A DNA stretch of 64,000 nt. It comes from Candidatus Avelusimicrobium caledoniensis (GTDB taxonomy: Bacteria; Elusimicrobiota; Elusimicrobia; Elusimicrobiales; Elusimicrobiaceae). The notes below the pieces were generated by a model that did no database searches, was not told the DNA's origin, and worked only from the letters and a program-made list of their open reading frames with translations. The DNA lies in NCBI GenBank assembly GCA_900315795.1, contig ONAM01000002.1, positions 1-64,000 on the forward strand, given 5' to 3'. The position numbers and the translations under genes were made by a program. The first letter of the stretch is position 1, and each line of letters begins with the position of its first letter. Shown in pieces: positions 1 through 64,000 of this stretch.

Positions 1-2515
<2,515 letters not shown>

Positions 2516-2557
2516 TAGCGACGGTTCCTTCCCATTTGTTCTTTTAACATAGAGGCT

Positions 2558-2691
2558 TTGATGAGACTGATATTTATTCCGACGAGGTCACACCCGTTCC
2601 CATTCCGAACACGGCAGTTAAGCTCGTAAGGGTCGATGGTATTGGCACCCAATTCGGTGCTGAGAGAGTAGATCGATGTCGGTCTCATCAA
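2558..2691 (+). rRNA. 5S ribosomal RNA
   Basis: This lies about 45 nt after the 23S end. The 5S signature cacacccgttcccattccga is at 2588-2607, followed by acacggcagttaagc. The ends pair as the closing helix: ttgatgagac at 2558-2567 with gtctcatcaa at 2682-2691. The mature ends may lie a few bases inside this helix. The order 23S-5S is normal for a bacterial rrn operon. Confidence 0.93.
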
Positions 2692-2711
2692 GGCCTTTAC
2701 TCATTAAATAA

Positions 2712-2740
2712 AGGAGTCCTTTTTACAGGACTCCTTTTTT
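2712..2740 (+). terminator. Intrinsic terminator of the rRNA operon
   Basis: There is a perfect 9-bp stem, aggagtcct (2712-2720) with aggactcct (2727-2735), then a T run to 2740. An additional outer pairing, tactcattaa with ttaatgagta (2698-2748), makes it nearly symmetrical, so it could also stop transcription from the other side. Confidence 0.9.
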
Positions 2741-2766
2741 AATGAGTAAAAGTTTATCTTGCAATC

Positions 2767-2889
2767 TTTCAGTTTCCATTTTTGGCCTATCCAAGGCCGA
2801 CTCTTGCTTGCGTACCTGCAACGCTTCGCGTTGTCTTGCAGACGTACGCGGCGCGCGACTTACGGCCTTGCCTAGGCGCAAAACTGAAA
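2767..2889. repeat. Long nested-palindrome element (123 bp)
   Basis: The ends are a perfect 9-bp inverted repeat, tttcagttt (2767-2775) with aaactgaaa (2881-2889). Inside are further concentric pairs: gccta/taggc, aaggccg (2793-2799)/cggcctt (2863-2869), gcgtac/gtacgc and the tip caacgc/gcgttg. The whole segment can fold into one interrupted hairpin. The string aaaactgaaaaccgggta at 2880-2897 recurs at 55468-55485 beside pilin 5, and gttagtct at 2911 recurs at 17594 and 55421. No coding capacity is seen. It belongs with the similar elements at 17471, 31808, 31914, 46219, 50016 and 55298. Confidence 0.75.
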
Positions 2890-2946
2890 ACCGGGTAGAA
2901 CTTCTATTGTGTTAGTCTTTATTGAACGGCCTTGTTAACTTTCGCT

Positions 2947-3003
2947 TACGCTCTCTTTTCGTCATCCCGCAGTGTCTCTATGCGGGATATAAAAGAGAGC
3001 GTA
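2947..3003. repeat. Mosaic palindrome, copy 1 (left flank of GIY-YIG gene)
   Basis: A 31-bp core (2960-2990) carries the inner hairpin atcccgca/tgcgggat. It is enclosed by perfect 13-bp outer arms, tacgctctctttt (2947-2959) and aaaagagagcgta (2991-3003). The core is the exact reverse complement of the core at 3405-3435, while the outer arms are unrelated to the arms there. It may also act as a transcription stop. Confidence 0.85.
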
Positions 3004-3433
3004 TTTAATTTCTTCGTTCCTTCATCTTTTTAGTGGACAGGCAAATGCGGGATATAGATAAAAGGGTTGTTTTTATAAAAATGAGGGTGCTATTTCCTCA
3101 TAAAGATCGTGCCACGAGGGATTAAAAGAATTTATTAAATGTTCTTTCCAGGCACGATTCCATTCTTTCAATACTTTTTCTCGTTGTATGGCGTTTTGAA
3201 TGGAATTGTATTGCTCATAATAGACTAATTTTTTAATATGAAATTTTTTAGTAAAACCTTCCACAAAACCTTGTTTGTGTTCATACACACGTCGTAGCAA
3301 ATTATTTGTAACTCCGATATAGAGCATTTTGTTGTTTTTTGTGGTCAGTATGTAGACATATCCCATACGGTTATTTTAGCATAAAATATATATTGTCCCC
3401 CGCTATATCCCGCATAGAGACACTGCGGGATGA
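2961..3433. mobile_element. Candidate palindrome-bounded element carrying a GIY-YIG gene
   Basis: The interval begins with GTCATCCCGCA and ends with the mirror image TGCGGGATGAC, so identical cores face outward at both ends of about 470 bp. The only gene inside is the GIY-YIG open reading frame. A partial core, atgcgggatata, lies at 3045 next to the gene's stop codon. Mobility is inferred from this layout; no target duplication could be shown. Shorter composites with the same GTCAT/ATGAC ends but no gene occur at 18180-18288 and 56026-56105. Confidence 0.5.
3073..3366 (-). CDS. Small GIY-YIG nuclease-family protein (YhbQ/UPF0213-like)
   Basis: This 97-residue single-domain protein begins MGYVYILTTKNNKMLYIGVT. 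It shows the family's Y-V-Y-I-L...Y-I-G-V-T core at residues 3-20, the Arg of NLLRRVYEHK and the family's usual later segment Y-Y-E...A-I-Q-R-E-K-V-L-K-E-W. GIY-YIG domains are metal-dependent DNA-cleaving folds; the cellular role of these very small stand-alone members is poorly defined. The gene is complete, and its start codon at 3366 is the first ATG. It is isolated on the - strand, has no operon partner, and is flanked on both sides by inverted copies of the same palindromic core. That makes a link to repeat mobility plausible but unproven. Confidence 0.85.
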   Translation of the reverse strand: MGYVYILTTKNNKMLYIGVTNNLLRRVYEHKQGFVEGFTKKFHIKKLVYYEQYNSIQNAIQREKVLKEWNRAWKEHLINSFNPSWHDLYEEIAPSFL

Positions 3434-3444
3434 CGAGCGGGGGA
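3396..3444. repeat. Mosaic palindrome, copy 2 (right flank of GIY-YIG gene)
   Basis: The core at 3405-3435 is identical, in inverted orientation, to that at 2960-2990. Its outer arms are a different perfect 9-bp pair, tcccccgct (3396-3404) and agcggggga (3436-3444). It lies 5 bp past the stop codon of pilin 1 and could serve as that gene's terminator. Confidence 0.85.
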
Positions 3445-3449
3445 AAAGT

Positions 3450-3947
3450 TTAAGGATAAGAATAACCGTGAGTAATACCGCTAATATCAGGCGTGCTCCT
3501 CCCGGTTTCACTTTGACAGATTTTTGGCCCTAAGCCTGTTTTCACGTAGTCATAACAATACGTTTGTGCCGGGTATCTGACACTAAAATTGAAATTGCGT
3601 TGATAACCTATAAAATACTGTCCGTCTTTACGTAACACACATTCCACGTAGGAAGTATAGGTTTCTGAAAGATTCCGTCGGCAGAAACCCCACGGAAATT
3701 GACAAGAAGAATTAGTGCATCCCGGTAACTCTACACTCAAGGCATCAAAATCCGTAGTATATTCCCCATTAGCCAAATAATAGGATTCTTCGGCGTCGGC
3801 TAAAGCATTGACCATGGCTTTCACGGTGGCATACCGGCTTTTCCAAACCGCTTTTTGATACTGCGGCAGAGCCACCGCCGCCAAAATACCGATAATCAAC
3901 ACGACCACCAATAATTCTATTAACGTAAATGCTTGTTTGTGTTTCAT
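3450..3947 (-). CDS. Type IV pilin-like protein 1 (PilE-type)
   Basis: This 165-residue prepilin has a 6-residue leader, MKHKQA, then the cleavage and assembly motif [14 protein letters not shown] with Glu at mature position 5. The hydrophobic helix [19 protein letters not shown] follows. A pilin peptidase should cut before Phe; Ala rather than the usual Gly is at -1. The C-terminal globular part is divergent and has a Cys pair near the end (TYCYDY...KICQSE), as in the PilE D-region. The start ATG at 3947 follows the strong ribosome site AAGGAG. The promoter is the shared A-tract type at 3979-4006. The gene is monocistronic and on the - strand, with one of six such genes here. Whether it is a major pilin or a minor pseudopilin cannot be told. 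Confidence 0.9.
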   Translation of the reverse strand: MKHKQAFTLIELLVVVLIIGILAAVALPQYQKAVWKSRYATVKAMVNALADAEESYYLANGEYTTDFDALSVELPGCTNSSCQFPWGFCRRNLSETYTSYVECVLRKDGQYFIGYQRNFNFSVRYPAQTYCYDYVKTGLGPKICQSETGRSTPDISGITHGYSYP

Positions 3948-3978
3948 GTAGTTTCTCCTTTTATTTTTTCGTCTCTTT

Positions 3979-4006
3979 ATTATCGTTTTTTTTTTTGATT
4001 TGTCAA
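3979..4006 (-). promoter_or_regulatory. Pilin 1 promoter with 11-A spacer tract
   Basis: On the - strand TTGACA (4006-4001) is followed by AATC, eleven A, C and then GATAAT (3984-3979), giving a 16-bp spacer. The same arrangement precedes pilins 2, 4 and 5. The -35 match is perfect. Confidence 0.85.
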
Positions 4007-4028
4007 GGAGAAATTTTTGGTTGATTAA

Positions 4029-4068
4029 AATTACGACGATGTTTTAGGGGTTAAACATCGTCGTAATT
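4029..4068 (-). terminator. Terminator of the LPS-kinase-like gene
   Basis: A perfect 16-bp stem, aattacgacgatgttt (4029-4044) with aaacatcgtcgtaatt (4053-4068), has an 8-nt loop. Read on the - strand it lies 25 bp past the stop codon at 4094 and is followed by a short T run. Confidence 0.85.
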
Positions 4069-4093
4069 AGCAGAATTTAAAGACGGGCAAATT

Positions 4094-4876
4094 TTACTTC
4101 TGTTTTTCAAACGGCTTATTTAAGAAAATATACGCGCCGGGCAGTTTTTTCAAATCGTGTTTGAATTTGTCATACGCGTTGCGGATGTGTTTGCGGCGTA
4201 GTACTTCTTTTACTAAATCGCCGCGCCACCCCGTAATGCGGGCATATTCTTCTACAAAAGTGCGCAAGTTTTTATCGTCGTAAAACGGTTGAATTAAGTT
4301 TTGCTTGATGATGTTTTTTGGCACCGGCCCGTCAAAGAATTTAAAACGGTTGATATCCACGAGCGAAAAAATATGTTTTCCGTTTTCTACCCGGTACAAG
4401 ATGTTCCCCGGTGTAAAATCTTTATGCCAAAGTCCCTTGGCGTGCATATCGGCGGTGTACTTTGCAAGCGCGTTAATCAGCGCGGGATCGTTTTGCGTGT
4501 CGCGCACCGGACGCATGTTTTCTACTTGTTCACTCACAAAATACGAAAAGTTAATCAGCCCGCCTTTGCGTTCAATACGGTAGCCGTACGGGGCGGGCGT
4601 GTGAAAACCGCGCTTTAAAATTTCTTGTGCGTTTTTATACGTGGAAACAGCTTTCGGTGTGCGCCAGCCGAGCGAGTACAAAATACGGTTGACGATCGGC
4701 GGGATACAGAATTTCTTCACGTTGATTTTATGATTATTAACATCAAACACGCGAATTTGGTTACGCGCGTTATGGATAATTTCGCCGCCGTTGGCAAACG
4801 TGTCCGGCAAATTGACTACAAAATTTTCCGGCAACGGCGCTTGCGTATTTTGCACATTTTCACTCGTGGATTTCAT
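4094..4876 (-). CDS. Lipopolysaccharide core kinase-like protein (WaaP/InaA family)
   Basis: The protein has about 260 residues when started at ATG 4876 (MKSTSENVQ). It carries the protein-kinase-like catalytic loop HKDFTPGNIL (His151, Asp153) and the metal-binding DINR motif (Asp174), the pair that defines the WaaP/RfaP/InaA family of sugar kinases. Members of this family phosphorylate heptose or Kdo in the LPS core; the exact acceptor here is unknown. It is cytoplasmic, with no signal peptide. A further in-frame ATG exists upstream at 4996, but the residues it would add are hydrophobic and atypical, and an extended -10 (GCTACAATG) lies just before 4876, so I prefer the shorter form. The gene is monocistronic and divergent from the rplJ operon. 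Confidence 0.8.
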   Translation of the reverse strand: MKSTSENVQNTQAPLPENFVVNLPDTFANGGEIIHNARNQIRVFDVNNHKINVKKFCIPPIVNRILYSLGWRTPKAVSTYKNAQEILKRGFHTPAPYGYRIERKGGLINFSYFVSEQVENMRPVRDTQNDPALINALAKYTADMHAKGLWHKDFTPGNILYRVENGKHIFSLVDINRFKFFDGPVPKNIIKQNLIQPFYDDKNLRTFVEEYARITGWRGDLVKEVLRRKHIRNAYDKFKHDLKKLPGAYIFLNKPFEKQK

Positions 4877-4917
4877 ACGTACATTGTAGCATATAACGTA
4901 GGCCCCTTGCGTGGGCT

Positions 4918-4945
4918 TGCGCCCCAAACTTGTTTTTGTTATAAT
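4918..4945 (+). promoter_or_regulatory. Promoter of the rplJ-rpoBC-fusA operon
   Basis: TATAAT at 4940-4945 is preceded by TG plus one base (TTTTGTTATAAT), an extended -10. The -35 region (ttgcgc, 4918-4923) is weak. It lies about 215 bp upstream of rplJ, leaving a long leader. Confidence 0.65.
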
Positions 4946-4954
4946 AATTATAAG

Positions 4955-5158
4955 AGTTGCGGATAAGACGTTTGCAAAAATGTTTGCAATTGGCAACTTT
5001 TATTGATAAAATAAAATAGAAGTTAGTTATCAGATTTAACGAGAACCATGATTCCCCCCGACGTGAAAACGGAGGAGAGGGGGATCTGTGGCTGTCGTTT
5101 TCTCGCTCTAAAAGTGAGAAAACAGGCAGTATTTCTCAGTTAAAAAACAGGCAATAAA
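4955..5158 (+). promoter_or_regulatory. Probable rplJ (L10) leader RNA
   Basis: This is a transcribed leader of about 200 nt without a reading frame. It contains several potential stems, such as ttctcgctct/aaaagtgagaa near 5098-5121 and the purine-rich ggaggagaggggg near 5070. L10-L12 complexes are known to repress their own operon by binding a leader of this kind. I assign it by position and foldability only; I did not match the kink-turn consensus base by base. Confidence 0.45.
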
Positions 5159-5680
5159 ATGAACCTGACAAAAGACCAAAAGAAACAAAAGTCGCAAGAC
5201 TTAGCTTCTGAAATTACCACCGGCGGCACTGTATTTTTCACGGCCTATCAAGGTCTGAAATTTACCGAAATGGAAGAAGTGCGCCGCGCGTTAACGCCCG
5301 CGGGAGCCAAATTCCGCGTAGAACGCAACGCCATTGTGGAACATGCTATCAACCAAGCCAAAATTGAAGGAGCCGACACAAAGCTCTTTCAAGGGCCGAC
5401 CGCTATTGCCGTAGGTGGCGATATCGCCGCCGTGGCCAAAGCGTTGGTTGATTTTCAGAAGAAGAATGCGGCTTTGAAGCTGCGTGCTTGCTATTCCGAC
5501 GGGGTCTGGTACAACGAAAACCAAGTTAAACAACTCGCTACCATCGGTACGAAAGAAGAAAACTTGTCCAAGTTGGCCGGCGCGCTGTACAGCGCGGTTG
5601 CCCAATCGGCGCAAGTATTGCAAGCTCCGATACGGGATTTTGCCTACGTTATCAAAGCTTTGCAAGACAAGCAAAAATAA
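5159..5680 (+). CDS. rplJ: Ribosomal protein uL10
   Basis: This 173-residue protein has the L10 N-terminal RNA-binding domain (tvfftayqglkf, then frverNaivehai), followed by the helical C-terminus that carries L7/L12 dimers. It forms the base of the ribosomal stalk that recruits translation GTPases. It is the first gene of the operon and is preceded by a long leader. No strong Shine-Dalgarno sequence is evident (gcaataaaATG). L11 and L1 genes, often upstream, are absent; the rRNA and accessory genes lie there instead. Confidence 0.97.
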   Translation: MNLTKDQKKQKSQDLASEITTGGTVFFTAYQGLKFTEMEEVRRALTPAGAKFRVERNAIVEHAINQAKIEGADTKLFQGPTAIAVGGDIAAVAKALVDFQKKNAALKLRACYSDGVWYNENQVKQLATIGTKEENLSKLAGALYSAVAQSAQVLQAPIRDFAYVIKALQDKQK

Positions 5681-5691
5681 CGCAACAAGGT

Positions 5692-5716
5692 ATCAGTTGG
5701 CTTAGTGCCAACTGAT
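5692..5716 (+). other. Perfect hairpin between rplJ and rplL
   Basis: A 10-bp stem, atcagttggc (5692-5701) with gccaactgat (5707-5716), has a 5-nt loop and no T run after it. It lies 12 bp past the rplJ stop in a 152-bp gap. A processing site or mRNA stabiliser is more likely than a terminator, because rplL, rpoB and rpoC must be transcribed through it. Confidence 0.7.
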
Positions 5717-5832
5717 GCCCGGTAAAATCTAAACCCGCCAAGAGCGGTAGTAGTCCCGCAAGGGGTAAAGGTACGGATATAAACTCGGTTTATATAGAAG
5801 GCCGCTACTCTAGACAAAAGGAAAAAATAAAA

Positions 5833-6219
5833 ATGGCTAAAATGACCAAAGATGAATTAGTAAATGCTATCGCTGAACTCACCGTGTTGGAACTCTCCGA
5901 ACTCGTGAAAGCGATTGAAGAAAAATTCGGCGTAAAAGCTGCTGCTCCGGCCGTTGCCGTAGCTGCCGCTGCTGCCCCGGCTGCCGGTGCTGCCGCTGAA
6001 GAAAAAGATGAATTCAACGTCATGTTGACCGCTGTTGATGCCGCCAAAAAAATCGCGGTAATCAAAGTAGTGCGCGAAATCACGGGCCTCGGCTTGAAAG
6101 AAGCCAAAGACCTCGTTGAAGGCGCCCCGAAAGCTGTCAAAGAAAACGTTGCCAAAGCTGAAGCTGAAGAACTCAAAAAGAAACTCACCGAAGCTGGCGG
6201 CACCGTTGAACTCAAATAG
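5833..6219 (+). CDS. rplL: Ribosomal protein bL12 (L7/L12)
   Basis: This 128-residue stalk protein has an N-terminal dimerisation helix (residues 1-32), an Ala-rich flexible hinge (about 36-60) and the conserved C-terminal domain with [20 protein letters not shown] that contacts elongation factors. The ribosome site is AAAGG, 11 bases ahead of ATG. It is needed at several copies per ribosome; the hairpin upstream may help set its expression. Confidence 0.98.
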
Positions 6220-6299
6220 TTCACTGACGCATTATATCCCAATCCCCGTTACGGGGGTTGGGATAACGTACCCCTAAGGGTATCACAACGAGGCCGTTT

Positions 6300-10181
<3,882 letters not shown>

Positions 10182-10197
10182 GCCGGGGATTTGAACC

Positions 10198-13100
10198 ATG
10201 CAAACGAAAAAAGTAAAAAAATTAAGCGACTTAAACTTCTTTGACTTTGATGCCATTAAGTTGGGCATTGCCAGCCCCGAACAAATTTTGGGTTGGTCTT
10301 ACGGCGAAGTAAAAAAACCGGAAACGATCAACTACCGCACGCTCAAACCGGAGCGCGACGGTCTGTTCTGCGAACGCATTTTCGGGCCGACCAAAGATTA
10401 CGAATGTTCCTGCGGTAAATACCGTTGGGTAAAATTCAAAGGCATTAAGTGCGACCGCTGCGGTGTAGAAATTACCGAAGCCAAAGTCCGCCGCGAACGC
10501 ATGGGCCACATTGAACTGGCCGTGCCGGTGGCGCACGTATGGTTTTTGCGCAAAAATCCGTCGCGTATCGGTATTATGTTGGATATGCGCACGATGGACT
10601 TAGAGCGCGTTGTTTACTATGCCTCTTACGTAGTGATTGAAGATTGTATAGACAGCGTAACCGGACGCGTGGACTTCAAAAAAGGCACGCTGTTGTCCGA
10701 TGTACAAGTGCGCGAAGCCCGCAAAAAACACGGCTCTCGCCTCAAAGTAGACATCGGGGCCCCGGCTATCCGCACGCTGCTCTCCGGCATTGATTTTGAC
10801 AAAGAAATTCCCGCTTTGCACGAACAACTTAAAAATACGCAAAGCGAAATGGAGCGCACGAAACTCATCCGCCGCGTTAAGACGATGGAAGAGTTTAAAG
10901 AAAGCGGTAACCGCCCGGAATGGATGATTATTAGTGTACTACCCGTCATCCCGCCGGACTTGCGCCCGCTCGTTGCGCTTGACGGCGGCCGGTTTGCGGC
11001 GTCTGACTTAAACGACCTCTATCGTCGTATCATTAACCGCAACAACCGCCTTAAACACATTGAATCCTTGCGCGCGCCGGAAGTGATGATTTACAACGAA
11101 AAACGCCTCTTGCAAGAAGCCGTAGATGCGTTAATTGAAAACGGGGCCCGCGGTAAATTCTTTATCGGCGCCGGCGGAAGACCGCTCAAATCGTTGTCCG
11201 ATAACATTAAAGGTAAACACGGTCGTTTCCGCCAAAACTTACTCGGTAAACGTGTGGACTATTCCGGTCGTTCCGTTATTGTCGTCGGTCCGAATTTGAA
11301 ACTCCACCAATGCGGTTTACCTAAACTGATGGCGTTGGAACTCTTCAAACCGTTCATCATTGGCGAACTGATGAAAAAAGAAGGCGTTACGCTTAAATCT
11401 GCCAAGAAGATGTTGGAACGTGTCCGCCCGGAAATTTGGGATATTTTGGAACAAGTAACTAAGTCCCACCCGGTTATGTTAAACCGCGCTCCGACGTTGC
11501 ACCGCTTGGGTATTCAAGCGTTTGAACCGGTACTCATTGAGGGTAAAGCAATCCAGTTGCACCCGCTTACCTGTGCCGCTTTCAACGCCGACTTTGACGG
11601 TGACCAGATGGCTGTGCACGTGCCGCTCTCGTTAGAGGCACAAATGGAAGCCCGCACACTTATGTTGGCCTCCAACAACATTTTATCGCCTGCTTCGGGT
11701 AAACCGATTGCCGCCCCGTCTCACGATATGGTATTAGGTATCAACTTCTTAACCAAAATCAAAGACGGCGATATCGGCGAGGGCTCTATCTTCGGTAGCA
11801 AAGAAGATGCGCTCGTTGCGTTAGAATATGGCAAATTGTCTTACCACGCTAAAATCAAAGTGCGCGGTATTAACGCGATCCCGGAACCGGGCTTAGAAGG
11901 TAAAGACGAAAAGAACGCCGCCAAATGGAAAGATTATACCTCCGTGGGCCGCATTATTTTCAACCAAATCTTGCCTAAAGGGTGGGAATATATCAACAAA
12001 ACCATCGGCAAAAAAGAATTGGGTGCTTTGGTAGACGAATGCTACAAGAGCAAAAAATACGGCCGCTATGAAGCCGTGCAATTCTTGGATAAGATTATGA
12101 AGATGGGGTATCACTATGCTACCTTATCGGGCTTATCTATTTCTATTGCCGATATGACGATTCCGTCTGTCAAACAAAAATACATTGACGACGCGAAAAA
12201 ACAAGTTAAACAAATTCAAGCGCAAGCCGAAGCCGGTATCATTACCGAAGGCGAACGCTATAACAAAGTCATTGATATCTGGACGCGTGTAACCGATGAT
12301 GTGGCCAATGAGCTCTTCAAAGAAATGAAAAAATTTGAAGAAAGCAAATTTGACCCCACCAACAAAGAACACAGCGGCCAACGCTTTAACTCCGTCTATT
12401 TAATGGCGGACTCCGGCGCCCGCGGTTCTCGCCAACAGGTGCGCCAGCTGGCCGGTATGCGCGGTCTAATGGCTAAACCGCAGAAGAAACTGACCGGTGG
12501 TCAGGGCGAAATTATTGAAAACCCGATTACCGCTAACTTCCGCGAAGGTTTGTCTGTATTAGAGTACTTTATTTCCACACACGGTGGACGTAAAGGTCTT
12601 TCCGATACCGCTTTGAAAACCGCCGACGCAGGTTACTTAACCCGCCGCTTGGTGGACGTGGCGCATAACGTAGTCATCACGCAAGAAGACTGCGGTACGC
12701 ATAACGGTATCGTGGTAAAATCGTTGATGAGCGGCGAAGAAATGGTAGAGCCGTTAGACGAACGCATCTTAGGGCGCACCGCGTTGGAAGATGTGGTCGT
12801 TAAAGTCAAAAAAGCCGACGGCTCCGAAGAAGAAAAAACCATCATCAAAGAAGGCGATTTAATCACCTTGGAACAAAGCAAACAGGTCAAAAAATACGGT
12901 GTGGAATCTGTACGTATCCGCTCCGTGCTGACTTGCGAAGCGCCTTACGGCGTGTGCGCCAAATGCTACGGTTTATCCTTGGCGACGTCTGCCAAGAGCA
13001 ACCCCGGCGACTCGGTCGGTATTATTGCCGCCCAGTCCATCGGCGAACCGGGTACGCAGCTCACGTTGCGTACGTTCCACATCGGTGGTACGGCCTCGCG

Positions 13101-14367
13101 CGTGCTGTCCCGCAGCCAAGCGGTGGCCGAAATTGACGGTAAAGTGACATTTAAAGACATTAAACTCATCACCAACCGTTATGATAACAAGATTTGTATC
13201 TCCCGCAACGGCTCTATCTTTGTAACCGCCGGAAATGGTACAATAAAAGAATATAAGATTCAATACGGTGCCTCTATCTATGTAAAAGATAAAGAGACCG
13301 TCAAAAAGGGTTCCTTACTGGCGGAGTGGGACCCGCACTCTATCCCGGTGCTGGCCGAAGTGACCGGCAAAGTCCGCTTGACGGACGTGGTGGAAGGTAT
13401 CACCTTGCAGGAAGAGCGCAACAAAGTAACCGGCGTTATTGAACGCAAGATTACCGCCAGCCGCATGGGCAAGAAAAACCCGCGCATCAGCATTGAAGGT
13501 AAAGAGAAGAAAATTAACTTCCCGTTGCCTATTGATACGATTCTGATGGTGGAAAACGGTGAAGAAGTGGAACCCGGAGACGTGCTTGCTAAAATCGGGC
13601 GCGAAGCCGGCGGCACCAAAGATATCACCGGCGGTCTGCCCCGTATTGCGGAATTGTTTGAAGCGCGCAGACCTAAAAATCCGGCTATTATTTCGGAATT
13701 TGAAGGGATTGTGAGCTTGGAAACTTCCCCGCGCGGACTGATTGAAGTAGTGGTCCGCAACGAAGAAACCAACCAAGTCAAACAATATAGCATCCCGCAA
13801 GGCAAACACCTTGTAGTATATGAAGGCGACCATGTCGGCGTAGGCGAAGCTTTAACCGACGGCGCCATTGACCCTCACGACGTGCTGCGCGTGAAGGGTG
13901 AAAAAGAAGCACAAGAGTTCCTGTTAAACGCCATCCAAGAAGTGTACCGCTTGCAGGGCGTAACAATCAACGACAGACATATTGAGGTTATTGTCCGTCA
14001 GATGTTAGGGAACGTAAAAATTCTGGACGCTGGGGATACCCACTTCCTAAAAGGCGAAGTGTTAAGCCGCGCCAGCTGGCTGCGTGAAAACGCAAAAATG
14101 AAAGCCGCCGGCAAACGCATGGCTGAAGCCGAAACGATCCTTTTGGGTATCAGTAAGGCCTCTTTAGCATCCGAATCATTTATATCTGCGGCTTCGTTCC
14201 AAGAAACCACCAAGGTTTTGACGGACGCCGCCATTACCGGCCAAGTAGATGAATTGGCTGGTCTAAAAGAAAACGTCATTGTAGGCCATTTGATACCGGC
14301 GGGAACTGGTATTTCTGCCCGTCAAATTGCCCGTGAGTTTGAAGAAAAACGTAAAGGAACAAAATAG
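10198..14367 (+). CDS. rpoC: RNA polymerase subunit beta'
   Basis: This 1389-residue subunit holds the catalytic magnesium through NADFDGDQ at residues 463-470. The N-terminal zinc site (CSCGKYRW...CDRCGVE, near residues 70-90) and the second Cys cluster ([14 protein letters not shown], about 905-925) are present. The bridge/trigger region includes [17 protein letters not shown] near 955. It is co-transcribed with rpoB and runs into rpsL after a 10-bp gap, so the polymerase and str genes form one unit. Confidence 0.98.
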
Positions 14368-14377
14368 GAGAGAAGTA

Positions 14378-14758
14378 ATGCCAACAGTAAACCAATTAGT
14401 AAAATACGGACGGGCGAAAGAGTCCAACCGGACCAAATCCCCGGCGTTGCAATCTTGCCCCCAACGGCGCGGCGTTTGCACCCGTGTTTATACCACGACC
14501 CCTAAAAAACCGAACTCGGCTTTACGGAAGGTCGCCCGTGTCAAATTGACTTCCAAAATGGAAGTAACCGCTTATATTCCCGGTGTGGGACACAACTTGC
14601 AAGAACACTCCATCGTGCTCGTGCGCGGCGGACGTGTGAAAGACTTGCCGGGTGTGCGCTATCACATCATTCGCGGTGCGCTTGATGCGTCGGGCGTAGA
14701 AAACAGAAAACAAGGCCGCTCGCTTTATGGCGTAAAACGCCCCAAAGCCGGTAAATAA
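14378..14758 (+). CDS. rpsL: Ribosomal protein uS12
   Basis: This 126-residue decoding-centre protein starts [12 protein letters not shown] at ATG 14378, with GGAGAG just upstream. The loops [12 protein letters not shown] and [11 protein letters not shown] carry Lys at both positions where substitutions are known to give streptomycin resistance, so the sequence is of the sensitive type. An in-frame codon further upstream overlaps rpoC and is unlikely to be used. Confidence 0.97.
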
Positions 14759-14781
14759 TTTTTAGGAGTGAATAAAAGAAT

Positions 14782-15261
14782 ATGCCGAGAAAAGGTTTAA
14801 GACCCAGAGACAGAAGACCGCAACCCGCGCCGGATTACAAATACAATTCCGTGCTCGTGGCCCGGTTTATTAACAAATTAAATTTTGAAGGTAAAACTTC
14901 TACTGCCCAGCGCATCTTAGATGACGCCATGGCTATCATTGCGGAAAAAACGAAAGAAAATGCACTTGATGTATTTACCAAATGCATTGAAAACGTCCGC
15001 CCGCTCGTGGAAGTAAAAGCCCGCCGCGTAGGTGGTGCGAACTATCAAGTTCCCACGGAAGTAAAACCCTTACGCAGCACCTCTTTGGCGATGCGTTGGT
15101 TGATCGGCGCCGCCCAAAGCCGCAAAGGACGCCCGATGGCTGAAAAATTAGCCGAAGAAATTATCTTGGGCGCCAAGAAAGAAGGCACGGCGTTTAAAAA
15201 ACGCGAAGACGTGCACAAAATGGCCGAAGCCAACCGCGCTTTTGCCCACTTTAAATTTTAA
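14782..15261 (+). CDS. rpsG: Ribosomal protein uS7
   Basis: This 159-residue small-subunit assembly protein starts [12 protein letters not shown] and contains the S7 core [21 protein letters not shown] at about residues 72-94, followed by rslAmRWli. It binds the 16S 3' major domain near the exit site. TTAGGAGTG precedes the start by about 12 bases. It is the second gene of the str segment, with rpsL 23 bp upstream and fusA 14 bp downstream. Confidence 0.97.
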
Positions 15262-15275
15262 GCGGGAACTCAACT

Positions 15276-17384
15276 ATGGCTGAATTTAAAACCTATCCGT
15301 TAGAGAAGATCCGCAACATCGGTATTATCGCGCACATTGATGCGGGTAAGACCACCACGTCCGAACGTATTTTGTACTACACCGGAAAAGTGCACAAAAT
15401 CGGTGAAACGCACGATGGTGCGTCCGTAACCGACTGGATGGAACAAGAACGCGAAAGAGGTATTACGATTACCTCCGCGGCCATCTACTGCGTGTGGAAA
15501 GATTGCCAACTCAACATTATTGACACTCCCGGCCACGTGGACTTTACGGCCGAAGTGGAACGCTCGTTGCGCGTGTTGGACGGCGCTGTGTGCTGTTTTG
15601 ACGGCGTGCAGGGCGTAGAACCCCAATCTGAAACCGTATGGCGTCAAGCGGATAAATACCACGTTCCGCGTATTGCCTACATTAACAAAATGGACCGCAT
15701 CGGTGCGGACTTTATCCGCTCGGCGAACTCCATTAAAGAAAAACTGGGCGGTAATGCCTGCCCGATTCAATTGCCTATTGGCGCGGAAGACAAATTTGTT
15801 GGCGTAGTTGACCTCGTCAAAATGAAAGGAATCGTCTGGGACGGCGACCACAACGGCGCGACGTTCACCGAAGGCGATATCCCGGCAGACCTCGTTGAAT
15901 TGGCTAACAAATACCGTACCGAGATGATTGAAAAACTCGCCGATTTTGACGAAGCCATTATGGAACGCTACTTAAACGGCGAAACCAATTTTACCGAAGC
16001 TGAAATTAAAAAAGCGATTCGCCGCGGTACCTTAACGGGTAAATTCTTCCCGGTGATCTGCGGTTCTTCGTACAAAAACAAAGGGGTACAACCTTTGTTA
16101 GACTGCGTAAACGACTATCTACCCTCTCCTGTAGATGTTCCCGCCGTCAAAGGTACGAACCCGAACACGGGCGAAGAAACGTTCCGCAAGCCGTCTAACA
16201 GCGAGCCGTTCTGCGGACTTATCTTTAAAGTACAAACCGACCCGTTTGTGGGTAAACTCAGCTTCTTCCGCATTTATTCCGGTACGATTAAAGCCGGGGA
16301 TGCGGTGTTCTTCCCGGGTAAAAACGCCACCGAACGCTTTGGCCGTATGATGCGTATGATGGCCGATAAACGCGAAGAAGTAAAAGAACTTTCCGCCGGG
16401 GAAATTGCCGCTACGGTGGCTATTAAAAACTCCCGCGTAGGTCAAACGATCTGCGCGCCGGATGCCCCGATTGTGCTGGAAAGCATCACTTTCCCGGAAC
16501 CGGTAATTTCTATTGCCGTAGAGCCGAAATCTAAAGCTGACGAAGAAAAAATGTCCAACGCCTTGGCGCGCTTAGCCGAAGAAGACCAAACCTTCCGCGT
16601 GCGCACCGATGAAGAAACCGGCCAAACCGTTATCAGCGGTATGGGTGAGTTGCACTTGGACATTATTGTGGACCGCATGAAACGCGAGTTCAACGTACAA
16701 GCCAACGTCGGCGCGCCGCAAGTGGCCTACCGCGAAACCATCACCAAGACGGTGGAACAAGAAACCAAATTTGTTCGCCAGTCCGGTGGTCGCGGTCAAT
16801 ACGGGCACGTATTCTTGCGCTTAGAGCCGCAGGAAAAAGGCAAAGGGTTTGAATTTGTCAACGAAATCACCCAAGGCCGCATTCCGAAAGAATATATCCC
16901 GGCTATTGAAAAAGGTTGCCGCGAAGCATTGGACTCCGGTGCTATGGCGGGTTACCCCTTAGTAGATATCAAAGTGGCCGTATTTGACGGTTCGTTCCAC
17001 GAAGTGGACTCCTCCGAAATGGCGTTCAAAATCGCCGCTTCTATGGCCTTAAAAGACGGTGCCAAAAAAGCCAACCCGGTTATTTTGGAACCGATTATGA
17101 AAGTGGAAGTCGTTGCGCCGGAAGCCAACCTCGGGGACATCATCGGGGATCTGAGCAGCCGCCGCGGTCAAATCGGCGAAATGGGTGTACGCGGAAACGT
17201 CCGCTACGTCCGTGCCGAAGTGCCGCTGGCCGAAATGTTCGGTTACGCTACGAACGTGCGCTCCTTGTCTCAAGGCCGCGCGTCGTTTACGATGGAACCG
17301 AGCCACTACGCCGAAGTGCCGGCTAACGTAGCCAAAGCGATTGTGGAAAAACGCACAGCCGCCAAAGCTGCTACGGCCGCATAG
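15276..17384 (+). CDS. fusA: Elongation factor G
   Basis: This 702-residue translocase GTPase has all G motifs: HIDAGKTT (G1, residues 20-27), RGITI (G2), DTPGHVD (G3) and NKMD (G4). Domains II to V follow, including grgqyghv in domain IV. It drives tRNA-mRNA translocation and, with RRF, ribosome recycling. It is the last gene of the operon. No tuf gene follows, unlike the classical str operon; instead a strong hairpin and an accessory pilin come next. Confidence 0.98.
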
Positions 17385-17419
17385 TACAGAACAACTGTTC
17401 GTAACTTCTATAAGCACGC

Positions 17420-17450
17420 ACGCGGGCACAACTAATCGTTGTGCCCGCGT
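17420..17450 (+). terminator. Strong hairpin after fusA
   Basis: A perfect 13-bp stem, acgcgggcacaac (17420-17432) with gttgtgcccgcgt (17438-17450), has a 5-nt loop, and weaker pairing (cacgca/tgcgtg) extends it. Only three T follow, so termination may be incomplete or may also serve the opposite strand. Confidence 0.7.
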
Positions 17451-17470
17451 TTGCGTGTTCCCGATAAACA

Positions 17471-17575
17471 ATTTTCCAAAATCTGCCAATTTGCGCGTCC
17501 CTTGGGCTTGACGTAGCTACCGCTACGCCTATGCGGCCGCCTAAATCCCGCCAACTAAAATCGGTTTTGAAAAAT
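17471..17575. repeat. Nested hairpin element downstream of pilin 2
   Basis: The arms attttccaaaatc (17471-17483) and ggttttgaaaaat (17563-17575) are nearly complementary. The inner part holds gtagc/gctac and gcggccgc. Positions 17508-17577 match 55335-55404 at 69 of 70 bases, and the gttagtct that follows (17594) is shared with 55421 and 2911. In pilin orientation this is the 3' flank of pilin 2. Confidence 0.85.
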
Positions 17576-17627
17576 CATCTTCTCTTTTGCAAAGTTAGTC
17601 TGATACAAACGGCAACAACGCGCTCAT

Positions 17628-18350
17628 CTATAATTGCCAGGCCCCGTTAGCATAAATCCCTTTCATAATTTTCTTGCAGTAATTCCCGGAGTGTTGTTGA
17701 AAAATGACGGAGCCATCTCCTTCGTACTGATTTTCCACGCATAACATAGTTCGGGTGGTGCTATTCATAGACCCCGCGCCCAGTAAATACCGAAATCCGG
17801 CCCCAGCGTAGGGACCGGTCAGCCGTCCGACGGATATGCCGTCGCCGCTTGCTTCGTGAAAAATCTGCAAGCTCCAATCTTCGTTGGAACGGACTCCATC
17901 AGTGGGACTGCTCCCGGCAATCCAGCGGGTGGTGCCCGTCCAGGGAATATCAACGGCTAATTCATCAAAATTGGTAGCGTATGTTCCGTTTTGTAAATAA
18001 TAGGATTCTTGCGCGGCGGCTACGGTGCGAATGATGGCCAATGCCTGTGTGGCTTTGCTTTTTTCTACTGCTTTTTGGTATTGCGGCACGGCTACCGCGG
18101 CTAAAATACCGATGATAAGAACGACCACTAAAAGTTCAATGAGCGTAAATGCGTTTATGCGATTATAACATAAAGGCCTGTCATCCCCGAGGGTTTCTGT
18201 CGGGGATCTTCGTTTTTCTTTTCGCTTGTTAACCATCTCATCAAAAACAAAAATACGAAGATGCCGGATAGAGGCCTTCCGGCATGACATGCTTATTTTA
18301 ACGTCAGGTTTCACCTGACCTACATTTCCCTTTTGAATTTTGTTATTCAT
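17628..18350 (-). CDS. Type IV pilin-like protein 2 with 67-residue leader
   Basis: This 240-residue prepilin has the cleavage and helix segment [20 protein letters not shown] beginning at residue 67. The other pilins here have leaders of 4-7 residues, so the leader is about 60 residues too long. The extra part is encoded by palindromic repeats: 18180-18288 plus gtcaggtttcacctgac at 18303-18319. They leave the frame open. ATG 18350 follows GGAGAA and the shared A-tract promoter, so this is the ancestral start. In-frame Met residues at 21 and 39 are alternatives. The mature part looks intact, with a late Cys pair (LCVEN...NYCKK). Whether such a leader is exported and processed is open; the gene may be on its way to inactivation. 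Confidence 0.85.
   Translation of the reverse strand: MNNKIQKGNVGQVKPDVKISMSCRKASIRHLRIFVFDEMVNKRKEKRRSPTETLGDDRPLCYNRINAFTLIELLVVVLIIGILAAVAVPQYQKAVEKSKATQALAIIRTVAAAQESYYLQNGTYATNFDELAVDIPWTGTTRWIAGSSPTDGVRSNEDWSLQIFHEASGDGISVGRLTGPYAGAGFRYLLGAGSMNSTTRTMLCVENQYEGDGSVIFQQHSGNYCKKIMKGIYANGAWQL
18180..18288. repeat. Composite palindromic element inside pilin 2 leader
   Basis: Two hairpins are arranged head to head: gtcatccccga/tcggggat (18180-18207) and atgccgga/tccggcatgac (18261-18288). The facing sequences atcttcg (18206-18212) and cgaagat (18256-18262) are also complementary, so the whole 109 bp can fold as one structure with GTCAT and ATGAC termini. It interrupts the pilin leader in frame. 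The termini match those around the GIY-YIG gene (2961, 3433). Confidence 0.8.
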
Positions 18351-18379
18351 AAAATTCTCCTTGTTTTTTCCGTTCCTTT

Positions 18380-18407
18380 ATTATCGTTTTTTTTTTTGAT
18401 TTGTCAA
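18380..18407 (-). promoter_or_regulatory. Pilin 2 promoter with 11-A spacer tract
   Basis: The - strand reads TTGACA (18407-18402), AATC, eleven A, C, GATAAT (18385-18380). It is the same as at pilin 1, including tract length. Confidence 0.85.
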
Positions 18408-18449
18408 GCAAAATTTATCAGCCCGCCAAGATTAGGGTTTGGTAATGCA

Positions 18450-18479
18450 AAAACCCCCGCTCCAATGAGCGGGGGTTTT
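18450..18479 (-). terminator. Bidirectional terminator between protease and pilin 2
   Basis: A perfect 12-bp stem, aaaacccccgct (18450-18461) with agcgggggtttt (18468-18479), is flanked by A and T runs. It ends the protease-like gene, which stops at 18492. Confidence 0.9.
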
Positions 18480-18491
18480 CTTTATATGTTT

Positions 18492-19601
18492 TTAATAGGT
18501 TTTACGTGGTCGGTCTGTGATGAGTTGTTTTTCTTGCAAGTCGTACACGACGTACCGTTCTTCTGCAAAAGAGGCCCCTTCTATTAGCGAATAGCCGGAC
18601 CACAACACATTGTCAATGTACATCTCAATATACCGGGTTTTGGGCCAATGTTTCATAATAGTTGAGTAGGGGAATTTGTTATATATATTTTTTCTAAAAA
18701 TTATTTTTCTGTTTTCATCTCTAAGAATCACTTGGGAAACAAATTCGTCGGTATGTAAATCTACAATTTTTTCGTCGTTTATCTCTAGCGGATAGGTGGC
18801 TTTTTCCATATCCCCGTGATATGCGTTTACTAACGTCTGTAAATACAAATTGCGCGTGGCGTACCCGGTGTAGTAGGTCGGGTCGGACGCGAGGCGCGTG
18901 GATCCGGTAACCGTGCCGACCACTTCCCCCGCGGCGTTTAAAACCGGGCTTCCGCACAGCCCCGGCCATTGTTCCGGGTCGCCCGCCATTGGGTAGCGCA
19001 AATTGAGCATTGATTTTTCTGATAACGGGCTGTCCGTGATAAGGGTTAGCTTTTCCGTGCCAAACCCTATGAGCGATAGCGGTTCGTTTAGGGCGGGCTC
19101 ATCGGTAGCCAGTGTTAGCGGAGTTAGTAATTTTTCGTCTTCCGGGCGGAATTTAACAAGTGCAATATCCGTCATAACTGGTGCTGATAATTGGACGACT
19201 TGCGCCGGGATATCTACTACTTCGTTTCCTTGCATGACGCGTGCCGTAAAAGACGGGCCGATTTTGCTATGGTTGTTCCACGCGGGCATGGCGTGTTGGG
19301 CGATCACGCCAAAAATTTCTTTTTGGCCTTGGTAGGTGGTTTTGAAAATAAAGCCGGACATCGCATGCCCGTCCGTTTTCCCTTGCGGGAACGCACGGAA
19401 AACGCTTTTTACGGCATCAATTTTGAAAGTGGTAATCGGCCGTTGCGCAGGGGCAAACACGCGGGCCTGTACGGCGGCCATATCCACAAGTCCGGTACCC
19501 AGCGTAAACCCGGGCCGGATAAATTTAGCCGGAATTTTTTGCGCGTAGGAAAGCACACCTGTTGCAAAAAACAAGAGAAAAATAATTATTTTCTTGTACA
19601 T
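18492..19601 (-). CDS. Secreted trypsin-fold protein with Cys at the nucleophile position
   Basis: This 369-residue protein, read from ATG 19601, has signal peptide MYKKIIIFLLFFATGVLSYA. The chymotrypsin-like core has His103 in VIAQHAM, Asp145 in MTDIALV and the active-site loop PGLCGSPVLNAAGEVVG, where Cys216 replaces the Ser of GxSGGP. The spacing of the three residues fits an active trypsin fold, so this is a candidate His-Asp-Cys protease resembling viral 3C-type enzymes in nucleophile only. Residues from about 260 on form a C-terminal domain I do not recognise. No Shine-Dalgarno is visible before 19601. It lies downstream of apt on the same strand with a weak hairpin between. The target is unknown; the alternative is an inactive binding module. 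Confidence 0.75.
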   Translation of the reverse strand: MYKKIIIFLLFFATGVLSYAQKIPAKFIRPGFTLGTGLVDMAAVQARVFAPAQRPITTFKIDAVKSVFRAFPQGKTDGHAMSGFIFKTTYQGQKEIFGVIAQHAMPAWNNHSKIGPSFTARVMQGNEVVDIPAQVVQLSAPVMTDIALVKFRPEDEKLLTPLTLATDEPALNEPLSLIGFGTEKLTLITDSPLSEKSMLNLRYPMAGDPEQWPGLCGSPVLNAAGEVVGTVTGSTRLASDPTYYTGYATRNLYLQTLVNAYHGDMEKATYPLEINDEKIVDLHTDEFVSQVILRDENRKIIFRKNIYNKFPYSTIMKHWPKTRYIEMYIDNVLWSGYSLIEGASFAEERYVVYDLQEKQLITDRPRKTY

Positions 19602-19641
19602 ACTTTTATTGTACTTGGGGGTTGTGCCGGGAACAAGGGTC

Positions 19642-19669
19642 AAAGGGCCCATAGCGAAAGTGGGCCTTT
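19642..19669 (-). terminator. Possible weak terminator after apt
   Basis: aaagggccca (19642-19651) pairs with tgggccttt (19661-19669) with one bulge. It overlaps the apt stop codon and has only three T after it on the - strand, so read-through into the protease-like gene is possible. Confidence 0.45.
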
Positions 19670-20198
19670 ATAAAATAACTTCCAGGGGCAGGTTGCGTAA
19701 ATCGGCGTTACTCGCGCGCATCTCTTTCAGGGCGGCTACATCGGTTAAATGGACGGAAAGCACGATTTCTTTTCCTTTGGCTTGTAATGCTTTTCGCACC
19801 GCGGCGAGCGTTTGGCCTGTGGCTAAAATATCGTCTATATAGATGAAATGAGAAAATTGATCTAATAAATCTTCATCCGCTTCCATATTATACGAGGTAT
19901 ATTCGTTTGTAATACGGAACGCGTAGGGTTTATGGGGAATTTTGCCTTGTTTGCGTAGGAGCACCAGCGGCAAATTCAGCGCGTGAGCAACGGGCGCGGC
20001 AAAAATAAACCCGCGTGCTTCGGGTGTGATGATAGCCGTATTTTGTGGTATATGCGCCGCTTGGATGACGCTACAAAAGGTATCAATGACGGCAGTAAAT
20101 TGCGCCGGGTTAGCAAGCAAGGGGTTAATATCAATAAAATTCACGCCCGCTTTGGGATAATCTTTTACTATATTTAGTTTAAAATTGAGTTTTTCCAT
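19668..20198 (-). CDS. apt: Adenine phosphoribosyltransferase
   Basis: This 176-residue purine-salvage enzyme makes AMP from adenine and PRPP. The PRPP-binding motif is fiyIDDilATGqT at about residues 116-128. The family's N-terminal pattern, vkdyPkaGvnfiDInpLLa, and the flexible-loop pattern llRKqGKiPhk...yn-ME are present. Start ATG 20198 lies 17 bp after the small upstream gene, so the two should be co-transcribed. A structured leader precedes that gene. Confidence 0.92.
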   Translation of the reverse strand: MEKLNFKLNIVKDYPKAGVNFIDINPLLANPAQFTAVIDTFCSVIQAAHIPQNTAIITPEARGFIFAAPVAHALNLPLVLLRKQGKIPHKPYAFRITNEYTSYNMEADEDLLDQFSHFIYIDDILATGQTLAAVRKALQAKGKEIVLSVHLTDVAALKEMRASNADLRNLPLEVIL

Positions 20199-20215
20199 AC
20201 CTCTAGTATAACAAA

Positions 20216-20437
20216 TTATTCTTCCGGTTTGGGCAGCGCGGCGACATTTAATTTTATAACCGCGGCCCGGTGTTGCGCGGCGTGCAAACCGGTTAAAATC
20301 GGGCGGGTGTAATCTTGTATTTCTTCAGGTACGACGGCGTGTAATTCTTCCAGCTGTTCTGTTAGTAAAGTTAGTTGCGTTTGCAGGCGGGCGGCGTCCC
20401 ATAACAGGACCGTCAAGGGGTCTTTTTCTTCGGTCAT
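20216..20437 (-). CDS. Small helical protein of unknown function
   Basis: This protein of about 73 residues starts MTEEKDPLTVLLWDAARLQ at ATG 20437, with GGAGAA upstream. It is predicted to be all-helical, with a leucine-rich stretch (taarlqtqltllteqleel) suited to coiled-coil pairing and no Cys. An upstream in-frame codon would add residues translated from the structured leader and is unlikely. It is the first gene of a two-gene unit with apt. I do not recognise the family. Confidence 0.6.
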   Translation of the reverse strand: MTEEKDPLTVLLWDAARLQTQLTLLTEQLEELHAVVPEEIQDYTRPILTGLHAAQHRAAVIKLNVAALPKPEE

Positions 20438-20482
20438 ACGTTTCTCCGTGGGCCGCCGATAAAAACGGCCATTTATACTAGA

Positions 20483-20612
20483 CCCAAGAGAGAGTTCCGC
20501 ATATAAACAGCCGTGGCTTATTACACAAAGTAATAAGCGCTCGGCATAACACACGCGGGTAATTAGGCCGGTTGCATTACGCCTTAGCGGACTGTTTATG
20601 AGCTCTCTTGGG
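20483..20612 (-). ncRNA. Structured leader or small RNA upstream of the apt unit
   Basis: The outer arms cccaagagag (20483-20492) and ctctcttggg (20603-20612) are perfectly complementary. Inside them ataaacag (20503-20510) pairs with ctgtttat (20592-20599), and a perfect 9-bp hairpin gcttattac/gtaataagc lies at 20516-20538. A - strand extended -10 (TTTGCTATACT, 20674-20684) is placed so that this region would be the 5' leader of the small gene and apt. It matches no riboswitch I can name; it may instead be another nested palindrome. Confidence 0.45.
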
Positions 20613-20673
20613 CTTTGCTTAAAGCAAGACTTCGTTTTTTCTCAAAACAGAATAAATTTAATACAACGTAATC

Positions 20674-20684
20674 AGTATAGCAAA
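20674..20684 (-). promoter_or_regulatory. Probable promoter of the apt unit
   Basis: The - strand reads TTTGCTATACT, an extended -10 matching the form used elsewhere in the window. It lies about 240 bp before ATG 20437, leaving room for the structured leader. Confidence 0.55.
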
Positions 20685-20714
20685 TTTTATGGGAAAACAT
20701 CCCGCCAAAATCTC

Positions 20715-20822
20715 CCTCGCTCATCACCCCGCAGTGTTTTAATGCGGGGTATAGCGAGGCAAATGTGGCAAGTGCGCCCCTTATATCCCGCATACCGACC
20801 TTGCGGGATGACGGAAGGGGCG
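20715..20822. repeat. Inverted pair of mosaic palindromes (copies 3 and 4)
   Basis: Copy 3 has arms cctcgct/agcgagg (20715-20721, 20753-20759) around a 31-bp core. Copy 4 has arms cgcccctt/aaggggcg (20775-20782, 20815-20822) around an opposite-facing core plus one extra base. Copy 3's inner stem is accccgca/tgcggggt, a paired change relative to atcccgca/tgcgggat in the copies at 2960 and 3405. The interval between the two copies is 15 bp and holds no gene. Confidence 0.85.
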
Positions 20823-20886
20823 ATAGCAAATTTTACAAGACAAGGGACCGCAAAGACGGCTAAATGTGGAAAATTGTATCGCCGGT

Positions 20887-20927
20887 GCGCTACAAAATTC
20901 AAAAAGATATTTTTGAATTTTGTGCGC
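20887..20927. repeat. Long A/T-rich hairpin
   Basis: gcgc-t-acaaaattcaaaaa (20887-20905) pairs with tttttgaattttgtgcgc (20910-20927), broken only by one unpaired t, around a 4-base loop. The rest of 20823-21050 shows no gene. This could terminate transcription entering from either side of the ribosomal operon. Confidence 0.7.
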
Positions 20928-21050
20928 TTAATTAAATATTGCGTTATTTTTCTATTTATAGTATACTATCCTTATCAGGATTTTAGTGACACGCCCGTTT
21001 ACGCGCAAGGGTGAAACCGCTAAAACAAGCGTGCACAAAAGCCCGCTAAT

Positions 21051-21060
21051 TTGATATAAT
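21051..21060 (+). promoter_or_regulatory. Promoter of the S10-spc operon
   Basis: TTGATATAAT is a perfect TATAAT (21055-21060) with an extended TG and no good -35. The leader of about 125 nt that follows contains complementary stretches (ccggcccg/cggaccgg near 21102-21124), which could be an S10-type control leader. Confidence 0.75.
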
Positions 21061-21193
21061 AAATTGTATTAGATTAGCAGTAAGGCAAAAAATTCCTCAC
21101 CGGCCCGACGGAAGACGCGGACCGGAAAGGGGTTTTCTGCCGATAAATTGTTTGTAAGAAACTTTGTAAAAGATAGTAAGGAAAAAACTAAAA

Positions 21194-21538
21194 ATGGCAG
21201 AAAAAACAGCAAAAAAAGCCAATACTATTGGCCAAGAAAGAATCCGCATTAAATTGCGTTCTTATGACCATCGTATGCTGGACGCTTCTGTGGCGCGTAT
21301 CGTAGAAACCGCGCAAAAAACAGGGGCGCTGGTGTCGGGTCCTGTTCTGTTACCGGTCCGGATTAAAAAGTACACCGTACTTCGCTCTCCCCATACCGAT
21401 AAAAAGAGCAGAGAACAATTTGAGATGCGCATTCACAAACGTCTCATTGACTTGAAAAGCCCCACCTCTAAAACCGTGGACGAACTAATGAAATTAGATT
21501 TGCCCGCCGGTGTAGATGTGGCCATTAAAAGTAACTAA
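21194..21538 (+). CDS. rpsJ: Ribosomal protein uS10
   Basis: This 114-residue protein of the 30S head carries the family core [21 protein letters not shown] and the later [19 protein letters not shown]. A short Lys/Ala-rich extension precedes the usual start of homology. TAAGGA is upstream. It opens the long ribosomal operon and can also be a NusB partner in antitermination. Confidence 0.97.
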
Positions 21539-21554
21539 GGAATAAATAAGAACT

Positions 21555-22346
21555 ATGACAGAAGAAATGCAAAATGCTGCTGGTGCCCAAGAGGCAACGC
21601 CCGTTGCTGAACCGGCCAAAGCAGAAACTGTCAAAGAAGCTCCCGAAACTTTCCGCTTTGTAATCGGCGAAAAGATCGGCATGACACAGCTCTTTGATGA
21701 AAAAGGCAATCTGCATGGTGTATCCGTTGTAAAAGCGGGTCCGTGCAAGGTTGTGCGTGTCAGAACCCAAGAAAAAGACGGCTACAACGCCGTTTGCGTG
21801 GGTTTTGGCGAAGTGAAAGAAAGCAAACTGAACAAACCTGAACTCGGTTATTTCAAAAAAGCCAACGTGGCTCCGGTCAAACACATGAAGGAATGCCGTG
21901 TTGCCGATGTAGCCGGCTTTGAAATCGGTCAAGTCATTTCACTCGATAAAATCTTTAAACCCGGCGACTATGTGGACGTACAGGGTAAAATTAAAGGGCA
22001 CGGTTTTGCCGGCGCGATGAAACGCCACGGCTTTGCCGGACAGCCGGATTCGCACGGTCAATCGGACCGCTCGCGCGCTCCGGGGTCTTTGGGCTCCCGC
22101 CGCTCTTTAGGTAAAGTATTGTCCGGCCAACGCATGGCTGGCCACTACGGCACCACTACCCACACGGTAGCCAAAATTGAAGTTATTAAGGTAGATAACG
22201 AAAACGGACTTTTATTCTTAAAAGGTTCCGTTCCGGGAGCTAAGGGCTCTATCGTTTCCGTCTTAGAAACTTCTAAATTCAAAAAACATTATGTAGCGCC
22301 GCAACAACAGAAAATCTCTGCTTCTAAGGCCGCTAACAAGAAATAA
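21555..22346 (+). CDS. rplC: Ribosomal protein uL3
   Basis: This 263-residue protein has the L3 core beginning at about residue 34 (frfvIGekiGMTQlFde) and the conserved loop hGfaGqpdsHGqsdrsRapGSlG...kRMAGhyG reaching the peptidyl-transferase centre. The first 33 residues are an Ala/Glu/Pro-rich tail not typical of L3, and the family is normally about 210 residues. Confidence 0.96.
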   Translation: MTEEMQNAAGAQEATPVAEPAKAETVKEAPETFRFVIGEKIGMTQLFDEKGNLHGVSVVKAGPCKVVRVRTQEKDGYNAVCVGFGEVKESKLNKPELGYFKKANVAPVKHMKECRVADVAGFEIGQVISLDKIFKPGDYVDVQGKIKGHGFAGAMKRHGFAGQPDSHGQSDRSRAPGSLGSRRSLGKVLSGQRMAGHYGTTTHTVAKIEVIKVDNENGLLFLKGSVPGAKGSIVSVLETSKFKKHYVAPQQQKISASKAANKK

Positions 22347-22357
22347 GGACTTTGACC

Positions 22358-22990
22358 ATGGAAACGAAAGTTTTAGATATCAAAGGTAAAGAGAAAGGGA
22401 CCTGCAATCTGCCGGATAGTTTGTTCGGTGTGAAACCCAATCCCACTTTCTTGCACGAAGTCATTACCGCTTTTTTGGCCAACCAAAGACGCGGCACCGC
22501 GGATACCAAAACCCGCAGTGAAGTTTCCGGTACCGGTAAAAAACCGTGGAAACAGAAAGGCACCGGCCGCGCCCGTCAAGGGTCTTTGCGTGCCGTGCAA
22601 TTCCGCCACGGCGGTATCGCCTTCGGGCCTACCCCGCATTCTTACCGTCAATATCTGCCGGTAGCCAAACGCCGCGCCGCGCTTGCGATGGCGTTGTCTG
22701 CCAAGATGTCGGAAGGAAATGTGGTGGTATTAGATTCTTTGAAACTCAAAGAACCCAAAACGAACGCGTTTGCTGAAATTATGAACGTGTTATCCGCCGG
22801 GCGCAAACCCTTAGTGATGGATAACTTTGCCGACGAAAATGCCGCTTTGGCCAGCCGCAACATCGCGGGCTTAACCCGCTTGTTGCCGCAAGACGCCAAT
22901 GCGTACGTTGTGCTTAACAGCACGAAGGTCATTTTGACCCAAGAAGCGGTAGAAAAATTAACAAACACGTTTGCTAAGGAGGCCAAGTAA
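22358..22990 (+). CDS. rplD: Ribosomal protein uL4
   Basis: This protein of about 210 residues lines the exit tunnel with its extended loop rrgTadTktRsevsGtGkKPwkQKGtGrARqGs. The best start is ATG 22358 with AAGGA nine bases upstream; a TTG two codons earlier is also open. Its stop overlaps the rplW start by one base (TAATG). Confidence 0.96.
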   Translation: METKVLDIKGKEKGTCNLPDSLFGVKPNPTFLHEVITAFLANQRRGTADTKTRSEVSGTGKKPWKQKGTGRARQGSLRAVQFRHGGIAFGPTPHSYRQYLPVAKRRAALAMALSAKMSEGNVVVLDSLKLKEPKTNAFAEIMNVLSAGRKPLVMDNFADENAALASRNIAGLTRLLPQDANAYVVLNSTKVILTQEAVEKLTNTFAKEAK

Positions 22991-23283
22991 TGACCACCTA
23001 TACAACCTTAAAAAAACCGCTCTTAACGGAAAAAAGCTTAATTGAACGCGACAGCCACAACCGCTATGGTTTTATCGTAGCCGCTAACGCGTCCAAAGGC
23101 GAAATCAAAACCGCGGTGGAAAAAATCTTTAACGTAACCGTAAAAAAGATTAACACAATTTCCGTCACGGGGAAGACCCATCGTATGGGTCGCTTTGAAG
23201 GGAAACGCCCTGATTATAAAAAGGCGTTTGTTACCTTGAAAGAAGGCGATAAAATTGAAATGGTGGAAGCCGCTTCAAAGTAG
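22990..23283 (+). CDS. rplW: Ribosomal protein uL23
   Basis: This 97-residue protein sits at the tunnel exit and is the docking site for SRP and trigger factor. The family pattern lkkPllTEKsl and the later gktHRmGrfeGkRpdyKKAfVtl are clear. The start codon overlaps the rplD stop, consistent with translational coupling. Confidence 0.96.
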   Translation: MTTYTTLKKPLLTEKSLIERDSHNRYGFIVAANASKGEIKTAVEKIFNVTVKKINTISVTGKTHRMGRFEGKRPDYKKAFVTLKEGDKIEMVEAASK

Positions 23284-23304
23284 AATAAGGAGAAACTACT
23301 AACT

Positions 23305-24144
23305 ATGCCTATTAAATCATTTAGACCTTACACTCCTTCCCGCCGCACGATCACGGTGTCGGACTATTCCGATATTACCAAGACCACGCCCGAGAAGCGT
23401 TTGACAAAAGGTCTTCGCAAAACCGGTGGAAGAAACAATACCGGTATGATCATGGTTCGCCACATCGGTGGTGGCCACAGACGTGCTTACAGACAAATTG
23501 ATTTCAAGCGCGAAAAATACGGCGTGCCGGCCAAAGTCGTATCTATTGAATACGATCCGAACCGCAGTGCGCGTATTTGCTTGTTAAACTATGCCGACGG
23601 CGACAAGAGATATATTTTGCATCCGCTCGGTGTACAGGTGGGCGATGTATTGATGTCCGGCCCGGCCGCAGATATTAAAGTGGGTAACTGCCTTGCACTT
23701 AAAAATATTCCTGAAGGTACTTTTATCCACGCGATTGAACTTAAAGTCGGCAAAGGTGCGCAACTTGCGCGCAGTGCCGGCAGCCAAGCGCAACTTATGG
23801 CCAAAGAATCGGACTACGCCCATATCAAAATGCCGTCCGGCGAAATCCGCTTAGTGCCCAGCGATTGCTGTGCGACTATCGGTCAAGTAGGTAACATTGA
23901 CCACGGTAACATCGTCATCGGCAACGCGGGTCGCAACCGTCATCGCGGCGAACGTCCTACCGTACGCGGTAGCGCGATGAACGCGGTAGATCACCCGATG
24001 GGTGGTGGCCGCGGTCACGGTAAAGGCGGAAACATTCCGCGCTCTCCGTGGAATCAACAAACCCGCGGTTTGAAGACACGCTCCACCAAGAAAGCTTTTG
24101 GCTGGATGATTGTCAGCGACAGAAGAAAAAACAAGGTTAAATAA
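23305..24144 (+). CDS. rplB: Ribosomal protein uL2
   Basis: This 279-residue protein is one of the most conserved in the large subunit. Landmarks are [19 protein letters not shown] (residues 42-60) and the C-terminal [19 protein letters not shown], containing the His implicated in peptidyl-transferase assembly. AAGGAG is upstream. Two bases separate it from rpsS. Confidence 0.97.
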
Positions 24145-24146
24145 TT

Positions 24147-24431
24147 ATGGGAAGATCAACTAAAAAAGGTCCGTTTGTGGATTTAAACCTGTTGGAAAAA
24201 GTTCAAGCAATGAACGCTTCCAATGAAAAGAAACCTATCAAGACGTGGGCAAGAGCCTGCACGATTGTACCGGAATTTGTAGGTCATACATTTTTGGTAC
24301 ATAATGGCCGCAAGTTTCTTCCCATTTACGTTTCCGAACGTATGGTAGGATACAAACTCGGTGAATTTTCGTTCACGCGTTTGTTCAAAGGTCACGGTGG
24401 TATGACGAAAGATTCCACCGCCTTAAAATAA
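24147..24431 (+). CDS. rpsS: Ribosomal protein uS19
   Basis: This 94-residue 30S head protein has [12 protein letters not shown] at the start and the core [44 protein letters not shown]. It pairs with S13 in the subunit head. Only two bases separate it from rplB, so re-initiation is likely. Confidence 0.97.
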
Positions 24432-24447
24432 GAGTTGAGGATTTGAT

Positions 24448-24807
24448 ATGGAAGCTTGTGCAAAAGCAAAATTTCAACGCTTTGGTAGCCGCAAGGTGAA
24501 CTTAGTGCTTGACCAAATCCGCGGTAAAAACGTAAAGGCGGCGGAAGATGTACTTCCTTTCGTGGCCAAACGCACCGCTGATTTAGTGGCCAAGACGCTT
24601 CACAGCGCAGCTGCTAACTTAGAAGTTAAAGCCGGCAAAAAGCTGGACTTTAGCAAAGTCTTCATCAAAGAAGCCTTTGCCAACTTAGGCCCCAGCGGCC
24701 ACTTGAAAAGAGTGCAGCCCGGCCCGCAAGGCCGCGCCATGCCTTATAAAAAGAGCATGTGCCACTTGACGGTTATTGTAACCGACGAAAAAAAGGGAGG
24801 TCGCTAA
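24448..24807 (+). CDS. rplV: Ribosomal protein uL22
   Basis: This 119-residue protein has the core [18 protein letters not shown] and the beta-hairpin tip [19 protein letters not shown] that forms part of the exit-tunnel constriction. Changes in that hairpin are known to affect macrolide response; none can be judged here. TTGAGG precedes ATG. Confidence 0.96.
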
Positions 24808-24810
24808 TTT

Positions 24811-25542
24811 ATGGGACATAAGATTCACCCCCGGTCAATCCGCTTAGGTTATATTCAAGATTGGCGTTCCAGATGGTTCGCCCCCAAGAATATGCCGGCC
24901 TTGATCAAAGAAGATTTTGAAATCCGCAAAATCATTGACAACAAATTCACCATGGCCGCTATCAGCTACGTGGGCATTGAAAGAGCCGGCGCGTTCTTGC
25001 GCGTAAACATCCACACGGCCCGCCCCGGCGTGGTAATCGGTAAAAAAGGTGCAGATATTGAAGCGTTACGCAAAGAATTAGAGGCCTATACCGGCAGCAA
25101 AACTTTCGTAAACGTCGTAGAAATCAAAAACCCGGAAACCGATGCCCAACTGGTCGCCCAAAATATCGCTATGCAACTTGAAAAACGTGCCCACTACGGT
25201 GCCGCTATTAAGAAAGCGATTGAAAAAGCGTTGTCCGGCAAAGCGCTCGGTATCAAAATTATGGTATCGGGTCGTTTAGGCGGTGCGGAAATTGCCCGCA
25301 CGGAGTGGAAACGCGAAGGCCGCGTGCCGCTCCATACGTTGTGCGCCGATATTGATTACGGCTTTACCGAGGCCAACACGGTCAGCGGTAAAATCGGTAT
25401 CAAAGTCTGGATTTTCAAGAGAACTCACTTCGCCAAATCTCCCAAAGAGATTATGAACGAACTCAAGAAACACCGCGACATGGAAACCGCCGCCACGGAA
25501 GGCATCGTTGAAGAAACGATCCCGGCAGTGGAAGCGAAATAA
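24811..25542 (+). CDS. rpsC: Ribosomal protein uS3
   Basis: This 243-residue protein has a KH domain with rPGvviGkkGadIe at about residues 67-79 and the C-terminal S3 signature gikvmvsGRLgGaEIaRtEw. It lines the mRNA entry channel with helicase-like activity. The last 20 residues are an acidic Ala/Glu tail beyond the usual end. Confidence 0.97.
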   Translation: MGHKIHPRSIRLGYIQDWRSRWFAPKNMPALIKEDFEIRKIIDNKFTMAAISYVGIERAGAFLRVNIHTARPGVVIGKKGADIEALRKELEAYTGSKTFVNVVEIKNPETDAQLVAQNIAMQLEKRAHYGAAIKKAIEKALSGKALGIKIMVSGRLGGAEIARTEWKREGRVPLHTLCADIDYGFTEANTVSGKIGIKVWIFKRTHFAKSPKEIMNELKKHRDMETAATEGIVEETIPAVEAK

Positions 25543-25556
25543 GAGGAATCTGACTT

Positions 25557-25967
25557 ATGTTGATGCCTAAAAGAGTTAAATACCGCAAACCCTTCAGCGC
25601 GCCGCGTATTAAAGGCAATGCCAAACGCGGAACGGAAGTGGTCTTCGGCGAATATGGCTTAAAAGCCTTAGAACCCAAATGGATTACCGCCCGCCAAATT
25701 GAAGCGGCCCGTGTAACCCTGTCCCGCTTTATCAAAAAGAAAGGTAAATTGTGGATTCGCATTTTCCCGGATAAAGCCATCACCAAACACCCGGCCGAAA
25801 CCCGTATGGGTAAAGGTAAAGGTGCCCCGGAATACTGGGCTGCCGTAGTCAAACCGGGCCGGATCTTGTTTGAATTGGAAGGGGCTTCTGAAGAAGATAC
25901 AAAGCGTGCCATGCGCTTGGCTTCTGACAAACTGCCCATCAAAACAAAACTGGTAACGAGAAGGTAG
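25557..25967 (+). CDS. rplP: Ribosomal protein uL16
   Basis: This 136-residue protein starts [11 protein letters not shown], the usual start of the family, so ATG 25557 is preferred over the ATG two codons later. The loop [21 protein letters not shown] near the A site is intact. Its Arg near the loop is a known ribosomal hydroxylation target in some bacteria. Confidence 0.97.
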
Positions 25968-25971
25968 TTTT

Positions 25972-26175
25972 ATGAAGACGAACGAGAAAGAAGCTTTGAA
26001 AAATAAAACCGTGGCCGAACTGAGCCAGGCGCTTAGCAAAGCCCAAGAAAAGAAATTCAACCTTCTTTTCAAACACAGCACGACACCCATTGCTAACCCG
26101 ATGGAGATCCGCGCTGTAAGACGCGAAATTGCTCTGTTGCAAACGCTGATTAACCAAAAGAAAGAGCAAAAATAG
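25972..26175 (+). CDS. rpmC: Ribosomal protein uL29
   Basis: This 67-residue two-helix protein at the tunnel exit has the family pattern lknktvaELsqaL...ekkFnLlFkhst...npmeiravRReIAllqTlinqk. It is four bases downstream of rplP and precedes rpsQ by ten. Confidence 0.95.
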   Translation: MKTNEKEALKNKTVAELSQALSKAQEKKFNLLFKHSTTPIANPMEIRAVRREIALLQTLINQKKEQK

Positions 26176-26185
26176 AGGCTAAACC

Positions 26186-26452
26186 ATGGAAAAAGAAATT
26201 CGTGGCAAAAGAAAAGTGCTGACCGGCGTTGTCGTGTCCGACAAGATGGACAAAACCCGCACCGTATCCGTTGAACGGTTGGTGCATGACGACCGCTACG
26301 GCAAAACGCTCAAAAGAGCAGCCAAATTCCACGCGCACGACGAAGCGAACGAAAGCAAAATCGGCGACAAAGTGGAAATTATGAGCACCCGTCCCGTTTC
26401 TAAAACGACGAAATGGCGTGTTTCCAAGATTGTGGAAAAAGCCAGAGCTTAG
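26186..26452 (+). CDS. rpsQ: Ribosomal protein uS17
   Basis: This 88-residue OB-fold protein binds the 16S 5' domain. It has grVlTGvVVSdKMdKTrtVsVerl and the later sKiGDkVeImstRPvSKtKrW-like ending. ATG 26186 follows GAGGC. Confidence 0.95.
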   Translation: MEKEIRGKRKVLTGVVVSDKMDKTRTVSVERLVHDDRYGKTLKRAAKFHAHDEANESKIGDKVEIMSTRPVSKTTKWRVSKIVEKARA

Positions 26453-26479
26453 TTTGTAAAAACTGGAGTTAGATAAAGT

Positions 26480-26848
26480 ATGATTCAATTAAGAAGCATA
26501 GTCAATGTGGCCGACAATTCCGGCGCGCGTAAAGTGCAATGCTTTAAAGTGCGCGGCGGCCACCACCGGGATATCGCAACTTTGGGAGACGTTATTATGT
26601 GCTCCGTCAGAGATGCGATCCCTACCTCTGCCATTAAAAAAGGCGACGTGGTCCGCGCAGTTGTAGTACGCGTAGCCCGTGAAAAGAGAAGAAAAGACGG
26701 TTCGTACATTCGTTTTGATGACAACGCCGTTTGCATCATCAACGATAATGGCGAACCCAAAGGCACCCGTGTATTCGGTCCGATTGCCAGAGAGTTGCGC
26801 GAAAAGAATTTCTTAAAAATCATTTCGCTCGCTCCTGAGGTGGTATAG
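26480..26848 (+). CDS. rplN: Ribosomal protein uL14
   Basis: This 122-residue intersubunit bridge protein begins [19 protein letters not shown] and ends with the conserved fgPiaREkn-type segment ([26 protein letters not shown]). It is the usual silencing-factor binding site on the 50S. Its stop is two bases from rplX. Confidence 0.97.
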
Positions 26849-26849
26849 T

Positions 26850-27158
26850 ATGATTATTAAGAAAAAAGATACCGTTTTAGTCTTGGCTGGTAAAGACAAA
26901 GGCAAGAAGGGCGAAGTGAAATCTGTAAACCCGAGCAAAAACACCGTTGTTGTAACGGGTATTAACATGATTTCCAAACACGTGAAACCTTCCCAAAATA
27001 AGCAGGGCGGCATTATTAAGATGGAAGCCGCGTTGGACGCGTCCAACGTAGCGGTCGTCTGTGCCAAATGCAAAAAAGCAATGACGCCCAAAGTGCAAAT
27101 CGCTGCCGACGGCACCAAAACGCGCGTCTGCCGCAAATGCAACGAGCCGATCATTTAA
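26850..27158 (+). CDS. rplX: Ribosomal protein uL24
   Basis: This 102-residue 50S assembly initiator has a KOW motif in kkkDtVlVlaGKDKGKkGeVksv. The C-terminal half has CakCkkam...CRkCne, a four-Cys arrangement that may bind zinc and is found in some bacterial L24 forms. Confidence 0.95.
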   Translation: MIIKKKDTVLVLAGKDKGKKGEVKSVNPSKNTVVVTGINMISKHVKPSQNKQGGIIKMEAALDASNVAVVCAKCKKAMTPKVQIAADGTKTRVCRKCNEPII

Positions 27159-27172
27159 GCTAGGTAAGTAAC

Positions 27173-27766
27173 ATGACGAAAAAAGAAACCAAAAACGTAA
27201 CGAAGGCGCCCGAGGGCTATACGCCCCGGTTGCAAGCCCTCTACAAAGAAAAAGTGCTTCCGGCTTTGCTTAAAGACATGAACGTCAAAAGCCCGATGGC
27301 TGTACCGAGAATGACCAAAATCGTCATCAACATCGGTGTAAAAGATGCCCGCGAAGACATCAAAGCGTTGGAAACGGCTAAAGATGATTTAACCGCCATC
27401 GCCGGTCAAGCTGCGCAAGTGCGCCGCGCCAAAAAATCTATCTCTAACTTCAAACTTAGAGAAGGGATGCCTATTGGCGTGCGTGTAACTTTACGCGGTG
27501 CTAAGATGTATGAGTTCATGGAACGCTTCATCTGCATTGCTTGCCCGCGCATCCGCGACTTTCAGGGCTTCAATGCCAGCTTTGATGGCAAAGGCAATTT
27601 GAACTTGGGTATTAAAGAACATTATATTTTCCCGGAAATTGACGTGGAAAAATCGCCCAAAGCTCACGGTATGAACATTACGTTCGTTACCACTGCCCAA
27701 AACGACCAAACCGGACGCATGCTCATGGATTACATGGGTTTACCGTTCCGCAAGGCGACCAAATAA
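27173..27766 (+). CDS. rplE: Ribosomal protein uL5
   Basis: This 197-residue 5S-binding protein has the family core [19 protein letters not shown] and [27 protein letters not shown]. It carries about 13 extra N-terminal residues rich in Lys and Thr. It precedes the zinc-type rpsN. Confidence 0.97.
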
Positions 27767-27783
27767 GAGGAGCAAAAAACTTT

Positions 27784-27969
27784 ATGGCTACTAAAGCATG
27801 GGTTGCAAAAATGGCGAAAGACCAAAAGTTCGCTGTGCGCTATCACAACCGCTGCCAAATCTGCGGACGTGCGCGCGGATACTACCGCGACTTCGGCCTT
27901 TGCCGTATCTGCCTGCGAAAGATGGCACACCAGGGTTTAATCCCGGGTCTTAGAAAATCAAGCTGGTAA
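27784..27969 (+). CDS. rpsN: Ribosomal protein uS14, zinc-binding type
   Basis: This 61-residue short form has the four-Cys zinc ribbon [20 protein letters not shown], which distinguishes it from the longer zinc-free S14. The C-terminus [11 protein letters not shown] is typical. The 72-bp gap to rpsH is the longest within this part of the operon. Confidence 0.97.
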
Positions 27970-28041
27970 TTTACAGGAGGAAGTTTCGCTTTCGGGCCAA
28001 CTCTTGAAAAAGAAAGTGGCTTGGGACGAAAACTTAAGTAT

Positions 28042-28434
28042 ATGGATCCAATTGCAGATTTCTTAACCAGAATAAGAAATGCCAATATGAAGAAAAAAGA
28101 AAAAGTGGACATCCCTTTTTCTAAAATCAAAACCGAAATTGCGCGCGTACTCAAAGAAGAAGGATACATCGCCAATTTCAAAGCCGTTCATAATGAAACC
28201 AAAGGCGGCGTGGTACGGGTATTTTTGAAATATACGCCCGAAAACGAATGTGTAATCCAAGGTTTGAAACGTCTGTCCAAACCGGGTTCGCGCGTGTACA
28301 GTGCGTATAACAACATCCCCAAAGTCCGCGGTGCTTTCGGTGTGACGATTTTGTCCACCTCTAAAGGTATTATGACCGATGCACAAGCCAAGGCCGAAAA
28401 AATCGGCGGCGAATTATTGTGCCAAGTTTGGTAA
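28042..28434 (+). CDS. rpsH: Ribosomal protein uS8
   Basis: This 130-residue protein starts MDPIADFLTRIRNAN, which matches the usual S8 start; an upstream TTG at 28021 is unlikely to be used. The C-terminal RNA-binding region stSkGimtDaqAkaekiGGellcqvW is complete. In well-studied bacteria S8 represses the spc genes by binding their mRNA; the 72-bp gap before it (27970-28041) could contain such a site, but I did not identify the consensus. Confidence 0.96.
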   Translation: MDPIADFLTRIRNANMKKKEKVDIPFSKIKTEIARVLKEEGYIANFKAVHNETKGGVVRVFLKYTPENECVIQGLKRLSKPGSRVYSAYNNIPKVRGAFGVTILSTSKGIMTDAQAKAEKIGGELLCQVW

Positions 28435-28443
28435 GGGGGGAAT

Positions 28444-28995
28444 ATGAGCAGAATCGGTAAAAAAGTAATCAATGTTCCCGCTAAAACCAAAGTGGAAATT
28501 AAAGAAAACATCATCACCGCTACCGGTGCGTTAGGCAGCTTGTCTTACACGGTTCCGGCCGGAATCACCCCGGAACTTAAAGACGGCAACTTGTCGTTCT
28601 CTATCCCGGAAAACCGGGTCAAAGAACTCAATGCCTTGCACGGCACGACCCGCGCCAATGTGGCAAACATCATTGAAGGCGTAACCAACGGTTTTTCCAA
28701 GGTATTGGAAATTAACGGTTTAGGTTACCGCGCGAGCGTAGCGGGCAAAAAACTCAATTTGGAACTTGGGTTTTCCCACCCGGTCAATTTGGATATCCCC
28801 GAAGGTTTAACCGTCGTGGTGGATCCGAAATCCGGTGCGGTAACGGTTAAAGGAAGCGACAAGTTTAAAGTCGGTGACTTTGCCGCCAAAATCAGAAGAA
28901 TCAGACCTCCGGAGCCCTACAAAGGCAGCGGTATTAAATACCAAGGCGAACACATCGTCCGCAAAGCCGGTAAAACTGCGGCGGGAGGTAAATAA
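28444..28995 (+). CDS. rplF: Ribosomal protein uL6
   Basis: This 183-residue protein has two L6 repeats, the start [17 protein letters not shown], and the C-terminal signature [20 protein letters not shown]. It lies near the factor-binding site of the 50S. GGGGGG precedes the ATG. Confidence 0.97.
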
Positions 28996-28997
28996 TT

Positions 28998-29363
28998 ATG
29001 GCCACTAAACAAGCAAGATATCAATTCCGCAAAGATCGCAGCCGCGCCCACCTGCTCAAAAACGGTGCGCACCGCCCGCGTCTTTCGGTATATAGAAGCT
29101 TAAAATATATGTACGCCCAAATTATTGACGACAATACCCATAGCACCTTAGTATCTGCTACGACGTTGTCTAAAGAATTTGAAGGCAAATTTGAAGCGTC
29201 CGGCAAAAGCATTGAAGCGGCTAAAGCCCTCGGTGCTGCGATTGCTAAAAAGGCCTTGGACAAAGGCATTAGCGAAGTGATGTTTGACCGCGGCGGACGC
29301 GTCTATCACGGCAGAATCAAAGCGTTAGCTGACGCTGCCAGAGAAGCAGGATTGAAATTCTAA
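28998..29363 (+). CDS. rplR: Ribosomal protein uL18
   Basis: This 121-residue 5S-binding protein has the core [18 protein letters not shown] and the ending [22 protein letters not shown]. It follows rplF after two bases. Confidence 0.97.
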
Positions 29364-29379
29364 GTAACAGGTGAATTTA

Positions 29380-29982
29380 ATGTCCAATGAAACGCTCGCG
29401 AAAAGCGAAAACAAAAAAGAAGCGAAAGGCAAAAGAGCCGAGTTTCAAAAAGCAAGACCGGCGGTAGAAGGTAAAACCACGGTTATCCACGTTGCCCGTA
29501 CGGCCAAGGTAGTCAAAGGCGGTAAACGCTTTGGCTTCCGCGCGCTCGTCGTTGTCGGAAACGGCATGGGCAAAGTGGGCGTTGCTATTGGCAAGGCAAA
29601 TCAGGTTCAGTTGGCTATTTCCAAAGCTGAATCCCATGCGCGCAAGCACATGATTACGTTCCCGATTGTCGGCGAAACGATTCCGCACGAAACGATTGGC
29701 AAATTTGGTGCCGCGTCTGTGTGGATGAAACCCGCCGCCCCCGGTACCGGGGTTATCGCGGGAAGCGGTGTGCGGCTCTTATTTGAAGCTGCCGGCATCA
29801 AAGACGTGCTTGCTAAAAGTTTAGGCAGCACCAACCCGTGCAACCTCGTTTATGCTACGTTAGAAGCTTTCAAACAACTTAAAAGCAAAGAAGCCGTTAA
29901 CGTGCTACGCGGTAAAGCCGCCCCGGCAGAAGAAGCCCCCAAAGCGGAAGAAGTAAAAGCTGAGCCCGCTAAGGCCGAATAG
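29380..29982 (+). CDS. rpsE: Ribosomal protein uS5
   Basis: This protein of about 200 residues is read from ATG 29380; a GTG three codons earlier is possible. The double-stranded-RNA-binding segment [36 protein letters not shown] is clear. About 25 Ala/Pro/Glu/Lys residues form an added C-terminal tail. It is followed directly by rplO, so rpmD (L30) is absent. Confidence 0.97.
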
Positions 29983-29999
29983 TTTGGAGGAGAATGAAT

Positions 30000-30461
30000 A
30001 TGGTAAATTTAAATACACTTTTCCCTAAACATGGGTCCAGAAAAGAAAGAAGACGCTTAGGTATCGGGCCGGGTTCCGGCTTGGGCAATTACTGCACCAA
30101 AGGGATGAAAGGTCAAACCTCCCGCTCCGGTAACACCCGCAAAGAAAGCAAAGAAGGCGGTCAAATGCCGCTTATTCGCCACACGCCTAAAAGCGGTTTT
30201 TCCAATAAAGATTTTGCCAAACGCTACGACTATGTAAACGTTGGCTCGTTGGAAAAAGTTTTTGCGGCGGGTACGGAAGTTACCCCCGAGGCCTTGAAAA
30301 AAGCCGGTATCATCCATGATGTTACCCGCGTGAAAGTGCTTGCTAACGGCACGCTCACCAAGGCCTTGAAAGTGTCTGCGCATGGTTTTTCCGCTACCGC
30401 GAAAGCGGCTATTGAAAAAGCCGGCGGCACCGTAACTGTACTTGAACAGAAGACCAAATAA
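30000..30461 (+). CDS. rplO: Ribosomal protein uL15
   Basis: This 153-residue protein is read from ATG 30000, nine bases after GGAGG; the ATG six bases earlier is too close to that site. The N-terminal region srKerrRlGiGpGSGlGnycTKGmKGQtSRsGn is characteristic. Its stop codon shares a base with the secY start. Confidence 0.97.
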   Translation: MVNLNTLFPKHGSRKERRRLGIGPGSGLGNYCTKGMKGQTSRSGNTRKESKEGGQMPLIRHTPKSGFSNKDFAKRYDYVNVGSLEKVFAAGTEVTPEALKKAGIIHDVTRVKVLANGTLTKALKVSAHGFSATAKAAIEKAGGTVTVLEQKTK

Positions 30462-31798
30462 TGGCAAATAATACAGTTGCAAATATTTTAAATGCGCCCG
30501 AGCTCAGAAAGCGTCTGCTTTTTGTGCTCGGCGCGTTGGCTGTTTTCCGGGTTGCTGCGGCAATCCCTATACCCGGTATCAATACGGAAGTATTACGCCA
30601 GTTGTTCAATGCCCACCAAAACGGTATTTTAGGTTTTATGAATATCTTTTCGGGCGGAGCGTTAGGGCGTTTTTCCATTTTGGCCTTGGGTATCATGCCG
30701 TATATTAACGCCTCCATCATCATGGGCTTAGTGCGCGGGGCACATATTTTCCCGGCGCTGGACCGTATGCATAAAGAAGGGGAATCCGGCAGAAGAAAAG
30801 AAAACCAGATTACCCGTATTTTTGCACTGTTCTTAGCTGTTTTACAAGGTTCTATGATGACGTTTGCCATTACCCGCGTAACGGGGGCCGGCAACGTATC
30901 GGCGGTGGTAAACCCGTCTGTTATGTTTTTTATAACGACGGTACTTACCTTAGCCGCAGGCACGATGTTTGTGATGTGGCTGGGTGAACAAATCACCGAA
31001 AAAGGCGTCGGAAACGGTATTTCGCTTATTATTTTCGCGGGTATCGTGGACCGCTTGCCCAGTGCATGCTGGGAGCTCTACCAACGTGTAGAAACCGGCG
31101 AAATGGACTTTGTAGTATTTTTGATTATTGCCTTAGCGGTAGCGGGCATTACGGCTTTGGTGGTGTGGTTGGAAACGGCCCAACGCCAAATTCCGGTGCA
31201 ATACGCTAAACGCCAAATGGGCAATAAAACGTATGGCGGTCAAACGAGCTATTTGCCGCTCAAAATTGACCAAAGCGGTGTGATTGCGGTGATCTTTGCG
31301 TCGTCCGTAATTTCGCTCCCGCTTACGATTGCTACGTTTAACCAAGAAGCCGAATGGGCGCAAAAACTGATCAACATGATGAGCCACAGCAGTGTGTGGT
31401 ACATGCTGTTATTTTCTGCGCTGATCATCTTCTTCTGTTATTTCTATAACTCCATGACGATTAACCCGTCCGATTTAGCGGATAACATGAAGAAATGGGG
31501 CGGCTTTATTCCCGGAATCCGTCCCGGAGAGCCGACCAAAAATTACATTGAATGGGTCATGAACCGCTTGACGTTCTGCGGTGCCATCTTTGTATGTTTG
31601 ATCGCTGTTCTGCCGGACTTTTTCCGCTCGTACTTTAACGTGGACTTTTACTTCGGCGGTACCGCGCTACTCATCGTAGTAGGTGTTGCCTTAGATACCG
31701 TCAGCCAAGTGCAAGCGCACTTGTTGGCGCGTAACTATGAACCGCTACTGAAAGGGTCCAAACGGATTAAAGGGCGCTGGTTCAACGTCGGCCAGTAA
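30461..31798 (+). CDS. secY: Protein translocase channel SecY
   Basis: This 445-residue integral membrane protein has about ten transmembrane helices. Landmarks are the N-terminal aipiPGintev, the TM2 region lgImPYInASIImgl and npsdlAdnmKkwGgFIPGIRPGepT in the second half. With SecE and SecA it forms the export route used by the secreted proteins in this window. It starts on the last base of the rplO stop codon. Confidence 0.97.
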   Translation: MANNTVANILNAPELRKRLLFVLGALAVFRVAAAIPIPGINTEVLRQLFNAHQNGILGFMNIFSGGALGRFSILALGIMPYINASIIMGLVRGAHIFPALDRMHKEGESGRRKENQITRIFALFLAVLQGSMMTFAITRVTGAGNVSAVVNPSVMFFITTVLTLAAGTMFVMWLGEQITEKGVGNGISLIIFAGIVDRLPSACWELYQRVETGEMDFVVFLIIALAVAGITALVVWLETAQRQIPVQYAKRQMGNKTYGGQTSYLPLKIDQSGVIAVIFASSVISLPLTIATFNQEAEWAQKLINMMSHSSVWYMLLFSALIIFFCYFYNSMTINPSDLADNMKKWGGFIPGIRPGEPTKNYIEWVMNRLTFCGAIFVCLIAVLPDFFRSYFNVDFYFGGTALLIVVGVALDTVSQVQAHLLARNYEPLLKGSKRIKGRWFNVGQ

Positions 31799-31807
31799 TT
31801 TTTATGT

Positions 31808-31895
31808 GATTTTGGGGAATTTCGGTGTTGCTACGGAACTCGCGTATTTCTTTTATACGCTTCGTTCCTAAGCGCCTAGAAATTCCCACAAAATC
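31808..31895. repeat. Nested palindrome between secY and adk (first)
   Basis: gattttggggaatttc (31808-31823) pairs with gaaattcccacaaaatc (31879-31895) apart from a one-base bulge and a mismatch. Inner pairs are ggaac/gttcc and the tip gcgtat/atacgc (31842-31847, 31855-31860). No reading frame is seen. It interrupts the spc-alpha gene series, so it must be transcribed through or adk has its own promoter. Confidence 0.75.
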
Positions 31896-31913
31896 TCAAA
31901 AAATACGGAGTTG

Positions 31914-31984
31914 ATAGTTTGGAATTTTTGAAAGTTGCTTCGCCGCTAGACGCCTAGCAATCTCCTCAAAAACCCACAAACTAT
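31914..31984. repeat. Nested palindrome between secY and adk (second)
   Basis: The outer arms atagtttg (31914-31921) and caaactat (31977-31984) are perfect. Inside them tttttga pairs with tcaaaaa, ttgc with gcaa, and ctag with ctag. The segment cgcctag resembles the gcgcctag of its neighbour, but the arms are unrelated. Confidence 0.75.
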
Positions 31985-32026
31985 TCCGGTTTGGCAGGAA
32001 AAATTTTGGCAGTAAAAGAGTATTTT

Positions 32027-32659
32027 ATGAACATCATTTTAATGGGTTGTCCGGGCGCCGGTAAAGGTACCCAATCGGCTAAGTTGTTACAAGCGTATCC
32101 GCTACACCATATTTCCACGGGCGATGTACTCCGTGCGGAAATGGCATCGGACTCGGAGTTGGGCAAGCAGTTGGGCGAAATTGTCAATAAAGGCAATTTA
32201 GTGCCGGATGAACTGATGGTGCAGATGTTGGAAAAAATCGTCAAAGCTACGGACAAAGGTATTATTTTTGACGGTTTCCCCCGCACGGTAGCGCAAGCCG
32301 AAGCATTAGACGCTATGATGCAACGCTTGCAACGCGCCATTACCCATGTGATTATGATTGACTTACCCGCTGAAGAAGTAGTCAAACGCATTTGTTCGCG
32401 CAAACAGTGCAAAAAATGCAAGGCAATTTTAGGCGTAGATTTAAATAATCCGCCGGCTGTTTGTCCGTCGTGCGGCGGCGAATTATATACCCGCCCGGAC
32501 GATACGCCCGAGCGCGCTACACACCGCTTGGAAGTATACCGCCAAAGCACCTTGCCGGTAAAAAATCATTACCAAAACAGCGGTAAGTATGTAGAAATTA
32601 ACGGCAACCAAACGCCGGAGAAAGTTTTTGAGGATATTAAAAAAATCCTTGAGAAATAA
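32027..32659 (+). CDS. adk: Adenylate kinase, zinc-LID type
   Basis: This 210-residue enzyme makes 2 ADP from ATP and AMP. The P-loop GCPGAGKG is at residues 7-14, with the NMP-binding histGdvLR and fDGFPRT following. The LID has CxxC...CxxC (CKKC...CPSC), a zinc-stabilised form. ATG 32027 is preferred over an upstream in-frame TTG because MNIILMGCPG matches family starts. It is followed by map after one base. Confidence 0.97.
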   Translation: MNIILMGCPGAGKGTQSAKLLQAYPLHHISTGDVLRAEMASDSELGKQLGEIVNKGNLVPDELMVQMLEKIVKATDKGIIFDGFPRTVAQAEALDAMMQRLQRAITHVIMIDLPAEEVVKRICSRKQCKKCKAILGVDLNNPPAVCPSCGGELYTRPDDTPERATHRLEVYRQSTLPVKNHYQNSGKYVEINGNQTPEKVFEDIKKILEK

Positions 32660-32660
32660 A

Positions 32661-33413
32661 ATGATAGAAGTAAAAAATAAAGAAGAACTCCAACGTATGC
32701 GCGCCGCCGGTAAAGTTACCGCGGCGGTGCTTAAACAAATGACCGAGCTAGTCAAACCCGGCATTTCTACGTGGGAGTTGGACAAAGCCGCGGAAAAAAC
32801 GATCCGCTCCTTCGGGGCGACACCGCTTTTTCTGGGGTATTATGGGTTTCCGGGCAGTATTTGCGCGTCTGTCAATGAAGAAGTCGTGCACGGAATCCCA
32901 AAAAAAGATAGAATATTAAAGAGTGGTGATATTATCAGTATTGATACAGGAGCCCGCCTTGACGGTTTCTGTTCAGATGCCGCAATCACCCTCGGTGTGG
33001 GAAAAGTTTCTGAGGAAGCCCAAAAACTGATGGACGTAACGAAAAAATCGTTATATAAAGCCATCGGGCAAATCAAACCCGGCCGCCGTCTTGGAGACGC
33101 GCAGCACGCGGTGGAAACTTTTGCCATGCAACATAACATGGGTGTTGTACGCGACTATTGCGGGCACGGAATCGGCCGCAATATGCACGAAGAGCCGAGT
33201 ATCCCTAACTTCGGCAAACCGGGTACAGGTCCGGTATTAGAAGAAGGGATGACCTTGGCGATTGAGCCCATGTTGACTGCGGGAAGCTATAAAGTCAGGG
33301 AGCTAGATGACGGTTGGACGGTGGTCACATTGGACGGCAGTTATGCGGCCCACTTTGAACACACGGTAGCCGTTACCGCTAACGGCAGTGAGATACTCAC
33401 TGCTTTTGAGTAA
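32661..33413 (+). CDS. map: Methionine aminopeptidase, type I
   Basis: This 250-residue enzyme removes initiator Met from new proteins. The metal ligands are readable: Asp in IDtGarlDGFcsDaait (two Asp), His in HGIGrnmHEEP, Glu in egMtlaIEPm and the last Glu in FEHTVAVT. ATG 32661 is chosen over an earlier TTG inside adk. Confidence 0.97.
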   Translation: MIEVKNKEELQRMRAAGKVTAAVLKQMTELVKPGISTWELDKAAEKTIRSFGATPLFLGYYGFPGSICASVNEEVVHGIPKKDRILKSGDIISIDTGARLDGFCSDAAITLGVGKVSEEAQKLMDVTKKSLYKAIGQIKPGRRLGDAQHAVETFAMQHNMGVVRDYCGHGIGRNMHEEPSIPNFGKPGTGPVLEEGMTLAIEPMLTAGSYKVRELDDGWTVVTLDGSYAAHFEHTVAVTANGSEILTAFE

Positions 33414-33487
33414 CACCCCGGGCGCGTCTGAAAATAACGGGCGCGGCGTGGTGATTATTCTGATAATTTATCCGAACTCGGAGTTGT

Positions 33488-33700
33488 ATGAGTGACAAAA
33501 TAGAAGTTGAGGGTAAGGTCTTAGAAGCGTTGCCCAACGCGATGTTCAAAATTGAAATCCCGGGCGGCAAAGTAATTCTGGGGCACATATCCGGCAAAAT
33601 GAGAGTTCATCATATAAGAATTCTTCCGGGCGATAGTGTTAAGCTGGAGTTGTCTCCGTACGATTTAACACGCGGCAGAATAACTTATAGGGAGAAATAA
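33488..33700 (+). CDS. infA: Translation initiation factor IF-1
   Basis: This 70-residue OB-fold protein has [21 protein letters not shown], [18 protein letters not shown] and the ending GRItYReK. It occupies the 30S A site during initiation. It sits in the common map-infA-rpmJ-rpsM order, with rpmJ starting immediately after its stop codon. Confidence 0.97.
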
Positions 33701-33814
33701 ATGAAAGTCAGAGCCAGTGTAAAAAAGATATGTCAGAAATGCAAAATCATTAAACGCAACGGCGTAGTTCGTGTGGTTTGCGAAGTAGCAAAACACAAAC
33801 AACGCCAAGGTTAA
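33701..33814 (+). CDS. rpmJ: Ribosomal protein bL36, zinc-binding form
   Basis: This 37-residue protein starts [15 protein letters not shown] and ends AKHKQRQG. It keeps the three Cys and one His (C11, C14, C27, H32) of the zinc-binding C+ form. The start codon follows the infA stop directly. It is too short for routine gene-length cut-offs. Confidence 0.96.
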
Positions 33815-33836
33815 TTCAGAGGAGTTTTAGAAGAAT

Positions 33837-34211
33837 ATGGCTAGAGTCGCAGGTATTGATTTACCGAAAAACAAAAGAATTGATGTCGCGTTGGAATATA
33901 TTTACGGCATCGGCAAAAAGAACGCCAAAGAAGTGCTTGCTAAAGTAGAAGGCCAAATTGATCCCGCTACCCGCGTGAAAGATTTGACCGAACAACAAGC
34001 CGGTTTGCTTAACACTATCTTGCAAAAAGAATACAAAGTGGAAGGTGAACTGCGCCGTGAAGTCGCGCAAAATATTCACCGCGCGATTGAAATCGGCTCC
34101 TATCGGGGCCAGCGTCACCGCCGCAACTTGCCCGTACGCGGCCAACGCACCAAAACCAACAGCAGAACCCGCCGCGGCAGAAGAAAAACCGTGGGTTCCA
34201 AAACTAAATAA
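33837..34211 (+). CDS. rpsM: Ribosomal protein uS13
   Basis: This 124-residue 30S head protein begins [27 protein letters not shown] and has the basic C-terminal tail [25 protein letters not shown]. It contacts P-site tRNA. GAGGAG precedes the ATG. Confidence 0.97.
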
Positions 34212-34230
34212 CTTTTAGAAGGAATTTACT

Positions 34231-34653
34231 ATGGCAGAAGAAAAAGTAACAACCGCCGCCCCGGCCCAAGCGCCTGCGGCGAAAGCAAAAAAGAAAAACT
34301 CCAAAGCTCCGGCTTTCGGGGTCGTGCATATTTATTGTTCGTTCAATAACACCATCGTAACCGTTTCCGATGACAAGGGCAACACCGTTGCTTGGTCCAC
34401 CGCCGGTTCCCATGGCTTTAAAGGCACCAAAAAATCTACGCCTTTTGCGGCCCAAATCACCAGCAACAAAGCGGCTGAAAAAGCTTACGCTTTAGGTATG
34501 CGTGAAGTAGCCGTAAAAGTTTGCGGACCCGGCCAAGGCCGTGAAACGGCCGTTCGTGCCGTGCAACAAGCCGGACTTATCGTGTCTTCCATTAAAGACA
34601 TCACCCCCATCCCGCATAACGGATGCAGACCGCCTAAAGCCAGGAGAGTATAA
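34231..34653 (+). CDS. rpsK: Ribosomal protein uS11
   Basis: This 140-residue platform protein has the core [42 protein letters not shown] and the ending [17 protein letters not shown]. The first 30 residues are an Ala/Pro/Lys-rich extension, like tails on other proteins in this operon. Confidence 0.97.
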
Positions 34654-34658
34654 TTTTT

Positions 34659-35288
34659 ATGTCTAGATATACAGGACCCAGCTGCAAAAAATGCAGAAAA
34701 TTAGATTGCAAATTGTTCCTCAAAGGAACGAAATGCTACACCAATTGTGTCATGGATAAATTGGCTGCTGCCACCAAACGCGGCGGCAAAGTACGCAAAG
34801 CCAAAGTATCCGAATACGGTATCCGCTTGCAAGAAAAACAAAAAGCCAAATTGCAATCGGGCATGTCGGAAATTCCGTTCCGCAATATGTTTGACGCGGC
34901 TGCTAAAGCCGAAGGTCAAACCGGTGAAAACTTTTTGAAGAAATTGGAAACCCGCTTGGATAACATTGTCCGCCGCTTGGGCTTTGCCGTATCGCTTAAA
35001 GCTGCGCGCCAAATTGTCTTGCACGGGTATGTTACCGTCAACGGCAAAGCCGTTAATGTGCCGTCTTACCAATTACGCATCGGCGATAAAGTGGCCTTGG
35101 ATAAATCTATGGCGGAAAACGTCATGGTCAAACAGGGTCTTACGGAAGCGGAAAAACGCAACCAACGCCCGAGCTTTTTGGAATATGACAGCGAAAAGAT
35201 GACCGGTAAATTATTAAGATGGCCCGACAGAGCGGAAATGTCCTACCCTGTCAATGAGCAGCTCATTGTAGAATACTATTCTAAATAA
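34659..35288 (+). CDS. rpsD: Ribosomal protein uS4, zinc-containing form
   Basis: This 209-residue protein has an N-terminal Cys cluster, CKKC...CKLF...CYTNC, indicating a zinc-binding form, and an S4 RNA-binding domain at about residues 97-160 (rLdnivrRlGfavslkaARqivlHGyvtVNGk). It nucleates 30S assembly and takes part in operon control in some bacteria. Confidence 0.97.
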   Translation: MSRYTGPSCKKCRKLDCKLFLKGTKCYTNCVMDKLAAATKRGGKVRKAKVSEYGIRLQEKQKAKLQSGMSEIPFRNMFDAAAKAEGQTGENFLKKLETRLDNIVRRLGFAVSLKAARQIVLHGYVTVNGKAVNVPSYQLRIGDKVALDKSMAENVMVKQGLTEAEKRNQRPSFLEYDSEKMTGKLLRWPDRAEMSYPVNEQLIVEYYSK

Positions 35289-35306
35289 TAGTTTGGAGGC
35301 TTACTA

Positions 35307-36302
35307 ATGGCTTTAAATGAATTGGTTCTTCCGCAAAAAATTCAGTTGGAAGAAAAAACTGCGTCTGACTTCTACGGCAAATTTATTGCCGAACCGTACG
35401 AAAGCGGCTACGGCCATACGGTAGGAAACTCCTTGCGCCGGATTTTGCTTTCCGGTATGGAAGGAGCGGCCGTAAGCGCTGTGCGTATTGCCGGAGCCGT
35501 GCATGAATTTAGCACGATTCCCAACGTACGTGAAGACGTGATCAACATTTTGCTTAACTTTAAGCATTTGCGCGTCAAAATGGAAGGCAAAGTTCGCGAA
35601 TATGTACAATTACACGCTTCCAAACCCGGCGTTGTAACCGCTGCCGATATTGAAGAAATTGACGGGGTGGAAATTATCAATAAAGACCTCGTACTGGCTA
35701 CATTAGAGGTAGGCGGTGCGCTGGATATTGAAATTGAAATCACCCGCGGCAAGGGCTATGTTCCCGCAGAGGAACTGGCCAAAGTACAACGCCCGGCCGG
35801 GTTTATTCCGGTAGATGCGTTATACTCGCCGATTGTCAAAGTGCACTACGACGTTGAGCCGGCCCGCGTAGGTCAGAAAACCGACTACGACCGCTTGATT
35901 TTGGAAATCACTACCGACGGCACTTTGGAGCCGGCGCGTGCGTTACACCGGGCGGCGGTGTTGTTGTCCGGTTCGCTCCATATTTTCACGATTGAAGGCG
36001 AAGAAGGTTGCGTAGCCACGTCTAGCGATGAAGCCGTGGAAGCGGCCGGCGCTACGGTGGCCGCGGCGGCGAACGTCGTTACCAGCAAACAGGACGAACT
36101 GCTCAATCAATCTATTGAATTTATTGAGTTGTCTTCCCGCTCCATCAATTGCCTCAAGTCCGAAAACATCCACACGGTGCGCGACTTGGTTAAAATGACC
36201 GAAGACGATCTGAAAATGATTAAAAACTTCGGGGCGAAATCCATGGACGAAATCAAAGAAAGACTTGCCGAAATGAATCTTTCTTTGGGTATGAAAATTT
36301 AA
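35307..36302 (+). CDS. rpoA: RNA polymerase subunit alpha
   Basis: This 331-residue assembly subunit has an N-terminal dimer domain with kfiaePyesGyGhTvGNsLRRilLsgmeGaav and a C-terminal domain that contacts UP elements and activators (eLssRsiNCLksenIhtvrdLv...kNfGaKSmdEI). GGAGG is eight bases before ATG 35307. The linker between the two domains is Ala/Val-rich. Confidence 0.98.
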   Translation: MALNELVLPQKIQLEEKTASDFYGKFIAEPYESGYGHTVGNSLRRILLSGMEGAAVSAVRIAGAVHEFSTIPNVREDVINILLNFKHLRVKMEGKVREYVQLHASKPGVVTAADIEEIDGVEIINKDLVLATLEVGGALDIEIEITRGKGYVPAEELAKVQRPAGFIPVDALYSPIVKVHYDVEPARVGQKTDYDRLILEITTDGTLEPARALHRAAVLLSGSLHIFTIEGEEGCVATSSDEAVEAAGATVAAAANVVTSKQDELLNQSIEFIELSSRSINCLKSENIHTVRDLVKMTEDDLKMIKNFGAKSMDEIKERLAEMNLSLGMKI

Positions 36303-36316
36303 GGAGTAGTTTGAGT

Positions 36317-36661
36317 ATGATTAAAAATACCGGATACCGCAAATTAGGTAAAACCGCATCCCACCGCAAAGCGATGCTGACCAATATGGCCACCAGCATT
36401 ATCTTGCACGAAGAAGTAAAAACGACGTTGCAAAAAGCCAAAGAAGTACGTCGTGTGGTGGAAGGTTTGATTACCTTAGCTAAAGCCAACAACGAGCGCG
36501 CTGCCAAAGACACACTCAAAGACGAAGCCGCTTGCAAAAAATTATTTGAAGTATTGGCTGCCCGCTATGCCAACCGCCCCGGCGGATTCTGCCGCATTTA
36601 CCGCGCAGGTCTTCGCCAAGGGGACAATGCTGAAGTAGCGATTGTAAAACTCGTAGACTAA
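36317..36661 (+). CDS. rplQ: Ribosomal protein bL17
   Basis: This protein of about 114 residues starts [20 protein letters not shown]. ATG 36317 is ten bases after AAGGAG and is preferred over TTG 36311. It ends with [20 protein letters not shown]. Only ten bases separate it from mreB. Confidence 0.97.
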
Positions 36662-36671
36662 GAGGCGACAG

Positions 36672-37715
36672 ATGGTAATAGACTATCTTGGAGGGCTTTT
36701 TTCCTCGGACTTAGGGATGGACCTCGGTACAGCTAACTGCTTGATTTACGTCAAGGATAAAGGCATTGTACTGCGCGAACCGTCCGTAGTCGCGGTGGAA
36801 AGAGAAACTGGCGAAGTAAAAGCCGTAGGCGCTAAGGCCAAGCAAATGTTGGGCCGTACGCCTGCCAACATCGTAGCCGTACGCCCGATGAAAAACGGTG
36901 TCATTGCGGATTTTGAAGTAACCCAAGAAATGATTCGTTACTTTATCCGTAAAGTACACAGCCGCAGCAGTCTGTTACGCCCCCGCATTGTGATCGGGAT
37001 TCCTTCGGATATTACCGGCGTAGAACGCCGTGCCGTAGACGATGCCGCCCGCCAAGCCGGCGCGCGGGAAGTATATTTGATTGAGGAGCCCATGGCCTCG
37101 GCTATGGGCGCCGATTTGCCCATTGCCGAGCCGCATGCCAGTATGATTGTGGACATCGGCGGAGGTACTACGGAAGTAGCCGTTATTTCGTTAGGCGGCA
37201 TGGTAGTAGCCAAATCTATTGATGTGGCCGGGGACGAACTCACCGAATGTATCGTTCAATACTTCCGCAAAAAATATAACTTGATCGTCGGGGAAACAAC
37301 TGCCGAGGAAGTAAAAATCAATTTAGGGTCTGTGTATCCCTTAAAAGAAGAAAAATCCATGGAAGTAAAAGGGCGCGACCAAACCCAAGGTTTGCCGCGT
37401 ACGTTAACGGTTACTTCCGAGGAGATCCGCCAAGCTTTAATGGAGCCGGTGCGCTTGATTTTAGATGTTATTAAAAGCACGCTGGAAGAAACTCCGCCCG
37501 AACTCGCCGCCGATTTGGTGGACAGAGGGCTCGTGGTAGCAGGTGGCGGCAGTCTTTTACGCGGTATTACAGAGCTGATTCGCAAAGAAACAGATATCCC
37601 GGTGCACCGGGCGGCAGATCCGCTCAGTTGTGTGGCGCTGGGGACAGGCAAGTTTTTGGAACAGCTGAACGAAAAAGGCACCCGCTTTTTTAGTTCGCGC
37701 GGCAAATCTTTCTAA
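36672..37715 (+). CDS. mreB: Rod-shape-determining actin homologue MreB
   Basis: This 347-residue actin-fold ATPase has phosphate-1 ([18 protein letters not shown]), a connecting segment ([19 protein letters not shown]), phosphate-2 ([18 protein letters not shown]) and an adenosine motif ([13 protein letters not shown]). It forms membrane-bound filaments that position the elongasome. It follows rplQ by ten bases, so it is expected on the alpha-operon transcript, and a strong terminator separates it from mreC. Confidence 0.97.
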
Positions 37716-37736
37716 CTTGCCGGTGGTTGATTTAAG

Positions 37737-37774
37737 GCGGACACAGCTTTTGCAAAAAAGCCGTGTCCGCTTTT
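37737..37774 (+). terminator. Terminator after mreB
   Basis: gcggacacagctttt (37737-37751) pairs with aaaagccgtgtccgc (37756-37770) with one mismatch and is followed by TTTT. It closes the ribosomal/mreB transcript. Confidence 0.85.
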
Positions 37775-37791
37775 CGGGTTTATAGCCCCTG

Positions 37792-37797
37792 TATAAA
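37792..37797 (+). promoter_or_regulatory. Possible promoter for mreC
   Basis: TATAAA at 37792-37797, in ccctgtataaatta, lies 24 bp before the mreC ATG and directly after the mreB terminator. No good -35 is seen. Confidence 0.4.
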
Positions 37798-37821
37798 TTA
37801 AGATAAGGAATTTGTAGGATT

Positions 37822-38700
37822 ATGGTATCGCCCCGCAGAAGAACGGCCCGAAAAATTTACACAGGTAGCCGTCGCCGGTTTTTATTTCCGGTATCGTTTT
37901 TGTTATTGTCTTTCCTTTTAATGATTTTACCGTTAGAGGGCTTTGTTGCGTCGGCCAAAACGGTGCTTTCGTACGTATTTATTCCGCAAGTACGTGTGGC
38001 GCACGGCTCGGTGAAATATGCACAAGGAGTGCGTCAAACGGTGCGTGAATTGTTAGATGCCCACCAAGAAAACCACCGCCTTAAACAACAACTTGAAATG
38101 AACCATCTTTTAACTGCCCAAGCCGAAACGGTGTTTAAAGAGAACGAACGCTTATCCCAGATTTTAGGATTACGGCCGACGACTCCGTGGCAAGGGGTGT
38201 GGGCCCGCGTTGCCTACCGGGAGCCCAGCCAATGGAATACGGTAATTATTGATAAAGGTGCCGCCGACGGTATTGAAGAACGCAGTGCGGTGCTTTCCGT
38301 AGAACAAGGACAAGAAGGGTTGGCCGGTGTCGTGGTAGAAGTGACGGAAAATACATCTAAAGTATTGTTGGTGCGCGATGAAGATTTTTCGGCCGCGGTA
38401 ACCTTGGAAAAAGGTCAAGAAGAAGGGCTTTTAATTGGCGGCGGTACACACGCCGTACGTATTAAATATATACCGCTTCAAGCACAGGTGGAAAAAGGGG
38501 ATAAAGTAATTACTTCTTCTACGAGTCGTATTTTCCCGGCGGGTATTTTGGTCGGGCATGTCCGTGCCGTGCGCGAGGATAGCAGTTTCCAAACCGCCCA
38601 GACGGTAGAAGTAGATCCGCTCGTGCGTTCTGCCGCAGTCAAAGAATTATTTGTCATTTTTAAGCAAGAGGAGCCAGCCCCGTATGTGGAAGATCTGTAA
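37822..38700 (+). CDS. mreC: Cell-shape protein MreC
   Basis: This 292-residue protein has one N-terminal transmembrane helix (about residues 19-37), a coiled coil (about 70-110) and the two-barrel MreC periplasmic domain (vwArVayrepsqWntviIdKGaadGIe...). It links MreB to the penicillin-binding protein encoded downstream. Its 3' end overlaps mreD by 17 bp. Confidence 0.95.
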   Translation: MVSPRRRTARKIYTGSRRRFLFPVSFLLLSFLLMILPLEGFVASAKTVLSYVFIPQVRVAHGSVKYAQGVRQTVRELLDAHQENHRLKQQLEMNHLLTAQAETVFKENERLSQILGLRPTTPWQGVWARVAYREPSQWNTVIIDKGAADGIEERSAVLSVEQGQEGLAGVVVEVTENTSKVLLVRDEDFSAAVTLEKGQEEGLLIGGGTHAVRIKYIPLQAQVEKGDKVITSSTSRIFPAGILVGHVRAVREDSSFQTAQTVEVDPLVRSAAVKELFVIFKQEEPAPYVEDL

Positions 38701-39178
38701 ACTAATCACGCTGTTTGTTTTGGCAACCGTATGCCATTGGGGGTTTGCCACGTTGTTTTCGTACGTTGGTTTAAGTGTTAATTTTATGCTCGTGTTTGCC
38801 ATGGCGTTTTGTACGGTAGCGCGGCTGGAAATCGGATACCCGGTAGCATTTTTCTGCGGGCTTTTCCTAGATTTCTTCGGGGCAAAACTGTTTGGCAATA
38901 ATGCTTTTTCGTTTACGGCGGCGGCCTTAGTCGTTTATACGTTGCGTGAACGGATTGATTTTGCCAGTATCTTACCGCAAATTGTAATGGTATTTTTGAC
39001 GACGTGCGCGGTAGGCGTGCTGAACAGTTTACTGCTGATGCGTTTTACTTCTTCGTCTTTATGGCCGGGCACAATTAGTTTGGTGGGCGGCGCGGCTGTG
39101 GGTGCTTTTTTGGCTCCGATTGTGTTTGCCGTAGTACGCTTTGTGTGGGTAGATTTATCTGCCGACGAACATCTGTAA
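38684..39178 (+). CDS. mreD: Cell-shape protein MreD
   Basis: This protein of about 164 residues is highly hydrophobic, with five predicted membrane helices. It is assigned by its membrane pattern and its place between mreC and mrdA, as MreD sequences are weakly conserved. ATG 38684 has GAGGAG at suitable spacing inside the end of mreC; earlier in-frame codons lack one. Confidence 0.88.
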   Translation: MWKICKLITLFVLATVCHWGFATLFSYVGLSVNFMLVFAMAFCTVARLEIGYPVAFFCGLFLDFFGAKLFGNNAFSFTAAALVVYTLRERIDFASILPQIVMVFLTTCAVGVLNSLLLMRFTSSSLWPGTISLVGGAAVGAFLAPIVFAVVRFVWVDLSADEHL

Positions 39179-39187
39179 AGGAAATAC

Positions 39188-41008
39188 ATGTCCGTTACAA
39201 AAGTTTTATTCAATATGCGCTTAAAGACCATGATGGTCCTTGCAGCCATTGCAGGGGTCGTCATTGCGCTGCGGTTGATTGATATTCAGATTTTACGTCA
39301 TAATGCGTATTTGCAAATGGCGGAGCGCAACCGTACGCAGGTCCTTTATCAAACGGCACCGCGCGGCCGTGTGTTTACCTCGGACGGCATAGAAGTAGCT
39401 TCTAACGCGCCGGCGTTTAGTTTGTACTATCTCGGCGGTAAACAAGACAGCGCGTATTTGACCCGGTTGGCTACCGATTTTGCCCCGAGCTTGCGCGTTT
39501 CGCAAGAGGAATTGGAACATGCTTTGCAAGTAGGCGCGGCCAGCGGCAAGACGGTGCTGTTAGCCGAAAACTTATCTACCAAAAGCACGGTTGCGTTGCA
39601 GGAATTACAATACTACTATCCCGGTATTTATCTGATTGAAGAGACCAAACGGCATTATCCGTACGGTATTTTTGCAAGCCACTTATTGGGATATCTGGGC
39701 AATATGGACGAGCGCGAATGGCGTAAGCGCAATAATAAATTAGGATACCGTTTGACCAGTAAAATTGGCAAGAACGGTATTGAGAAAAAATACGAACAAG
39801 AGCTAAAAGGCAAAGACGGCGGTGTGTTTTTGGAAGTGGATTACCGCGGGCGTGTGAAAAGTATTATTGAAGACAAAAAATGGGCGGCCGGGTCTGATGT
39901 TTATTTAACCTTAGATTTTGCCGTACAACAAGCGGCAGAAGAAGGACTCAAAAATTCACTGACGGGCCGCGGCGCGGCCGTGGCCATTGACCCGCGCACA
40001 GGAGCCGTGCTTGCGCTAGCCAGTGCGCCGGCGTACGACCCGAATATTTTTGTGCCGTATATTGACGAAGAACAGCCCGCTTCTAAAAAAATCAGTGAAT
40101 ATAACTTAGCGCTGCAAGGTATTTATCCGCCGGCCTCTACGTTTAAAGTCATTACCGCGGCGGCGGCCTTAGAAAGCGGACTAATTGATCCGGCGCGCAA
40201 AGTCACGTGCACCGGTAAATATAATTCCGGCCCGCGTATTTTCAAATGTTGGGGAACGCATGGTCCGGTTGATTTTCTGGAAGGGATGAGCCACTCGTGC
40301 GATGTTTATTTCTATTCAGTGGCGTCTCAAATCGGTGCGGCGGCTATTGAACGGGTACAGCGTATGTTTATGTTCGGCCGCCCTACGGGTATTGACTTGC
40401 CCGGCGAAAAAGCAGGCAATTTATACGGTCCTACCCGTCGGGCACGTAATAAAACATATTGGTTTATCGGCGATACGCTCAATTTATCTATCGGACAGGG
40501 TGAACTGTTAGTTACTCCCATTAAGCTGGCCCAATTTGCTGCCGCCTTAGCCAGCCGCGGCAATATTTACCGTCCGTATTACGTGGAAAAAATTGTCAGT
40601 AACCAAACAGGGAGCGTGCGCCAAATCGGTCATACCGAAATTTTACAACATGCTGATTTGAAACCGGAAACGTATGACATGCTTTTTAAAGCTCTTAAAT
40701 ATACGGTGGATAACGGAACAGCCCGCCGTGCTAAACTTAAAGGATTTGATGTGTACGGCAAAACGGGAACGGCCCAAAATCCGCACGGGGAAGACCACGG
40801 TTGGTTTATGGCGTTTGCCGCACGGCCCGGCGAAGAGCCGGCTATTGCCGTGGCGGTTTTTGTGGAGTTTGGTCAAAGCGGCTCTGCCGCGGCCGGGCCG
40901 ATTGCGCACGATATGTTAAAAGCGTATTTTGATAATCCGCACCGTGTGCTTGCTCCGAAAACACAGGACGATTACAACGAATTATTAGCGGGAGAAGAAA
41001 ATGCCTAG
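39188..41008 (+). CDS. mrdA: Penicillin-binding protein 2 (elongation transpeptidase)
   Basis: This 606-residue protein has an N-terminal membrane anchor, a pedestal domain and a transpeptidase domain. The active-site Ser317 lies in STFK (yppaSTFKvi), the second motif is SCD (smsHSCDvyfY region) and the third is KTGTAQ near residue 522. It cross-links peptidoglycan during side-wall growth with RodA. It overlaps rodA by eight bases, so the pair is coupled. Confidence 0.96.
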   Translation: MSVTKVLFNMRLKTMMVLAAIAGVVIALRLIDIQILRHNAYLQMAERNRTQVLYQTAPRGRVFTSDGIEVASNAPAFSLYYLGGKQDSAYLTRLATDFAPSLRVSQEELEHALQVGAASGKTVLLAENLSTKSTVALQELQYYYPGIYLIEETKRHYPYGIFASHLLGYLGNMDEREWRKRNNKLGYRLTSKIGKNGIEKKYEQELKGKDGGVFLEVDYRGRVKSIIEDKKWAAGSDVYLTLDFAVQQAAEEGLKNSLTGRGAAVAIDPRTGAVLALASAPAYDPNIFVPYIDEEQPASKKISEYNLALQGIYPPASTFKVITAAAALESGLIDPARKVTCTGKYNSGPRIFKCWGTHGPVDFLEGMSHSCDVYFYSVASQIGAAAIERVQRMFMFGRPTGIDLPGEKAGNLYGPTRRARNKTYWFIGDTLNLSIGQGELLVTPIKLAQFAAALASRGNIYRPYYVEKIVSNQTGSVRQIGHTEILQHADLKPETYDMLFKALKYTVDNGTARRAKLKGFDVYGKTGTAQNPHGEDHGWFMAFAARPGEEPAIAVAVFVEFGQSGSAAAGPIAHDMLKAYFDNPHRVLAPKTQDDYNELLAGEENA

Positions 41009-42338
41009 TTTAAAGCAACTAGCTGCCGGAAGAAGCCGGATGGATTTTATTTTGTTAGGAGCCATGCTTGCCTTGGTAATACTGGGGGCGTTATGTATTA
41101 TGTCTGCGGTAAATAGCATATCGTGGACCAACCCCGTTGTTCGCACCCACTTTGTGGCGTTGCCGATAGGCCTTTTGGCCTTTTTCATCGGCAAGAGTTT
41201 TAACTATCAAATTTACGATGAACAATGGAAAGCATTATATGTGTTTATCTTGTTATTGTTGGTGGGAGTATTATTGTTTGGATCGTATCAGCGCGGGTCG
41301 CGCTCGTGGTTTGTGTTACCGTTTTTTTCCATGCAGCCTTCCGAAATTTGCCGGGTGGCTACTATTTTGATGTCTGCTGCTTTCTTGGACCGTCGCGGCC
41401 GACGCATTCGTGATGTAACGTCCGTTTTTTACTTGTGTATTTTGCTGTTGCCGATTTTTGGACTCATTATGTTGCAACCCGATTTTTCTTCCGTGGTTGT
41501 TACATTACCCTCCATTATCATCTTGCTGTACTGCACGGGTATTAACGTATTTTACCTGTGGCTGATTGCTTTGTTGGCCGGGGTGGCGGGCTTTTTTACC
41601 GTATCGTGGACATACATTTATTTGCACCCGGAACTGTTGGAATATCCGCTGGTGCGAATATTTAACGAACTGGCGCACAACGGGTGGTATATTGCCGGCT
41701 TTGCCGCGATTATCATTTTGCTGGGTTATTTGGCCTGGTGGTTATTCAGGCAATTTCGTATTTACTTACCTTCTTTTTATTTTGTGCTTGCCACGCTTGT
41801 GGTATTGGCCGGACTGTTTGGCGGTATGTTTGTGGACCACCAAATGAAACCGCACCAACGCAAACGCGTAGAAGCTTTTTTGGCGCCCCGTTCGGATCCG
41901 CAAGGGGCCGGATATAACATTTTACAAGCGCAAATTGCCATGGGCGCAGGCGGTATTATGGGTAAAGGGCTTTTTTCGGGTACGCAATCGCGTTTGGGAT
42001 TCGTGCCGGAACGTCATACCGATTTTATCTTAGCCGTGGTGGGAGAAGAACTTGGTTTGTGGGGGACCTTGTGCGTGCTGGGGCTTTATTTCATCATTTT
42101 GTGGCGCATTATTGCGGTAGCGTATGCTTCGGGGGATAGGTATGGCTATTTGGTCTGCGCCGGAATTTTTGGTATGTTCTTTACGTATATGCTTATCAAC
42201 TACGGTATGCTTATAGGCATTGTGCCGGTAGCGGGGATACCGCTTCCGTTTATCTCGTACGGAGGTTCTAACCTAGTGGCCAGTTTGTGGGCGCTGGGGG
42301 TGGTGCAATCGGTGTATGGTCGCCGTTTGCGGGCATAA
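41001..42338 (+). CDS. rodA: Peptidoglycan glycosyltransferase RodA, enlarged
   Basis: This 445-residue SEDS-family polymerase has the family landmarks mqPSEi, mlQPDfsSv, fvPErHTDFIlavvgEElGlwG and PLPFISYGGSnl near the C-terminus. RodA is usually about 370 residues; here the stretch at about 185-285, between the TM segment after liLlyctG and the pHqrkRveaFl loop, is enlarged and includes two or more additional hydrophobic segments. It works with the adjacent PBP2. Confidence 0.93.
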   Translation: MPSLKQLAAGRSRMDFILLGAMLALVILGALCIMSAVNSISWTNPVVRTHFVALPIGLLAFFIGKSFNYQIYDEQWKALYVFILLLLVGVLLFGSYQRGSRSWFVLPFFSMQPSEICRVATILMSAAFLDRRGRRIRDVTSVFYLCILLLPIFGLIMLQPDFSSVVVTLPSIIILLYCTGINVFYLWLIALLAGVAGFFTVSWTYIYLHPELLEYPLVRIFNELAHNGWYIAGFAAIIILLGYLAWWLFRQFRIYLPSFYFVLATLVVLAGLFGGMFVDHQMKPHQRKRVEAFLAPRSDPQGAGYNILQAQIAMGAGGIMGKGLFSGTQSRLGFVPERHTDFILAVVGEELGLWGTLCVLGLYFIILWRIIAVAYASGDRYGYLVCAGIFGMFFTYMLINYGMLIGIVPVAGIPLPFISYGGSNLVASLWALGVVQSVYGRRLRA

Positions 42339-42341
42339 AAG

Positions 42342-43040
42342 ATGAATTACACGCCAAAAAATTATAAAATGCGTATAGTGTTCCGGTGGAACGATGGACA
42401 AGCGGAACACCCGCACACGTTGCGTGCGATAAAACGCATGGTGCTTGACTCGGGTTTGCCGTATGAACCGTCCAAGTTTGTGAGCAGTTTGCCACGGCTG
42501 GCATACGGTCCGGCTCCCGCTAAAGGACAGCGTGCCGAGCGCGAGTACCTGGATATTTATTTACTGGAAAACCGCAACGCAGAAGAAGTGCGCGACGCGT
42601 TATTGCAAGTGGCTCCGGAAGGATTTGAAATTTTGCAATTAACGCGTGTGCCTTATCCGTTGCCCTCCGTGCAGAACTTGGCCGTAGCGGCCGAGTACCG
42701 GGTGAAGGGAGATTTTACCCAATTTATTTCATCGGGGCGGAAGTTGGAAGATTGGAACAGCATGGGTGACTTAACAGTTACCTTGCGTAATGAAAAAGGT
42801 GTGGTGTGCAAGCGTACCATTACGCCCGGGCTACTAGCGGCCCGCGTATGCGCACCGGACGAAGTTGCGCTGACTATCGGGCCGGTAAACGGTCAGTGGC
42901 AGCCGCCGCAATGGTTTATCGCCGCGTGGCTGGGGCAGGAAGTCCCGGCGGGCGAAGAACCCGTTACGGTAGCAGGTTTAGTTTTTATACGGAAGTGTTT
43001 TTATTGGCGAGATTCGCAAGGCGAACTCCACCCAATTTAA
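42342..43040 (+). CDS. DUF2344 protein (radical SAM-linked family)
   Basis: This 232-residue protein has the DUF2344 pattern MRIVFRWNDGQAEHPHTLRA, then DSGLPYEPSKF, LAYGPAP and REYLDIYLLENRN...APEGFEIL. In other bacteria this domain is found next to, or fused with, a TIGR03960-type radical SAM protein and near rng-rplU. Here only the rng neighbour is kept. It is soluble, and its function is unknown. It lies three bases after rodA and 34 before rng. Confidence 0.7.
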   Translation: MNYTPKNYKMRIVFRWNDGQAEHPHTLRAIKRMVLDSGLPYEPSKFVSSLPRLAYGPAPAKGQRAEREYLDIYLLENRNAEEVRDALLQVAPEGFEILQLTRVPYPLPSVQNLAVAAEYRVKGDFTQFISSGRKLEDWNSMGDLTVTLRNEKGVVCKRTITPGLLAARVCAPDEVALTIGPVNGQWQPPQWFIAAWLGQEVPAGEEPVTVAGLVFIRKCFYWRDSQGELHPI

Positions 43041-43074
43041 TTTCAGGGGATATCCCCTAAGTGAGGATTTAGAC

Positions 43075-44529
43075 ATGAGTAAAATTATAGAAGGACTTCC
43101 CGTGGTGGAAGCATTAGTTAATACTTCTTTTGAAGAAACACGTATCGCCATTTTAGAGGACGGACGTGTCAACGAGCTGTTGTGGGAACGCCGCGGCGCG
43201 CTTAACATTGTGGGCAATATCTACAAAGGTACCGTGGAAAATGTGCTGCCCGGTATTTCCAGTGCGTTTTTAAATATCGGATATGAAAAAAATGCGTATC
43301 TGTATATTTCCGATGTAATCGGCGGCGACAAAAAGAACATTGATAAAACATTACACAAAGGCCAAGAAGTCATGGTGCAAGTAGTCAAGGATGCTATCAG
43401 CACCAAAGGGATGAAAGTAACCATGGATGTTACTTTGCCCGGCCGCTATTTGGTGTTGACGCCGCATCAAAGTTTTGTCGGTGTTTCCAAACATATTGAA
43501 GATTCCGAATCGCGCCATAAACTCAACGACATCATGCAAGAGTTGGCCGAAAAACATTTAAACGGTATGGGGTGTATCGTGCGCACGGAAGCCGAAGAAG
43601 CCACCAAAGACGAATTGGAACGCGAAGTCAAATACTTGTACCGCCAATGGCAATCTATTGTAAAGAAATTTGAAACCTCCCGTTCGCCCAAACTCTTGCA
43701 CGAAGATATGGATGCCGTGCTCCAAGTGGCGCGCGATGTGCTGAGCGAAAATGCCAAAGTCTACATGTTAGACAACGAAAAAGATTACGAACGCGTGATG
43801 GAATTTGTCAGCAAAAACTCGCCGGAACTGGCTGACCGCGTGAAACTTTACAAAGGTAAAACACCGATTTTTGAAGCGTACGATGTAGAAAAAGAAATTG
43901 ATAATTTGCGTAAAATCAAATTGCCGCTTCCTAACGGCGGAAGTATTATTATCCAAGAGGCCGAATCGCTTTGCGCTATTGACGTAAACACCGGCAAATT
44001 TACCGGCAATAAATCGCAAGAAGAAACGGTCACGCAAACCAACATTGAAGCCGCACAGGAAATCGCCCACCAATTACGCTTGCGTAACATTGGCGGTATT
44101 ATTGTGATTGACTTTATTGATATGCGCAAGGCCTCCAGCCGCCACCGCGTGGTGGAAGCACTTGCGCAAGCCGTACGCGGCGACCGCGCCAAGATCCGCA
44201 TTTTGCCTATTACCCGTTTGGGGCTCGTGGAAATGACGCGCGAGCGCAAACGTGCCAGCACGGGCAGCTTTATCAGCGAAGAATGCCCCCAATGCCACGG
44301 CTCGGGCCGCGTGTTGTCTGCCGAAAGTATGCGCATTAAAATTCAACGCGAAATTTACGATTTAACCAATGGCCGCCCCGGCGGGAATCTGCGCGTTGTT
44401 TTGCACCCGGTGCTTGCAGACGCCATTAAACTGCGCCAGAAAGATATTGAAGAAAATATCCACCGTTCGCTTAAAATTCAAGCCGATCCGCAACTGGCGT
44501 GGGAAGATTACAAAATCGTATTAGAATAA
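43075..44529 (+). CDS. rng: Ribonuclease G
   Basis: This 484-residue endoribonuclease of the RNase E/G family has an S1 domain (ykGtVenVLPGiSSAFLnIGyeknayLyisD, about residues 45-75), a catalytic core with the metal ligands aIDVNTGkftG and ivIDFIDM, and the zinc-link CPQCHGSGR. It lacks the long RNase E C-terminal scaffold, so G-type is likely. Processing of rRNA ends and mRNA turnover are known roles. The link to mre genes also occurs in proteobacteria. Confidence 0.95.
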   Translation: MSKIIEGLPVVEALVNTSFEETRIAILEDGRVNELLWERRGALNIVGNIYKGTVENVLPGISSAFLNIGYEKNAYLYISDVIGGDKKNIDKTLHKGQEVMVQVVKDAISTKGMKVTMDVTLPGRYLVLTPHQSFVGVSKHIEDSESRHKLNDIMQELAEKHLNGMGCIVRTEAEEATKDELEREVKYLYRQWQSIVKKFETSRSPKLLHEDMDAVLQVARDVLSENAKVYMLDNEKDYERVMEFVSKNSPELADRVKLYKGKTPIFEAYDVEKEIDNLRKIKLPLPNGGSIIIQEAESLCAIDVNTGKFTGNKSQEETVTQTNIEAAQEIAHQLRLRNIGGIIVIDFIDMRKASSRHRVVEALAQAVRGDRAKIRILPITRLGLVEMTRERKRASTGSFISEECPQCHGSGRVLSAESMRIKIQREIYDLTNGRPGGNLRVVLHPVLADAIKLRQKDIEENIHRSLKIQADPQLAWEDYKIVLE

Positions 44530-44539
44530 CCGTAAACGT

Positions 44540-46207
44540 ATGAAAGGGTTGCTGCGGTTTATCTGCGTGGTGTTGTGTGTAGCGGTACTGTCCGGTGTCT
44601 GTTTGGCACAGGATAAGGTGTCGTTTATTGTATCCGGCAAAAAGCAAGGTACGGTAGCATCCCTACAAAAAGATAACACTACGTATGTAGATTTGCAGAA
44701 AACCGCCCGCAAATTGGGCTTTAGTGTGGAATTGTTTGCCCGCTCTAAACAAGCTAAAATTACCGCGCGCGGTTTCTACGCTATTTTGACGGTGGGCTTG
44801 GATGAATTTATTCTCAACGCCCAAACGGTCCGGTTGTCTTCCCCGGTGCTTGTGAACGGGGGGGCGATATTTGTGCCGGCGGAGTTCTTTTTATTGCCGC
44901 AAGTGCAAAAAGCCGCGGGCAAAGAAATATCGTTTGCGGATGCGGCCTTTCAAATAGAGTCCCCGTATGATATGGCCCGTACCGATCAAGTGCTTTTAGC
45001 GGCGGAAAACCGTCTTGTTTTTATGCCGCGCCATCAATTGACGTGGTCGTCCGATTCGCCCAACGCGCATACGGTGGACGTAACTTTCCCTAACACGGCT
45101 GTCAAACGCGAAGAAAGCTTACGGTTAAAAACCGATTTTATTTCATCGGTTTCTATCCGCCAAGACCGGGCCGATACCAAAATGCGTGTGATTTTAGGTA
45201 AGAAAGCTAAACATTGGACGGTGGAAGAAAACGACGGAAAAATCTATTTTCGTGTGTCCGGTCAAAAATTAACGCCGCTCAAGGTTTCCCAACCTGAGCC
45301 GGTAGCTCCTTCACAGCCGGTTTCCGCACCCGCCACCGTGCAAGCCGCGCAGACAACAACCGAACCTGCAACGCCGTCTGTGGGGGGAGAAAAAGATGAT
45401 TTTGAAGAAATGCCTTCCGCCGCGGCAGTAGTGTCTGCCGCTACGGCTCCGGCGATGTCTGCTGCTAAACCTACGCCGGTAATGAGTGCCGGCCCGGCAG
45501 CGGCAATTTCTTCTGCACGCAAAAAAATGCGTATTGTGGTAGACCCCGGCCACGGCGGCAAAGACCCCGGCGCGCTTCGCTCGCGCGTGCGCGAAAAAGA
45601 CCTTAATTTGGCAGTAGCCAAAGAGTTATATAAACTGCTTAAAAAAGGAAATTTTGAAGTTAAAATCACGCGCGATAACGATACATTTATTGCTCTGTCC
45701 GAACGTTCCAAAATCGCCAATAGTTTTAAGGCCGATTTGTTTGTTTCCATTCACACCAATTCTTCCAAAAACCGCAGTGCTAACGGCTTTGAGGTTTATT
45801 TCCGCAGTGAAAAAGCAACCGACAAAGAAGCCGCCGAAACCGCCGCGTTGGAAAACGAAGCCATGCAATACGAAGAAGTGCATTATAATTTTGTGGATGC
45901 ACTCTTGCAATCTTTGGCGAAAAACGAGTATATCAACGAGAGCTCCAAACTCGCCGGATATGTGCGAAACGAAGTGTATAAACAGCCGGGTATCGGCATC
46001 GGCGTCAATAAAAACAGCAGTGTGCGCCAAGCCAATTTCTACGTATTAAAAGGTGTGCAAAGTCCCGCTATTTTGGTGGAAATGGGCTATATCAGCAGTA
46101 ACAAAGACCGCGGACGTTTAACGCAAAGCGGTGTGCAGAAAAAAATGGCGCAAGGGATCTACAACGGCATTTACAACTATGCCAAAAATGAGGGTTGGAT
46201 CAATTAA
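44540..46207 (+). CDS. Secreted N-acetylmuramoyl-L-alanine amidase
   Basis: This 555-residue protein has signal peptide MKGLLRFICVVLCVAVLSGV, an N-terminal stalk-like domain (residues 27-140), an AMIN-like segment (about 160-245), a Pro/Ala-rich linker (about 250-325) and a C-terminal Amidase_3 domain. The zinc ligands are His338 (DPGHGGKDPG), Glu352 and His405 (SIHTNSS), with catalytic Glu514 (ILVEMGY). It cuts the peptide from the glycan during cell separation or turnover. It is ten bases downstream of rng at the end of the elongation cluster. Confidence 0.93.
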   Translation: MKGLLRFICVVLCVAVLSGVCLAQDKVSFIVSGKKQGTVASLQKDNTTYVDLQKTARKLGFSVELFARSKQAKITARGFYAILTVGLDEFILNAQTVRLSSPVLVNGGAIFVPAEFFLLPQVQKAAGKEISFADAAFQIESPYDMARTDQVLLAAENRLVFMPRHQLTWSSDSPNAHTVDVTFPNTAVKREESLRLKTDFISSVSIRQDRADTKMRVILGKKAKHWTVEENDGKIYFRVSGQKLTPLKVSQPEPVAPSQPVSAPATVQAAQTTTEPATPSVGGEKDDFEEMPSAAAVVSAATAPAMSAAKPTPVMSAGPAAAISSARKKMRIVVDPGHGGKDPGALRSRVREKDLNLAVAKELYKLLKKGNFEVKITRDNDTFIALSERSKIANSFKADLFVSIHTNSSKNRSANGFEVYFRSEKATDKEAAETAALENEAMQYEEVHYNFVDALLQSLAKNEYINESSKLAGYVRNEVYKQPGIGIGVNKNSSVRQANFYVLKGVQSPAILVEMGYISSNKDRGRLTQSGVQKKMAQGIYNGIYNYAKNEGWIN

Positions 46208-46218
46208 TTCCAGTTTGC

Positions 46219-46282
46219 AAATTTGGGCCATCTAAGGCCGACTTTCACTCGCGTACTTGCGGCCTTACCTGGCCTCAAATTT
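46219..46282. repeat. Nested palindrome downstream of the amidase
   Basis: aaatttg (46219-46225) pairs with caaattt (46276-46282), and ggcca with tggcc and aaggccg with cggcctt lie inside. The inner part shares gcgtacttgcgg with the element at 50016 and aaggccg...cggcctt with that at 2767. Confidence 0.75.
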
Positions 46283-46337
46283 TCTTCCTGTGTTTCGCAT
46301 TTTCCCGCTTGAAAACGGCTTTGATATCGCTTTCCAC

Positions 46338-46401
46338 GAATAACCCCTAGGACGTCATCCTGAACTTGATTCAGGATCTCGTTGTGTCCTAGGGGTTATT
46401 C
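46338..46401. repeat. Mosaic palindrome with 16-bp arms
   Basis: Perfect arms, gaataacccctaggac (46338-46353) and gtcctaggggttattc (46386-46401), enclose a 32-bp core with the inner stem atcctga/tcaggat. The core begins gtcatcctgaacttgattca, a motif seen as a dispersed repeat in many bacteria. The region 46283-46510 otherwise holds only the 3' flank shared with pilins 2 and 5. Confidence 0.88.
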
Positions 46402-46510
46402 CTTGCTAACTCAAATGCCTATGCGCCCAACTAGCCAGCGCAACTTGGAGCGATTTTGAAAAATCATATAATCTTCTGCAGTGTTATTCTTTTGGGTGGC
46501 GGGCCGTTCC

Positions 46511-47014
46511 TTACGGGTTGGCACAAATCTTTTGCCCCAATGCCGTCGTGCCAGTACAAGTAATTTTTCCGGGGTTGGTAGAGTGATCCAGCCAAACACG
46601 GTAGGTAAATTCTGCGGCATTTTTGCACTGGTTGACCCGAATATTGGCCGCAGAATAAGAAGGACAATAATACGCATCAATAAAGTAATGTGAAGAACTG
46701 GCGTAGCTTTGTTCTGCTCCGATAAGATCTATGCTGAAGTAATCATTACACGCAAAGGTAGTTCCGTCGTCTCCTGTAATTACTTGACACGAACTTTCCG
46801 TAGGCAGTTCGTCCAAATCAAAAGCATATTCGCCGTTGGCTAAATAATACGCTTCTTGTGCACGTTTAATGTCCGCGATGACCGTTTTGATGTTGGCAAA
46901 CCGCGCCTTAACAACCGTTTTTTGATACTGCGGCAACGCCACCGCCGCTAAAATACCGATGATTAAAACAACCACTAAAAGTTCAATAAGTGTAAATGCT
47001 TTTGTGTTCTCCAT
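46511..47014 (-). CDS. Type IV pilin-like protein 3
   Basis: This 167-residue prepilin has leader MENTKA and then [14 protein letters not shown] with Glu5. The helix segment [15 protein letters not shown] is shared with the other copies. The C-terminal half is distinct, with Cys pairs (SCQVI...[13 protein letters not shown]...KICANP). The start ATG 47014 follows AGGAGCG. Its promoter is not the A-tract type but an extended -10. It is divergent from an XRE regulator. Confidence 0.9.
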
Positions 47015-47037
47015 AAATCGCTCCTTTTGATGAAATC

Positions 47038-47046
47038 ATTATAGCA
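47038..47046 (-). promoter_or_regulatory. Pilin 3 promoter (extended -10)
   Basis: The - strand reads TGCTATAAT (47046-47038), 24 bp before the pilin ATG. The usual TTGACA/11-A arrangement is absent. Confidence 0.7.
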
Positions 47047-47075
47047 TAAAATGATACTTATAGTCCGTGTACTTA

Positions 47076-47081
47076 TATAAT
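47076..47081 (+). promoter_or_regulatory. Promoter of the XRE-chromate transporter unit
   Basis: TATAAT at 47076-47081 is 21 bp upstream of ATG 47103 and faces away from the pilin 3 promoter 30 bp to its left, so the two start sites could be co-regulated. Confidence 0.6.
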
Positions 47082-47102
47082 GCAAACAGGTATTTTTTAT
47101 CT

Positions 47103-47339
47103 ATGAAAAATACCTATTCCAAACAAGACAAAAAGTATCTGCAACAATTCGGCGCGCGTGTGCGCGCTTTGCGTAAACAAGCCGGGTTTTCACAGGAAGA
47201 TTTTGCACTGGAAATCGGGCTGGACCGCACGTACATGGGTGGTGTGGAACGCGGCGAGCGCAATTTGGCTCTTTTAAATATTCGCAAAATCGCCCGCGGT
47301 CTAAAAATAACCGAAAGCGAGCTATTAAAAGTGAAGTAG
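47103..47339 (+). CDS. XRE-family helix-turn-helix regulator
   Basis: This 78-residue single-domain DNA-binding protein has the helix-turn-helix [20 protein letters not shown] then [19 protein letters not shown] at residues 15-54. It resembles small Cro/C-protein regulators. ATG 47103 is preferred over an upstream GTG at 47067. It lies divergent from pilin 3 and 19 bases before a transporter pair, so either could be its target. Confidence 0.85.
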
Positions 47340-47358
47340 CAAATAGTAAAATAAAAAT

Positions 47359-47892
47359 ATGCTACTTTCTTTATTTTACGTATTTGCCAAAATCGGCTTG
47401 TTTACGCTGGGCGGCGGATATGCAATGCTCCCGCTCATGGAGCGGGAAATGGTGGATAAGCGTGCGTGGCTGACGCGTGAAGAATTTTTAGATACGATTG
47501 CCGTAGCCCAAGCTGCGCCGGGCATTATGGCTATGAACGTAGCGATTTTGGTGGGCTATCAACGCGCCCGCGCGCGCGGAAGTTTTTGTGCCGCGCTTGG
47601 GGCCGCGCTCCCGTCGTTTATCATCATTTTAGTGATTGCCGTTTTCTTTCAAACTTACCAAAATAACCCGGTTGTGAGCCGCATTTTTAAAGGCGTTCGT
47701 CCGGCGGTAGTGGCGTTAATTGCCGTGCCGGTTTTCCGTTTGGCGCGCGCGGCCAACATCGGTTGGAAAACCGTTTGGTTGCCGCTAAGCGTAGCGGGGT
47801 TGGTGTGGCTCATGCACGTGTCCCCGGTGTATGTGGTGTTGGCGGCGGGCGCGGGCGGTTATTTGCTTACCGTTAAACGGGAGGCCAAATGA
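47359..47892 (+). CDS. Chromate transporter, short-chain type, subunit 1
   Basis: This 177-residue membrane protein has the CHR-family start gLFTLGGGYAMLPLMerEMV and aqAaPGImAmNVAilvGyqrAr. Short-chain CHR proteins work as a pair of half-size subunits. The substrate may be chromate or another oxyanion; resistance is not implied. It overlaps the next gene by four bases (ATGA). Confidence 0.85.
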   Translation: MLLSLFYVFAKIGLFTLGGGYAMLPLMEREMVDKRAWLTREEFLDTIAVAQAAPGIMAMNVAILVGYQRARARGSFCAALGAALPSFIIILVIAVFFQTYQNNPVVSRIFKGVRPAVVALIAVPVFRLARAANIGWKTVWLPLSVAGLVWLMHVSPVYVVLAAGAGGYLLTVKREAK

Positions 47893-48413
47893 TTTACATA
47901 AAACTTTTTCTCACGTTTTTTAAAATCGGCCTATTTAATTTTGGCGGCGGATACGCGATGATTTCGTTCCTGCAAAACGAAGTTGTTTTCAAAAGCGGCT
48001 GGCTGACAACCGCCCAGTTTACCGATATCGTAGCGATTAGCCAAGTTACGCCCGGCCCCGTCGGTATCAATATGGCCACGTACACGGGTTACGCGGCGGC
48101 GGGTGATGCGTGGGGCGCGGTTATTGCTACGTGCGCGCTTTGTTTGCCGTCTTTTTTACTAATGATTTTTTTAGGAAAATTTTTGCTTAAAAACCAACAC
48201 GCCCCACACGTGCAAGGGGTTTTGTCTGTCTTACGCCCGACGGTAGTGGGTTTAATTGCCGCCGCCGCGCTTCTTTTGTGCAATAGCGAAAATTTTATTG
48301 ATTACAAAAGTGTTTTCTTTTTTCTCGTCGCATTTATATTGATTGCTTCACGCAAACTCGGCCCGATCGGCGTATTATGTTTGAGCGCGGTGGCGGGATT
48401 GATTGTTTATTAA
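47889..48413 (+). CDS. Chromate transporter, short-chain type, subunit 2
   Basis: This 174-residue partner of the preceding gene has kiGLFNFGGGYAMIsFLQnEVV and isQvTPGPVGINmATYtGY, the second CHR half. About six hydrophobic segments are present. The overlapping start suggests equal production of both halves. Confidence 0.85.
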   Translation: MIYIKLFLTFFKIGLFNFGGGYAMISFLQNEVVFKSGWLTTAQFTDIVAISQVTPGPVGINMATYTGYAAAGDAWGAVIATCALCLPSFLLMIFLGKFLLKNQHAPHVQGVLSVLRPTVVGLIAAAALLLCNSENFIDYKSVFFFLVAFILIASRKLGPIGVLCLSAVAGLIVY

Positions 48414-48440
48414 AAAACACTTGTTAGTCTTGCCTAACTT

Positions 48441-48450
48441 TTGCTATAAT
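48441..48450 (+). promoter_or_regulatory. Promoter of the 48486 gene
   Basis: TTGCTATAAT is an extended -10 (TATAAT at 48445-48450), with the small hairpin gttag/ctaac immediately before it. AAAGGAAAGGAAAA follows as the ribosome site. Confidence 0.7.
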
Positions 48451-48485
48451 ACTTATATCCCAATTAAAAAGGAAAGGAAAATCAA

Positions 48486-49220
48486 ATGAAAAAATTAGTT
48501 GTATGTTTATGTTGCATAGCGGTATGGGCGGGATTTAGCTTGCCTGCTTTTGCCGCATCAGAAAGTTTAACAAACCAAGTGGAGCGCGCCGCCGCTTTGG
48601 CACAATGGGGGCAGGCGTCTGCGGACTATGTAGTAGATATAGTGGCTTACCTGAAAAAAGAAGTGTTATTAAAAGACCGTATGTTGCGTTCTCCGCGCCG
48701 TCCGGCCAATCCCAATCAAGTGATTTCTGTGGAAAAAACAAAGCAAGCTTGTAAAGGGGTAGTAGTATCTAAAGGAACACGTCTTATTGTGCCCGCGGTA
48801 TGCGTTACAAAAAAAGATTATACGTTGGAAACGGTAGCAATTCATTTGCAAACGGGCGTGCGGATAACGGTAACTCCGGCGGCAGTTATGACGGATGAAG
48901 ATATCGCGTGGATTTCGGTCCCTTCGGACAAAACGCGTTCCGTGCCTTACGTGGCCTTTGAGCCGGTTGATGAAGGCAAATCGTTACAGGAGGTTTACGG
49001 TAACGATATGACACGTCATTTACAGCAGTTTTTCCGGGAACGCGGCGTAGTAGAACACCGGCGTTTGCGTCCGGGTTTGATCTACCGTGAACCGCGTTTG
49101 AAAGTTGGCGAGCCGTTTTTTTACAAAGGTAAATTAGTGGCGCTTGTCAAAAAACAAGTGCGGACGTATGGCGGACTTTTTGGCGGCGTATCGGAAGATG
49201 CGTTGGCTCTTATCCGTTAG
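48486..49220 (+). CDS. Secreted protein, possible degenerate trypsin-fold
   Basis: This 244-residue protein has signal peptide MKKLVVCLCCIAVWAGFSLP ending at AFA. Residues 88-150 resemble the first barrel of a chymotrypsin-like protease: CKGVVVSKGTRLIVPAVCV where active enzymes have TAAHC, then EDIAWISVP corresponding to the DIAL motif. Near the C-terminus GEPFFYKGKLVALV occupies the place of the GxSGGP loop, without Ser. His and nucleophile are therefore both missing. I infer a non-catalytic member; the similarity is weak. It stands alone between promoter and terminator. Confidence 0.5.
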   Translation: MKKLVVCLCCIAVWAGFSLPAFAASESLTNQVERAAALAQWGQASADYVVDIVAYLKKEVLLKDRMLRSPRRPANPNQVISVEKTKQACKGVVVSKGTRLIVPAVCVTKKDYTLETVAIHLQTGVRITVTPAAVMTDEDIAWISVPSDKTRSVPYVAFEPVDEGKSLQEVYGNDMTRHLQQFFRERGVVEHRRLRPGLIYREPRLKVGEPFFYKGKLVALVKKQVRTYGGLFGGVSEDALALIR

Positions 49221-49264
49221 AATTTGAGTTACGTCCTCTGTTTAGCCGCAGAGGTCTCCTATAA

Positions 49265-49295
49265 AAAACCGCCGGGCTTTGTGCCCGGCGGTTTT
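49265..49295. terminator. Bidirectional terminator between convergent genes
   Basis: aaaaccgccgggc (49265-49277) pairs perfectly with gcccggcggtttt (49283-49295) around a 5-nt loop. It serves both the gene ending at 49220 (+) and that ending at 49298 (-). Confidence 0.92.
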
Positions 49296-49297
49296 GT

Positions 49298-49984
49298 TTA
49301 AGGTCGTTCGGAATTTTCTTGCGGTTTATCTACCGTTGTTTCCTCTTGTGTATTATCCGGCGTCAGCGCGATGTTTATATCTTCAAACACGGCGTCTTTA
49401 TGTTCGTTAAGCCAGCGGCGGTGGAGTTTATAATCGGGGGAAAACTGCCCTACTAAATTCCAATACTCTTCACCGTGATTCATAAATTTTAAGTGGCACA
49501 GTTCGTGGATGACTAAATAATCTTGCACCACCGTCGGCATTTTAACAATGCGGTACGAATAGTTGATATTTTTTTGTGACGAGCAACTGGCCCACAACGT
49601 GCGTTGGTCTTTTAATACGACGCGGTTATACTCTACGCCGATTTTTTCCGCCCACTCTTTTGTTTTTTGCGGTAGCACCTCGGCGGCTTTGTCGCGTAGC
49701 CACTGGGTAACCAGGGCTGAGGGGTTGCTGTCTTTACTTTGCAGATACACGTGGAAAACAGTTCCGTCAAAGGCAACGCCTTCTTCTTGGTCGGGCGTGA
49801 TATACGTGCGCGCTTCAAATAAATCGCCGTTATAAAGCACCTTGTTGGCGGGGCTAGCCGCGGGTGCGGCACCGTCCGTTTGTGCGGAGGGAGTTTCGGC
49901 CGTGCCGAAGATTTCCGGCATTTCTTTTTTCAGACGTTCCAAAAATAGTTTTACGTCGCTAACTACACTTTGTGTATCTGCCAT
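49298..49984 (-). CDS. YgjP-family zinc metallopeptidase
   Basis: This 228-residue protein has the active-site motif HELCHLKFMNH (His160, Glu161, His164, third ligand following) and the family pattern lkdqrtLWASCSSqkniNysyRivkmP. The family is annotated as M48/DUF45-like; its substrates are not well known. The first 50 residues and last 20 are low-complexity tails. No signal peptide is present, so it is cytoplasmic. Confidence 0.88.
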   Translation of the reverse strand: MADTQSVVSDVKLFLERLKKEMPEIFGTAETPSAQTDGAAPAASPANKVLYNGDLFEARTYITPDQEEGVAFDGTVFHVYLQSKDSNPSALVTQWLRDKAAEVLPQKTKEWAEKIGVEYNRVVLKDQRTLWASCSSQKNINYSYRIVKMPTVVQDYLVIHELCHLKFMNHGEEYWNLVGQFSPDYKLHRRWLNEHKDAVFEDINIALTPDNTQEETTVDKPQENSERP

Positions 49985-50015
49985 ACCTTTATTATAGCAG
50001 TTTGGAGTATGTTAC

Positions 50016-50137
50016 GGTTTGCACATTTGGGCCATTTTGCACCGACTTTCGCTTGCGTACTTGCGGCGCTGTGCGCCGTCCACAGGACGTACGCCACGCT
50101 CAACTTGCGGTGCAAACTTGCCTCAAATCTGCAAACC
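50016..50137. repeat. Nested palindrome downstream of pilin 4
   Basis: ggtttgca (50016-50023) pairs with tgcaaacc (50130-50137). Inner pairs include atttg/caaat, gcaccg/cggtgc and gcgtac/gtacgc. The segment gcttgcgtacttgcgg is shared with the 46219 element. It lies in the 3' flank of pilin 4. Confidence 0.78.
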
Positions 50138-50213
50138 AGGGTTTTACTTCGCCTAAGTCCGTGGATGTGAAAATTACCGCCAACTTGCGTAAGGGGTATG
50201 CAAACGAAATTTG

Positions 50214-50768
50214 CTAGAGGAGGTACCAACGGTAACTGTAAGTACCACCTTTAGAGCCCTCGGGGGTGAATAACGACCACCCAACAAGAGATCCGTTGTA
50301 TCCGGCCACGGCCTTGCACAATTGTTTAGCGTTATTATCGTCCTCTTTGGCAACACAAAAATTGTCTCGGCGGGGAGTGCCGGAAAAAACGCTGCTTGCG
50401 TGCTGAGAATAAAATGCAAAAGTATACTCGTTATTCCCACAGTTAATGGCCGGAGATAGGCCACCGTCCCGCAACATACAGCAATACATTTTTGCATTTG
50501 TCCCGCATGAGTGGGTCCCTACTTTGCTGACGGTAAACCCGCCGGGTAAATCTAATGCAAGTTCATCAAAATTATTCGGCCATTCATTGTTGGCTAAATA
50601 ATACGATTCGGACGCTTTTATAAGTGTAGTAGCCATGGTACGCAAATTAGCAAAGCGCGTTTTGTTTACGGCGAGCGTATATTGCGGTAACGCCACCGCC
50701 GCTAAAATGCCGATGATTAAAACAACGACTAAAAGTTCAATAAGCGTAAATGCTTGTTTGTTTTTCAT
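50214..50768 (-). CDS. Type IV pilin-like protein 4
   Basis: This 184-residue prepilin has leader MKNKQA, then [14 protein letters not shown] with Glu5 and helix ALPQYTLAVNKTRFA. The globular part has several Cys (HSCGT...MYCCML, NFCVAKE...QLCKAV). The start ATG 50768 follows GGAGCAAAC, with the A-tract promoter beyond. It is monocistronic and adjacent to the gcv operon in divergent orientation. Confidence 0.9.
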   Translation of the reverse strand: MKNKQAFTLIELLVVVLIIGILAAVALPQYTLAVNKTRFANLRTMATTLIKASESYYLANNEWPNNFDELALDLPGGFTVSKVGTHSCGTNAKMYCCMLRDGGLSPAINCGNNEYTFAFYSQHASSVFSGTPRRDNFCVAKEDDNNAKQLCKAVAGYNGSLVGWSLFTPEGSKGGTYSYRWYLL

Positions 50769-50802
50769 ATTGTTTGCTCCTTGCTAGTTTTTCCGTCCCT
50801 TT

Positions 50803-50830
50803 ATTATCGTTTTTTTTTTTGATGTGTCAA
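50803..50830 (-). promoter_or_regulatory. Pilin 4 promoter with 11-A spacer tract
   Basis: The - strand reads TTGACA (50830-50825), CATC, eleven A, C, GATAAT (50808-50803), with a 16-bp spacer as in pilins 1, 2 and 5. Confidence 0.85.
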
Positions 50831-50926
50831 GGAAAATTTTTCAGCCCGGCGAGATTAAAAGGGGAAAAATGGGCCCAAAATAGCCCCAAAACAGGCGTAA
50901 AGAGTTCTTCGCTCTTGCAAAAATGT

Positions 50927-50936
50927 TTGATATAAT
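50927..50936 (+). promoter_or_regulatory. Promoter of the glycine cleavage operon
   Basis: TTTGATATAAT-type extended -10 with TATAAT at 50931-50936, 20 bp before the GTG start of gcvT. The short leader leaves no room for a glycine riboswitch, and none is seen. Confidence 0.75.
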
Positions 50937-50956
50937 AACCGTATAGGAGAAATAGC

Positions 50957-52039
50957 GTGAGCGAAACTGCAACTTTAAAAACGACCGCTTTGTGCGAAGC
51001 GTGCAAGCAAGCCGGCGGTAAAATGGTAGATTTCCACGGGTGGCTTTTGCCCGTTCAATACGACGGTATCTTGGCCGAGCATAAAGCCGTGCGCGAAAGT
51101 GCGGGTATGTTTGATGTATCGCACATGGGCCAAATTTTTGTAGAGGGCCCCAACGCGTGGGAGTTTTTGCAATTTATCAGCTGCAACAACATCAAAAACG
51201 GCCCGGCCGAAGGAACGTATTTTCATATTCTTACCGACGAAGGAACTATCATTGATGATGCAATTGCGTTTTGCCTTTCGCAAGAACAATTTTTAGTGGT
51301 TGTCAATGCCGCTTGCGTGGAAACCGATTTTACTTGGCTTAAAAAGCACGCCGGAAATTTTGGCGTTACGGTGCGTAATGAAAGCGACCAATGGAGCATG
51401 TTGGCTATTCAAGGCCCTAAAGCCGTGGAAGTAGTAGACCAACTTTTGCCCGGCGTAAAAGATCTGCCGCGTTTTCACATTTCGCCGCTTACTATGTTTG
51501 ATGCGGACGGATACGTTACCCGCACCGGATATACGGGCGAAGACGGCGTGGAAATTATGCTCCCTAACGCGCACATTACCGAACTTTGGGATGTGTTAAA
51601 ACAACTTGGCGTCAAACCGTGCGGTTTAGGCGCGCGCGACGTGCTACGATTAGAAGCCGGATATCTCTTAAACGGCGAAGACGCCAACCCCACCAAAACG
51701 CCCTACGAGGCCAACTGCGGGTGGGTGGTCAAACTGACTAAAGAAAATTTTATCGGCAAAGACGCGCTTGTCCAAAAGAAAGCCGCCGGTTTTAAGAGCC
51801 GCTTAATCGGGTTTGTCTTAAAAACAGCCGGCGTACCGCGCAGCGGTTGCAAGGTTTTTTACGAAGGGAAAGAAGTGGGCTATTTAACCAGCGGCACGTT
51901 TTCGCCGCTTTACAAAGGGATAGCCGTAGGATATTTAGACAGCACTGTGAACGTCGGCGCAGACGTGGAAATTGAAATTCACAACCGCCGTGTTCCGGCG
52001 CAAGTAGTCAAACCGCCGTTTTATAAAAACCGAGTGTAA
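50957..52039 (+). CDS. gcvT: Glycine cleavage system T protein
   Basis: This 360-residue aminomethyltransferase transfers the methylene from lipoyl-bound aminomethyl to tetrahydrofolate. It has the family start ggkMvDFhGWlLPvqYd, fDvSHMGqi, and gCGLGARDvLRLEAGYlLnGeD. The start is GTG 50957, six bases after AGGAGA; no ATG fits. It leads the order T-H-PA-PB. Confidence 0.96.
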   Translation: MSETATLKTTALCEACKQAGGKMVDFHGWLLPVQYDGILAEHKAVRESAGMFDVSHMGQIFVEGPNAWEFLQFISCNNIKNGPAEGTYFHILTDEGTIIDDAIAFCLSQEQFLVVVNAACVETDFTWLKKHAGNFGVTVRNESDQWSMLAIQGPKAVEVVDQLLPGVKDLPRFHISPLTMFDADGYVTRTGYTGEDGVEIMLPNAHITELWDVLKQLGVKPCGLGARDVLRLEAGYLLNGEDANPTKTPYEANCGWVVKLTKENFIGKDALVQKKAAGFKSRLIGFVLKTAGVPRSGCKVFYEGKEVGYLTSGTFSPLYKGIAVGYLDSTVNVGADVEIEIHNRRVPAQVVKPPFYKNRV

Positions 52040-52048
52040 GGAGAAATT

Positions 52049-52429
52049 ATGTATAACGAAGAAAATTGCCGTTTTTTAAAAACTCACGAATGGGCCTGTA
52101 AAGAAGGCGAAAACGCCGTCGTCGGCATTTCCAACCACGCGCAAGAAGAAATCAGCGATATTGTATTTGTAGATTTGCCCAAAGTCGGCCGCGTGGTCAA
52201 AGCGGGCGAAAACTGCTGCGTGGTGGAATCGGTTAAATCGGCCTCTGAGATTTACGCTCCCGTTAGTGGCGAAATTGTAGCCGTTAACGACGCCTTAAAC
52301 GGCGATCCGGCCCTGGTCAACCGCGAGCCGCACGGAAACGGTTGGCTGTTCAAAATCAAAATGACAAACCCCGCCGAATATGACACACTTTTAGATTTGG
52401 CGGCCTATAAAGCAACTATCCAAAAATAA
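52049..52429 (+). CDS. gcvH: Glycine cleavage system H protein
   Basis: This 126-residue lipoyl carrier has its attachment site at Lys63 in VESVKSAS, and the family pattern kthEWac...isnhAQeeisDIVfVdLPkvGr. It shuttles the aminomethyl group between P, T and L proteins. Lipoylation could come from the LplA-like ligase encoded at 56299. Confidence 0.97.
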   Translation: MYNEENCRFLKTHEWACKEGENAVVGISNHAQEEISDIVFVDLPKVGRVVKAGENCCVVESVKSASEIYAPVSGEIVAVNDALNGDPALVNREPHGNGWLFKIKMTNPAEYDTLLDLAAYKATIQK

Positions 52430-52436
52430 AATTTAT

Positions 52437-52460
52437 CCCCCCGGTGTGCCGGGGGTTTTT
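52437..52460 (+). terminator. Intrinsic-terminator-like hairpin between gcvH and gcvPA
   Basis: cccccgg (52438-52444) pairs with ccgggggg-type ccggggg (52449-52455) around tgtg and is followed by TTTTT (52456-52460). The gcvPA ATG is only six bases further on. Partial termination, or use of the G-run as the ribosome site when the stem is open, are both possible. Confidence 0.75.
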
Positions 52461-52466
52461 AACATT

Positions 52467-53792
52467 ATGTTTACTCCACACACTAAACAAGACGAACAGG
52501 AAATGCTGTCTGCCGTCGGCGTTTCTTCCGTAAAAGAATTACTTAACAAAATTCCGGCTGATTTGTTGTATCCCAACTACAACTTGCCCGCCGCATTGAC
52601 CGAACAACAACTCACCGCGCATTTGCACGATATAGCGGCAAAAAATAAACCGCTTAAAAATTTTATCGGCGCGGGGATGTATAAACACTTTATCCCGGCG
52701 GCAGTAAGTGCCTTATCAAGCCGTGGCGAATTTTTAACCGCGTATACGCCTTATCAAGCCGAAGCCAGCCAAGGCACGCTCCAAACGATTTACGAGTTCC
52801 AAAGTTGTATGTGTGCGCTATTTGATATGGACGTAGCCACCGCTTCGCATTACGACGGCGCCACGGCACTTGCGGAGGCCGTCTTGGCGGCGCACCGTGT
52901 AACCGGGCGCAATGAAGTGATTATTTCTTCGCTACTGCACCCGCATTACAAAGAAGTATTAAAGACTTACACCCGCCACAGCACTGTTTGTTTAACCGAG
53001 GCCAAGCCGACAACGGGCGGCACATTAGATGTGGCCGCACTTCAAAAGCAAGTGTCTGATAAAACCGCGTGTGTGGTTATTTCCACGCCGAATTTTTTGG
53101 GTTATGTAGAACAAGCAAAAGAAATTTCACAACTGGCGCACGAAAAAGGCGCGCTACTGGTGGTACAAGTAAATCCGCTTTCGCTCGGGCTCCTTCAAAC
53201 GCCGGGCTCATACGACGCCGATTTTGCCGTAGCCGAAGGACAGCCGCTTGGCAACCCGGTCAGTTTCGGCGGGCCGGGGCTGGGAATTATGACGGCCAAA
53301 AAAGCGTATATGCGCCAACTGCCCGGACGTATGGTGGGAATTGCTAAAGATAAAAACGGACGCCGCGCTTTTGTGCTTACGCTCCAAGCGCGCGAACAAC
53401 ATATCCGCCGCGAAAAAGCCGCCTCTAACATTTGTTCTAACGAGGCCATTTGCGCGCTAAACGCGGTGATTTATTTAACCTTGCTCGGGCCGCAAGGGCT
53501 TAAAGAAGTAGCCGAACTTAACGTGGAGCGTGCCCACCAACTGGCCGAAAAAATCAGTGGCATTAAAGGGTTTAGCGTGTTGTCCGCCGCGCCGTTTTTT
53601 AACGAGTTTGTGGTAACGTGTCCGATGCCCGCCGCACAGGTAATTCAAAAATTAGCCGCTAAAGGTATTGCTGCCGGATACGATTTGGGCCAAACGTGTG
53701 ATACGATGAAAAACGATTTGCTCGTTTGCGCTACCGAGTTAAATACGGCGCAAGATATCGCCGCGTACGTCAGCGCGCTTAAGGAGATTTAA
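52467..53792 (+). CDS. gcvPA: Glycine dehydrogenase (decarboxylating) subunit 1
   Basis: This 441-residue protein is the N-terminal half of P protein, in the split two-subunit form. It has nfiGaGmYkHfiPaaV, yTPYQaEaSQGtLQtiyEfQsc and the Gly-rich fGGPGLGim. It lacks the PLP lysine, which is in subunit 2. ATG 52467 is preferred over a GTG that lies inside the hairpin. No conventional ribosome site is visible. Confidence 0.95.
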   Translation: MFTPHTKQDEQEMLSAVGVSSVKELLNKIPADLLYPNYNLPAALTEQQLTAHLHDIAAKNKPLKNFIGAGMYKHFIPAAVSALSSRGEFLTAYTPYQAEASQGTLQTIYEFQSCMCALFDMDVATASHYDGATALAEAVLAAHRVTGRNEVIISSLLHPHYKEVLKTYTRHSTVCLTEAKPTTGGTLDVAALQKQVSDKTACVVISTPNFLGYVEQAKEISQLAHEKGALLVVQVNPLSLGLLQTPGSYDADFAVAEGQPLGNPVSFGGPGLGIMTAKKAYMRQLPGRMVGIAKDKNGRRAFVLTLQAREQHIRREKAASNICSNEAICALNAVIYLTLLGPQGLKEVAELNVERAHQLAEKISGIKGFSVLSAAPFFNEFVVTCPMPAAQVIQKLAAKGIAAGYDLGQTCDTMKNDLLVCATELNTAQDIAAYVSALKEI

Positions 53793-53793
53793 T

Positions 53794-55221
53794 ATGGAAA
53801 ATTTACTCTCTATTGAAAAATCAAAACCCGGTCGCCGCGGGGTGCGGTTTGAACAAGCCCAAAAACACGATTATCTGCCGCAAAATTTACTCCGTGCGTC
53901 CGCGCCGCGTTTGCCCGAAATGAGCGAATTTGACACGGTGCGCCATTTTACGCGGCTTTCACAAGAAAACTATTCTTTGGACGGACAATTTTATCCGCTC
54001 GGTTCTTGCACCATGAAATATAACCCCAAAGCGTATGATGTGTTGTCCGTGCTCGCTCCGTTTGCAAACGCCCACCCGTTTGCGCCGGAAAGTGCGGTAC
54101 AGGGTACGCTGCAAATTATGTATGAGCTGCAAGAACTCTTAAAAGAAATCACGGGTTTATCTGCGTTTACCTTGCAACCTGCGGCGGGAGCGCATGGGGA
54201 ACTGACCGGAATTTTAACCGTGCGTGCTTACCACGATGCGCACAAAAATACGTCGCGCTGTGAAGTTATCGTGCCGGATACCGCTCACGGCACTAACCCG
54301 GCAACCGCCAATATGGCCGGATATACGGTAGTGAATATCAAATCAGCCGCCGACGGTTGTGTGGATAAACAAGCGTTGCAAGCGGCATTGTCTGACAAAA
54401 CCGCCGCCGTCATGCTGACCGTGCCCAATACCGTGGGACTTTTTGAAAAAGATATCCGCGAAATTGCCGACATGGTGCACAAGGCCGGGGCGCTACTTTA
54501 CATGGACGGCGCGAATTTCAACGCGCTGATTGGGCTAGCAAAACCGGCTGATTTTGGCGTAGATGTCATGCACCTAAATTTACACAAAACCTTTGCCGCG
54601 CCGCACGGCGGCGGCGGACCGGGCAGCGGGCCTGTGGGAGCCGCCAAACACGTGGCTCCGTTCTTACCTAAACCGATAGTGGAAAAGAAAGGCGACGCGT
54701 ATACGCTTAACGATAAAATGCCGCAAAGTTTAGGCAAGATGAAAGCGTTTTACGGCAATATCGCGGTAGTGTTGCGCGGGTATTGTTACTTGCGCCAATT
54801 TGACGCATCTACGCTTAAAAATATCGCCGAAAAAGCGATTTTGAACGCCAACTATGTGCGTGCGAAACTGAAAGGCAAATTCAATGCGTTTTTTGACGTA
54901 AATTGTATGCATGAGTGTGTCCTTTCCATTGACCCGTCTAAAATGAACGGGGTGCATACGGCCGACGTAGCTAAACGGCTGTTAGATTACGGCTTTTATG
55001 CACCGACTATTTACTTTCCGCTGATTGTGCCCGAAGCCATGATGATTGAGCCGACGGAAACGGAAAGTAAAGAAATGTTAGACGCGTTTGTGGTGGCGCT
55101 TGAAAAAATCTATGACGAGATTTTTACGAGCCCGCAACTGGTACATGATGCGCCGCACACGCAACCCGTTTCGCGCATAGACGAAGTGTCTGCCGCCCGC
55201 CAACCGAATTTACGGTGGTAA
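53794..55221 (+). CDS. gcvPB: Glycine dehydrogenase (decarboxylating) subunit 2
   Basis: This 475-residue catalytic half of P protein has its PLP-binding Lys265 in LNLHKTFAAPHGGGGPG. The segment ypLGSCTMKYNPK is typical. It decarboxylates glycine and passes aminomethyl to GcvH. AAGGAG is eight bases upstream. No L protein (lpd) gene is in the window. Confidence 0.96.
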   Translation: MENLLSIEKSKPGRRGVRFEQAQKHDYLPQNLLRASAPRLPEMSEFDTVRHFTRLSQENYSLDGQFYPLGSCTMKYNPKAYDVLSVLAPFANAHPFAPESAVQGTLQIMYELQELLKEITGLSAFTLQPAAGAHGELTGILTVRAYHDAHKNTSRCEVIVPDTAHGTNPATANMAGYTVVNIKSAADGCVDKQALQAALSDKTAAVMLTVPNTVGLFEKDIREIADMVHKAGALLYMDGANFNALIGLAKPADFGVDVMHLNLHKTFAAPHGGGGPGSGPVGAAKHVAPFLPKPIVEKKGDAYTLNDKMPQSLGKMKAFYGNIAVVLRGYCYLRQFDASTLKNIAEKAILNANYVRAKLKGKFNAFFDVNCMHECVLSIDPSKMNGVHTADVAKRLLDYGFYAPTIYFPLIVPEAMMIEPTETESKEMLDAFVVALEKIYDEIFTSPQLVHDAPHTQPVSRIDEVSAARQPNLRW

Positions 55222-55248
55222 GGAACGGCCTTGTTACGTTTAGATACG

Positions 55249-55280
55249 CACAAACGGCAGACTAACGTCTGCCGTTTGTG
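55249..55280 (+). terminator. Terminator of the gcv operon
   Basis: cacaaacggcagac (55249-55262) pairs perfectly with gtctgccgtttgtg (55267-55280) with a 4-nt loop, 27 bp after the gcvPB stop. The T run is short. Confidence 0.8.
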
Positions 55281-55297
55281 TCTTATGTGGGCCAACC

Positions 55298-55402
55298 ATT
55301 TTCCAAAACCTGTTTATTTCGCGGTCTTGCGGCCTTGACGTAGCTACCGCTACGCCTATGCGGCCGCCTAAATCCCGCGAACTAAAATCGGTTTTGAAAA
55401 AT
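55298..55402. repeat. Nested hairpin element downstream of pilin 5
   Basis: The arms attttccaaaacc (55298-55310) and ggttttgaaaaat (55390-55402) pair with one mismatch. It is homologous to the element at 17471-17575 over its right two-thirds (69 of 70 bases). The homology continues through gttagtct (55421), and a weaker match to the pilin 3 flank (ggcgggccg) follows. Confidence 0.87.
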
Positions 55403-55515
55403 CAGGCAAACCTTTGCAATGTTAGTCTTGGGGCGGCGGGCCGTCCCTTTCGTTCTTGGCGAGTTGTAAAACTGAAAACCGGGTATAGTCCTCGTAATAA
55501 GAAAATAAAGTATAT

Positions 55516-56130
55516 TTAGTAGTTCCAGCCCCATGCGGTTTCTTGCGTATAAGAGGGGGCGGAAAGGCCCGTTTCTGTTTTACAAACTTGGTTGTTGGTA
55601 TCCTTTGCGTTAATGGAATAGGCCACACAGGTTTTTAAGTTAGGGTGACCGCTCCTGTCTAACCAATGGTTATATTGTAAATAAGCCGTTCCGTTTTTAT
55701 ACAAATAACAAGATATTAGACCGCTTGATACGGGATTAGGTAAACTGCAGTAGCCCCACGAAAAATAACAAGTTCCCACGCTATTGCAACTTGTTGCCGA
55801 AACATCTATGCTCAGTTCGTTCCAATCTTTTGTGTACGTGTTGTTTGCCAAATAATATATTTCTTCAGCCCGGACCAAACTTTCGGCCATCGTTTTGGCC
55901 TGTATGTAGCGGCTTTTCCAAACGGCTTTTTGATATTGCGGTAAGGCCACCGCGGCTAAAATTCCGATAATAAGTACGACGACTAAGAGTTCAATGAGCG
56001 TAAAGCCGTTGTTGTAAAAAAAGACGTCATGCTGAACTTGATTCAGCATCTCACCTTGTTGCCGTTTTAGAAAGCGGTGAGATTCCAAATCAAGTTTGGA
56101 ATGACACTTATTTTTATTTGTGTTATTCAT
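55516..56130 (-). CDS. Type IV pilin-like protein 5 with 42-residue leader
   Basis: This 204-residue prepilin has [20 protein letters not shown] beginning at residue 42. The leader is interrupted by a palindromic element (56026-56105) that translates as the familiar repeat-encoded strings SKLDLESHRF and GEMLNQVQHD. Gly is at -1, as is classical for prepilins. The mature part resembles pilin 1 (QKAVWKSRY, Cys pair KTCVAY...QVCKTETG). ATG 56130 follows AAGGAG and the A-tract promoter. Export with this leader is uncertain; Met30 in the insert could be an alternative start giving a 13-residue leader. Confidence 0.87.
   Translation of the reverse strand: MNNTNKNKCHSKLDLESHRFLKRQQGEMLNQVQHDVFFYNNGFTLIELLVVVLIIGILAAVALPQYQKAVWKSRYIQAKTMAESLVRAEEIYYLANNTYTKDWNELSIDVSATSCNSVGTCYFSWGYCSLPNPVSSGLISCYLYKNGTAYLQYNHWLDRSGHPNLKTCVAYSINAKDTNNQVCKTETGLSAPSYTQETAWGWNY
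56026..56105. repeat. Composite palindromic element inside pilin 5 leader
   Basis: Hairpin 1 (gtcatgctga/tcagcat, 56026-56048) and hairpin 2 (attccaaa/tttggaatgac, 56082-56105) face each other, joined by complementary ctcacc and ggtgag. The ends are GTCAT and ATGAC, as in the elements at 18180 and 2961. The hairpin sequences differ from those at 18180, so the two insertions were separate. Confidence 0.85.
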
Positions 56131-56164
56131 ATTATTTGCTCCTTAAATTTTTTACTGCCCCTTT

Positions 56165-56192
56165 ATTATTGTTTTTTTTTTTGATTTGTCAA
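56165..56192 (-). promoter_or_regulatory. Pilin 5 promoter with 11-A spacer tract
   Basis: The - strand reads TTGACA (56192-56187), AATC, eleven A, C, AATAAT (56170-56165). The spacing is the same as in the other three, with one change in the -10. Confidence 0.83.
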
Positions 56193-56259
56193 GGGCTTTT
56201 TCGGGAAGGTCATTTTTAGTGATATTTGTTGTTAAAACGCGCTCTGCTTATGTAGGGAA

Positions 56260-56270
56260 TTTGATATAAT
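56260..56270 (+). promoter_or_regulatory. Promoter of the lplA operon
   Basis: TTTGATATAAT is an extended -10 (TATAAT at 56265-56270), 28 bp before the lplA ATG. It is back to back with the pilin 5 promoter. Confidence 0.75.
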
Positions 56271-56298
56271 TTTTTCAGACGGTACAGCGAGGTTTTTT

Positions 56299-56997
56299 AT
56301 GGACGTTTTACTTATTACGCCGCCGCTTAATGTGTATGAACACATGGCGTTAGACGAGCAAATTGTGCACCTGCGTCCGCAGGCCGTTACACTAAGGTTT
56401 TATAACTGGACGGACCGGCAGGCGGTTACGTTTGGTTACGCGCAATTTGTTAAAGAAGTAAAACAGGCCCTCGCCGCGCCAGATTTTCGGGGTGACTATA
56501 CCCGCCGTCCGACGGGCGGCGGCGTCGTGTTCCATACGGACGATCTCACGTTTTCGCTCGTGTTTCCGGCGCAAGAACGTCCGACCGAAATTTACAAAAA
56601 ATTACACGGCTTTATTTTTGAGGCCCTTGCCCGCGCCGGCATTAAAGGCCGTGTGCTTACAGAAAAACTCCCCGCCACCGCGTATGCCCCCAGTGTCAAC
56701 CATGAGGCCAGCGCGTGTTTTATTCGCCCCGTGGAAAATGATGTCTTGCAAGAAAACGGACAGAAAATTTTAGGCGGAGCGATTCGCCGTTTTGATACCA
56801 CCGTGCTGTATCAAGGATCGTTGCAACTGCCCGGCGCACGTACTAACCCGGTGTTAAAACGTGCGGTTATAGACGGTGTACGTGCCTTCTTGGCGGCAGA
56901 TTTACGCCCGACGCCGTGTTGCGCGGGGCGTCTGGCCGCGGTGCGTCAACAGGCCGTTCTTCAATACCAAAGCCCCTCTTGGGTGGAGAAATTTTAA
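56299..56997 (+). CDS. lplA: Lipoate-protein ligase-like protein
   Basis: This 232-residue protein of the biotin/lipoate ligase fold has yTRRPTGGGVVFH (the conserved substrate loop) and gqKilGGAirR, whose Lys binds the acyl-adenylate. It would attach lipoate to GcvH and other acceptors, and the gcv operon lies 1.1 kb upstream. The LplA C-terminal domain is absent, so it could be a ligase needing a partner or an octanoyl/amidotransferase relative. It overlaps the next start by one base. Confidence 0.8.
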   Translation: MDVLLITPPLNVYEHMALDEQIVHLRPQAVTLRFYNWTDRQAVTFGYAQFVKEVKQALAAPDFRGDYTRRPTGGGVVFHTDDLTFSLVFPAQERPTEIYKKLHGFIFEALARAGIKGRVLTEKLPATAYAPSVNHEASACFIRPVENDVLQENGQKILGGAIRRFDTTVLYQGSLQLPGARTNPVLKRAVIDGVRAFLAADLRPTPCCAGRLAAVRQQAVLQYQSPSWVEKF

Positions 56998-57680
56998 TGC
57001 GTTTTTTAAAATTTTTATTCGCACTTGTTTTATGTCCTACCGTGTTTTTTATGTTGGTGGAAACGGGGAAAATCTGGTGGACGGTGTTTGCACATTTCCA
57101 AACAACACTTGCGTTTTTGCTCGGAGCGGGGGTTTATGCAGTGTTGCACTATACTGTATATGATTTTTCACGGCCGTATGTGTTTGTGCACGAATTTACC
57201 CACGCGCTGTTTGCCTTTTTGTTTGGCGCGCGTATCAAAGATATTTCCGTTAAACGCGAGAGCGGTTACGTGAAAATGGATAAAACCAATGTGCTTATCG
57301 TGTTGGCTCCCTACATCGTGCCCGGGTATGTTTTGCTGACCGTGTTTTTGTATATGGTGGGGGAACTGTTTGTTGATTTGACCCCGTACCGGTCGGTTTT
57401 CGTGTTTTTAATAGGGTTTTTTACATCCTTTCATTTTATCCAAACTTTCAAAACCTTGCTGGAAGCCGACCAACCCGATTTAAAATTGGCCGGCGGAAAA
57501 GTGTTTTCCATTGTGCTGATTGTGCTGGTTAATTTAATTGTACTTGCGCTTGTGTTAAAAGGGTTATTTCCGGAGCAAGTTTCCCTCCTTTTTGCGGGCG
57601 AAGCCGTCTTAAGAGGCACGCTAAACGTGTGGCGAATTTTAGTAAACTATATCATAGAGCGTTTCATCGCTAAATTATAA
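56997..57680 (+). CDS. Membrane metalloprotease, M50 (site-2 protease)-like
   Basis: This 227-residue integral membrane protein has about five hydrophobic helices. HEFTH (His65, Glu66, His69) at the start of the third segment is the zinc-binding motif of intramembrane M50-type proteases. A third ligand, usually Asp in a later NPDG-like motif, is not obvious. The start overlaps the lplA stop (TAATG). Its target is unknown; the neighbour is an AsmA-like protein. Confidence 0.65.
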   Translation: MRFLKFLFALVLCPTVFFMLVETGKIWWTVFAHFQTTLAFLLGAGVYAVLHYTVYDFSRPYVFVHEFTHALFAFLFGARIKDISVKRESGYVKMDKTNVLIVLAPYIVPGYVLLTVFLYMVGELFVDLTPYRSVFVFLIGFFTSFHFIQTFKTLLEADQPDLKLAGGKVFSIVLIVLVNLIVLALVLKGLFPEQVSLLFAGEAVLRGTLNVWRILVNYIIERFIAKL

Positions 57681-57681
57681 T

Positions 57682-59973
57682 ATGACAAAGCAACAAAAAA
57701 AATCACTTTTTGCTTCTATCCGCAAGGCCGTCAAAGAAGGATTTGTGACCGGATTGCGGTGGGCGTTGCTTGTGTCTATGATACTGCTTTTGGTGTTTGC
57801 GGGAACGTGGATATTTTTTGTTAAAACCTTTAACGCCCAGCATTTAAGCGAAGTGATCGCCGCGGAACTGCAAAAACGCTTGCAACGGCCGGTAGCAATT
57901 GCGGCGTTACATGTTACGTTTATCAATACGTTGGAATTAAAAGGATTTCGTGTGCTGGATACCGAGGGGGCACCCGGGCAAGATCTCATCTCGGCCGATT
58001 CGGTTACGCTGCGTTTTCGGTTGCTGCCTTTGTTAGACCAACAACTTATCATTGATGAAGTTTCTTTGCATTCGCCGCGTTTTAATATCATCCGCCAGAC
58101 GGATGGCACGTATAACGTACCGCCCATTCGCGCCAAAGAATCTTCCGTTTATACCAGTGCGTCTTCGGGCAAAAAGTTTACCGTTACCATGGAGGACTGG
58201 ACGCTAGAAAACGGGGTGCTTAGTTACAAAGACTTAGCCAGCGGTGTGGCGCACGCGGTGTATGGGCTCAATATGCACTTTGAACGGTTGCGCTTTGACG
58301 AACTTTCCCGCTTTACGATGAATATGATTTTACGTAACGAGTGGGGGGGCGGAATGTCCGACATGGAAATCAGCGGCACGGGGCATGTTAATTTTGCCGG
58401 GTTTGATTGGGCCAACTTTGCACTTCGCAGTTTACGCGCTAAGGTATATTTATTTCAAAAACCGGTAGAATTAACGGTAGATTTGGATAATTTGCGTACC
58501 CCGTTTTTTAACGTCAAGGCCAAAGTGCCTGCGTTTGAAAGTAAAGATTTGTCCGTTTTTAACTTAGAAAAAACACCTTTCTCTATTCCTAAATCAACGG
58601 TTACGGCCAAAGGCGTGCTTAGCAACAATTACCATTTACTTAAAATCAGCCAATTTACGGCCTCCGCCTCCGATGTAAAAGCAGAGGGTAAAGGCCAACT
58701 GGATTTTTCCGCCGCTCCTTATACGGCCGATTTTACGGCGTCTACAAATTCGTTCGCGCTCAAAGGCAAAAGCAAATACTACGCACCGCTTAGCCGCTAC
58801 AAGCTCACCGGACAAGCCGCCGTGCAAGCCCAATTGGTGCGTAAAGACGGCAAATATACGTGTCCGTTATGGGTAGTGGATGTCAACGAGGCCGATGGCG
58901 ATATTTACGGTTTCCTGGCCGAAAAAGTAACAGGCCAATTCCGTGCCAAGAAAGACTTTTCGGACTTATATGCCGAAACCAAATCCGGTAAACTTACCGT
59001 GCATAATACGGTATTTGATAAGTTAAATTTAAGTGCCAGTTGGCGCGGCGGTAATTTGTATGGGTATATTGCATCTGGCGAAGTAAACGGTGTGCCGCTT
59101 AAAATGAGCGTATCGGTCAGTAACTTAAAAAGTGCGCGCCGCCGCGTGCGCACGGCTATGCATTGGCAACACTTTAACCCGATGGATTTTATCAATATTG
59201 TGCAAGATTTTACGACGGTGATTTCCCCATTAGTTCCCGGCGGGACCCACTCTCCCAAAGAAGTAACGGGTGATCTGGCGTGGCTACGTAATTTTAGGAA
59301 CGGTTTGCCGAACTTTATGAGCAACTTTGCGGGGAACATTTCGGCTGATACGTTTTCCAGCCCGGTATTATCGGGTAATAAATTTAACGGCGAGTTTGAA
59401 CTAACCGGTATGCGGATGGGTATGAAACGGTTGTCCGGCAAAATTCAAGCCCGCTTGGAAGGCGGCGTGATCCACCAAATGGAAAAATGGGCCGAAGAAC
59501 AACAAGCCCTTAATATCACTTTTCAACCGTTTATCATTATGCACCGCATGGAGCGGGCCGGAAGTTTTAAGGTAGGCAAAGTGCTCAAAGATGTGCCGTT
59601 TACCGATATGGCCGTTTCCGGTTCGTTTGAAAACGGTAAAATGGACATTAACAATGCCTACACGGTAGGGCCGTCCATTTCCGCTACTGTAAGCGGATGG
59701 GTTGATTGGGTGGCTGAAAATTTTGATATCATAGTATGGACGATGTTTTCCAATACGTCGCGCTCGGGTGCGCTGGCGGAAAATTTAACCGATGAATCGG
59801 GCAACCCGGCGTTGGCGTTTCGGATTTCGTCATCTATGTTAAAACCCAAAGTGGAAATGTTGCGCGCGAAAAAGACCGGAGAAACAATCCGCGCCGCACA
59901 AGAAAAAGGGTTGGAAACCGATTTTAAAGCCGGACAAGAGTTCTACCAAGGAGATTACCATGCCAAGAAATAA
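57682..59973 (+). CDS. AsmA-like envelope protein
   Basis: This 763-residue protein has a short cytoplasmic N-terminus, one transmembrane helix (about residues 26-49) and a long periplasmic beta-rich region. The early AsmA pattern is visible: aaeLqkrlqRPVaiaalhvtfintlelkGfrvldt, then fnIirqtDGtYNvP. AsmA-like proteins are thought to move phospholipids between the two membranes or assist outer-membrane assembly. No Shine-Dalgarno is seen before ATG 57682, one base after the preceding stop. Its end overlaps pyrE by 14 bases. Confidence 0.75.
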   Translation: MTKQQKKSLFASIRKAVKEGFVTGLRWALLVSMILLLVFAGTWIFFVKTFNAQHLSEVIAAELQKRLQRPVAIAALHVTFINTLELKGFRVLDTEGAPGQDLISADSVTLRFRLLPLLDQQLIIDEVSLHSPRFNIIRQTDGTYNVPPIRAKESSVYTSASSGKKFTVTMEDWTLENGVLSYKDLASGVAHAVYGLNMHFERLRFDELSRFTMNMILRNEWGGGMSDMEISGTGHVNFAGFDWANFALRSLRAKVYLFQKPVELTVDLDNLRTPFFNVKAKVPAFESKDLSVFNLEKTPFSIPKSTVTAKGVLSNNYHLLKISQFTASASDVKAEGKGQLDFSAAPYTADFTASTNSFALKGKSKYYAPLSRYKLTGQAAVQAQLVRKDGKYTCPLWVVDVNEADGDIYGFLAEKVTGQFRAKKDFSDLYAETKSGKLTVHNTVFDKLNLSASWRGGNLYGYIASGEVNGVPLKMSVSVSNLKSARRRVRTAMHWQHFNPMDFINIVQDFTTVISPLVPGGTHSPKEVTGDLAWLRNFRNGLPNFMSNFAGNISADTFSSPVLSGNKFNGEFELTGMRMGMKRLSGKIQARLEGGVIHQMEKWAEEQQALNITFQPFIIMHRMERAGSFKVGKVLKDVPFTDMAVSGSFENGKMDINNAYTVGPSISATVSGWVDWVAENFDIIVWTMFSNTSRSGALAENLTDESGNPALAFRISSSMLKPKVEMLRAKKTGETIRAAQEKGLETDFKAGQEFYQGDYHAKK

Positions 59974-60547
59974 TATGGACATCTTGTGTTTGCTGCAAGA
60001 ACACGGAGCTATTTTGGAGGGGCACTTTGTAATGCCCTCGGGCTTCCACAGCCAGACGTATATTCAAACGTCTTTGCTGATGCAACATCCGCATTTAGCC
60101 CAAAAAATTGCGGGTGCGCTGTCTGAAAAGTTTACCACAAAAGCAGATGTTGTCATGGCGCTTACGCCGTCGGACTCGGTACTCGCACAAGAAGTGGCGC
60201 GCGTGCGCGGCGTACGGGCGATTTTTGCCTCTAAAGACGACAACGGTGCTATGGTGCTTAAACACAATTTTACGATTAAAGAGGGTGAAAACGTCCTCAT
60301 CGTAGATGATGTAGCCGTTTCGGGCCGCAAGATCAACTCTGCCATTGACCTAGTCAATAAATTAAGCGGCAACGTGATCGGCGTAGGTGTAATTGTGGAC
60401 CGCTCTATGGGATATTTACCGCTGACGGTGCCGCTTCGCTCACTTTTATCGTATCCGATGCAGACATTTGCCGCGAAAGAATGTCCGCTCTGCGCGGCTA
60501 AAATTCCCTTTACCGAAGTGGAAGAAATGCGCGAAAAAGGAATGTAA
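59960..60547 (+). CDS. pyrE: Orotate phosphoribosyltransferase
   Basis: This 195-residue enzyme of pyrimidine synthesis forms OMP from orotate and PRPP. The PRPP motif is VLIVDDVAVSGRK at residues 113-125, and the N-terminal segment GhFvmpSGfHSqtYiqtsLlmqhP is characteristic of one OPRT subgroup. The C-terminus has CPLC. It overlaps the AsmA-like gene, and the methyltransferase follows after two bases. Confidence 0.92.
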   Translation: MPRNNMDILCLLQEHGAILEGHFVMPSGFHSQTYIQTSLLMQHPHLAQKIAGALSEKFTTKADVVMALTPSDSVLAQEVARVRGVRAIFASKDDNGAMVLKHNFTIKEGENVLIVDDVAVSGRKINSAIDLVNKLSGNVIGVGVIVDRSMGYLPLTVPLRSLLSYPMQTFAAKECPLCAAKIPFTEVEEMREKGM

Positions 60548-60549
60548 GC

Positions 60550-61722
60550 ATGTTGCAGGTCAAATTAAAAGCTAAAGAAGAACGCCGTTTGAAAGCCGGA
60601 CATTGGTGGGTATTTTCTAATGAGATTGACGGGCTTGATACATCTATTGAACCCGGCACACTCGTGCGGGTGCTTGCCAGTGACGGTGTGCAAGTGGGTA
60701 TCGGCACGTTTAATCCGCACAGTTTGATTGCGGTGCGGTTGTTGCAAAAAGGCGAAGCGGATTTGCCGGAAGATTTTATCTTTGAAAAATTAGACGAAGC
60801 GTACACGCGCCGCAAAGAAATCGGCGTGCGTAAATACGGCCGTATGTGCTATGGTGAGGGGGATAATTTGCCCGGGCTCGTTATTGACCGCTACGGCGAT
60901 ATATTGGTGGTGGATGTTTTAACAGCGGGCATGGAGTTGTTAAAACCGCAAATTACCAAAGCGCTTCAAAAGATTTTCAAACCGACCGGCATTTATTATA
61001 AAAACGACAGTGCTTTTCGCGCCTTAGAGGGCTTAACGAACACGCCGGAAATCATCGGTGAAGTACCCGAGACGGTAGAGATTGAAGAAAACGGTATTAA
61101 ATATATCGTGCCGATTCGCGGCGGTCAAAAAACGGGCTTTTATTTTGACCAACGCGAAAACCGCGCGTTTTTAAAACCGTACTTTAAAGACAAACTGGTC
61201 TTAGATTTATATTCGTATATCGGGTCGTTTGGTATCACGGCGGCCAAGGCGGGTGCGGCGCAAGTGTGGGGATGTGATTCTTCCGCGGCGGCAGTGGAAC
61301 TGGCGCAAAAAAATGCCGAATTAAACGGCGTAAAAGATATTGCTGTTTTCCACCGGGATGATGCCGAGCGGTTACTATCGGCTATGAAAAAAGGCGAACT
61401 ACCCGACCAACCGGATATGGTTTTATTGGATCCGCCCGCGTTTGTCAAAAGCCGCAAGGCATTACCGCAAGCGGTGGGGTTGTATGTAAAACTGGTTAAA
61501 ATGGCCTTAGAGGGATTAAAGCCCGGTGGGTATTTGGCCTTTTCCACGTGTTCGCACCATGTGTCGCGCGAATTATTTGTGGATATTATCCGTCAAGGCG
61601 TAAGTAAATCGGGCGTGCAAGCAAGTCTTATAGAACTGCGCGGGCAAGCCAAAGACCACCCGGTGCTTATCGGTATGCCGGAGACGGAGTATTTACATTT
61701 TGCGCTTGTACAGGTAAGATAG
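60550..61722 (+). CDS. RlmI-like rRNA (cytosine-5)-methyltransferase
   Basis: This 390-residue protein has a PUA domain (residues 1-75), a central alpha/beta domain and a Rossmann methyltransferase domain with LDLYSYIGSFGITAAKAGA (SAM site), then LLDPPAFVKSR and FSTCSHH, where the Cys is the usual nucleophile. RlmI methylates C1962 of 23S rRNA in E. coli. The specific target here is inferred. It ends the lplA operon. Confidence 0.88.
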   Translation: MLQVKLKAKEERRLKAGHWWVFSNEIDGLDTSIEPGTLVRVLASDGVQVGIGTFNPHSLIAVRLLQKGEADLPEDFIFEKLDEAYTRRKEIGVRKYGRMCYGEGDNLPGLVIDRYGDILVVDVLTAGMELLKPQITKALQKIFKPTGIYYKNDSAFRALEGLTNTPEIIGEVPETVEIEENGIKYIVPIRGGQKTGFYFDQRENRAFLKPYFKDKLVLDLYSYIGSFGITAAKAGAAQVWGCDSSAAAVELAQKNAELNGVKDIAVFHRDDAERLLSAMKKGELPDQPDMVLLDPPAFVKSRKALPQAVGLYVKLVKMALEGLKPGGYLAFSTCSHHVSRELFVDIIRQGVSKSGVQASLIELRGQAKDHPVLIGMPETEYLHFALVQVR

Positions 61723-61745
61723 ACGTAATAGGAAACTTTACATAA

Positions 61746-61776
61746 AATCAGCCCCCTTTTAACGAGGGGGCTGATT
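61746..61776. terminator. Bidirectional terminator
   Basis: aatcagccccct (61746-61757) pairs perfectly with agggggctgatt (61765-61776). It separates the convergent RlmI-like gene and pilin 6. Confidence 0.9.
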
Positions 61777-61791
61777 TATTCACAAAGCGTA

Positions 61792-62301
61792 CTAGTTGCG
61801 GTAATCTATTAAATACGCGTTGGCGGTGCTGTTCCACTCTGCTCCTATATTTTCGCATATTTTAGCCGGCGCATCTTCCCCTACGGTACATGTAATATAT
61901 TTTAATTCGCCATTTTCGTTATAAGCCGTTAATGTGTAATCATCCGTTTCGCGTTCTGTTATGACCGAGATGTTATTTAAATTGTTTGCTGCACAGGTGG
62001 TAGCCGGGTTGACTACTTTGGGAGCATCAAAATAAACGGCTTTGGTAAAATCAGCCGTAGGTGTATTGCCGATTTTAAAATCTCCGCTCGTGGAATTTAC
62101 CGAACCGGCACACGTGTAGTGATTGTTATTGATGATATAGCGTGTATTAAGCACCTCGCAGGCCGCTTGCAAATTTGTTAACGCTTCCACCACGCGTCCG
62201 CGTTCCAACGATGCATTATATTTGGGAAGCGTGATCGTTACCAAAATACCCACTACTACCATCACAATCAATAATTCAATGAGTGTAAATCCTTTTTTCA
62301 T
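61792..62301 (-). CDS. Type IV pilin-like protein 6, divergent
   Basis: This 169-residue prepilin has the shortest leader, MKKG, then FTLIELLIVMVVVGILVTIT with Glu5 and Gly at -1. Unlike pilins 1-5, the helix continues LPKYNASLERGRVVEAL, so it belongs to another subfamily and could be a minor pilin or type II secretion pseudopilin. Five Cys are spread through the globular part. The promoter is TATAAT at 62319-62324 on the - strand, without the A tract. Confidence 0.88.
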   Translation of the reverse strand: MKKGFTLIELLIVMVVVGILVTITLPKYNASLERGRVVEALTNLQAACEVLNTRYIINNNHYTCAGSVNSTSGDFKIGNTPTADFTKAVYFDAPKVVNPATTCAANNLNNISVITERETDDYTLTAYNENGELKYITCTVGEDAPAKICENIGAEWNSTANAYLIDYRN

Positions 62302-62318
62302 ATTTCCTCCGATAAGCT

Positions 62319-62324
62319 ATTATA
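62319..62324 (-). promoter_or_regulatory. Pilin 6 promoter (-10)
   Basis: The - strand reads TATAAT (62324-62319), 17 bp before ATG 62301, with GGAGG between. It is divergent from the MFS gene 49 bp away. Confidence 0.55.
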
Positions 62325-62349
62325 TAAAAATTTTTATAGAATAAATAAG

Positions 62350-63519
62350 ATGATTGTTTCCCGTTTGTTTTGTATTCTGTTTTTACTGAACCTGTTTAAC
62401 TACATAGACAGGCAAGTTTTGTATGCTGTTTTTCCGCTTTTACAGACCGATTTGCGCCTGTCTGACGGCCAACTGGGCGCGTTGGCTTCTGCATTTATGT
62501 TGGTGTATATGTGTTACGCGCCCGTTATGGGGTATTTGGCAGACCGGTTTTCCCGCCCGAAGTTAATTAGTTTAAGTGCATTTATTTGGAGTATAGCTAC
62601 GTTAGCTACGGGAGCGGCTAACCATTTTGCACACTTACTTTTTGCCCGCGGATTTACGGGCGTGGGCGAGGGCGGGTTTACGACGATTGCCCAGCCGTTT
62701 TTGGCTGAACACTACCCGAAAGAAAAACACGCGCTTGTACTGGCTTTATTTGGGCTTGCGCTGCCGCTTGGCAGTGCGCTTGGGTACGGGCTGGGTGGGC
62801 TTGTAGGCCAAACGTGGGGTTGGCGTATGGCGTTTATCGTGTTAAGTGTGCCGGGTGTGTTTTTGGCTTTGCTTGCGTGGTTCTTGCCGGACCTGGCACT
62901 TACTCAACGCGAAAAACCCTCTTGGACGCAGTATAAAAAGCTCTTGCATTGCAAACCCTTTTTATACGTGTGTTTTATACAAACCGCTATTACGTTTATT
63001 ATGGGGGGATGTGCGGCATGGGTTCCCACGTATTTCGTGCGTTATTTACACGTTACTGCCGCGCAAGCGGGCGTATGGTTTGGCAGTTTGATGATTGTGT
63101 GCGGCGCATTGGGCACGTTTGCAGGGGGCAAATGGGCCGAAAAACAACTCGCCTACTGTGCTTGGGCGTATTATAAAGTTATGGCGGTTGCGCTAGTAGG
63201 GAGTGTACTGCCGTTGTGGTTGGGACTACAATGCACACACGTCGCAGCGGCTTTAGCGTGGTTTGGACTGACGGTCTTTTTCTTATTCTTACCTACCGGA
63301 GCGATTGCCGCTGCGCTAGTGGCTACGTCGCCCGCGCCTGTGCGCGCCACGGCTTTTGCGCTGAATATTTTTATTATTCATTTGTTGGGAGATACTCTTT
63401 CGCCCGTGCTTATTGGCTTAGTATCTGATGTGTGGAATTTAAAAATAGCTATTATTATCAGCACTTTTGTTAGTATCCCCGGACTTTTTTTCTGCCGGCG
63501 TGTCGCCAAGGATAGTTAA
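62350..63519 (+). CDS. MFS transporter, Spinster-like subfamily
   Basis: This 389-residue protein has twelve predicted membrane helices. Family landmarks are NYIDRQVLYAVFPLLQ in helix 1, GYLADRFSRPKLI (motif A) after helix 2 and RGFTGVGEGGFTTIAQPFLA in helix 4. Spinster-type members move lipids or small organic acids; the substrate cannot be told. No strong Shine-Dalgarno is seen. Confidence 0.85.
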   Translation: MIVSRLFCILFLLNLFNYIDRQVLYAVFPLLQTDLRLSDGQLGALASAFMLVYMCYAPVMGYLADRFSRPKLISLSAFIWSIATLATGAANHFAHLLFARGFTGVGEGGFTTIAQPFLAEHYPKEKHALVLALFGLALPLGSALGYGLGGLVGQTWGWRMAFIVLSVPGVFLALLAWFLPDLALTQREKPSWTQYKKLLHCKPFLYVCFIQTAITFIMGGCAAWVPTYFVRYLHVTAAQAGVWFGSLMIVCGALGTFAGGKWAEKQLAYCAWAYYKVMAVALVGSVLPLWLGLQCTHVAAALAWFGLTVFFLFLPTGAIAAALVATSPAPVRATAFALNIFIIHLLGDTLSPVLIGLVSDVWNLKIAIIISTFVSIPGLFFCRRVAKDS

Positions 63520-63608
63520 AACTCCCCCTTTTGGTTTATTGCGCCGTTACTCCCAAAAGACATATACTATATAGAGGGCCGGTTTTGTCCCCGGCCAACA
63601 GGAGACCT

Positions 63609-63815
63609 ATGCCCAGAATTGAAGTGGACGCCAACCGCTGTAAAGCGTGTTATTTGTGCGTAGGCGTGTGCCCGAAGAAATGTTTGGGTCCGTCTAAGAC
63701 GATTAGCAAAAAAGGATATTTCCCGGCTGAAATGATCCACCCGGAAAATTGCATCGGCTGTGCGGTGTGCTACCGCATGTGCCCCGATATCGCCATTACG
63801 GTAATTAAAGAATAG
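63609..63815 (+). CDS. 2-oxoacid:ferredoxin oxidoreductase, ferredoxin (delta) subunit
   Basis: This 68-residue protein has two 4Fe-4S sites, [15 protein letters not shown] and [12 protein letters not shown]. It begins [10 protein letters not shown] at ATG 63609, after CAGGAG. It passes electrons from oxidative decarboxylation of a 2-oxoacid to ferredoxin. The catalytic subunit gene follows after 16 bases. Confidence 0.9.
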
Positions 63816-63831
63816 TTTTGAGGTTTTTTAT

Positions 63832-64000
63832 ATGACAGAAAAAGCATTACGAAAAGGCAACGAAGCTTTGGCCGAAGGTGCTATCCGCGCCGGGGTACGT
63901 TTCTTTGCCGGATATCCTATCACGCCGCAAAACGAAGTGCCCGAATATATGTCTGCCCACATGGCCGACAACGGCGGTGCATTTGTGCAAGCCGAAAGCG
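63832..64000 (+). CDS. vorB: 2-oxoacid:ferredoxin oxidoreductase alpha subunit (VorB-like), partial
   Basis: The first 56 codons are visible before the window ends. [20 protein letters not shown] then [20 protein letters not shown] matches the start of the VorB/KorA family of oxidoreductase alpha subunits. The substrate (branched-chain 2-oxoacid or 2-oxoglutarate) depends on sequence outside the window. Confidence 0.75.

Follow-up and report, generated by a model that had tools for sequence, protein, structure and literature searches.

The window analysed here (positions 1-64000 of contig C21, the whole stretch of 64,000 nucleotides) comes from a genome of 1.46 Mb in 40 contigs, referred to below as G000. 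Near its left end lies a standalone gene for a GIY-YIG nuclease of 97 amino acids (3073-3366, minus strand), recognised by Pfam, alignments, an AlphaFold (AF2) model and Foldseek, and this gene is enclosed by two REP units in inverted orientation. The left unit (2947-3003, plus strand) is composed of an outer arm (2947-2959), the tetranucleotide CGTC (2960-2963), an inner stem (2964-2971 with 2981-2988) that closes a 9-nt loop, the dinucleotide AT (2989-2990) and the second outer arm (2991-3003). It is predicted to fold as single-stranded DNA at -20.3 kcal/mol (z -9.1), and covariation over 47 units agrees with this structure. The right unit (3396-3444, minus strand) contains the left core inverted, with its GTCAT end outermost, and has a different outer arm (-18.7 kcal/mol, z -6.5). 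A preliminary description of this DNA had claimed two 31-bp cores, exact reverse complements of each other, facing outward around a GIY-YIG gene of 97 codons. All of this was borne out, although the cores lie one base away from where they had been placed, at 2961-2991 (plus) and 3404-3434 (minus), and each is closed by an additional complementary outer arm, so that the units extend to 2947-3003 and 3396-3444. Within the element, between the left unit and the gene, we also read by eye a remnant of a third unit, consisting of the right half only (TGCGGGATATA plus the arm GATAAAAGGGTTG; 3046-3069, plus strand). The arm of this half unit recurs in the full units L048 and L223, and partly in L233. 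Two more dispersed repeat families of ~90-140 bp occur in the window, at ~2772-2908 and 20841-20927, and have copies in congeners.

The 97-aa protein matched the Pfam families GIY-YIG (9.9e-16) and T5orf172 (2e-5), and the same search returned no further domain above cut-off and no HUH or tyrosine transposase domain. Residues Y5, Y16, G18, R26, H30, E63 and N82, which we take to be the catalytic residues of the GIY-YIG superfamily, were invariant in an alignment of 36 sequences (11 of 80 matches were dropped for in-frame stops and every second one of the remaining 69 was taken). Judged by this domain with its conserved Y, R, E and N, the predicted product has the features of a member of the superfamily. 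The AF2 model built from the 36 natural sequences reached a pLDDT of 95.9, and Foldseek placed it nearest to UPF0213 BH0048 (1.4e-4), with Slx1 next (0.022 and weaker). Slx1 cuts branched DNA, and a hairpin substrate would therefore suit an enzyme of this kind. An HMM search of the PDB retrieved the UPF0213 entries 1zg2 (5e-6) and 1ywl (0.0013), so that by both structure and HMM the top matches are UPF0213, or bacterial Slx1-like, proteins of the same fold and size, whereas identity to 1zg2 is only 26%. In the covered sections of a 2006 survey, bacterial standalone members and Slx1 were grouped as a minimal form, and the absence of a C-terminal Asn was the mark of the Slx1 cluster (PMC1564403); in contrast, Asn82 is invariant in the target family.

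The core is repeated throughout the genome. We found 31 copies within 3 mismatches, the two at the target included, and the looser pattern GTCATCCN{4,30}GGATATA gave 47 matches, 46 of which we judged to be true units (ATATA units below); reversed-pattern controls gave 0 in the first case and the control of the looser pattern likewise 0. In the window itself, [CT]GTCA hairpins with a stem of at least 7 numbered 8, against a mean of 0.85 and a maximum of 2 in 20 first-order Markov resamplings. The core repeat is not a chance occurrence. Twelve contig ends fall in or within ~75 bp of ATATA units (L039, L040, L041, L045, L046, L047, L049, L055, L056, L063, L065 and L071), and the true number of units and elements is therefore probably higher.

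Single-stranded folds predicted for six units agreed on an outer stem, an internal loop with CGTC opposite AT, an inner stem starting ATCCCG, and a terminal loop. In five of the six the inner stem had 8 bp and the loop 9 nt, L048 having 7 bp and 11 nt; z ranged from -6.5 to -10.2. We then aligned, without gaps, 47 distinct units from G000 and its congener G031, in which positions G13 to C15 are invariant and C12 is kept in at least 90%, the CGTC being unpaired in the folds. The 8-bp inner stem begins with the pairs A-T and T-A in 47/47 units and is nearly invariant, with a single covarying pair. By comparison, the outer helix is free in sequence: both partners vary in 10 of its 11 pairs, and pairing is kept in 89.4% of cells. 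The all-pairs covariation score was 0.542, as against 0.157 for shuffled and 0.095-0.186 for slid alignments, and 193 cells were changed on both sides compared with 57 after shuffling; neither value was reached in 500 shuffles. Two of the five measures failed to beat the shuffles: the pairs changed on both sides numbered 11 (10.9 shuffled), and the further pair types 35 (32.0 shuffled).

An outer arm of at least 5 bp was present in 54 of 88 distinct units from six genomes and contig L138, compared with 5% for re-paired flanks (duplicates were excluded, as were units flanked by less than 12 nt). The counts differed strongly by genome: 25/27 in G000 and 23/24 in G031, then 3/8 in G025, 3/13 in G006, 0/3 in G032, 0/11 in G035 and 0/2 on contig L138. 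The clamped hairpin, in which a variable outer helix holds CGTC in an internal loop, therefore belongs mainly to the G000/G031 lineage. About 80% of bases on the 5' side of the outer arms are pyrimidines. We also considered whether the arms had been taken from pre-existing terminator hairpins and rejected this, since the arm CAACCCTTTTATC recurs among unrelated flanks (L048, L223 and partly L233); at these differently flanked loci the identical arm is found with differing cores, and it is therefore part of the unit and travels with it. In G025 one unit sits inside the loop of a second, and in G000 there is a partial tandem duplication (L258, L070), both of which may point to breaks and rejoining at the hairpin. 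The clamped variant amounts to a natural experiment on recognition by the nuclease, the core and the CGTC/AT loop being fixed and the outer helix free except for its pairing.

Genome-wide there are four GIY-YIG matches, one within a frame of 499 codons and three standalone, and all three standalone genes are flanked by REPs. The sister of the target gene (C21:66375, 63 kb away, 76% identical) lies between two ATATA units that have arms of their own, and a paralogue on C12 (61%) is flanked by REPs of a different, CTCACC type. Repeats of the target's family also occur as dimers without a gene. One of these lies in the window (20715-20822) and consists of two outward units with the arms GCGAGG and AGGGGCG; its left unit has CATC instead of CGTC, and a compensatory change from T-A to C-G in the stem. 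A direct repeat ATAGCAAATTTTA (20677-20689 and 20823-20835) brackets this dimer and is the longest among the elements tested for target duplications, 11 of its 13 bases being scored. Further gene-less dimers are present on C2, C10, C17, C31 and C37, and the arm pair of the C17 dimer is closely similar to the two arms of the target element.

An autonomous element with small non-autonomous derivatives had been proposed from the outset, and the gene with its two repeats, the gene-less dimers and the solo units of the same repeat fit that proposal. The particular derivatives named for it do not. The composites at 18180-18288 and 56026-56105 (no strand given for either) do share the GTCAT ends, but they are REP dimers of other subfamilies, with the arms ATCTTCG and ATCTCACC, respectively, the second belonging to the CTCACC subfamily that flanks the C12 gene and not the target. 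Since their sequences differ in this way, they are unlike derivatives of the target gene's repeats, and we rejected that origin for both. The window also contains a solo CGTC-type REP with an ATCTCG tail (46354-46379, plus strand).

Both composites lie within pilin leader sequences, directly before FTLIELL, as do dimers at L043, L069 and L072; residues added at this position would be removed along with the pilin leader. Palindromes of the form GTAGGTCAGG...CCTGAC make up another small repeat family, found in pilin leaders too (window 18303-18330; L047, L050). Promoter-like cassettes are common to the pilin-like genes, and in them TTGACA is separated from a -10-like box by a homopolymer run of T (or A). 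This run is mostly 10-12 long and varies between copies (window 3950-3995, 18365-18410 and 56150-56195; L041-L074), which could give phase-variable expression of these genes.

The units might instead serve to terminate transcription in both directions, or act as RNA hairpins, and be retained near genes and pilin promoters, with only a secondary link to the nuclease. Indeed, of the 21 units that carry the GCGAGAGA arm, 18 lead into such a promoter-like cassette, which is repeated and belongs mostly to pilin-like genes, while the other 3 end at contig ends; and at the tRNA-Phe site, where an element lies in G000, a terminator-like hairpin is found in the congeners G004 and G014. A role in termination leaves unexplained why CGTC and AT are conserved and unpaired, why one gene sits midway between two units, and why the repeats are linked across phyla to one protein family. 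We regard it as very improbable.

Within the genus, the association of gene and repeat was observed again. General ATC-type REPs numbered 12-100 in 9/9 genomes with a strong gene match (E<1e-20), compared with at least 10 in 2/28 genomes without one (37 genomes, G000 included; Fisher 4.4e-7). Among the 20 genomes that are at least 90% complete, at least 10 REPs were found in 3/3 with the gene and 1/17 without (p 0.0035). Palindromes abundant in genomes lacking the gene had been named beforehand as evidence that would speak against the link. Two of the 28 are of this kind (G033 with 30 REPs and G009 with 12) and three more have 5-9 (G001 9, G029 9, G019 5); otherwise the co-occurrence is strong.

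The subfamilies gave a similar, if less tidy, picture. A gene of the target type (at least 74% identity) was present among 36 congeners only in G031, whose copy is 87% identical to the target, and in G025. ATATA units judged to be true occur in G000, G031, G006, G025, G035 and G032, and elsewhere no genome has more than 2 matches, which look like chance. Three of these units are in G032, which has no gene, and units of G006 and G035 share the target's core, but the genes of these two genomes are of other subfamilies (53-60% identity). CTCACC REPs number 57 in G000, 21 in G004, 6 in G031, 4 in G036 and one each in three more, with 0 in 54 of 61 genomes; REPs of this type flank the genes of G000 C12, G004 and G036 C23, but a gene of that subfamily was not found in G031 despite its 6 matches. 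Of 19 strong GIY-YIG loci in the order, 17 were examined, and outward hairpins lay on both sides at 8 and on either side at 13. The misses include L012 of G025, where both flanking units face inward, and some others with variant repeats that escape the GTCA test. Around less similar GIY-YIG genes in relatives, the figures were 1/13 for both sides and 4/13 for either (one of 14 loci was dropped for a short flank).

The position of the gene varies between species at the loci compared in congeners. The copy at C21:66375 has an oxidoreductase gene on one side and tRNA-Phe on the other. The oxidoreductase gene was found in all but one of the 22 congeners searched, and in 21/21 no GIY-YIG gene follows it; in one of these, G011, the sequence ends 50 bp downstream, but that genome has no GIY-YIG match anywhere. 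In G004 and G014, tRNA-Phe follows within ~100 bp of the oxidoreductase gene, the hairpin mentioned above lying between them. At the 5S-side site, downstream of 5S, no element was present in any of the three relatives with a readable flank (G014, G018 and G036), and at the site of the G031 copy, six other congeners have no GIY-YIG gene, G000 having a solo unit there. Sites with the gene that are empty in relatives therefore suggest movement of the gene together with its units; in individual cases, loss in the other genomes may be the explanation. Because the flanks are too diverged, no base-exact empty site or exact boundary was found at the sites compared in congeners, and the match table for window 20000-21600 likewise contained no clean empty site.

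Direct repeats between flanks, compared in 11 rows, revealed no consistent target-site duplication. In 9 of the 11 the longest repeat did not exceed the control 95% value (7), and the remaining two had 9 bp and 11 bp, the control maximum being 10; at the target element it was 4 bp. Ten elements were properly tested in this way, since the right end in the L011 row had been set at a more distant unit. In lacking a consistent target-site duplication, the element differs from a classical DDE transposon.

A different explanation of the pairing is that a resident Ssn enzyme cuts incoming or exposed single-stranded DNA at genomic repeats and so tunes natural transformation or recombination; in that case ordinary recombination would have spread the repeats, with no part played by the nuclease in moving them. 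A role of this sort has reportedly been published for Neisseria Ssn with its NTS repeats. The present genome moreover abounds in genes for type IV pilin-like proteins, and REPs occur in some of these; in the covered sections of PMC3733652 the Neisseria repeat dRS3 is a CGTC-1 REP. Against this stand the non-conserved positions of the gene, the lack of a strong match in 28 of 37 genus genomes, and the occurrence of the gene and both units together at different loci, which is not predicted for a resident gene. We consider host function of this kind unlikely as the main explanation, though a serious contender.

When one genome was scanned for each species, at least 581 relatives were confirmed, of which the best 80, from many phyla, were taken; the best named homologue among the matches listed was L138, from an uncultured Elusimicrobium (73% identity), and the host is therefore probably related to Elusimicrobium. 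We scored outward GTCA hairpins within 250 bp of the gene at 78 loci, 2 of the 80 being dropped for short flanks. Such hairpins were present on the left at 64/78, on the right at 55/78, on both sides at 47/78 and on either side at 72/78, whereas control positions in the same loci gave 11/78 on the left, 6/78 on the right and 1/78 on both. Six of the 78 homologue loci had no outward hairpin on either side. An exact inverted repeat of at least 14 bp between left and right was found at 34/78 loci versus 0/78 in the control. Inward hairpins were also common around the homologues (left 26, right 34, both 11 of 78). The pairing of this GIY-YIG family with outward hairpins is general across phyla, and we have almost no doubt that the association of the gene with these repeats is real.

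Among these units, stems start with AT in 100/109, and protein similarity was correlated with unit similarity (Mantel r 0.39, 0/2000 permutations, host phylogeny being ignored). For this comparison and for unit tails, 19 of the 80 loci were dropped because they had no usable unit or protein. Together with the subfamilies flanking the genes of G000, these are signs of family-specific matching between gene and repeat. Chance or hitch-hiking, with small genes and REPs piling up in the same intergenic islands, would predict some adjacency in a genome as rich in REPs as G000. It would not predict the excess of two-sided hairpins over control positions in the same loci, their near absence around other GIY-YIG genes in relatives, or the matching of subfamilies, and we regard it as largely refuted.

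These results suggest a model whereby an Ssn-type GIY-YIG nuclease gene resides within a REPtron-like element, flanked in inverted orientation by two copies of the hairpin that its product recognises, and we favour this reading with moderate confidence. The protein would be a minimal, structure-selective GIY-YIG (Ssn-type) nuclease, structurally nearest to UPF0213 and Slx1, encoded between two cognate hairpins. It most likely recognises the hairpin in single-stranded DNA, whether on the lagging strand, during repair or in DNA that has been taken up, and we think it quite likely that it also cuts the hairpin in this form. The most likely cut site is the CGTC junction, a branch of the type cut by Slx1-like nucleases. 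Nicking there, followed by repair or by recombination between copies, might disperse units and gene-less dimers, and the same nicking and recombination might shuffle cores and arms; in the target lineage, the extra outer helix of free sequence would lock CGTC in its internal loop. That the protein in this way mobilises the repeats is a more tentative proposal, about which we are evenly divided at best. Several observations weigh against the favoured reading: the lack of a base-exact empty site and of a consistent target duplication, the REP-bearing genomes without the gene, the shared cores of G006 and G035, the CTCACC repeats of G031 without their gene, the inward units of G025, the frequency of inward hairpins, the neglect of host phylogeny in the Mantel test, and the six loci at which no outward hairpin was found.

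How does this element compare with known systems? In the covered sections of the catalogue of Di Nocera, De Gregorio and Rocco (2013, PMC3733652), CGTC-tagged REPs have an unpaired CGTC, stems of 8-9 bp starting with AT, loops of 4-5 nt and a short unpaired tail that is mostly CCA. The units described here share with them the unpaired CGTC at one end and the 8-bp stem starting with AT, as well as high copy number (46 units), many inverted dimers, and an intergenic and sometimes intragenic location. The repeats that surround GIY-YIG genes in bacteria at large fit this class, and units flanking homologous GIY-YIG genes elsewhere carry the typical CCA tail at 47/61 loci. In contrast, the target units have an ATA tail, a 9-nt loop and a variable outer helix enclosing CGTC, a form of which we saw no example in those sections. 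Lacking the 4-5 nt loop and the CCA tail, the target repeat is a variant and not a typical CGTC-REP.

The proposal of a GIY-YIG protein in this role had been offered as new, and it is so only in part. A 2025 study is said to have described Ssn, a family of GIY-YIG nucleases with many homologues and with specificity for single-stranded repeats (NTS) in Neisseria, and to have presented it as a single-stranded DNA nuclease that modulates transformation. On that account Ssn, like the target, would be a small GIY-YIG protein that stands alone and has cognate repeats in the genome. Among the matches listed in a literature search (titles, starts of abstracts and term counts), none linked GIY-YIG to REPs, an absence that is unproven because most subscription papers and preprints were outside its scope; nor does the word GIY occur in the text of PMC3733652.

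The parallel with REPs and their RAYT nuclease, also drawn in the preliminary description, has held up, with GIY-YIG replacing the tyrosine transposase. A REPtron, in the covered sections of PMC3733652, consists of a RAYT tyrosine transposase with GTAG REPs. Common to both are a REP-flanked gene, many dimers and solo units, and repeat-specific genes where families coexist. They differ in that the enzyme here is GIY-YIG and not an HUH tyrosine transposase, and the tag is CGTC and not GTAG; RAYT and IS200-IS605 (HUH-Y1) proteins likewise differ from it by their HUH motif and catalytic tyrosine domain. In those sections CGTC-REPs were catalogued in 2013 as apparently without a dedicated transposase (PMC3733652), and here they are paired across phyla with one small GIY-YIG family, so that the question of how they spread can be put to a direct test with a protein of 97 aa and short oligonucleotides. 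At somewhat less than even odds, we would go further and propose that CGTC-REPs, found across many bacterial phyla, descend from GIY-YIG elements as their non-autonomous derivatives; this would be a second, independent REPtron system, with a GIY-YIG nuclease in the place of the RAYT tyrosine transposase, and in the Elusimicrobium-like lineage it would have evolved the clamped hairpin, whose outer helix of free sequence presents the CGTC tag as an internal loop.
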